Source of the DNA: a virus | Strand: one strand, 5' to 3' | Length of the DNA stretch: 29,752 bases | Virus record (IMG/VR): IMGVR_UViG_3300031963_000678 | Location: 1 to 29,752 of that record | Shown: piece by piece, positions 1 through 29,752 of the stretch | Numbering within the stretch: the stretch's first letter is position 1 | Layout: the number at the start of each line of letters is the position of its first letter | Position numbers and translations under genes: made by a program | Notes under the pieces: model-generated | Database searches by the model: none | Seen by the model: only the letters and a program-made list of their open reading frames with translations | What the model was told of the DNA's origin: nothing

Positions 1-1288
1 ATTGCTCTAGCCTTGTCGCGTATTGATCAATTTGAGCGGCAGTAGCCCCGCTAATCTTTTCGCCAAAAGCTATACCTTTTTCAATCTGCAATTCAGTAAT
101 AAGAGCCTCTAATTCTTTCTTTCTTGCCCTAAGTTCTTCGCCATTTTGTTGATAATTAAGAGTGCTATAGTCCTCTTCGCATAATACGCCAGGCTCAACG
201 CATCTAAAAGTAAACTGTCCTTCTACATCGCTTCCATCGTTGATATTACTAGAGATCATTTTCAGCTTAGCCGCACCAAGCTTATACAAACTGGAAGAAT
301 CAAAAACAGTAATATAAGAACTGCGCAAATCAACTGCAGCTCTTTCTACGTCTTCATCAACACGCTTGCCATCCTCTTCATTAAAAACAATGGTCAGCTC
401 GTGATCAACTGGCAATGACGGACGAATGCCAACAATAGGCCAGCTTGCGGGCCAATAGCCACCTCTTCCTGTCATGCTGATTCCGAGCAAGTCTCGTTCT
501 TCTTTTCCCTCATCGTCTCTATCCTCAACTTGCACCCTGATTGGTACAACGTCATACACGCCCAATGAAGTGGCAGTGGTCGGGGAGAATGCTTGACTGA
601 AACCTTCAGGCCTGCTTAGTCCAGACGTGTTGGCCTTGTACACTGCGTCCGTGGGAACAATACCCTCCCTCGATGGGTCATCAGCGTTCAGTGGCTCTGG
701 AAAGCGATTATGGATGAAAGCAAGGCGTCCACCTTCTGGCTGCGCATAAAGCCAGAAGCGTTGAGCTGGAATATCCCGTAATGGCGTTTGCCCAAATGCC
801 GTTCGACCATAACCAAATTCTTCAATGGGACCAGCGCCGACAACAGTAAGCATCTGCATAAACTGGCGGGAGCCAAGGCTATGCACTGCAGACCAAACCA
901 GTGAAGTATTAACTCTTACGCCACCAGCAGAATTCTCCGAAACATTGGTATAAATAAGATTAACTGGATCTCCATAGCGGGCAACTTCCTGAAAAGAATT
1001 GAAGCCGTATCGAGGGGCAAAGAATAAATTCCTGCTCCGGCGTCCCATCGTTGCACTGGGAGCTTCTGGCTTCGGAGCAAGCAATGCAGCGCCAACTTGC
1101 GCCAAGGTGCCAACAATAGTAAGAATGAGCGCAACAGTTCCGGCTTCCAGGCCGTTTCGTACGTCAAGAACAGTGCCTTCTTTGTTGTCGCGATAATTTA
1201 ATCGGGCTAAATAAAACTGCCAATATTCTTCTTCCGAAATTTGAAGAGCATCAATCAGAGCGCGTTCGTAAGGAAGGAGGCGTCTCAT
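1..1288 (-). CDS. Tail tip / host-specificity protein (J-like), C-terminus beyond the window
   Basis: The frame starts at an ATG overlapping the stop of the upstream gene and stays open to the left edge, giving about 429 residues of a longer protein. Residues about 48-72 are a hydrophobic Gly/Ala-rich segment followed by APKP. Around residue 105 comes RYGDPVNLIY and then GGVRVNTSLVWSAVHS, which resembles the C-terminal part of lambda tail assembly protein I. Around residues 145-172 comes LTVVGAGPIEE...GQTPLRD, which resembles the start of lambda gpJ-type tip proteins (VxExPIxGL...DxTPLRD). The last visible part is charged and possibly coiled coil. Position at the end of the distal tail gene run fits a tail tip. 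Family assignment is by remembered motif resemblance only; receptor-binding function is inferred and the adhesive end is not visible. Confidence 0.65.
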   Translation of the reverse strand, partial: MRRLLPYERALIDALQISEEEYWQFYLARLNYRDNKEGTVLDVRNGLEAGTVALILTIVGTLAQVGAALLAPKPEAPSATMGRRSRNLFFAPRYGFNSFQEVARYGDPVNLIYTNVSENSAGGVRVNTSLVWSAVHSLGSRQFMQMLTVVGAGPIEEFGYGRTAFGQTPLRDIPAQRFWLYAQPEGGRLAFIHNRFPEPLNADDPSREGIVPTDAVYKANTSGLSRPEGFSQAFSPTTATSLGVYDVVPIRVQVEDRDDEGKEERDLLGISMTGRGGYWPASWPIVGIRPSLPVDHELTIVFNEEDGKRVDEDVERAAVDLRSSYITVFDSSSLYKLGAAKLKMISSNINDGSDVEGQFTFRCVEPGVLCEEDYSTLNYQQNGEELRARKKELEALITELQIEKGIAFGEKISGATAAQIDQYATRLEQ

Positions 1289-1680
1289 TCTTTGATATCA
1301 GGCAGCATTTTGAACAGTTTTAGCGATGGAAAAGACGATGACCACCATGATCGCCCTCCTCGTGAAACTGTAAGTATTCCCCCATCATAGACCACTCCCA
1401 CTGCCACCTCACCTCCTGGCCTTGGAAGAATAATTGCCACGTTGCCATCCTCTTTTTCTCTTGTTCTTTTGCCATTGTCAAACAACCATCGAATGATTCT
1501 TTTCATTGGCAAATTACCGGAATCGTATTCATCATATGCCCAGCGAAACTCTTCTTCATAATCATGAAGGCCAAGACGCCGCCTTGCTTCGCAAACAAGC
1601 ATAAAGCAATCAGTTTTGCCTTCGCCTTCGCAAAATCGGGCTCTACGCTCGTACGAAAGGCCAATTAAATCATTAATCAT
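1285..1680 (-). CDS. NlpC/P60-like tail protein (lambda K-like), possibly inactive
   Basis: A 131-residue protein. Its N-terminal half holds GKTDCFMLVCEARRRLGL, which matches the catalytic Cys region (DCxxLV..V...LG) of NlpC/P60 peptidases encoded next to phage tail tip genes. Where the family normally has the catalytic His in a HVGIYxxGG-type strand, this protein has EVAVGVVYDGG, so the His appears to be replaced by Ala. Cell-wall cleavage activity is therefore doubtful and the domain may only be structural. It overlaps its upstream neighbour by 4 nt (ATGA) and the tail tip gene by a few nt, so all are probably translationally coupled. The order minor tail, NlpC/P60, tip matches the lambda L-K-I-J order. 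Confidence 0.6.
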   Translation of the reverse strand: MINDLIGLSYERRARFCEGEGKTDCFMLVCEARRRLGLHDYEEEFRWAYDEYDSGNLPMKRIIRWLFDNGKRTREKEDGNVAIILPRPGGEVAVGVVYDGGILTVSRGGRSWWSSSFPSLKLFKMLPDIKE

Positions 1681-2192
1681 CGCAGGCTAATTTCTGCATT
1701 CAATGGCAAGAATCCCACATTCTTAGAGGAGAATGTTTGCCTTGGGAATGATGCTCCAACACTATCCATTGCACTCCTAAAGCGCAGTTCTACAGTGGTA
1801 TCGTCGAAAGATGCTCCGACGCCAACGTAAAACTCTTCATATTCAGCGGTTTTTGTGTAGCCGCTGTAGTCGAGGATAGAGCCAGTTGTTGCCATCCACA
1901 CAGTCTTTAAAGACAGCTTACTAAGACGATTTCCTTCTCCATTTTCAACAAGGGCAATAGTGAAAGCGCTATGAGGAAACAAAACGCGCAATAGGCTATT
2001 TTCTCCATTCAATGAAGACAATGCTCCCTCCACGCGGAAAGGGGCATGGCGATAACTCGGTGATGCTGATCCGGGAATGGCTACGGAAGATGTGCCGCTG
2101 TTGAAGAAATAATTTTGGTAGTAGTGAGATTGACCATTGGCAGTTTCAATAAAAAGGAAGTGAGCAATGTGAACGGAGGTTTCCATTATCAA
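1677..2192 (-). CDS. Minor tail protein (lambda L-position)
   Basis: A 171-residue protein, mostly predicted beta, without a signal peptide or membrane segment. It contains repeated short hydrophobic strands (FLFIETANG, LRVLFPHSAFTIALVENG) and a C-terminal stretch rich in Phe and Arg (VELRFRSAMDSVGASFPRQ). It lies between the M-like and NlpC/P60-like genes, the place of the lambda L-type minor tail protein, and overlaps both by 4 nt. The C-terminal third resembles distal tail proteins of other siphophages that follow the tape measure gene. Assignment rests mainly on synteny; no catalytic motif is visible. Confidence 0.55.
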   Translation of the reverse strand: MIMETSVHIAHFLFIETANGQSHYYQNYFFNSGTSSVAIPGSASPSYRHAPFRVEGALSSLNGENSLLRVLFPHSAFTIALVENGEGNRLSKLSLKTVWMATTGSILDYSGYTKTAEYEEFYVGVGASFDDTTVELRFRSAMDSVGASFPRQTFSSKNVGFLPLNAEISLR

Positions 2193-2584
2193 GCGCCGGA
2201 ATAGTCAAGCTCGCCAATCAGTCTCACTGTAACAGTGCTTCGCCCATTGAATACACTCTCAACTTGCGGAGGCTCTGCATATTCCCAAAGAATACTGGTT
2301 GGAGCTTGTACAACGCCTTTAAGCGTTGTGCTCATACCAGAAAACACATCATCTGGAAGAGTGAAGCGTGAATAGTTCCCAAATTGACCATAGTAATGAT
2401 CAAGAATAGCCTTCGTGTTTACGTCGCTAATGTTTTCAAATTGCAAATCAATGGCATGACCAAACGAGCGATTGCCAAACACTCGCTTAACAGTGACTCC
2501 TGAAAGGCCGCGATAAGTTTTAGTGGGAAATTGCCCTGGAGAATAAGACCGCCCTGTTGGGCGAATAGAAGGAAAAACTGCCAT
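2189..2584 (-). CDS. Minor tail protein (lambda M-like)
   Basis: A 131-residue protein starting MAVFPSIRPTGRSYSPGQFP and containing KTYRGLSGVTVKRVFGNRSFG, features I associate with lambda gpM-like distal tail proteins encoded just after the tape measure gene. Its ATG overlaps the stop of the tape measure gene by one base (TAATG), typical of translational coupling. It ends with another 4-nt overlap into the next minor tail gene. Its role is probably in the tip complex that caps the tail tube at its distal end. The fold is predicted beta-rich and no enzymatic residues are seen. Confidence 0.6.
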   Translation of the reverse strand: MAVFPSIRPTGRSYSPGQFPTKTYRGLSGVTVKRVFGNRSFGHAIDLQFENISDVNTKAILDHYYGQFGNYSRFTLPDDVFSGMSTTLKGVVQAPTSILWEYAEPPQVESVFNGRSTVTVRLIGELDYSGA

Positions 2585-5500
2585 TAGCGAATACCAATGC
2601 TAGAGCGAGTGGAAGGGCTTTGCTTAATTTTATCGAGGGTCATTGACATACCTCGTTGAGCACCACCAGCAATGGAAGCACGGCGAGTTTCTGCCATTGC
2701 CTGCTCTAATTGTTCGCGGCTAACGTATTCTACGCCATTGATCTTAGTGGTTTCAAAGTTCATGCTGAGAGAAGGCGTCTGAGGCATGCCTGGAGCGCCA
2801 TTGCCCATCATGTCGCGAGCAGAACGTCCACCAAGCTGCACTGGAATGGAGCGACCATCAGGGAGGGGCACAACGGCTTCGTTGTACTTGCCTTCGCCTA
2901 TAAGGCTAAGCGTGGGGCCTGTGACAATGCCGCCATTAGCAAATGCAGGTGGCGCGAACGGCATGGAGCCTGGCGCTCCACCTCCTCCAAGGCCTCCTGC
3001 ATATTGACGTATTCCGGGAAGGCTGTCCGAAATGCCTCCTCCGCTGCCGGCTGGATTACCTCCTCCACCAAGACCGGCAAACAGTTTTGCAATGCCAATG
3101 GCGATGTAAGTGGCAATCATTTGCGAAGCTGCCTGAGACAAGGCTTGCCCCACGCTTTGCAAGAAGCTTGCAAACACTTCTTTGGCAGTGGCAGTGCCAG
3201 AAATCATGCTTGTAATGCCTTCAGTGAGCATATTGGCAAAGGCTCCACTCACGCCATTGATTGCTCCTTGAATACTCTCAAAAACAGCTCTGAGCTGCAT
3301 TGCAGTGGTTTCAACGTTAGCAAGTTGAGTGGCATAATCTTGGTCTCCATATTGCTCCATTGCTTGCTCAAAGACGCCAGCGGCGCTACCAGTAAAACCG
3401 GCTCGCAATCCTCCACCAATAACTCCTAAACCACGCTGCGCTTCAAACAAACCCTTCTCTTTTTCAAGAAGCTTGCCATTCTCAATACGAAGTCTTATTT
3501 GCTCCCTCAAGTTGTCAATGTCTGATTGAATCAGCTTTTGCTCGTCTGCTTTAAGTTGAGCAATTTTTTCTTCAATCAGGAAATTAGCCTCTTGCTCAGC
3601 AGTAAGCTCGCCATATCCTTGCTTTAAATTACCAAGAAGCATTTGCTGCTTGTCAATTTCCATGTTTTCGTTGCGCAATGCATCGACAAATGGCTTTCTA
3701 AGTTCAAGCTTTGCTCCTTTGATGGCAATGTCTCTTTGCTTTTCAGCTATAGCCAAGCCATTGGCAAGCTTCACTTCTTGATCTTTAATAGCAAGAGCCT
3801 TGTCGGCTGCACTTAAATTATCATTTTTAATTTTTTCCGATTCAAGGCGGAATCGCTCCTGCAATTCTGCTCTTTCAGTTTCCAGAGTAAGCTCAGCGAG
3901 TTTAATATCGTAAGAAGTTTTAGAAAGTAAATTGGCCTGCAATTGCTGGTCTAATACTTGTTTTTCGGCCTCAAATTGTTGCTTAATAAAATCAAGCTGA
4001 CTTCTGTTGTAGGTGTCAAGCTCTTTTCCTTTCTTTTTCTTCCCATCGCCTTCGCCAGGTGGAATCGGCGCAAGCGTTGCCTGCTGTTGCATTTGCTGAT
4101 CTTCAAAAGCAATTTGCCTTTGTCGAAAAGCAGCCTCTGATTGAAGGCGCTGAGCCTGCGGAGCAAGTGCCATCGCCTCACTACGCTTTACATAAAGTGG
4201 CCCGCCTGGAGCCTGTTGAGAACGAATAGCGCCAAGTTGCTGAAGTTGACCAAGTTCTTTTTGGCTCACTGGAACAAGCCTGTCACCACCTGGCTGTTGC
4301 GCACCTGCTCTTCCCGAGATTTGGCCAATAAGTTGATATGCAGATTGTGCTTGCTGTTCTGCTGCCCGTGCCTCGGTTTGTGACATTGAGCGAATTGCCT
4401 GTGCCGCTCCTAATGCTTTCGCCTTAGTATCGGCCAATGCTTGATTCATGCTCATAAATTTTTCAATGAGCATGCTGATGCCAACAATTACAAGACCCAC
4501 CCCAGTGGTGGCAAAGAAGGTGCGAAGCGTAATGCCAGCCGTGCGAATAGAAGCCGCAGTAGTTTGAGCTGTAGCGCCAGTGGCAGCCATCATGCCCCTA
4601 AAAGCGCTCAACGTGCTAGTCCCTGTAGCCACGCGAGCATTGAAAATTAAAAGCTGCAATGCATTGGCGGCCCATAGTCCACGCATTACATTCAGCGCAA
4701 TATTAATTGGCAATGCAATTGCATATAGACGCGCAAGATAGCCAACAATGGGATTGCCGGCAATTTGCAGCAGCACCTTGCTCACTTCCAATGCAATGCC
4801 AGCAAACTGACCAAACTGTTCAATTAATCCTGAGATATTTTGCCCAATACCTTCAAAAGCAGGACGTAAACGCTCAAGCTCTTGTGCAATTGCAAAGCCA
4901 CCACTGGTTTGGGCCGTGGCTCCAGTAAAGAAAGCGTTAAAACCATCAGAAATCTGCTTAATGCCGCTAGTCAACGGCACGACCACGCCATTCAAGAATC
5001 CTACGGCGACGGGCTCAAAGCTCTCATACAAAAGAGCCATTGAGTTTTGCATGCGATTAATGACGCCTTGGAATGTGCGCGCTGCGCCTTCTGCGCCAGG
5101 CCCAAATTCCTGCTTCATTACAATGCCTACATTCTTGAGTAAGGCGACCATTGCCTGCCCTTTATAAGCGCCATCTTCCAATGCCGCAGAAAAGTCCTGA
5201 ATGGCTTTTGGTCCTTCAAAGCCAGCGGCCTCTGCAAACAACGCCATGGCACCAGGTAGCACATCACCCAACTGCCCCTTAAGCTCTTCACTCATCACCT
5301 GGCCCTTGCTTGCCATTTGGGCAAAGGCATAGTTCACTCGATCCACTTTGTCTGCGCTCATGCCGAACGTAGCTGCAGCCTGCGTAATGCCAGTGAACAA
5401 ATCCCTAATTTCATCTCCGCTAAAACCAGCCGGAGCCATGGAAGCATAAAGCTTGGTAAAGCCATCTCGTGCCGATTGCAAGGGCACGTTGTACTTGTCA

Positions 5501-7191
5501 ACTAAATCAAGGATGAGCTGGTTAGAAGCAGCGGCCTCTTCCGCAGTAGGAGAAATTGCGCCAAGAGTATTGCGGAAGTTTTGAAGCTGACTTACAGCCG
5601 CTCCTACTTCTGCTGGGAAATTTTGAATGAACGCAAGCATTTTATATGCCTGACCAAATAGTAAAACCTGCTTGGTGGCAAAGGCAAATTCACTGCCCAG
5701 TTCACGAATGACGCCTGCACCAGGAAGATTCATTCCTCCCATCGCACGCCCGAATCCTCCCATTCCCCCACCGCCGCCGCCTCCGCCACCTCCGGGGGGA
5801 ACTGCACCTCCGCCTCCAAACATGCTGCTTTGAGCAGTAATTTGGCCCAATGGAGAAGAGGGATAGTGCATTCCCGACATAGGGAATTGCCCCATAGAGC
5901 CACGCCCAAGCATGCCACTCATTGGGAATTGGCCCATCGACCCACGCCCCATCATGCCGCTCATTGGGAACTGCCCCATGGAGCCAATAGGCGAAAAAGG
6001 TCCAATGGGAAGGCCCAGTGTTCTATTTGCTTTATTAAGCATGTAAGACGCTGCCCTGCTAAGGGGAGCATTTTCTCCTCCAATACCAGGAGCTTGCAGC
6101 GCAGGAAGGCCTGCAAACATTTGCCTCGTCATACGAGACGCACTTGTCTGTCCAGCAGCAGGCAATAAATTCTGACCTCCTATAGGAGCCCTTCCTCCAA
6201 ACATTTGCTCTGGAGACTGAGTGAGAGCGCGACTGATAAGCTGAGTAATGCCGCTTCCAATTTTGCCTACCCACGGATTAGAAGCATTTACGGTTCGCGT
6301 GTAATCAGAAAAGCTTTCGGCAATGCTTTTCAATAAAGGATCAAAAGCTTTGGGTCCATTAAAGCCAGGAAGTCTAAAGCCCTGAGGAAATTGCTCTTTA
6401 AAAGCTGCTTGGCGGTTTGCTGCACCAACAAGATCAGTGGTAAGTCTGCTCTCAGGCATCATCCGCAACATGCGTTGTGCTGCGCGAGGATTTTCCGTGA
6501 GATTCGCAATCCTGTCCAACATCTCGTTGAGGTTGGGCATCGAGCGAGCGGCGCTCGTTTTGGCTTGCCCCCTAATAGGGCGCAGCCTCATCTGTAGGTC
6601 TTTAAGGCTGTCAAAGACAGCATCCGCAATCCCATTGCTTTCTTCTACAAGCTTTTTGGCTTGCGCAACCAAATCTTTGCGACCTCCACTCGGAGTGCCA
6701 CCAAGATCCCGAATAATTTTCTCAAGACCCGCTGTGTTATATCCTCCTTTGCTTAATGACCCCTTTTGAAGGCGAGCTAAAATTGCCTGTTTAGCAATAT
6801 TCTCTTGCGCTTGCTGCACACCAAAGGCCTTTCCGGTGAGACCTTGCTCGCGCATGAATTTTTCTAAACCCGCAGCGCCTTGAGGGCCGCCAGAAAAAGC
6901 GCCACCAGAACTCGCCCTAATCTTTCCGCTTAATTCATTAAGCTTGCGAGCTAATGTATCAGCTTTCGCGATTTCTGCCGATAAGTTGGTTTCAATATTT
7001 AGACGATAATTACGCCTTCTGATATTAGTGCCAAGCGCATTTAGCTCGTTCTGAACAGAACGACGATCAAACTTTACCTGCACTGGAATGCTATATCCAG
7101 CAGCAGCTTGCCCTAATCCTGCTAATTGTTGCCTAAAAAATCCCAGGTCAAGACTTACCTTAAGCTTCAGTTCGGCGTCTTGAGCTGCCAT
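2584..7191 (-). CDS. Tail tape measure protein
   Basis: The largest gene in the window, 1535 residues. It sets tail length and sits inside the tube before ejection. Evidence: size; position right after the frameshifted chaperone genes; long Gln/Ala/Lys-rich helical stretches (roughly residues 1000-1250); hydrophobic segments near 812-834 and 890-912; and a C-terminal FANGGIVTGPTLSLIGE...EAVVPLPDG block near residue 1418, a common hallmark of tape measure C-termini. Unusual parts are three near-identical GSMGQFPMSGM repeats at about residues 402-441 and a run of about ten Gly at about 460-475, which look like a flexible linker. By the rule of about 0.15 nm per residue the tail would be about 230 nm, unless the protein is processed. 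Start at 7191 has only weak purine-rich sequence upstream. Confidence 0.93.
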   Translation of the reverse strand: MAAQDAELKLKVSLDLGFFRQQLAGLGQAAAGYSIPVQVKFDRRSVQNELNALGTNIRRRNYRLNIETNLSAEIAKADTLARKLNELSGKIRASSGGAFSGGPQGAAGLEKFMREQGLTGKAFGVQQAQENIAKQAILARLQKGSLSKGGYNTAGLEKIIRDLGGTPSGGRKDLVAQAKKLVEESNGIADAVFDSLKDLQMRLRPIRGQAKTSAARSMPNLNEMLDRIANLTENPRAAQRMLRMMPESRLTTDLVGAANRQAAFKEQFPQGFRLPGFNGPKAFDPLLKSIAESFSDYTRTVNASNPWVGKIGSGITQLISRALTQSPEQMFGGRAPIGGQNLLPAAGQTSASRMTRQMFAGLPALQAPGIGGENAPLSRAASYMLNKANRTLGLPIGPFSPIGSMGQFPMSGMMGRGSMGQFPMSGMLGRGSMGQFPMSGMHYPSSPLGQITAQSSMFGGGGAVPPGGGGGGGGGGMGGFGRAMGGMNLPGAGVIRELGSEFAFATKQVLLFGQAYKMLAFIQNFPAEVGAAVSQLQNFRNTLGAISPTAEEAAASNQLILDLVDKYNVPLQSARDGFTKLYASMAPAGFSGDEIRDLFTGITQAAATFGMSADKVDRVNYAFAQMASKGQVMSEELKGQLGDVLPGAMALFAEAAGFEGPKAIQDFSAALEDGAYKGQAMVALLKNVGIVMKQEFGPGAEGAARTFQGVINRMQNSMALLYESFEPVAVGFLNGVVVPLTSGIKQISDGFNAFFTGATAQTSGGFAIAQELERLRPAFEGIGQNISGLIEQFGQFAGIALEVSKVLLQIAGNPIVGYLARLYAIALPINIALNVMRGLWAANALQLLIFNARVATGTSTLSAFRGMMAATGATAQTTAASIRTAGITLRTFFATTGVGLVIVGISMLIEKFMSMNQALADTKAKALGAAQAIRSMSQTEARAAEQQAQSAYQLIGQISGRAGAQQPGGDRLVPVSQKELGQLQQLGAIRSQQAPGGPLYVKRSEAMALAPQAQRLQSEAAFRQRQIAFEDQQMQQQATLAPIPPGEGDGKKKKGKELDTYNRSQLDFIKQQFEAEKQVLDQQLQANLLSKTSYDIKLAELTLETERAELQERFRLESEKIKNDNLSAADKALAIKDQEVKLANGLAIAEKQRDIAIKGAKLELRKPFVDALRNENMEIDKQQMLLGNLKQGYGELTAEQEANFLIEEKIAQLKADEQKLIQSDIDNLREQIRLRIENGKLLEKEKGLFEAQRGLGVIGGGLRAGFTGSAAGVFEQAMEQYGDQDYATQLANVETTAMQLRAVFESIQGAINGVSGAFANMLTEGITSMISGTATAKEVFASFLQSVGQALSQAASQMIATYIAIGIAKLFAGLGGGGNPAGSGGGISDSLPGIRQYAGGLGGGGAPGSMPFAPPAFANGGIVTGPTLSLIGEGKYNEAVVPLPDGRSIPVQLGGRSARDMMGNGAPGMPQTPSLSMNFETTKINGVEYVSREQLEQAMAETRRASIAGGAQRGMSMTLDKIKQSPSTRSSIGIR
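5875..5990. repeat. 42-nt tandem repeat (about 2.8 copies) within the tape measure gene
   Basis: Three copies of a unit coding GSMGQFPMSGM, spaced by GRG or equivalent, lie side by side in the tape measure gene. Copies differ at several third positions, so they are not a very recent slip. A Gly-codon-rich tract coding about ten consecutive Gly follows at about 5765-5812. Confidence 0.85.
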
Positions 7192-7225
7192 CTTAATTTT
7201 TGCTTACTTTCCCTTCATTCTATAA

Positions 7226-8199
7226 TCATTGCTCTTGATTACGTCCGCTAAAAGCCTTCATCTCATCAGCAAGCAATGCAATCACCCGCCCGTCCATTCG
7301 CCTTGTTTTCATTAAGCGTTGAAGGACGATCAAGCTTGCGTCAGTCACTCCATCATCTTTCTTGATTTGCTTTGTATCAAACGGCAAGAAATCTTCAGGC
7401 TTTACCTTGCTCTTTTTGCCTATTAGCAGGCCTGCCGCCATTGTGCCAAACTTAGCAATGGCAACACTGCCAACATTGTATTTTGCGATGTCATGCCTAT
7501 CTAAATACTTAAGCGCACGCTTGACATCATCGAGCGTTTGGAGGCCAAAGCTTTTGGCGCTCCACCGCTCATCATTGAAATCCGATGCAGAAAGTCGAAA
7601 ATAAATTTCGTTCCAATCTGTCAGATTCTTAAGCTGTTTTCTGGCTTGCGCTTCAAGCCTTTCTGCTATTGAGGAGAAGTCCTCTTCGTTGCTTTTTTTG
7701 CTGTAATGGCCTCCTGTGTCTCTGCACTTTGCTCTTCAGCAATGAATTCAACTACTTTTGCAATAATTTTACGGGGCAGAGTTTTTGTGTCTTCCATTTC
7801 CCAATCAAAAAGATCTTGCCATTCACCATCAACAAGTCCTTGCCCACGAGAGCGGATAAACGCAGTGACCATGCGAGCATTCGTGGCCTCCACCGAAGAC
7901 CCGCTGGTGATCATGGCCAACGTTTCTTCCGTAAACTCAGAAAGCAAATCAGCCTCTGAGATTACCTCTCCACTTTGAAGCAATGAGAACGCTTCGTCAA
8001 TGGAAATATTGCGAGACGTAGCAATGCGCTTAGCGAGCTGCACGGCGCGAATGGTGGCCTGGCTTTGCAGCTTGCTAATTTCCTCTTGCTCAATAGATTC
8101 AGCAACAAGCCAGCTACCGTATTTCTTTAGACGGATTTCAGGCAGCAGCTCAAAATAACCTTCAGTTTTAGTCTGAACTAGAAAGCTGTACTTGCTCAT
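7226..8199 (-). CDS. Tail assembly chaperone, -1 frameshift fusion (lambda GT-like)
   Basis: Reading from the ATG at 8199 and slipping -1 on the A7 tract at 7693-7699 gives a product of about 324 residues: 169 shared with the short chaperone, then 155 from the -1 frame. The -1 frame is open from the slip site to the stop at 7226 and continues SNEEDFSSIAERLEAQ, then a soluble helical region ending near FLPFDTK...KAFSGRNQEQ. In lambda-type phages the G and GT proteins bind tape measure protein and recruit tail tube subunits; the fusion is the minor product and both genes lie directly upstream of the tape measure gene, exactly as here. An ATG-initiated 71-residue ORF (7226-7441) is just the tail of this extension. 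Frameshifting is inferred from sequence, not shown experimentally. Confidence 0.85.
7643..7699 (-). promoter_or_regulatory. Programmed -1 ribosomal frameshift signal (slippery A7 plus downstream hairpins)
   Basis: On the minus strand the zero-frame codons GCA AAA AAA GCA present the heptamer A AAA AAA (7693-7699). Eight nt downstream is a perfect hairpin, GAGGA-CTTC-TCCTC (7671-7684). A second one, GGCTTG-AAGCG-CAAGCC, lies at 7643-7659. The zero-frame stop TAG is at 7666-7668, between the hairpins. Slippery site, spacer of 8 nt and stem-loop match the architecture of known phage tail chaperone frameshift sites. Confidence 0.85.
7666..8199 (-). CDS. Tail assembly chaperone, short form (lambda G-like)
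   Basis: A 177-residue, acidic, mainly helical protein beginning MSKYSFLVQTKTEGYFELLPEIRLKKYG. Most ribosomes should end here, at TAG 7666-7668, just after the slippery A7, giving the abundant short chaperone; a minority should shift into the longer fusion. It is recognised by place (directly between tail completion genes and the tape measure gene), size and the frameshift signal, not by a sequence motif. Its start lies inside the end of the upstream 85-residue gene (about 32 nt overlap), which implies coupled translation. Confidence 0.8.
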   Translation of the reverse strand: MSKYSFLVQTKTEGYFELLPEIRLKKYGSWLVAESIEQEEISKLQSQATIRAVQLAKRIATSRNISIDEAFSLLQSGEVISEADLLSEFTEETLAMITSGSSVEATNARMVTAFIRSRGQGLVDGEWQDLFDWEMEDTKTLPRKIIAKVVEFIAEEQSAETQEAITAKKATKRTSPQ

Positions 8200-8425
8200 G
8201 ATCCAAGATGTTTAGCAATGCATTGAACACCTTCACTCGCTCATGGGAAGAGCGAAACTCTGGTGGCACTTCAATCAGCATTGAATGATTGTCGTTGCTT
8301 ATTCTAAGGGTGTGTTCGCGGCAGGAAATAAGACAGAGGATTCCCACCTCCAATGCAGTGCCGTCAATAAGACAATTAATTGCATGCGCTGTATTGTCTT
8401 CGCTCCATAAATAGTCAATTGTCAT
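8168..8425 (-). CDS. Small hypothetical protein in the tail operon
   Basis: An 85-residue protein of unknown function starting MTIDYLWSEDNTAHAINCLIDG. It overlaps the upstream gene by 4 nt (ATGA) and the tail chaperone by about 32 nt, which argues that it is translated as part of the run. It has four Cys/His-containing short segments but no CxxC pair, no membrane segment and no recognised fold. Its place between the tail completion protein and tail chaperone is conserved ground for small structural or chaperone genes in siphophages. Confidence 0.6.
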   Translation of the reverse strand: MTIDYLWSEDNTAHAINCLIDGTALEVGILCLISCREHTLRISNDNHSMLIEVPPEFRSSHERVKVFNALLNILDHEQVQLSSSD

Positions 8426-8874
8426 TTGTTCAGTGCTGTGCGTATCCGCATCTTAAGCTCCTTGCTCACTTGACTACTGCCAAACAAATCCTTTTGCTGA
8501 AATACATCCGTCCATTGACGTGGGGAAAGGTTGGTACTTAGTCCCTCGTGAACATACCATGCATAGCCGCGTCCACTGCTATTTTTGGCATCCCAGTCCC
8601 ATGATGCAGTGATATCAACACCACCTTGCGAGATAGAAAAACTGTCACGCCCGCTTCTGTAAAGATCTCCCAAGTCAAAGATATTACGAGGACTTGTGAC
8701 TACTTCTCCGCTTTTGCGTTCTGTTTCGCCATCGTAATTCCATCTATCTTCTAAAAATTGATCGCGAAAATAATCGTTCACGTCAAAACGTGTCCACGTT
8801 TCAAACGCTTTGATAAGTTTCTTTTCAATGTTTCCAGGATTGATAAGCTCGCCCCCGACGATGGTTCCGCTCAT
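8422..8874 (-). CDS. Head-tail joining / minor tail protein (HK97 gp10-like)
   Basis: A 150-residue soluble protein with IFDLGDLYRSG and SWDWDAKNSSGRGYAWYVHEGL in its middle. The latter recalls the Y(A)xxVHxG pattern I associate with HK97 gp10-like head-tail joining proteins, which sit between connector genes and the tail terminator/tube. It overlaps both neighbours by 4 nt. Function inferred: stabilising the neck or forming part of the head-tail interface. No enzyme motif. Confidence 0.5.
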   Translation of the reverse strand: MSGTIVGGELINPGNIEKKLIKAFETWTRFDVNDYFRDQFLEDRWNYDGETERKSGEVVTSPRNIFDLGDLYRSGRDSFSISQGGVDITASWDWDAKNSSGRGYAWYVHEGLSTNLSPRQWTDVFQQKDLFGSSQVSKELKMRIRTALNK

Positions 8875-9281
8875 GGCGCTATTAGATTACGAAGAATTAA
8901 ATCAGGAATTAAGAAGCGGCAGCGCTCGTAAGCAATATCATCGCCAGGGAAAAATCGTGGCGTGGCATCTGGAAATCTGCGCACCATCCTGTCCATTGCT
9001 AAAGCAAGCGTATTGCTATTAGGCGTATATTGCACTAACACTACCTCCCAAACTTGCGTCACCTTGACCGTGCCTCCCAATGGAGAACGAGGCGCAAGTT
9101 CAGGGAACTCTCGCATGGTCACTTCCAAGCCTTTCACTTTCCATTCTTTTGGCACGCTTTGCCTGCCCACTACATACACAGCAGGAAGCGTGGACGCATT
9201 AGGCAATGTGTAAGTGCCAATCAAATTGGGCGATGCAGAAAGCAGTTCTGTAACTGTTTCACGCAGTTGAGAAATGTTCAT
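8871..9281 (-). CDS. Tail completion / tail terminator protein
   Basis: A 136-residue protein whose mixed alpha/beta pattern (N-terminal helix MNISQLRETVTELLSAS, then strands such as LPAVYVVGRQSVP and TQVWEVVLVQYTPN, then a C-terminal helix ALAMDRMVRRFP) fits the tail terminator fold (lambda gpU, SPP1 gp17). Such proteins cap the tube and bind the head completion ring. Its ATG comes only two bases after the T-run of an intrinsic terminator (9283-9310) and there is no usable Shine-Dalgarno sequence outside the hairpin stem, so expression should depend on read-through or a re-opened stem. Confidence 0.55.
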   Translation of the reverse strand: MNISQLRETVTELLSASPNLIGTYTLPNASTLPAVYVVGRQSVPKEWKVKGLEVTMREFPELAPRSPLGGTVKVTQVWEVVLVQYTPNSNTLALAMDRMVRRFPDATPRFFPGDDIAYERCRFLIPDLILRNLIAP

Positions 9282-9282
9282 T

Positions 9283-9310
9283 AAAAAGCCTGTCCCCGTA
9301 GGGACAGGCT
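9283..9310 (-). terminator. Intrinsic terminator after the tail tube gene
   Basis: On the minus strand a perfect 10-bp stem AGCCTGTCCC / GGGACAGGCT with loop TACG is followed by TTTTT (9287-9283, first T shared with the stem). It lies after the stop of the major tail protein gene and directly before the ATG at 9281. It would make the tail tube mRNA end here while leaking enough for the downstream tail genes. Confidence 0.9.
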
Positions 9311-9334
9311 AGCGAATTAACAATGGAAGAATGA

Positions 9335-9913
9335 TCAGCTATTAGGAGCAGTCGGGATAATGCTGCCAGTCTCAGAAGCATTCTGGTGAATGCCAATGCG
9401 ACCACGGCTGGTCAGATCAAAGGTGACTTCCACGAGGTTATCAGCAGGATAGCTCTCGTTGTAGTTCATCACGCAAGCAACAAATGCCACCCGGTCATAG
9501 TAGTAAGTGTTGCCTGAAGCGCCCAGTTGCTTATTGATTTCCACGTACACTTCGTGGTTCTTGTCGTAACGACTAGCGCTAACTGCTTGGAAAGCTTCGT
9601 CAAAGCTGTTGGGCAGGAATACAGTGCCATCAACGTCCTTCTGGAAGTAGGAAGTGATGGAAGCAGTGGCTTGGCTGGTAGTGATCACGCTATCAGCGAA
9701 ACCGCCACCGCCCAGCAGGTAGAATTCTTGGTTGCCATCGTTAAAGGCAACAGAAGCAGTGGTGGCTGCTTGCAGAGTGTAGAGAGTGGGAGCGCCGCTA
9801 ACGGTGAAAGTAGCGCCAGACTGAGTGATGATGGGACGGGAAGTGCCACCAATAGAGCCCACGCGGACAATCACGTCCTGGCTCTTCACTAGCTCAGTGG
9901 GATGGTAGAGCAT
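9335..9913 (-). CDS. Major tail tube protein
   Basis: A 192-residue beta-rich protein with many Thr/Ser/Gly/Asn (e.g. SGATFTVSGAPTLYTLQAATTASVAF). It contains VEVTFDLTSRGRIGI near the end, as in tube proteins that need a closing strand. Position between connectors and tail completion genes, a good ribosome-binding site (GAGGA, 8 nt before ATG) and its own downstream terminator all point to an abundant structural protein. The upstream leader TTTCCCATTGAGGA also appears before the internal scaffold start at 13191. Confidence 0.75.
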   Translation of the reverse strand: MLYHPTELVKSQDVIVRVGSIGGTSRPIITQSGATFTVSGAPTLYTLQAATTASVAFNDGNQEFYLLGGGGFADSVITTSQATASITSYFQKDVDGTVFLPNSFDEAFQAVSASRYDKNHEVYVEINKQLGASGNTYYYDRVAFVACVMNYNESYPADNLVEVTFDLTSRGRIGIHQNASETGSIIPTAPNS

Positions 9914-9942
9914 TAGAAAATCCTCAATGGGAAAGAAGAGAG

Positions 9943-10332
9943 TTAAGCGTTGTCCACGCTTCCTTTGCCAATCAGTCTAAAAATACCCCTGACTGGCGTG
10001 CCTAAAAATTGCCAATAGTGAATAGCAATTTGTTCATTAGGCAACAATTCAAACCTTCCTTCTCTTCCATTGATTGTTGCCTGAGCAGAATCACCAACAG
10101 TTACGCCAGACAAAGTAAGGGGGCTGGTCATCCTGCCTTCCATGTAGACGGCAGTCATGTCAGCCCCAAGTAGTTGGTCGTAACGCGGATTGTTTTTCTG
10201 CTTCAGCGTGGCGTAAAAAGTAACGCCTGTCGCCACTGGAATGTAATTACCAGTTTCGCTGTCAAGTGCATATCCAGATGCCACACTAAATACCAAAGTG
10301 GCATTTGCAAGTGGCTCCAGGAAATTGCTCAC
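9943..10332 (-). CDS. Head closure / stopper-like protein
   Basis: A 129-residue beta-rich protein (FYATLKQKNNPRYDQLLGADMTAVYMEGR and NEQIAIHYWQFLGTPVRGIFRLIGKG), overlapping the upstream connector gene by 4 nt. Size, beta content and position between the adaptor and the tail tube gene suit a head closure (SPP1 gp16-like) protein that sits below the portal ring. No diagnostic motif is visible, so this is mostly a positional call. Confidence 0.45.
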   Translation of the reverse strand: MSNFLEPLANATLVFSVASGYALDSETGNYIPVATGVTFYATLKQKNNPRYDQLLGADMTAVYMEGRMTSPLTLSGVTVGDSAQATINGREGRFELLPNEQIAIHYWQFLGTPVRGIFRLIGKGSVDNA

Positions 10333-10640
10333 ACGACAAACCCAACGGAAGAAAGAGGAAGATTATTGGTCATTCGTTTAAACTCCTGACCGTATTGAGT
10401 GGCATCAAGCCCCTCGCCATATACTTTGCCGTCAGTGGCACCAATTTGAATGCCCATTTGAGCTAGTTGAATGGCAATGATATGAGCAGCAAGGAACTTT
10501 ACTGCCCTATCAGTTTGATCCCCGAACACATCAACAGAGGCGTCATAAGCAGCTTCCGTGATGGCACCATTCACGATGCCAGATGGATGTGGACTGAATT
10601 CAGGAAAGCGCTCAAGGAAGCTTGCATAGGTGACTGCCAT
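10329..10640 (-). CDS. Head-tail connector (adaptor) protein, DUF4054-like
   Basis: A 103-residue helical protein with FLERFPEFSPHPSGIVNGAI, TEAAYDASVDVFG and DRAVKFLAAHIIAIQLAQMG. This is the pattern of gp6-like/DUF4054 adaptors (FrxxFPEFxxxxxxxVxxxIxxA...AxxxLxAHxLxL). The protein forms a ring under the portal that receives the closure protein. It lies two bases after the preceding gene's stop and overlaps the next by 4 nt. Confidence 0.7.
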   Translation of the reverse strand: MAVTYASFLERFPEFSPHPSGIVNGAITEAAYDASVDVFGDQTDRAVKFLAAHIIAIQLAQMGIQIGATDGKVYGEGLDATQYGQEFKRMTNNLPLSSVGFVV

Positions 10641-10642
10641 AA

Positions 10643-11029
10643 TCAGGCCTTCCCAATGCGAATAGCTTCAATGCGCTTTGCAATGGCATTCCTCACGCGG
10701 ACGCGCCCTTCAATTTTCTTCCAATCGCCCAGACGGTCTGGATCATGGATGAGTTCAATGGCGCGAATAGCTTGCGTAAGGGGAAGTTCGCTAAGGCTTT
10801 GAACATTTTCAGGCAGATTTTCTACCATCACTTGTTCTTGCATTTCTTCAATGGCGCCAATAGCAAGAAGCTTTTTGACAGTGCCGTTTTCCTTCGCTTC
10901 CTTCCATTTTTCATCAGGGATTTCCTGATTAAGACCAGGCGTCAGTTGAATGAGCCCACTCTTGGTGATAATGCCAAACCCTGCATCACGAGGGGGATTT
11001 TCAAGTTCGGGACGATAAGCAATGAGCAT
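10643..11029 (-). CDS. Hypothetical head gene between capsid and connector
   Basis: A 128-residue protein beginning MLIAYRPELENPPRDAGFGI with a long charged helical second half (LTQAIRAIELIHDPDRLGDWKKIEGRVRVRNAIAKR). No recognised domain. Location between the major capsid gene and the DUF4054-like adaptor suggests a virion or head-completion role. The 56 bp before it hold no strong Shine-Dalgarno; the start codon lies in a short AT-rich inverted repeat (CATTGTT...AACAAT). Confidence 0.6.
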   Translation of the reverse strand: MLIAYRPELENPPRDAGFGIITKSGLIQLTPGLNQEIPDEKWKEAKENGTVKKLLAIGAIEEMQEQVMVENLPENVQSLSELPLTQAIRAIELIHDPDRLGDWKKIEGRVRVRNAIAKRIEAIRIGKA

Positions 11030-11085
11030 TGTTCAAGAAAAACAATTGCACATAGCTTAACGTCCCTCTTCTTGATTAACTATCC

Positions 11086-11994
11086 TCAGGCGGAAGCCTG
11101 AACGTAGATCATGCTCTTGGGATAGTACAGAGCAACGCCACCAACGCGGGCATGAGCGGGAACAATGAATTCCAGACCACGCTGTTGAGGCGGGAACAGC
11201 TCAAGAGGCTGAGGAATGTGCAGTTGCACTTTCTCAGGATCACGCTTGTACACAACCATGCGGTCAGTGTTCAGCACGCTGTTGTCAGCTTCCAACTGGT
11301 TGATGGGCTCAACGTTGCGGATGTAGGGGTTGGTACGCAGGAAGTATTCCAGCACAGTCACGTCCGAAGAATCGGAGTTGCGAGTGGTGCTGATCTTGTT
11401 GTAATCTGCGTAGGACAGCAGAATGGTGTCGGGCTGTTCCTTCATCTTGGAGCCGTTGATGATGGCAGTCACGCCATAGTTCAGCAGTTCCAGCATTTCT
11501 TGGGCAGTGGTGCCAGCGGTGGTGAACCACTTATCAGCAGCAACAACGTCCACGGTGGAGTTGTTGAAGAAACCAGCCAAGCCCACAGTGCTTTCACCGA
11601 AGAAAGCAAGGCTTTCCACTTTCTCTTCATAGGCACGACGCACAGCAGCAGCACGACGCTGCTCCAGAGCGATGTTGGCCATTTGAGCAGCACGCAGTTC
11701 CTGCACGGTGTAACCGAAGCTACCGCCGAAGGAACGAATGTTGATGCTCTTCTCCACTTGGCTGATGTCGGCACGGGGCAGATCATCGGCGGCATCCGCA
11801 ATCAGACGGAACTCACCAGTGGAGTCCATGATGCGGTAGGTGAAGGTTTGAGCACCAGGGCCAGCTTCGCTGGTCACAGGCAGCACAGTCGGATATTTGA
11901 TATCCGCATACTGCACTTCAAACACTTGGGGGCGGATGTACTCAAGCTGACGCTCAAGAAACAGGCCCGCGTCATCCATACGGAATTCAGACAT
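11086..11994 (-). CDS. Major capsid protein (DUF2184-like)
   Basis: A 302-residue shell protein starting MSEFRMDDAGLFLERQLEYI. Features that fit the DUF2184 capsid family (HK97 fold): an N-terminal helix ending in a PxVFExxYADIKYP segment, an extended loop with GAQTFTYRIMDSTGEFRLI, a long spine helix region (VQELRAAQMANIALEQRRAAAVRRAYEEKV), and a C-terminal VPAHARVGGVALYYP. The frame is open upstream to 12045, but the ATG at 11994 has AGGAGG about 10 nt before it and is chosen. It comes just after the decoration-like gene and the protease/scaffold. The 3' end forms a 6-bp hairpin without a T-run. Confidence 0.88.
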   Translation of the reverse strand: MSEFRMDDAGLFLERQLEYIRPQVFEVQYADIKYPTVLPVTSEAGPGAQTFTYRIMDSTGEFRLIADAADDLPRADISQVEKSINIRSFGGSFGYTVQELRAAQMANIALEQRRAAAVRRAYEEKVESLAFFGESTVGLAGFFNNSTVDVVAADKWFTTAGTTAQEMLELLNYGVTAIINGSKMKEQPDTILLSYADYNKISTTRNSDSSDVTVLEYFLRTNPYIRNVEPINQLEADNSVLNTDRMVVYKRDPEKVQLHIPQPLELFPPQQRGLEFIVPAHARVGGVALYYPKSMIYVQASA

Positions 11995-12010
11995 TTTTAA
12001 GAGCCTCCTA

Positions 12011-12571
12011 TCAAGAATCAGCAGAGAGGGTGAAGCTCGGACCATTCAGCTCCAGCACAGCGAGGCCGCTGCCGGTGGTGGAGGTGAGGAAACGAGCGTT
12101 GGCCAGGCGAACAGTCTTGCCCGATGCAAAAGCATGGGAGAACTGACCAGCCTTGCCAGTGCCACTGGCGGAATACAGCACACGCACGGGCGATGCGGGA
12201 GTAACAGCGCCAGTCACGTAGACGGCCACTGCACCTTCGTTAGCCACGTTCATAGCTTGCTGATTCTTCACGCCAGGACGGCTGTTGGCGTCCAGAGCAG
12301 TTTCATCAACATAGGTGAGGACGTTAACGCCCAGCACAGTGTCAGAAGCGCCAGAAATGGTAGTAGCAGAATTGCCGACAGTACCAGCGGTGTTATACAC
12401 AGCAAGGTTACCGAAAGCAACAACTGCGCCAGTCTCATTGACATAGGTGCCAATGGTATTGTCGCGGATGTCAGACAGTTGACCTTCCAGCAGTGCAGTT
12501 TGCGCCAGAGCGTAGCTCTGTTGCACGCCACCAGCGGAGGCAGTGCCCGAAGCAGAGAAAGTTACGGCCAT
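12011..12571 (-). CDS. Capsid decoration / structural cement protein
   Basis: A 186-residue protein, low complexity in Ala, Gly, Thr, Ser and Val, with a beta-rich pattern typical of head decoration or cement proteins (e.g. VNETGAVVAFGNLAVYNTAG and NVANEGAVAVYVTGAV). It lies between protease/scaffold and major capsid gene, the usual place, and has a strong ribosome-binding site (AAGGAGG, 10 nt before ATG), consistent with high output. The Ala/Thr-Gly-rich beta pattern with DUF2184-type capsids suggests a cement protein; exact family uncertain. Confidence 0.65.
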   Translation of the reverse strand: MAVTFSASGTASAGGVQQSYALAQTALLEGQLSDIRDNTIGTYVNETGAVVAFGNLAVYNTAGTVGNSATTISGASDTVLGVNVLTYVDETALDANSRPGVKNQQAMNVANEGAVAVYVTGAVTPASPVRVLYSASGTGKAGQFSHAFASGKTVRLANARFLTSTTGSGLAVLELNGPSFTLSADS

Positions 12572-12573
12572 AA

Positions 12574-13191
12574 TTACTTAGCCTCCTTGGAGATGGAAAG
12601 AGGCTTCTTCCATGCATTCTGCAGCATGTCCATATAGGACGAAGGTGCAGACACAGGAGAAGCAATGGAAGCTACGGCTTTACGCAGCTCATCAGTGGTA
12701 GCGGAATCTTTGCGACCCTCAGAGAGAGTGTCAAACATTGCCTGCACGTAGTCGTCGCTCTTCTCAGAAAGATCAAGCTCGTCACCACGCACTGCCTTGA
12801 TGGAGTCAACCATCACTTCGCGAGCAGTTTTGCCAGCGAAGTCATAGGCGGCATCGAGAACGGGCTTAGCCTTCTCGACGAGAGCAACACGCTCTTCCAC
12901 CATGGAATCAAGATTGATTTCCTTGGCGGCAGCCAGTTCAGCGTTCAGTTCTTCAACCTGCTCAGCCAGAGCATCAGCGCGACCCTCAGCGGAATCACAC
13001 TTGCCCTTCATTTCCTTATGCATGGCGTCCATTTCGGACTTCATGGAATCGGCGGCGGCTTGCAGCTCGTCGTACTTCTTCTTCATGTCCTCGTAGGACA
13101 TCTTGGCGTCTTCGCGTTCTTTAGTGATCGCAAGAGCAACGCTCTCCGTCACTTCAAACTCGGCGCCGTCGAAAACGACTTTTGCGCTCAT
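12574..13191 (-). CDS. Scaffolding protein from an internal start (lambda Nu3-like)
   Basis: Within the protease/scaffold gene, Met193 (ATG at 13191, MSAKVVFDGAEFEV) is preceded by TTTCCATTGAGGA, with GAGG about 11 nt before the ATG. The same TTTCC(C)ATTGAGGA leader precedes the tail tube ATG at 9913. This would yield a 205-residue scaffold without protease, as lambda Nu3 is made inside gene C. In-frame, same stop. Inferred from sequence; not proven. Confidence 0.55.
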   Translation of the reverse strand: MSAKVVFDGAEFEVTESVALAITKEREDAKMSYEDMKKKYDELQAAADSMKSEMDAMHKEMKGKCDSAEGRADALAEQVEELNAELAAAKEINLDSMVEERVALVEKAKPVLDAAYDFAGKTAREVMVDSIKAVRGDELDLSEKSDDYVQAMFDTLSEGRKDSATTDELRKAVASIASPVSAPSSYMDMLQNAWKKPLSISKEAK

Positions 13192-13767
13192 AGTTGTAGT
13201 TTCCTCAATGGAAATTAGGGAAGGATCAGCAGCATCTTGACGATCAAGATGAAGCTTCACTTGCGGGCCAGCGCGGCCCCGACGAACAACGGCGATGTGA
13301 TTACCAAGGATTTCCTTTTGGATGCCATCGTAATGTTCACCGCTATCAGTAACGCCAGGCGTTGGATCATAGTTGACCCTATAGCCAGCGCTTACCTCAC
13401 GAGCATCACCACGCATGATGCGTTCAATGGTGTCTTGGTCGGTGATTGTCATCACCGCCTTAACAAAGCCATTGTCATACACCACTTCAGTGCCGCTAAA
13501 TCCTACTTGGTAGTCTTTAGTATTTTCGGCATCGAGAAGAACTGGTGGGTGCTCCGAAGTGATTGCCTTGCCCGCAAAGGAAGCAAGACTATCGGGAGAC
13601 GCCACTTCCATTTCGGGCCTGTATTCACGACGCACAGAACCATCAGCATCTGTATAGAGCTGAATGCCAGTGCGAGCAATGGAGGCCCACGCCCGAAGAT
13701 AGCCCTCAGGCGTCACCTCATATTTCTCAATAGGAGAGAAATCGTATCGGCAAGATGTGGTGCTCAT
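12574..13767 (-). CDS. Prohead protease (DUF2213-like) fused to scaffolding domain
   Basis: A 397-residue two-part protein. Residues 1 to about 180 resemble DUF2213/S78-like prohead proteases: AITSEHPPVLL gives a candidate catalytic His73, REVSAGYRVNY gives Ser126, and GNHIAVVRRGRAG gives His157. Residues about 195-340 are highly charged heptad-like helix (EDAKMSYEDMKKKYDELQAAADSMKSEMD...), as in scaffold proteins. The protease should remove the scaffold and itself during head maturation. An internal ATG with its own GAGGA sits at the joint (13191). It is the first gene of the minus-strand late run and faces the regulator promoter region. Confidence 0.85.
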   Translation of the reverse strand: MSTTSCRYDFSPIEKYEVTPEGYLRAWASIARTGIQLYTDADGSVRREYRPEMEVASPDSLASFAGKAITSEHPPVLLDAENTKDYQVGFSGTEVVYDNGFVKAVMTITDQDTIERIMRGDAREVSAGYRVNYDPTPGVTDSGEHYDGIQKEILGNHIAVVRRGRAGPQVKLHLDRQDAADPSLISIEETTTMSAKVVFDGAEFEVTESVALAITKEREDAKMSYEDMKKKYDELQAAADSMKSEMDAMHKEMKGKCDSAEGRADALAEQVEELNAELAAAKEINLDSMVEERVALVEKAKPVLDAAYDFAGKTAREVMVDSIKAVRGDELDLSEKSDDYVQAMFDTLSEGRKDSATTDELRKAVASIASPVSAPSSYMDMLQNAWKKPLSISKEAK

Positions 13768-13781
13768 ATACTCACTTTACC

Positions 13782-13798
13782 AATAAACTTAGTTTATT
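13782..13798. promoter_or_regulatory. Palindromic operator in the divergent promoter region
   Basis: AATAAACT-T-AGTTTATT is a perfect inverted repeat with 8-bp arms about one central base. It sits in the 63-bp gap between the divergently transcribed protease/scaffold gene and the HTH gene, in the spacer of the plus-strand promoter and overlapping the minus-strand -10. It is the natural candidate binding site for the HTH protein encoded next to it. Confidence 0.65.
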
Positions 13799-13801
13799 AT
13801 A
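13796..13801 (-). promoter_or_regulatory. -10 element of a minus-strand late promoter
   Basis: On the minus strand the sequence is exactly TATAAT, about 29 nt before the ATG of the protease/scaffold gene. No good -35 element is seen 17 nt upstream, so it may need an activator. It overlaps the palindrome at 13782-13798. Confidence 0.4.
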
Positions 13802-13830
13802 AAAACAACTATTCAGAACTGACTAGGAAA

Positions 13831-14115
13831 ATGATGCTCCTTAGGAAAAGCAACGCAGACGTGCTTAAGATGCCTCATCAACAAGCCCGTCTTCTCATTG
13901 CTTCTCGCATCAAAGAGGCCCGCCTTAACAGCGGGCTTTCTCAGAAGGACGTAGCAAACGCGCTGCACACTAGTCAAAGCTCATATTCACGAATGGAACG
14001 CGCTGAACTGGCTCCCGACTGCGTGCAAATTCGCACTCTTAGCGGCCTTTATGGAATTAGTGTTCTGTGGCTGATGGGCTACCCCTCGTTCATTGTCAAT
14101 GCCAAGCGTGAATGA
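13831..14115 (+). CDS. XRE-family HTH transcriptional regulator
   Basis: A 94-residue DNA-binding protein. Its core, ASRIKEARLNSGLSQKDVANALHTSQSSYSRMERAELAPD, is a classic lambda-Cro/C1-type helix-turn-helix (SQKDVANAL - recognition helix TSQSSYSRMERG-like), followed by a helical tail (LSGLYGISVLWLMGYPS) that may dimerise. The ATG at 13831 has AGGA five nt upstream; an alternative ATG lies at 13870. It is read opposite to the surrounding head genes and is alone in its transcript. Its promoter contains a palindromic operator, so it probably controls itself and possibly the protease/scaffold gene. Its stop abuts the stop of the convergent next gene. It has no peptidase domain, so RecA-type cleavage is not expected. 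Confidence 0.88.
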   Translation: MMLLRKSNADVLKMPHQQARLLIASRIKEARLNSGLSQKDVANALHTSQSSYSRMERAELAPDCVQIRTLSGLYGISVLWLMGYPSFIVNAKRE

Positions 14116-14430
14116 TCAATCTTCGTCATCGTCGTCTTCTCCGCGAATGTCACGAAGCTGGTCTTCAATGCCTTCCATGATGTAAGACTTTGCCATTGCC
14201 TCAATTTCAAAAGTGAGGAATTTAGTTGGCTCAAAATGAGGGTCAGGCTTCTCGTAGACGCTCATCACATAGATGTGAGTTTCATCAAGCCTGCCATTCT
14301 TGAAGCATTGCTTTTCTACTAACTCCCATCGCGAAGTGTTGCGATGCTCATTAGAAGAAAGGATGGAAAGTGCCTGCAAAAGACCAATGCCTTCGTCTTC
14401 TTGCTCGATTACGCGCACGTATTCGCTCAT
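14116..14430 (-). CDS. Acidic hypothetical protein
   Basis: A 104-residue protein ending in a very acidic tail (DIRGEDDDDED). N-terminal MSEYVRVIEQEDEGIGLLQALSIL is helical, and the middle has WELVEKQCFKNGRLDETHIYVMSVYEK with beta character. No recognised family. It overlaps the upstream gene by 4 nt (ATGA), so they are likely one transcript, and it converges on the HTH gene with adjacent stop codons and no space for a terminator. Confidence 0.6.
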   Translation of the reverse strand: MSEYVRVIEQEDEGIGLLQALSILSSNEHRNTSRWELVEKQCFKNGRLDETHIYVMSVYEKPDPHFEPTKFLTFEIEAMAKSYIMEGIEDQLRDIRGEDDDDED

Positions 14431-14792
14431 TGGTCTGTGTTACGACTTTCCACCATTTTAATAATGCGATTTGCCCACGCCCTACCAGCATCGCCTCCCC
14501 ATAGAAGCCATGCAATGTAGCCCGCGTCATCTTCACCTCCGCTTTTGTTCTTTTCATGGCGAGAAAAGAATGCAGACATGCGTTTGATGGTGGCATAGCT
14601 GATCTTGCTGCCACCAGCTAAATCACCAGCCCTGGCAACGCCACTGCCAATGCCCTGCTTACCCGCCTCCTGCGTCGTCAAGCCGCCTTTACCGTGCTTC
14701 TTGCGTAGTTCCAAGCCGCGACGGGCAGCGCTTCTTACGGCAGCAGGAGGGGCGAAACTTTCAGCGTCGCCCCTCAGCGCTTTTTTCCGCAA
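14427..14792 (-). CDS. Conserved phage protein with RHExN / WLLWGGDAGRAWA signature
   Basis: A 121-residue basic protein. It contains PPAAVRSAARRGLELRKKHGKGG, then VARAGDLAGG..ISYATIKRMSAFFSRHEKNK and AGYIAWLLWGGDAGRAWANRII. I recall this signature from a family of unknown function common in marine tailed phages, often encoded near or fused to portal and head genes. Very basic N-terminus and helices could bind DNA, but no experimental role is known to me. Its start lies within the end of the upstream gene (about 19-nt overlap). Confidence 0.65.
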   Translation of the reverse strand: MRKKALRGDAESFAPPAAVRSAARRGLELRKKHGKGGLTTQEAGKQGIGSGVARAGDLAGGSKISYATIKRMSAFFSRHEKNKSGGEDDAGYIAWLLWGGDAGRAWANRIIKMVESRNTDQ

Positions 14793-15031
14793 CTCCCATC
14801 CATTTCTTCTTCCTCTTCCTCCTCTTCGCCAATCATCTCCTTAAAGAAGCCCATGTAGTATTCGTCGCTCATATCTTCTTTCGGCTTGCGCGTCATACCA
14901 GCTTCAGACAGTGCGATTGCTAGTGCTTGCTTCGGGCTCTTTACTGCCTCGCCACTGCTGCTCTTCAGCTTGCCTCCTTTAAACTCGCGCATTACGTTGG
15001 CAATCTTTGCCTGCTTCTCTTTCTTGGTCAT
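14774..15031 (-). CDS. Small conserved protein, DUF6496-like
   Basis: An 85-residue protein starting MTKKEKQAKIANVMREFKGGKLKSSSG...SPKQALAIALSEAG. The KIANVMREFKxGKLxSSSGxxVxxxKQAxAIALSEAG pattern matches DUF6496-type proteins found widely in phages and bacteria; function unknown. A run of eight Glu lies near the C-terminus. Start context is TTTGAACCATGAC without a Shine-Dalgarno sequence, like three genes at the right of the window. Confidence 0.65.
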   Translation of the reverse strand: MTKKEKQAKIANVMREFKGGKLKSSSGEAVKSPKQALAIALSEAGMTRKPKEDMSDEYYMGFFKEMIGEEEEEEEEMDGSCGKKR

Positions 15032-15057
15032 GGTTCAAATGCTTTTATTAAGCATAA

Positions 15058-15774
15058 TCAATGGATGAATCCTATCGGAGCAGTGGCAATGTTCATGCCA
15101 GGGAAAAGCTTGTCACGATACAAAACCATGCCAGTAATGAGACGCTCAGCAATGAAAGCCAGCGCTCGCTTGTCATAGCCTCCAATGCGAAGAAATTGCT
15201 CTTCATGCTTATGCCAAATAGGGGCTAGCGCGACAAATAATGCGCTCATAAATTGCTTGTACTGAACATTGCCTCCTCTGGCCATATTGCAGCCAATAAA
15301 GCTATTTTGCTTCCAAATGGCATCAATTTCTTCGCGAGAAAAAATCCAGCTTCCAGAATCGGCAAGCTCTCTAGTGATGGCAGGAGCATCAAAAGCAGAA
15401 TGTCCGCCGTAAAACTGCTGCTCTAACGTGCAGCTAAATAATGCAGGCTCTGGAAAGTACAACGTATTTTCTTCGTACCATTGGTCTTCTGGTTCCAGCC
15501 AGTTGCGCCTGTACTGCGCATTGCCAATGTTATTTTCATTCGCGTTGAGAATCATCCAGGAAATACAAGATAATTCTCCCCATCGACTATTCAGCCGCGA
15601 AAGGGAAGCATTCTCATCGTCAAATACATAGCCTGCTGAACGGAGCGTTTCGCGCTCCTCGCTAGACAAAGCATGCGCTCCTCCCATGATGGGAACAATG
15701 CGAGAACGCGCTTCATAGCGCACTTTCTCGCCAGGAATGCATACGGCGTAAATTGTGCAATCAGACGGCTGCAT
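15058..15774 (-). CDS. DUF4422-type glycosyltransferase-like protein
   Basis: A 238-residue protein starting MQPSDCTIYAVCIPGEKVRYEARSRIVPI. The segment NANENNIGNAQYRRNWLEPED matches the IGxxHYRRxF motif of DUF4422 glycosyltransferases (galactofuranosyl-transferase-like). W/Y-rich blocks and a C-terminal ERLITGMVLY complete the fold. A Shine-Dalgarno-like GAGGAAGG lies just before the ATG, which overlaps the end of the upstream gene by about 14 nt. It is the last gene of the minus-strand part of the glycan island. Donor and acceptor sugars cannot be read from sequence. Confidence 0.7.
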   Translation of the reverse strand: MQPSDCTIYAVCIPGEKVRYEARSRIVPIMGGAHALSSEERETLRSAGYVFDDENASLSRLNSRWGELSCISWMILNANENNIGNAQYRRNWLEPEDQWYEENTLYFPEPALFSCTLEQQFYGGHSAFDAPAITRELADSGSWIFSREEIDAIWKQNSFIGCNMARGGNVQYKQFMSALFVALAPIWHKHEEQFLRIGGYDKRALAFIAERLITGMVLYRDKLFPGMNIATAPIGFIH

Positions 15775-16477
15775 AAACCTTCCTCGCTGCCCATAGTTCG
15801 TTGTAATTATTCACGCCTTTGGCGCCAAGACCAGTTAAATCGCCGCCTCCTGCGGGTTTGCTCCAGGCCATGATCGTACCATCAGGCAAGACAAAGCCCC
15901 TATTCTTCTGTCCATACGTGGGAGTGAGTTCCAGGTAGTCACCGTAAATAAAATTGGCTTGGCTTCCATTGGAAGCAAGCGCCTTGCCCAATAGCGTTGG
16001 GCCAGTGGGACACAGTGGCGTGATGCCATAGTATTGCTCTGTGCAATTTGCCACAATCATTTCAATGGCAGTTTGCAAAGCCTTGTTGTCGGGCTTGGAA
16101 TAGAGCACAGTCGTGGCGCACGCCCAACTGGTGTAGCTAAAACGCTGGATATCTCGGAATGCCAAGAATTCAATGCGATCTCCAAGATCCACTGCATTAA
16201 AGGCCCTCACGCCAATATCAAAATACCAACCACCGAGTTTGTTTAACAAGCAGAATCGGCCAAGGTCTGCTTTGTAAGAGAATGGAACCAGGCAATCATA
16301 CGCCCACACCACTTCGTCTCCATAGTTTTCAGCAATGAAAGCACGCAATGAAGCATCGCTGTAAATGACGTGCTCCGCATCAGGAAAACATGCGTCAATG
16401 GTGCTAGTGGCGTGCTTAAGGAACGGACTAAGCTGCTCCGTTGGATCAGTGGAAAGAAAGATTTGTGAAATCTGCAT
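15761..16477 (-). CDS. GT32-like glycosyltransferase with altered DXD motif
   Basis: A 238-residue protein from ATG 16477 (a TTG nine bases upstream is in frame). The segment YKADLGRFCLLNKLGGWYFD is the sugar-binding region of DXD-containing (GT32/Gly_transf_sug) enzymes, where KADxxRxxxLxxxGGxYxD leads into the metal-binding DXD. Here that reads YFDIGV, so the second Asp is Gly. A Gly-rich C-terminal part (PAGGGDLTGLGAKGVNN) follows. It directly follows the GT4 gene (stop at 16483-16485). Activity may be retained through other residues or be lost; this is the main uncertainty. Confidence 0.75.
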   Translation of the reverse strand: MQISQIFLSTDPTEQLSPFLKHATSTIDACFPDAEHVIYSDASLRAFIAENYGDEVVWAYDCLVPFSYKADLGRFCLLNKLGGWYFDIGVRAFNAVDLGDRIEFLAFRDIQRFSYTSWACATTVLYSKPDNKALQTAIEMIVANCTEQYYGITPLCPTGPTLLGKALASNGSQANFIYGDYLELTPTYGQKNRGFVLPDGTIMAWSKPAGGGDLTGLGAKGVNNYNELWAARKVYAAV

Positions 16478-16482
16478 GGCAA

Positions 16483-17706
16483 TCAAGCAATCTTTGCGGG
16501 AGTTCCAAAGCCTTTAAATTCAGGCTCGACAGGCTTTGCAGCAAGCGTTTCGCTCACTGCATCCTTAAGCTGTTGCTGAATATAAGGCCAGGTAAAAGGC
16601 TCCTCATGAAGACGGTTGTAACACCATTGCCCATGTTCCTTGAGAATGTCACGATTCTCGTAATAGTAAGTGAGGATGTTCGCTGCGCATTCAGGGTCGG
16701 GCAGCATGCGCTCTAAACCATAGTTCCTATCTGTTTCACTGGCATTGCATTCAATGCGAGGCAGCTCATCAAAGATTTCAGCCAAGCTTGTATGATCAGG
16801 AACCACTTGCGCCACGCCAGTGGCACCATGCTCTGAGTTGACCAGGCCCCATCCTTCGCCAATGCAAGTGTTAATGCCAATATCAGCAGCGTTATACACT
16901 TGATTAAGTTGTTCAATGGGAAGACAATTGTCCACTGAATAGTGTGGACTGGTCAAAATAAGTTTACTGGTCGGGTCAAAGCCTTCGTCACGCGCCACTC
17001 GTTTAAACAGCGGAACAAGTTCCCATCCCAAATCCTTGCTGCCCATATTGAGCCATAGACGAGCATCGTCTTTGTCTTTGGCAAACTTAATAAATGCCTT
17101 GATGGTCAAATCAATGCGCTTGCGTGGTTGATTCCTGTTGCCATTGAATACGACAAACACATCTTCTGGTACACCAAGCTTTTTGCGGCATTCTTGCTTG
17201 TCGAGAGGAAAGAACTTCGTGAAATCGGTGCCATGGCCAATGATGCGCACGGGCTTTGTATAGCCCATAAGCTCAAGTTCTTTCTTGGCGAATTCCGTGT
17301 AAGTGGCGAGACCGTCCCATTCCATCATTGGCTTGGCCAGATCTGGGAACAAACCGTAAGAGTCGATGGGCGTGTAGACGAACCATTTGAAGCCAAGCTG
17401 CTCCTTAAGAGGCTTTGCTTTTTCCCACAAGCTAAGAGCAATCCAAATGTCATTGGTCACCCACACCAGATCGGGCTTCACCGTTTGGATGATGCTTGCA
17501 ATACGGTGAGAACCAAAAGGATCATTGCCGTGAAGCATCGCTGGATAGACATTGTAATTTTTCGCCTCTGGATGAGGGTCGCCATGGTAATTCACGGCAA
17601 GCACGCTCACTTCATGCTCTTCTGCCAGCGCAGGAAGCAAATATTGTGCAACGCGACCAAATCCTGTTTCTACAAACGCATCGCCACAGTAAAGAATGCG
17701 AGCCAT
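16483..17706 (-). CDS. GT4-family glycosyltransferase (GT-B fold)
   Basis: A protein of about 407 residues. N-terminal MARILYCGDAFVETGFGRVAQYLLPAL and NYHGDP give the N-Rossmann half. C-terminal FVVFNGNRNQPRKRIDLTIKAFIKFA, AADIGINTCIGEGWGLVNSEHG (E-x7-E motif, donor-sugar binding) and CxLTYYYENRD give the nucleotide-sugar half. Typical GT4 retaining transferase, likely cytoplasmic. The ATG at 17706 has AAGGA six nt upstream; another ATG at 17712 is in frame. It is the first gene of the minus-strand part of the glycan island and is divergent from the next gene. Substrate unknown. Confidence 0.88.
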   Translation of the reverse strand: MARILYCGDAFVETGFGRVAQYLLPALAEEHEVSVLAVNYHGDPHPEAKNYNVYPAMLHGNDPFGSHRIASIIQTVKPDLVWVTNDIWIALSLWEKAKPLKEQLGFKWFVYTPIDSYGLFPDLAKPMMEWDGLATYTEFAKKELELMGYTKPVRIIGHGTDFTKFFPLDKQECRKKLGVPEDVFVVFNGNRNQPRKRIDLTIKAFIKFAKDKDDARLWLNMGSKDLGWELVPLFKRVARDEGFDPTSKLILTSPHYSVDNCLPIEQLNQVYNAADIGINTCIGEGWGLVNSEHGATGVAQVVPDHTSLAEIFDELPRIECNASETDRNYGLERMLPDPECAANILTYYYENRDILKEHGQWCYNRLHEEPFTWPYIQQQLKDAVSETLAAKPVEPEFKGFGTPAKIA

Positions 17707-17739
17707 AGCCATCCTTGAATCTTCGTCATCTTAAGGGGC

Positions 17740-17767
17740 TTTTATACTGACGGCAAAAGGAGGCTAG
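17740..17767 (+). promoter_or_regulatory. Possible -10 element and strong ribosome-binding site before the plus-strand glycan genes
   Basis: TATACT (17743-17748) lies about 20 nt before the ATG, but a matching -35 at the right spacing is not seen (TTGAAT at 17715 is 22 nt away). AGGAGG at about 17759 gives an ideal ribosome-binding site for the 17768 start. Confidence 0.35.
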
Positions 17768-18463
17768 ATGATTCTTCCAGAGGGTTCAATTCGTTTCTGT
17801 ATTAGTACGTGCAAGAAGTTTGCTCCGCATACCATTCCCGTCATTATTCCCAGCTTGCTTGCTGCCGGCTTGAAGCCAGAGGAGATTTTAATTGTCAATG
17901 GTGGGCAAACTGTCAGGGCTTTTACCAGCTACAAAGACGTGCCAATGCTGCTGACGCAGCAAAATTCCTTTGAATACACACCGCTCATTGAAATTGTTGA
18001 GCATTCAATGGAAAGCCAATATTGGTTCCTTTTGCACGACACCTGCATTGCAGGGCCAACTTTTAGGCAGCTTGCTTACGAACCTCCCGTAGAGGCGCCT
18101 GAGAAAGTGGCGATGAAGCATACGCCCTCCATGAGCATCGGCCTTTACCGCTACGACTACCTCATGGCTCACAAGGAGCGCTTGATGACCATTAAAAATA
18201 CAGATAGCTCACCAGAAGCTTTGCAGCAATGGAAGCAGTGGGGAGTGCCAAACGAGGATTACATGCTTTGGAAGCTTCAAGACGTACCGTGCCACATTTA
18301 CCATCCAGACAAACACGGTCCTGACGAATGGAATTATCAAGGACACGCAGACCCCTACGGCACTGGCATGCAGCGCCGCATTGAATACTTCCCTCAGTTA
18401 GAACTAGCCAAAGCCAAAAGTAATTGGCAAGGCGTACAGCCCCACCTTTGTATTGACATCTGA
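17768..18463 (+). CDS. Hypothetical protein, possible glycosyltransferase
   Basis: A 231-residue protein with alternating beta/alpha pattern (IRFCISTCKKFAPHTIPVIIPSLL...EEILIVNGGQ) and WFLLHDTCIAGPTF. A GT-A-type fold with HDT in place of DXD is possible but I do not recognise the family. AGGAGG six nt before the ATG gives an excellent start. It shares its transcript with the FAD oxidoreductase gene, whose ATG overlaps its stop (TGATG). Context in the glycan island suggests sugar metabolism or transfer. Confidence 0.6.
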   Translation: MILPEGSIRFCISTCKKFAPHTIPVIIPSLLAAGLKPEEILIVNGGQTVRAFTSYKDVPMLLTQQNSFEYTPLIEIVEHSMESQYWFLLHDTCIAGPTFRQLAYEPPVEAPEKVAMKHTPSMSIGLYRYDYLMAHKERLMTIKNTDSSPEALQQWKQWGVPNEDYMLWKLQDVPCHIYHPDKHGPDEWNYQGHADPYGTGMQRRIEYFPQLELAKAKSNWQGVQPHLCIDI

Positions 18464-19416
18464 TGAAGCGCATTGCAATTATTGGCGGAGGCTGGGTGGG
18501 ATGCCATTTAGCAATGGCTTTTCGCGATGAGGCAGAAGTGACGCTGTACGAAAAGAACCATACGCTCATTTCGGAAACGTCCTTCATCAATCAGAATCGA
18601 CTGCACTATGGCTATCACTACGCCAGGAATGCCGCCACTCGCCGTTTATGCGCCACCACTTTTGTGCGCTTTATGGAGGACTATGGCGATCTTGTTCATG
18701 ATGTAGAGAATAATTACTACGCCGTATCAGAAGACGAAAGTCTTCTTGATGCTGAAACCATTTCAATTCTTTTTGGGAGCGGTCCGCATACTTCGCTGGA
18801 TCCACAAGCTTTTAACCATACATCGCTCTTGCTGAACACCCCCGAGAAGCGCATTGATGCCATTGGGGCGAGCCTGTATTTTCAATGGTGCCTAGATTCA
18901 TTGGTTAAAAGGGAAGCGATTCAACGGTCTAGTTTGCAGTCGCTAAAGAAGGATTACGATTTTATTTTTGACTGTACTAATAATTCCCTCCTGGAGCCAT
19001 TGCCTTCTCAATTCTTTGAGGCAGTGGCCATGTTTATTTATCGCCCCAAGAAGCCTCTTCCTTTTGGCGCCCTCACTTACATAGATGGCGAACTGTTCTC
19101 CATCTATCCATACAACGACAAATGCTTCTCGTTAAGCCATGTGAAGCATGGAATTATGCCTAGCAATTCGCTTGACAATGCGGACAATGCGAGGCGCGAG
19201 ATTGAGCGGCATGTGGAGCGCTACTGGCCTGACTTTGCTGATAGTTTTGACTATTTATTCCCAACGCTTTCTATCAAAGCAAAAACTAGAGACAGCAGCG
19301 CCAATCGCACGCCATTAATGCGCCAAGAAGGCAATTTGTTTTCCTTCTTTACTGGCAAAATCCAAGGCATCTATGCTATTGAGCAAATGGCAAGGCAAAT
19401 TATTGCTCAGCCATAA
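18463..19416 (+). CDS. FAD-dependent oxidoreductase
   Basis: A 317-residue protein whose start, MKRIAIIGGGWVGCHLAMAF, is a dinucleotide-binding Rossmann motif (GxGxxG) with the E of the second strand (VTLYEK). The following SFINQNRLHYGYHYARN recalls FAD oxidoreductases in polysaccharide clusters. Residues near the end (RTPLMRQEGNLFSFFTGKIQGIY) resemble the FAD ribityl-binding end. It overlaps the upstream gene by one base and converges with the TIM-barrel gene, overlapping its 3' end by 10 bp. Probably oxidises or rearranges a sugar in the glycan pathway; exact reaction unknown. Confidence 0.75.
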   Translation: MKRIAIIGGGWVGCHLAMAFRDEAEVTLYEKNHTLISETSFINQNRLHYGYHYARNAATRRLCATTFVRFMEDYGDLVHDVENNYYAVSEDESLLDAETISILFGSGPHTSLDPQAFNHTSLLLNTPEKRIDAIGASLYFQWCLDSLVKREAIQRSSLQSLKKDYDFIFDCTNNSLLEPLPSQFFEAVAMFIYRPKKPLPFGALTYIDGELFSIYPYNDKCFSLSHVKHGIMPSNSLDNADNARREIERHVERYWPDFADSFDYLFPTLSIKAKTRDSSANRTPLMRQEGNLFSFFTGKIQGIYAIEQMARQIIAQP

Positions 19417-20150
19417 AGCTGCCTAAATAAAGGATATTCGCGATGATGCTTAGGGGCGTCAACCAGTTCACGTGTGATGCCATATTGATATGAGCTTGAA
19501 TCAAGAAGAAGCTTGATTTGCCTGTGCTCATACTGATTCAGAATGGGGCCGTTGTCAGTGTCGCTGATATGCACGTGAGCAATGAAACGAAAATAATGCT
19601 TGATGATCTTCATGGGGCTATCCCCCTGCAGCCAGGCATTGTTCGTATCAAGCATTGTCTTTACATTGCGTAAGTTGTAGAAGTCAATGTGATTGACAAT
19701 TTCCTCAACTGTATAGAAATACTTTCCGCCAAATGCCTTGGCGATTGGTTCAATGCAAAGGATGGCATCGTTCGCTTCCAGGACTGAATCCATGCGCTTG
19801 AGCGTTTCCATCAGGCTTGATGGGCTTCCCCTGCGCAATGCAGGACTACCAAGTACAAAGCGTTTGATGCCCATTAACGAACCTAGTCTCACCACTCGCA
19901 ACAAATGCTCTTGAGTGGCGGCAACGTCTTCAAAGCTTTGCACCGCACTGTCATAAAACAATGCCTGAGCCGAATACGCCCAAAGCCCGTAATCTTCTCT
20001 ATAGCGCTTGGCGATATCGCCAAAGTCTTCATTCCTCGCGAAGATGCGGGATGGCACCAACTCAATGAAATTGAAAGCGCCAGCATTGACACTTAAGATT
20101 TCATGCTCCTCTTCGTCCTTCCAGCCAATGGCACTAATTCCAAGCATCAA
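19407..20150 (-). CDS. Xylose-isomerase-like TIM-barrel protein (sugar isomerase/epimerase)
   Basis: A 247-residue protein. Pattern: MMLGISAIGWKDEEE; FVLGSPALRRGSPSS; ILCIEPIAKAFGGKYFYTVEE (metal-binding Glu after strand 5 or 6); MLDTNNAWLQGDSP (Asp at the next metal position); and FIAHVHISDTDNGPILNQY (His/Asp pair). These are the AP_endonuc_2/xylose isomerase TIM-barrel features. Such proteins interconvert ketoses and aldoses or epimerise sugars. It overlaps the upstream epimerase-like gene by about 17 nt, and its 3' end overlaps the convergent oxidoreductase gene. Confidence 0.75.
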   Translation of the reverse strand: MMLGISAIGWKDEEEHEILSVNAGAFNFIELVPSRIFARNEDFGDIAKRYREDYGLWAYSAQALFYDSAVQSFEDVAATQEHLLRVVRLGSLMGIKRFVLGSPALRRGSPSSLMETLKRMDSVLEANDAILCIEPIAKAFGGKYFYTVEEIVNHIDFYNLRNVKTMLDTNNAWLQGDSPMKIIKHYFRFIAHVHISDTDNGPILNQYEHRQIKLLLDSSSYQYGITRELVDAPKHHREYPLFRQLYG

Positions 20151-20859
20151 TCAAAGCTCCCATCTTCTTCATAGTTTCTTCTTTACTAGCAGAATATGGA
20201 GCGTAATTGTATTCAACACGCTTGCCACAATCAACTATTTCCCTTGCCCATGGGAACCACTTGTCAATAATCTCTAAGGTTTCAACAGGCTCAGGAAACC
20301 ACTGATGCTCTTCGCCTTTTCTGCAGGCTTCAGTGTCGGCCCATAAGTCATTTAAATCGTACCATTGATAAGACGAATTGGCATTAATCTTCTCCACATT
20401 ATTTCTGTTGAGAAGATCAAACAGCACGTTCTTTTTAATGCGCCGATGGAATAATGCAGGAAGACGAATGACGGTAATAATTGATTCAGGAAAAGTGCCT
20501 CTGACTAACATTTCAAAAATATAACGAACAGAGCCATAGTCAATCCCGTGAATTTCAGGGAAGTTTTGCACGTATTTGCAAGTTTGACTGTAAATATCAA
20601 TGGTGGAATAGAGAATGATTTCCCTCGGTTTCCATAGTCTTATTTTTGTAACAACGTGATACATATTGTTGAAATCATCCATGGGGGCTTGGTTTGCCTT
20701 CCATTTCTCCGCTGGTAAACAAGCCAGATAAAGCTTGTCAACATCTTCCTTTAACAATGGTGCAAGGTGAATGTTCTCGGAATTGAAGCGACAATCAAAC
20801 TCGTGATGTTCACGAAGCACGCTGCCAATCAAGCCCGTGCTTCCAACCAATACATCCAT
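20134..20859 (-). CDS. NAD-dependent epimerase/dehydratase (extended SDR-like)
   Basis: A 241-residue protein from ATG 20859 (frame open upstream to 20916, but the ATG two bases after the previous stop fits the operon and gives the Rossmann start MDVLVGSTGLIGSVL, a GxxGxxG-type NAD(P) motif). Later ILYSTIDIYSQT and GSVRYIFEMLVRG supply Ser/Thr and Tyr positions; the Lys of YxxxK is not clear (Y is followed by IFEM), so the catalytic triad may be incomplete. Likely makes or modifies a nucleotide sugar. It is the first gene of the glycan run on this strand and follows directly after the MuF-like gene. Confidence 0.72.
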   Translation of the reverse strand: MDVLVGSTGLIGSVLREHHEFDCRFNSENIHLAPLLKEDVDKLYLACLPAEKWKANQAPMDDFNNMYHVVTKIRLWKPREIILYSTIDIYSQTCKYVQNFPEIHGIDYGSVRYIFEMLVRGTFPESIITVIRLPALFHRRIKKNVLFDLLNRNNVEKINANSSYQWYDLNDLWADTEACRKGEEHQWFPEPVETLEIIDKWFPWAREIVDCGKRVEYNYAPYSASKEETMKKMGALIDAWN

Positions 20860-20861
20860 GC

Positions 20862-21545
20862 TCAAACCGCTACGACGGGCGCTTGCTGACGCATGTATTG
20901 TACGCGGCATTTGCAATTGCTCATGCAGGCACAGCGTTGCCCTGGCATTGGCAAACTACCAATGGGCACCGCTCCCCTCGCTGCAAAATTCACGCAATCA
21001 CTACAGTGCTTTGCCTGTGGGTCCAAGATGCGACGCATCAGACTGTAGCCTTGTCGTTCTTGACGAATTGCGGAACCTTCCCAGTAAGAACCTCGCACAG
21101 CCTGAGAATACATGCCGATACGAGCAAGAGCCATGGGAGCAGAAATGCTCCCAGCCAGAAGATCGCGAGCAAAACTCTCCAGGTAACGGTATTCCGCACG
21201 AAGGCGTTGACCGATGCGGCCCCACTCAGCAGCTTGCATCGAATCTCGTCCACCATTGCCAATGATTGCAGCTTGCGTATGGGCAAGCTTAAGTGCTTCC
21301 CTTACGCTTCGCTGCCATTGATCCAGCGTGATATCGCCGCTACTAAGCATGTTTGTAAGACGGCGTAACAAAGTACCAAGCTTGTTAATTCGACCATCGA
21401 CCAAACTCTCAACGGCAGACTGGCTGAGAAATCGCCCGTTAGCTCCGCGATAACGGCCACTAACGGGATCGTAGTTCCATGAGGATTGATCCAGGCGAAG
21501 CTGAATGGCGGCTGCGAATGTTGAGAGATCATTCAGGCTTTGCAT
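20862..21545 (-). CDS. MuF-like minor head protein
   Basis: A 227-residue protein with helical N-terminal two thirds (LDQSSWNYDPVSGRYRGANGRFLS...) and a Cys-rich C-terminus (CSDCVNFAARG then CACMSNCKCRVQY). The ending C-x-x-NC-x-C resembles the tail of phage Mu gpF-like minor head proteins, and the position next to the portal gene matches. It is thought to assist DNA entry or sit inside the head. Its ATG lies inside the end of the portal gene (17-nt overlap). The four to five Cys near the end may bind a metal. Confidence 0.7.
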   Translation of the reverse strand: MQSLNDLSTFAAAIQLRLDQSSWNYDPVSGRYRGANGRFLSQSAVESLVDGRINKLGTLLRRLTNMLSSGDITLDQWQRSVREALKLAHTQAAIIGNGGRDSMQAAEWGRIGQRLRAEYRYLESFARDLLAGSISAPMALARIGMYSQAVRGSYWEGSAIRQERQGYSLMRRILDPQAKHCSDCVNFAARGAVPIGSLPMPGQRCACMSNCKCRVQYMRQQAPVVAV

Positions 21546-23625
21546 CCTCTGCCTCCAGGATATCCTTAAAACGCTCTGGCGCTTCCTCTTTCCATTGGTT
21601 CAATGCAGCATCAATATCTTCTGGGTTGATCAAAGAGGCTTCGTCAACGTCAGAAAGGATGAGGCCTTCTACTTTCATGGGCTCAAGCGCATCTACTTTG
21701 CTGCTGACATTCTTTGCTGGTCCCTTGCGCTCTGGATCAGGATCGACTTTGCGCTTGCGAGCAACAATTGTTTGCCGCTCTTCTTTGCTCATAGCTTGAG
21801 CTTTAGCTTCGGGAAGACACTTGGGTTTGCCTTCTTTCTCTTCACGGGCGCCACAGGGGCCAAAAATTTCACCATTGGCACCAATCCTCACCCATTTTTC
21901 CTTGAACCACTTATCAAGATCATCAGCATGCAGTTCGCCTTCATCACTCTTGAAAGCTCCAGTCAGTGAGCCATGCTTCTTCTTGTACATTTGCTTGTAC
22001 TGTTGCACGACGTAGCCACTTGCATAAGCAGATGGCCACACCTTGAACTTGGCCTTAGCAGCACTCACGGCTCGTGAATGCAAAGATTCGTCAGTGAACT
22101 TCACGTCGCCACGCACTTTTTCAAGATCGCCGGGTAAATAAAGACCAGCGCTGTCCTCACGGCTGTCCTCTACTTCCCTGCTTCCGTCCATGGGAAGCGT
22201 GCCATTCTCTTCGTCGAGAGGATCACGCCCGCCAGGAGGCACTGCCATTTCTCCGCCACCCCGTTTGGGGGTGGCTCCACCCCCAACTTGAGCAGGAAGT
22301 TCCCGCACTACGGACGGATCGAGCGTAAGCTCCATACTCCATTCAGACCCGCCATAGCGGGCATCTGCCACTTCCTTGGGACTCAGTACACCCAGTTGGA
22401 TGTAGCGGCCATCTACAGCCGCCACACGCGCCCTTACGTCGGCCATCTCACGCTCATTAAGCTCAAACAATGGATTGAATGAGATGCGCCATGATTCAGG
22501 CAGTTCTCCTTTCGTCGGACCCTCCTTGCTCAGCATGATCATCTCCATCAGTTTCTTGATGGGCCGCTTGAAATGCACGCTTTGATAATCAGCAAGCGTT
22601 TTAGCGAAATCACGCTCTTCACTACGACCAGTGGAGCCCAAGCCACTAGGACTTTCGCCAAACAAAACAGTGTGAGGAATCTTGCTGGCGCCAATAATGT
22701 CCACGCGCAGCTTCTCAAGGATTTCTCCAATGCCGCCGAAATTGCGACTAATAAATTCAAGCTCTTCTTTCTCCGCATCAATCGCGTAGCCGCGATAGAT
22801 GCTCTTGCTCATGTCGTTCACCTGCAGGCGATCACGAATGGAGCTTTCCTTGCCAGCAGCAAGCATCGCCGCCAAGCCCCTCACTTTGTGAACAAAGATG
22901 TCAAACTCGGTGAGAAGCGTAGCCGCTGAATTTAATCCCGTCCAATAATGACGGAAGCTGTCATAAACAGTCTGCAAGCTGCTCATCCCCCAGCCATAGT
23001 TGCGCTGTCTCACGCGATAAGGAAGCCAGTCCCCATCAAAGCGCAAAATCCTATCTTTATGGATGTAAGTTAGTTGCGGCTGGTTGATTAAATCTCCAGA
23101 GATGATCTGATAATAAGTGGCCTTTGAATAGTCGTAGAGGTTTTCTTCGTTGATAACGGGAGCAATCTGCCATCGATCAAGACACTCAATGTCTTCGATG
23201 CGACGGATATTACGTTTATCGACAGGCATATAAGCGGGACGCCCATCGTCAATAAAAAGAAGTAGACAAGCACCCCCATAAAGGCGGGAGTTTTTTGCTG
23301 CGAGGTTGAGGTGTTCAAGGATGTATAAGTCTTCAATTACTTGCTCAATGCCTTGCACCTGCTCGGCTCTAACGCCTTCTCCGCCAAACAAAACTTTAAA
23401 GCCTTTCCGCGTGGCTTGATCAGCATAAATGTCAACAATGCGACGAGGAAGCCATTCACCATAGAGATTTTCTAGCTCTTCTTGAGCCAGGAAGATAGTG
23501 GCCGTAGTTTTAGTATATTGCCCCTTATCACGACCAGTGCCCATGCCAATGAGCACGTTCTGAAGGCCATCAGCCCTTACGCCGCCGCTTCCGGCGTGAC
23601 CCAGATCAACTGCTTCGTTTTCCAT
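21529..23625 (-). CDS. Portal protein (DUF1073-like) with C-terminal extra domain
   Basis: A 698-residue protein. Residues 40-440 carry the DUF1073/portal pattern: LYGEWLPRRIVDIYADQATRKGF, AAKNSRLYGGACLLLFIDDG, IHKDRILRFDGDWLPYR and FGESPSGLGSTGRSEERDFAKTLADYQ. It forms the vertex ring through which DNA is packed. About residues 519-625 make an extra domain (KAKFKVWPSAYASGYVVQQYKQM...WFKEKWVRIGANGEIFGPCG with paired Cys), the pattern of DUF5872-type proteins usually seen as separate small proteins. A long acidic/proline-rich linker (about 445-515) joins them. Its ATG sits in a hairpin (CCATAA...TTATGG), so translation may be limited. It is divergent from the nuclease-like and terminase genes. 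Confidence 0.9.
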   Translation of the reverse strand: MENEAVDLGHAGSGGVRADGLQNVLIGMGTGRDKGQYTKTTATIFLAQEELENLYGEWLPRRIVDIYADQATRKGFKVLFGGEGVRAEQVQGIEQVIEDLYILEHLNLAAKNSRLYGGACLLLFIDDGRPAYMPVDKRNIRRIEDIECLDRWQIAPVINEENLYDYSKATYYQIISGDLINQPQLTYIHKDRILRFDGDWLPYRVRQRNYGWGMSSLQTVYDSFRHYWTGLNSAATLLTEFDIFVHKVRGLAAMLAAGKESSIRDRLQVNDMSKSIYRGYAIDAEKEELEFISRNFGGIGEILEKLRVDIIGASKIPHTVLFGESPSGLGSTGRSEERDFAKTLADYQSVHFKRPIKKLMEMIMLSKEGPTKGELPESWRISFNPLFELNEREMADVRARVAAVDGRYIQLGVLSPKEVADARYGGSEWSMELTLDPSVVRELPAQVGGGATPKRGGGEMAVPPGGRDPLDEENGTLPMDGSREVEDSREDSAGLYLPGDLEKVRGDVKFTDESLHSRAVSAAKAKFKVWPSAYASGYVVQQYKQMYKKKHGSLTGAFKSDEGELHADDLDKWFKEKWVRIGANGEIFGPCGAREEKEGKPKCLPEAKAQAMSKEERQTIVARKRKVDPDPERKGPAKNVSSKVDALEPMKVEGLILSDVDEASLINPEDIDAALNQWKEEAPERFKDILEAEDAKPE

Positions 23626-23650
23626 AAGCTTTATTTATGGCCATGATGTG

Positions 23651-23679
23651 TTGCTTTTATTCTAGAACCTGGCTACATT
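23651..23679 (+). promoter_or_regulatory. Possible promoter for the packaging genes
   Basis: TTGCTT (23651-23656) and TACATT (23674-23679) are 17 nt apart, upstream of the plus-strand gene at 23692. Matches to consensus are modest (3/6 and 4/6). Confidence 0.35.
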
Positions 23680-23691
23680 GGCACGTAGCTT

Positions 23692-24207
23692 ATGCACACT
23701 ATGGCCAGCTTTGGCATCGTTTTCCATTTCAGCGAAGAAGACAAGGAGCTTGTACGGTCAGAAGCCGTACGCAGGCAGCGTTTCAACGAGGAAAAAGGCC
23801 TAAAAGGACGCAATGGAGGGCCGGAACAGGGGGAGAAAGCTCTTTTCATTCACAAGCTTGGTGCTGCTGGCGAACTGGCAGTGGCAGATTTTCTTAATCT
23901 TCGTCAGTTTCTCTATCAAGAAACAGAAGCAAAACGAGGATCTTGCGATCTTCCGCCAGACATCGACGTGAAAACTCGTTCTCGTCATGACTACGATCTC
24001 ATCTGCCAATTAGACGAGAAGCCTGGAAAAACTTTAGTGTTGGTTACGATACAGAACAAAATCACTCTTCTCCATGGTTGGATGAAAAGTGAAGATGCAA
24101 TGCAGGAACAATGGAAGAAAGATCCTGCTCGCGGAAGGCCAGCTTATTTTGTTCCACAATCTGCATTATTTCCTCTCATAGACCTACGCCATGCTGAAAT
24201 GTTCTGA
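23692..24207 (+). CDS. PD-(D/E)XK nuclease-like protein next to terminase
   Basis: A 171-residue protein (second Met at 23701 is an alternative start). Residues GAAGELAVADFLNL give an N-terminal helix with Glu61. RGSCDLPPDIDVKTRSRHDYDLICQ supplies an Asp, then Asp92-x-Lys94 in a beta strand, the (D/E)XK core. KTLVLVTIQNKITLLHGWM resembles the strand and GWM/I-x element following the core in many such phage proteins. It overlaps terL by 17 nt, so it is made with the terminase. Role could be nicking or processing DNA during packaging, or restriction-like; no small terminase is recognised elsewhere. Confidence 0.6.
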   Translation: MHTMASFGIVFHFSEEDKELVRSEAVRRQRFNEEKGLKGRNGGPEQGEKALFIHKLGAAGELAVADFLNLRQFLYQETEAKRGSCDLPPDIDVKTRSRHDYDLICQLDEKPGKTLVLVTIQNKITLLHGWMKSEDAMQEQWKKDPARGRPAYFVPQSALFPLIDLRHAEMF

Positions 24208-25558
24208 TTTTTCTAAGCACGCCCTAAAGCTCGACCTCTATCCTCAACAGGCGAAGATTCTCGATAACTTTTTCCAGCCCGACAAGAGCCACGCAGTGTG
24301 GGCCCTTGGACGACGATCAGGCAAAACTGTCATGGCGGCAGTGGCATGCGTCTATATGTGCTTCGTCTTGGAGGATGAATATCGTCGGCGCGTGAGAAAA
24401 GGCGAGAAATGGTACATCGTCACCGTCGCCAACAGTCAGGATCAGGCTCGCATTGCTCTCAACAACATCCGTCAGCTCATTCTTGACAGTCCCTTCGCTC
24501 AAGAAATTGTCCGAGAAACTGCCGACATCATTGAACTGAGCAACAATTGCGTGTTCAAAGCTATTCCCACTTCAGGCCGCGCTGCTCGTGGCTTGGCTTG
24601 CGCTGGAGCAGTATTTGACGAGCTTGCTTTTGCCACTGAAGGCGATGCAAATAGTGGAGGCCGTGGCATCTACGACGCACTATCTCCCGCCATCGCTCAG
24701 TTTGGCGGCAAAGGACGCATCCTTGAACTTTCTTCTCCATGGTTAACGGACGGCATCTTCTATCAGCATTTCAAAGAAGCAAGCTCTGGCCGCTTCCCTT
24801 TCATGCAGGCTATCAACCTCCCAACGTGGGAGATGAACCCAAGCATTTCGCAAGAGTTTCTTGACACGGAGAGGCAGCGTGACCCAGAGAAGTTTAAAGT
24901 GGAATATGGGGCGCAATTCGCGAGCAATCTTTCAGCCCTTGTTGCAAGCGATGTTGTTGATGCCTGTGTTGATGACCGTCGAGCGGCTCTACCACCCCGC
25001 CCTGAATTCCAAGGCGCTTACGTTCTTGCCCTTGACCCCGCCCGTGGTGGCGTTGGCCGTGACGACTACACTGCTTGTATTGTTCACTATGAAAACGGCA
25101 CGTTAGTCGTAGATAAATTCCATTCGTTCGCCGCTGATTTTGAAATCAATGGAAGGATGGAAGTAAATATCAATGCAGTGGAAGATTGGATTAAAGAGCA
25201 GCATCGTCTATATATTTTTGACACCATCGTGATGGACCAGTTCAACAGTGCTGGCACCATTCAAAGCCTGGCAAGCGACCTTCCCATAACGGAACTCACT
25301 TGGACCGTCAGCTCCAAGATGAAGGCATTTAGCAAGATGCGGGAATTGTTCAATGCAGGACAAATCAACGTATATCGCCATGAAAAGGCGATCATGCAAC
25401 TAAAGAATCTCACTGTTGTCTACAAACCCAGCGGACAATGGAGCGTCACTGGTGGTAAAGCTTCTGGAATTGACGACTTAGCGTTTGCAATGGCAGGCGC
25501 AATTCTTGCTGCAAGCAAAGACGATGATATTGGCTGGATTGATAGCCTCATCTCCTAG
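24191..25558 (+). CDS. Terminase large subunit
   Basis: A 455-residue packaging motor and nuclease. Walker A is GRRSGKT (40-46); Walker B is AGAVFDELAF with Asp143/Glu144; coupling motif is ELSSP (179-183). The nuclease domain has Asp282 (LALDPARGG), Asp349 (VMDQFNSAG) and Asp428/429 (GIDDLAFAMAGA), the expected three acidic positions of the RNase H-like fold. It cuts genome units and pumps DNA into the portal. It overlaps the nuclease-like gene by 17 nt and is divergent from the portal gene. Length is usual for the family. Confidence 0.95.
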   Translation: MLKCSDFSKHALKLDLYPQQAKILDNFFQPDKSHAVWALGRRSGKTVMAAVACVYMCFVLEDEYRRRVRKGEKWYIVTVANSQDQARIALNNIRQLILDSPFAQEIVRETADIIELSNNCVFKAIPTSGRAARGLACAGAVFDELAFATEGDANSGGRGIYDALSPAIAQFGGKGRILELSSPWLTDGIFYQHFKEASSGRFPFMQAINLPTWEMNPSISQEFLDTERQRDPEKFKVEYGAQFASNLSALVASDVVDACVDDRRAALPPRPEFQGAYVLALDPARGGVGRDDYTACIVHYENGTLVVDKFHSFAADFEINGRMEVNINAVEDWIKEQHRLYIFDTIVMDQFNSAGTIQSLASDLPITELTWTVSSKMKAFSKMRELFNAGQINVYRHEKAIMQLKNLTVVYKPSGQWSVTGGKASGIDDLAFAMAGAILAASKDDDIGWIDSLIS

Positions 25559-25589
25559 TATGATTTTCAAACAATAGTTCTGCTATGGA

Positions 25590-25856
25590 ATGAAGAACAG
25601 CGATTTAACTATGCAAGAGGCGCAATTCCTCGTCTCTTTGCTTGAATGTGGCAGTTCCAATAGGCAAACTGCTTTGCAGCTTCTAGCTGCCGAACACCTT
25701 TACATTCCCACTCTCTTGCCAAAGCTTCAGGCCCATGTAAAGCGCCAGAAGCAAATCACCTTGCTTGAGCAGATGCTGCACGATGGTGAAGAAAATTTTG
25801 ACGATTACTGCCGTGCTCACCCCGAAGATCAATCCTGTAGAGAATATGACGTTTGA
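25590..25856 (+). CDS. Small hypothetical protein after terminase
   Basis: An 88-residue, mostly helical protein (MQEAQFLVSLLECGSSNRQTALQLLAAEHLYIPTLLPKLQAHVKRQKQ) with a charged C-terminus. No recognised domain. It lies 31 nt after terL on the same strand and may be co-transcribed with it. A later ATG at 25611 is an alternative start. It is too short and not clearly HTH-like to call a small terminase. Confidence 0.5.
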   Translation: MKNSDLTMQEAQFLVSLLECGSSNRQTALQLLAAEHLYIPTLLPKLQAHVKRQKQITLLEQMLHDGEENFDDYCRAHPEDQSCREYDV

Positions 25857-25859
25857 AGC

Positions 25860-25888
25860 TTGGTGAGCGTTTCAAAACGTGCTATGCT
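25860..25888 (+). promoter_or_regulatory. Possible promoter upstream of tRNA-Leu
   Basis: TTGGTG (25860-25865), 17-nt spacer, and TATGCT (25883-25888) with an extended TG two bases before it. The gap 25857-26051 holds no credible gene; it also has small hairpins (GCAGG-CCTA-CCTGC near 25982) but no terminator. Confidence 0.35.
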
Positions 25889-26051
25889 TCTGGAGCTTTC
25901 GCGAAGCACGCTGGCCAGCGTTAGTCCACAAAGGAACAATGGTGATCAGGCACTATTGTTTCGTACCAGGGGAAGAGGGGGGCAGGCCTACCTGCTCTGA
26001 AATGCTGTATAAAGCGGATTGAAGCCCCGCTCAGCGCCCTCAACTTCACCT

Positions 26052-26137
26052 GCCCTCGTAGCAGAACTGGTTTATGCAACGGATTTAAAATCCGTAGAAG
26101 AATTTTCTTCATGTGGGTTCAAATCCCACCGAGGGCA
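26052..26137 (+). tRNA. tRNA-Leu (anticodon UAA)
   Basis: Acceptor GCCCTCG pairs with CGAGGGC, discriminator A. Anticodon stem ACGGA/TCCGT encloses TTTAAAA, giving anticodon UAA with U33. A long variable arm (AGAAGAA...TTCTTC) fits a class II leucine tRNA. T arm is GTGGG-TTCAAAT-CCCAC. The 3' CCA is not encoded. It may help translation of UUA/UUG codons. Confidence 0.93.
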
Positions 26138-26222
26138 CTTTGCTACACTGATGGTACGTTCACCCCGCAAGGGGCGCATGACTTGCTGGTACGGAACGGG
26201 ACCAGCATCATCGGGAACCATC

Positions 26223-26342
26223 ATGAACCCTCTCGCTTTGATCAAAGAGCAGCTTGAGAAGGCCGCTCGCCTGCGTGAAGCACAACATGCAAGCCTCGTC
26301 TATCGCGGCGTTGCTTATGTGCCTAAGCCCCATTGGTTCTGA
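26223..26342 (+). CDS. Tiny protein with YRGxxY motif (DUF4278-like)
   Basis: A 39-residue ORF, MNPLALIKEQLEKAARLREAQHASLVYRGVAYVPKPHWF. The ending LVYRGVAY recalls the DUF4278 (TYRGxxY) peptides common in cyanobacteria and their phages. It ends just before a strong terminator and follows the tRNA. The in-frame ATG at 26178 has AAGGGG six nt upstream and would add 15 residues; I prefer 26223 because the added residues look unlike protein. Function unknown. Confidence 0.45.
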   Translation: MNPLALIKEQLEKAARLREAQHASLVYRGVAYVPKPHWF

Positions 26343-26347
26343 GCCTA

Positions 26348-26557
26348 CTATTTGCTTTGAGCACATTGGCCCGCTTCGGCGGGCCTTTCTTTTTCCCAAT
26401 GCCTAGCTGCGTTAGCAACAATGGCAACGTTAGTAATCAAATACGATGCAAAAATCAATGTGCGGATGAGCGCCACTTTGTCTGCTTCGTGATCATGCCT
26501 GCTCGCCTTCTCCCCTAGCGCCTTCGCCCACACTCTCCATACGTTCTTCCTGCTCAT
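26348..26557 (-). CDS. Small single-pass membrane protein
   Basis: A 69-residue protein starting MSRKNVWRVWAKALGEKASRHDHEADKVALIRT and with a hydrophobic span at about 29-51. I recall similar VWRxWxKALGEKxxxxDREADxVAxIRT proteins with a single membrane segment encoded in many tailed phages, function unknown. It overlaps the upstream 80-residue gene by 65 nt in another frame. Its 3' end contains the plus-strand terminator in antisense. Confidence 0.6.
   Translation of the reverse strand: MSRKNVWRVWAKALGEKASRHDHEADKVALIRTLIFASYLITNVAIVANAARHWEKERPAEAGQCAQSK
26368..26394 (+). terminator. Intrinsic terminator
   Basis: Perfect 7-bp stem GGCCCGC/GCGGGCC with TTCG tetraloop followed by TTTCTTTTT. 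It ends the plus-strand packaging/tRNA transcript. It lies inside the 3' part of the opposite-strand small membrane gene. Confidence 0.92.
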
Positions 26558-26735
26558 AAATCCAAGCCTTTAGCTCTCTGACATATTGCCTAATGATGGC
26601 AGCTTTTTCCAGATGCCACTGGTCCATGGTGAGAAAATATTGGGCATTGTGCCAATCAATGGCTCGCAAAGATTGATAAATGATGGGATTGAGCGGCTCA
26701 CGCAACGGCGTGTTGAAAGTCCGGCGTTCCGTCAT
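26493..26735 (-). CDS. Small hypothetical protein
   Basis: An 80-residue helical protein starting MTERRTFNTPLREPLNPIIYQSL and ending in an acidic tail (QEERMESVGEGARGEGEQA). The frame is open upstream (to 26777), but the ATG at 26735 is preferred because the extra residues look non-native. It overlaps the end of the metallophosphoesterase gene by 38 nt and the start of the membrane protein gene by 65 nt. No family recognised. Confidence 0.55.
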   Translation of the reverse strand: MTERRTFNTPLREPLNPIIYQSLRAIDWHNAQYFLTMDQWHLEKAAIIRQYVRELKAWIYEQEERMESVGEGARGEGEQA

Positions 26736-27252
26736 GGGAAAAGTATTGCATCGCCTCGTCCCAATGAACAGGCGCAAAGTTGTGTTGTTCTACACAACAA
26801 TTAAAATAGCGCCTATCTAAGCTTCCATCAGGCATTCTTACATTATGAGAATGTAAATGTCCGTGAATATTTCCTTTAAATCGCTGTTCAAACAGTTCTG
26901 GATGGAGGGGAATATGGCTCATCATGAATTCATGGTGGTAAAAACATCCACGAATGTCGTCGAAATATTGCGCGTAGTCTTGCAGCTTGAAAATATCGTG
27001 ATTGCCACGCACTAGCACTTTCCTTCCATTGAGCTGTTCCAGAATCTTTAAGCCGCGACGGGCAATAGCCACGTCCCCCAGCACGTAAATCCTATCTTTT
27101 GGCCCCACTTTCTTGTTCCATTGTTCAACCATGAATGCATCACCTTCTGCTGCGTCCTTAAAGGGACGCAGCTTCTTGCCATCAGGCCTTAAAAACGTAT
27201 AGGCCTTATCGTGACAGAAGTGATTGTCTGACGTGAGCCAGCAATTGACCAT
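26698..27252 (-). CDS. Calcineurin-like metallophosphoesterase
   Basis: A 184-residue enzyme with the full two-metal motif set: SDNHFCH (Asp9, His11), LGDVA (Asp60), GNHD (Asn84, His85), SHIPLHP (His113) and GHLHSH (His132, His134). Length and motifs fit compact phage phosphoesterases; substrate could be a phosphodiester, a nucleotide or a 2',3'-cyclic phosphate. Start is in ATTGAACCATGGTC with no Shine-Dalgarno. It follows the tRNA-like and nrd region and is transcribed with two small downstream genes. Confidence 0.9.
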   Translation of the reverse strand: MVNCWLTSDNHFCHDKAYTFLRPDGKKLRPFKDAAEGDAFMVEQWNKKVGPKDRIYVLGDVAIARRGLKILEQLNGRKVLVRGNHDIFKLQDYAQYFDDIRGCFYHHEFMMSHIPLHPELFEQRFKGNIHGHLHSHNVRMPDGSLDRRYFNCCVEQHNFAPVHWDEAMQYFSHDGTPDFQHAVA

Positions 27253-27267
27253 GGTTCAATGAATAAA

Positions 27268-27335
27268 AGGCGCTGCTGAGAATCGAACTCAGTATTCCAT
27301 GCTATCTGCATGACGTGTGCCAACACTTCAGGACC
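27268..27335 (-). tRNA. tRNA-like element, non-canonical (possible tRNA-Ile, GAU)
   Basis: A 68-nt cloverleaf can be drawn: acceptor GGTCCTG with CAGCGCC (6 of 7 pairs, one wobble, one C-C mismatch), D arm GTGT-TGGC-ACAC, anticodon stem TCATG/CATGG with loop CAGATAG, variable AATA, perfect T arm CTGAG-TTCGATT-CTCAG, then TTT without CCA. Position 33 would be A rather than U, the D loop is only 4 nt, and the acceptor is imperfect, so it may be a decayed tRNA or a tRNA mimic. Anticodon would read GAU. Confidence 0.45.
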
Positions 27336-27340
27336 AGATG

Positions 27341-27390
27341 GCCTAAACGTGAAGCGATTAACAAGAGCTAATCGCTTCAGAGGCTTAGGC
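27341..27390 (-). ncRNA. Compound RNA hairpin between nrdB and the tRNA-like element
   Basis: GCCTAA (27341-27346) pairs with TTAGGC (27385-27390). Inside it, a perfect 10-bp stem GAAGCGATTA/TAATCGCTTC encloses an 8-nt loop. No T-run follows, so it is not a standard terminator. It lies in the 3' untranslated region of nrdB, directly before the tRNA-like element, and may stabilise or process the transcript. No ORF of credible composition covers it. Confidence 0.5.
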
Positions 27391-27438
27391 TCTGTCTGCC
27401 CGATGCTAGCGCAGAGCGGGAACTCGCTCAATATAACG

Positions 27439-28173
27439 TCAAGCCCTGCCGTAGGAAGGCAAGTTGGTATTCGCTGCCTCAAAGAACGCTGGCATCCGGC
27501 TCCGTTGCGTTTCTGCCAGACCATCTGCTTTGCCCTTCTCAAACAAGCTGTCACTCTGCTTGAGCCAGAAATCTTTGTTCAACCATTTGTTCTCGCTGGC
27601 ACCCAGCGCATCAAATGCCCACAATGCAGTGGCGCGACGCAGCTTATTCAAGCTCTGACCAGCATCCTCCCCTAGTTCCTTAGCCACAAGACTATGCACG
27701 CCAACGTGGGTAATCTCGTCACGGCTAATATCAGCAGCCACAGTGCGAATGCCCATATCGCCATTAAAGCGGAAGAACGGCAGCACAACAAAGAAGATGC
27801 TGCGCTCCAAAATGGCAGCTTTCAAAATGGGGTGGGCAGGATGCTCCTGCCATGCATTCAGAATGCCTTCCACTTCCTTCTCGGCCTTTTCATCGGCACC
27901 ATGGGCAGCAACAATGTAGTTGAGGGCCTGATCATGACGCTGTTCATCTTCCTGGTTATGACGAAGGGCTTCCACAACGCCAGGCGTGGAAGGCAGATCA
28001 CGCTCTAGCCCCTGCTCCAGAAAGTCCTTCACAGGCAGTTCCAAATGACGCAGTGCCAGCAGCTTACCAAGAGTGGCCTCGCTGCCTTCCTGCACAACGC
28101 CCTTGTCCACGGCAACGGCCTGCCAAGGCCGTTTTTTAGCAATCATCGACAAATAAGGACTCTTCGTGACCAT
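27439..28173 (-). CDS. nrdB: Ribonucleotide reductase class I beta subunit, short form
   Basis: A protein of about 244 residues (from ATG 28173), shorter than the usual 320-375. Metal ligands fit: Glu45 region (ALRHLELPVKD), Glu77 and His80 (NQEDEQRHDQAL), Glu123 (AILERSIFFV), Glu153 and His156 (SRDEITHVGVHS). In E. coli NrdB the radical Tyr122 lies four residues after His118; here that place is Leu84, so a tyrosyl radical at that position is not possible and a metal-based or other oxidant is expected. It makes deoxynucleotides with NrdA just upstream. ATG context is GACCATGGTC with no Shine-Dalgarno; an in-frame TTG lies at 28191. Confidence 0.88.
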   Translation of the reverse strand: MVTKSPYLSMIAKKRPWQAVAVDKGVVQEGSEATLGKLLALRHLELPVKDFLEQGLERDLPSTPGVVEALRHNQEDEQRHDQALNYIVAAHGADEKAEKEVEGILNAWQEHPAHPILKAAILERSIFFVVLPFFRFNGDMGIRTVAADISRDEITHVGVHSLVAKELGEDAGQSLNKLRRATALWAFDALGASENKWLNKDFWLKQSDSLFEKGKADGLAETQRSRMPAFFEAANTNLPSYGRA

Positions 28174-28203
28174 GGTCGTAGTATCGTTCAATGGTGAGGA
28201 GAA

Positions 28204-28231
28204 AAGGGGCCTTTGGGCCCCTTCTTTTTTT
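28204..28231. terminator. Bidirectional terminator-like hairpin between nrdA and nrdB
   Basis: AAGGGGCC/GGCCCCTT, 8-bp perfect stem with loop TTTG, is followed on the plus strand by C and seven Ts. On the minus strand it ends in TTTTC only, a weaker tract. It would trim antisense transcripts strongly and nrdA transcripts partly, letting some continue into nrdB. Confidence 0.7.
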
Positions 28232-28232
28232 G

Positions 28233-29699
28233 CTATTCAGCGCAGGCAGCGCAGAATCCAGCCTCTACGGAACAAGACGCAGAATCCTGCTCGGTCTCTT
28301 CATTGAGACCAAACATGCTCTTAAAGTCATCGTCCAACGCAGCATATGCATCATCCTTGCGCTGAGTGTCAGGCAGGACTTGCAAGCTGTAATAGAGGCT
28401 CGTCTGAGGAGAGTCTAGCCAATCCTTCAGGAACACTTCGTCATAATTCACAATGTCTGACCAAGAATTAAACGAATAGCCATGGAACAAGCCTGTGCGT
28501 TGGTACAACTGAACTAGTCCATTGGCAGTCTTGAAGAAAGCTTCCCAGCCCACTTCCGCAGCCGTTTCCACTTCGCCATAGTCAAAGCTCTCCACGCCAA
28601 AAGTGCCAGAGTCACGATCAACAGTGCGAGCAATGGGAGGAGCAATTTCAGGCGTGGTAGTGAAGCCCCGCGTGTCTAAATAGCGATAGGAGCACGATGC
28701 AGTGGGAGCAATGCAAAAAGCACGTTCCATGCCATGCTCACGAGCAACTTCCGCAGCTTTCTGAATGCCCTGATCAATTTGCCAGACGGCCTCTCCAGAA
28801 ATGGTGTTCTTCCAAAAATCATTCCAACCACGAGCATCTTCCGCAAGGAATGCTTCCAATGCATTACCAAAATCTTCATAGCTAATGCTATGAATGGCAA
28901 GGAAATTAGCTAGGCCCAACACGCCCAGACCAATTTGCTTGTCAATAACAGGCGGCAGATATTCGCCCGTGTCGCCAACGCCAGTGCCAGGATGCAGCTC
29001 ACAAAGCTGCATCATGCCCTCGACAAATGCTCCCTGAATATTCTCCAGTGTGCATGCGCCCAAATTAACGTGCTGAAGAAGACAAGTACCACGATGCGGA
29101 AGATATACCTCCAAACAGACATTGGCCCTGATGCGTTCTCCACGATTGTTATATCGGATTTTGTTGAGCCAGAGATCGCCAGAAGAGATGGAACGAAGAC
29201 AGGCATTAATCAGCTCAGGAGACGATGCAGAAAGAAAATTGTCATCAACGTTTAAACAACGCTTCACCCAAGGAAGCTCACTACGTGATGCACTAACAAA
29301 TTCAATGGCATCAGGGCTTGTATAGTCAAGATGAAGAACTACAGCCCCATTTTTATATAAACCGCCCCTACGCAAGATTTCATTAAGCGTGGAATAAATC
29401 TTGCCAAAACTTACTGGCCCGCTTGCCACGAGGCCTTTGCCATTTTCAGCGCCCCTTTCGCGCAGAGAAGATAAATGAACAGCGACCCCCGCACCATTGC
29501 GCAAACCATGGCTAACAAACCGCCAAGACGCTTCAATGCCATCTTCGCCCTCCATTGAATCTTCTACGTTGAACACCGTGCAACTCACAGGCAGGCGTCC
29601 ATCAGGACTATCCAGCCAATCTTGAACGCGCCCCGTGCGGGCAATTGGCTCACATTTTGCCTTTTCCTTCAGCTTCATAAGACGACAAAAGGGGACCAT
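28233..29699 (-). CDS. nrdA: Ribonucleotide reductase class I alpha subunit, short form
   Basis: A 488-residue protein from ATG 29699 (481 from ATG 29678), far below the usual 750 or so; the ATP-cone and early barrel parts are absent. Key residues, numbered from 29678: Cys33 (LPVSCTVF, redox Cys), Asn186-Val-Cys188-Leu-Glu190 (thiyl Cys and active-site pair), Cys199 (TCLLQHVNLGA, second redox Cys), APTASCSY (loop that contacts phosphate), Tyr429-Tyr430 (LYYS, radical path), and C-terminal FCAACAE (tail CxxC). All catalytic positions are therefore present. It works with NrdB directly downstream. Small alpha plus short beta matches a short class I type I recall from cyanophages. Confidence 0.9.
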   Translation of the reverse strand: MVPFCRLMKLKEKAKCEPIARTGRVQDWLDSPDGRLPVSCTVFNVEDSMEGEDGIEASWRFVSHGLRNGAGVAVHLSSLRERGAENGKGLVASGPVSFGKIYSTLNEILRRGGLYKNGAVVLHLDYTSPDAIEFVSASRSELPWVKRCLNVDDNFLSASSPELINACLRSISSGDLWLNKIRYNNRGERIRANVCLEVYLPHRGTCLLQHVNLGACTLENIQGAFVEGMMQLCELHPGTGVGDTGEYLPPVIDKQIGLGVLGLANFLAIHSISYEDFGNALEAFLAEDARGWNDFWKNTISGEAVWQIDQGIQKAAEVAREHGMERAFCIAPTASCSYRYLDTRGFTTTPEIAPPIARTVDRDSGTFGVESFDYGEVETAAEVGWEAFFKTANGLVQLYQRTGLFHGYSFNSWSDIVNYDEVFLKDWLDSPQTSLYYSLQVLPDTQRKDDAYAALDDDFKSMFGLNEETEQDSASCSVEAGFCAACAE

Positions 29700-29706
29700 G
29701 GTCCCC
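29687..29706 (-). terminator. Hairpin with T-run at the start of nrdA
   Basis: GGGGACCATGGTCCCC (29691-29706) is a perfect 16-nt palindrome and is followed on the minus strand by TTTTG. It could end an upstream minus-strand transcript. Its centre contains the ATG at 29699, so if that start is used the stem would block it. The 46 bases to the right of it (29707-29752) show no other feature. Confidence 0.55.
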
Positions 29707-29752
29707 CGAGAATCAACAGAAGCAGGCTAGCGCAGGGAAGCGATGGTGAAGA

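Follow-up and report, generated by a model that had tools for sequence, protein, structure and literature searches.

A strikingly conserved signal for probable -1 ribosomal frameshifting in candidate tail chaperone genes of a cyanophage group

The DNA analysed in this study (the window) is the whole of a 29.7-kb tailed-phage fragment. Two overlapping frames on its minus strand, G and T, are very probably joined by programmed -1 ribosomal frameshifting of the lambda G/GT type at an A_AAA_AAA heptamer (A7), as judged from the sequence and its relatives. A programmed -1 frameshift joining two tail chaperone frames had been proposed in an initial annotation of the same DNA, and the proposal is supported by the arrangement of the frames, by the conservation of the slip site and by the lack of a conserved start for T. 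Frameshifting of this type in tail chaperones is well known in tailed phages; what is new here, at the level of comparative sequence analysis, is a candidate signal in this cyanophage group, strikingly conserved and hitherto unannotated. No report of a frameshift in the group was found in open papers. The coordinates of the features are listed in Table 1.

Table 1. Positions of the G/T frames, the putative frameshift signal and flanking tail genes in the window
Feature	Position	Strand	Evidence
Probable major tail protein	9335..9913	-	phrog_1407, 6e-5
G-like ORF (zero frame, 177 aa), candidate chaperone of tail assembly	7666..8199	-	position and relatives
Internal Shine-Dalgarno-like AGGAGG, 10 nt before A7	7710..7715	-	sequence and conservation
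Slippery heptamer A_AAA_AAA	7693..7699	-	in phase GC[A AAA AAA] G of the G ORF
T, extension in the -1 frame (155 codons plus stop; first codon AGC, 7693-7691)	7226..7693	-	
Hairpin 1, GAGGA-CUUC-UCCUC, 8 nt downstream of slip site	7671..7684	-	folding and relatives
Zero-frame TAG stop of G	7666..7668	-	
Hairpin 2, 6-bp stem, both-side changes among relatives	7643..7659	-	folding and relatives
Tape measure protein	2584..7191	-	phrog_2335, 9e-61; PF20155

The 3' end of G reads ...ACA GCA AAA AAA GCA ACG AAG AGG ACT TCT CCT CAA TAG, and after the shift the -1 frame reads AAA AAA AGC AAC GAA GAG GAC... (KK-SNEED...). The -1 ORF (translation SNEEDFSSIAERL...) runs for 155 codons to the stop at 7226; on its upstream side the open frame reaches back to a TGA that precedes the zero-frame stop by about 67 nt. 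An in-frame A7 slip site and this open frame had been described in the initial annotation, and both were found where it had placed them, the A7 in the correct phase. Within the overlap of G and the -1 frame the A7 is the sole slippery heptamer. The whole window holds two A7 runs, both strands included, and the chance of one lying in the overlap in the right phase is about 1e-3 by our own estimate. The first ATG, GTG or TTG in the T frame of the window is the ATG at 7441 (codon 85), inside a conserved domain; none occurs in that frame before codon 85.

The structural genes of the window lie on the minus strand in the order head maturation protease, major head protein, probable major tail protein, three small ORFs, G, T and tape measure protein; G and T overlap. 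A glycosyltransferase gene (phrog_2170) and an adjoining ORF, maybe a second one, are found beside the structural genes (15761-17712, minus strand). Genes for the large and small subunits of ribonucleotide reductase are located at 28233-29699 and 27439-28191, respectively (minus strand); the large-subunit match has a break between residues 138 and 183, perhaps an insertion. The second A7 run (28231-28225, minus strand) comes after the stop of the ribonucleotide reductase gene, in surroundings that consist of a G+C-rich inverted repeat and a T run (28233-28190, minus strand), a terminator-like context, and was rejected as a frameshift site.

Searches of Pfam, PHROGs and NCBIfam gave nothing above the cut-off for G or T, nor did a search of the PDB, and G matched no known family. 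The T proteins of relatives gave sub-threshold matches to Phage_tail_T (PF06223) in 15 of 31 members (best 9.6e-4) and to phrog_337 in 17 of the 31 (best 6e-4), the latter a tail family that is also matched by lambda T itself at 4.7e-7; the window's own T matched neither. A scan with lambda T returned just 99%-identical copies, and hence no lambda T profile. Using hhalign, the T profile gave a negative result against the single lambda T, as did the G profile against the single lambda G, a single-sequence comparison having little power. AlphaFold predictions from 8-row alignments had a mean pLDDT of 46 (G) and 45 (T). Sequence similarity is low among tail chaperone ORFs of this type (PMC5009743). 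Because of the gene order and the weak similarity of the relatives' T to the lambda T family, the G/T pair is read as putatively serving tail-chaperone expression.

Separate searches were made with G and with T, covering viral contigs (IMG/VR), phage genomes and prokaryote genomes; the best 80 matches per search were used, beyond which remote exceptions could exist. T lies in the -1 frame in all 146 of the 146 non-identical loci with both parts among the matches listed. After merging of duplicates 144 loci remained, from IMG/VR and Synechococcus phage S-CBS4; four further T matches without G are situated at contig ends. The single match from a prokaryote genome (L240, NYTN01000090.1) is a Rhodobiaceae MAG contig that is also an IMG/VR viral contig, and is probably a mis-binned phage. 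The closest cultured relative is S-CBS4, which makes a cyanobacterial host likely. Its gp032 and gp033 are direct homologues (57% and 53% amino acid identity, respectively), with an A7 and a -1 frame as in the window but with a different sequence downstream of the slip site; the junction expected in its fusion is AKK-IEEE. In the S-CBS4 record they appear as two hypothetical proteins, with no frameshift or G-T fusion annotated. At this locus (L160; NC_016766.1 19779-20749) the annotated gp032 begins 69 nt after the conserved MSKYSF start, and the annotated gp033 begins at a start codon within T.

Among the 144 distinct loci of the matches listed, the slip site is AAAAAAA in 133, AAAAAAG in 10 and AAAAAAC in one; for 31 representatives with <85% amino acid identity the corresponding numbers are 29, 1 and 1. 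A few relatives have A8. On a 136-sequence tree codon 168 of G (AAA, the first Lys) never changes and codon 169 (the second Lys) changes six times; the median for 74 conserved degenerate G codons is 26 changes. The codon before the Lys pair is GCA in 118 of the 136 sequences, four Ala codons being possible. Since codon 168 is unchanged and AAA accounts for just 44% of the Lys codons elsewhere in G and T, the nucleotides are conserved, not merely the Lys-Lys pair; the mean probability of obtaining the motif from synonymous choice alone is 0.17 per representative. The initial annotation had named two sequence-based observations that would speak against the shift: loss of the A7 in close relatives together with a stop in their -1 frame, or a conserved start codon for an independent second gene. 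The slip site is kept, and the T frame is open, in all relatives found, and no conserved start codon for T was found among the matches listed.

In the family alignment, nucleotides 33-90 of T have an entropy of 0.29, 0.28 and 0.86 at the three codon positions, and the third-position variability of the T frame sets in directly after the G stop, upstream of the first ATG of the window. The stretch of T right after the shift is protein-coding, and both frames are under protein-level constraint across relatives. The second ORF is without a usable start of its own in the window. The exception in the family is one subclade (L044 and its kin) with a T-frame ATG at codon 12, just past the G stop; this ATG is absent in the window and in S-CBS4. 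In that subclade alone, T might also start independently or by reinitiation.

The AGGAGG upstream of the A7 had been overlooked in the initial annotation. Matches to the Shine-Dalgarno core were sought in the 26 nt preceding the slip site and, as a control, in windows elsewhere in G. Among the matches listed, a match of at least 5 nt is present in 120 of the 144 loci (8.6% of control windows), and one of at least 6 nt in 109 of the 144 (1.6% of control windows). The usual spacing to the slip site is 10 or 14 nt; S-CBS4 has GGAGGTG 14 nt upstream of its A7. An internal Shine-Dalgarno sequence stimulates -1 frameshifting at a distance of 9-14 nt (PMC5009743), a range that includes the 10 nt of the window.

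Both hairpins described in the initial annotation hold at their positions, but the weight given to them was overstated, the stems being clade-specific and the slip site near-universal: in the alignment of relatives that it had suggested as a check, the slip site is kept throughout as A7, A6G or A6C, whereas the stems are conserved within the clade and not family-wide. The single-sequence folding energy is not exceptional (z = -1.2), and the hairpins therefore gain weight from the comparison with relatives only. Within the window's clade, 98% of the cells for hairpin 1 are paired, with hardly any variation. Since it varies so little and also lies where two frames are read, its conservation does not count as independent proof. 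The relative L158 has a 5' arm of hairpin 1 that is shifted by 3 nt, with the stem kept and a larger loop. Hairpin 2 is paired in 87% of cells, and three of its pairs are changed on both sides. Over the whole structure 25 both-side-changed cells were counted, against 8.5 in shuffles, a difference whose significance is inflated by relatedness. Another stem is found in the S-CBS4 clade, where the best-paired members have GGCGAGGC...GCCTCGCC and the covariation is weak and suggestive, and in several lineages a clear stem downstream of the slip site is absent. A search of Rfam gave no match. The hairpins look like lineage-specific stimulators added to a slip site and Shine-Dalgarno-like element that are themselves fixed.

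The same fusion would arise by transcriptional slippage if RNA polymerase added or dropped A's on the A7 and the shifted mRNAs were translated normally. The site is a homopolymer, A runs are so used in some bacteria (PMC3711429; PMC5009743), and A8 is found in a few relatives, as noted. Seven A's are short, however, An with n>7 being given for this process (PMC3711429), and 11 loci have just A6 followed by G or C with the phase of the heptamer kept. Slippage of the polymerase needs neither this phase nor a Shine-Dalgarno-like element at a translational spacing, and both are conserved; we regard it as quite improbable.

T could also be a protein in its own right, with translation beginning at an internal start codon or reinitiating once ribosomes have passed the G stop, and the overlap would then be incidental. 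The codon-12 ATG of one subclade is suitably placed for this, and the AGGAGG could in principle serve initiation. Against it, that ATG is missing in both the window and S-CBS4, and the first T-frame start of the window falls within a conserved domain, while the region before it is conserved and coding in the T frame. Moreover, no T-frame ATG, GTG or TTG lies at initiation distance from the AGGAGG, and the invariant slip site would be left unexplained, which makes a separate T highly improbable. A further alternative is a sequencing error, or a gene in decay that a frameshift has broken in two. Homopolymers are indeed error-prone, but the same arrangement recurs in about 144 distinct sequences as well as in the genome of a cultured phage, and both frames are under protein-level constraint, which reduces this explanation to a negligible one.

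Under programmed -1 frameshifting, most ribosomes would translate G and terminate at its TAG. In a minority, with the anti-Shine-Dalgarno paired to the AGGAGG and movement slowed by the downstream hairpin or hairpins, the tandem tRNA-Lys would slip from A_AAA_AAA to AAA_AAA, and these ribosomes would read on for 155 codons, yielding a fusion of G and T some 324 aa long. If the lambda model applies, the tape measure protein would be coated by G, and the less abundant fusion would use its T domain to recruit the major tail protein; lambda virions retain neither G nor GT. We infer in this way the slippage and its frequency, the stimulation by the Shine-Dalgarno-like element and hairpins, and the chaperone function. 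In E. coli, A_AAA_AAA is less slippery than A_AAA_AAG (PMC5009743); a 7-A cassette (A_AAA_AAA) from an unrelated gene gave 10% frameshifting in a test, and 6-7% was measured for two HK97-like chaperone genes (PMC3711429).

The arrangement resembles the lambda G/GT tail assembly chaperone frameshift (Xu, Hendrix and Duda, 2004, cited in PMC3711429; reviewed in PMC5009743) in the location of the site between the genes for the major tail and tape measure proteins, in the -1 shift near the end of G and in a T extension lacking a usable start. The weak, sub-threshold Phage_tail_T and phrog_337 matches of the relatives' T would also fit a relation to lambda T. The arrangement differs from lambda in that the cyanophage signal has a conserved Shine-Dalgarno-like element and clade-specific hairpins; the window's G also has no detectable similarity to lambda G, in the low-powered single-sequence comparison described above. 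The slip sites differ as well, being A_AAA_AAA in the window and G_GGA_AAG in lambda. As in E. coli dnaX, a Shine-Dalgarno-like element at -1 spacing, an A-run heptamer and a stem-loop are found in that order, but the dnaX heptamer is A_AAA_AAG, a form present in 10 of the 144 relatives among the matches listed. Because the heptamer usually ends in A, the layout, though dnaX-like, is not classed as a dnaX-type site. The gene is also a different one, and the cyanophage shift lengthens the product whereas that of dnaX shortens it.

A broader proposal, conceivable but on the doubtful side, is that this large cyanobacterial siphovirus family may set its tail-chaperone ratio by a three-part signal, in which the slip site and Shine-Dalgarno-like element would be nearly fixed and the hairpin repeatedly replaced as an efficiency dial, and that the preference for A_AAA_AAA over A_AAA_AAG may reflect the lysine tRNA set of the hosts. 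The predicted frameshift would supply the fusion product that is missing for a widespread group of uncultured cyanophages and also for the cultured S-CBS4, in which T is annotated in truncated form. The 144 natural variants would provide a comparative set for the respective shares of slip site, internal Shine-Dalgarno sequence and hairpin in -1 frameshifting in a cyanobacterial host.
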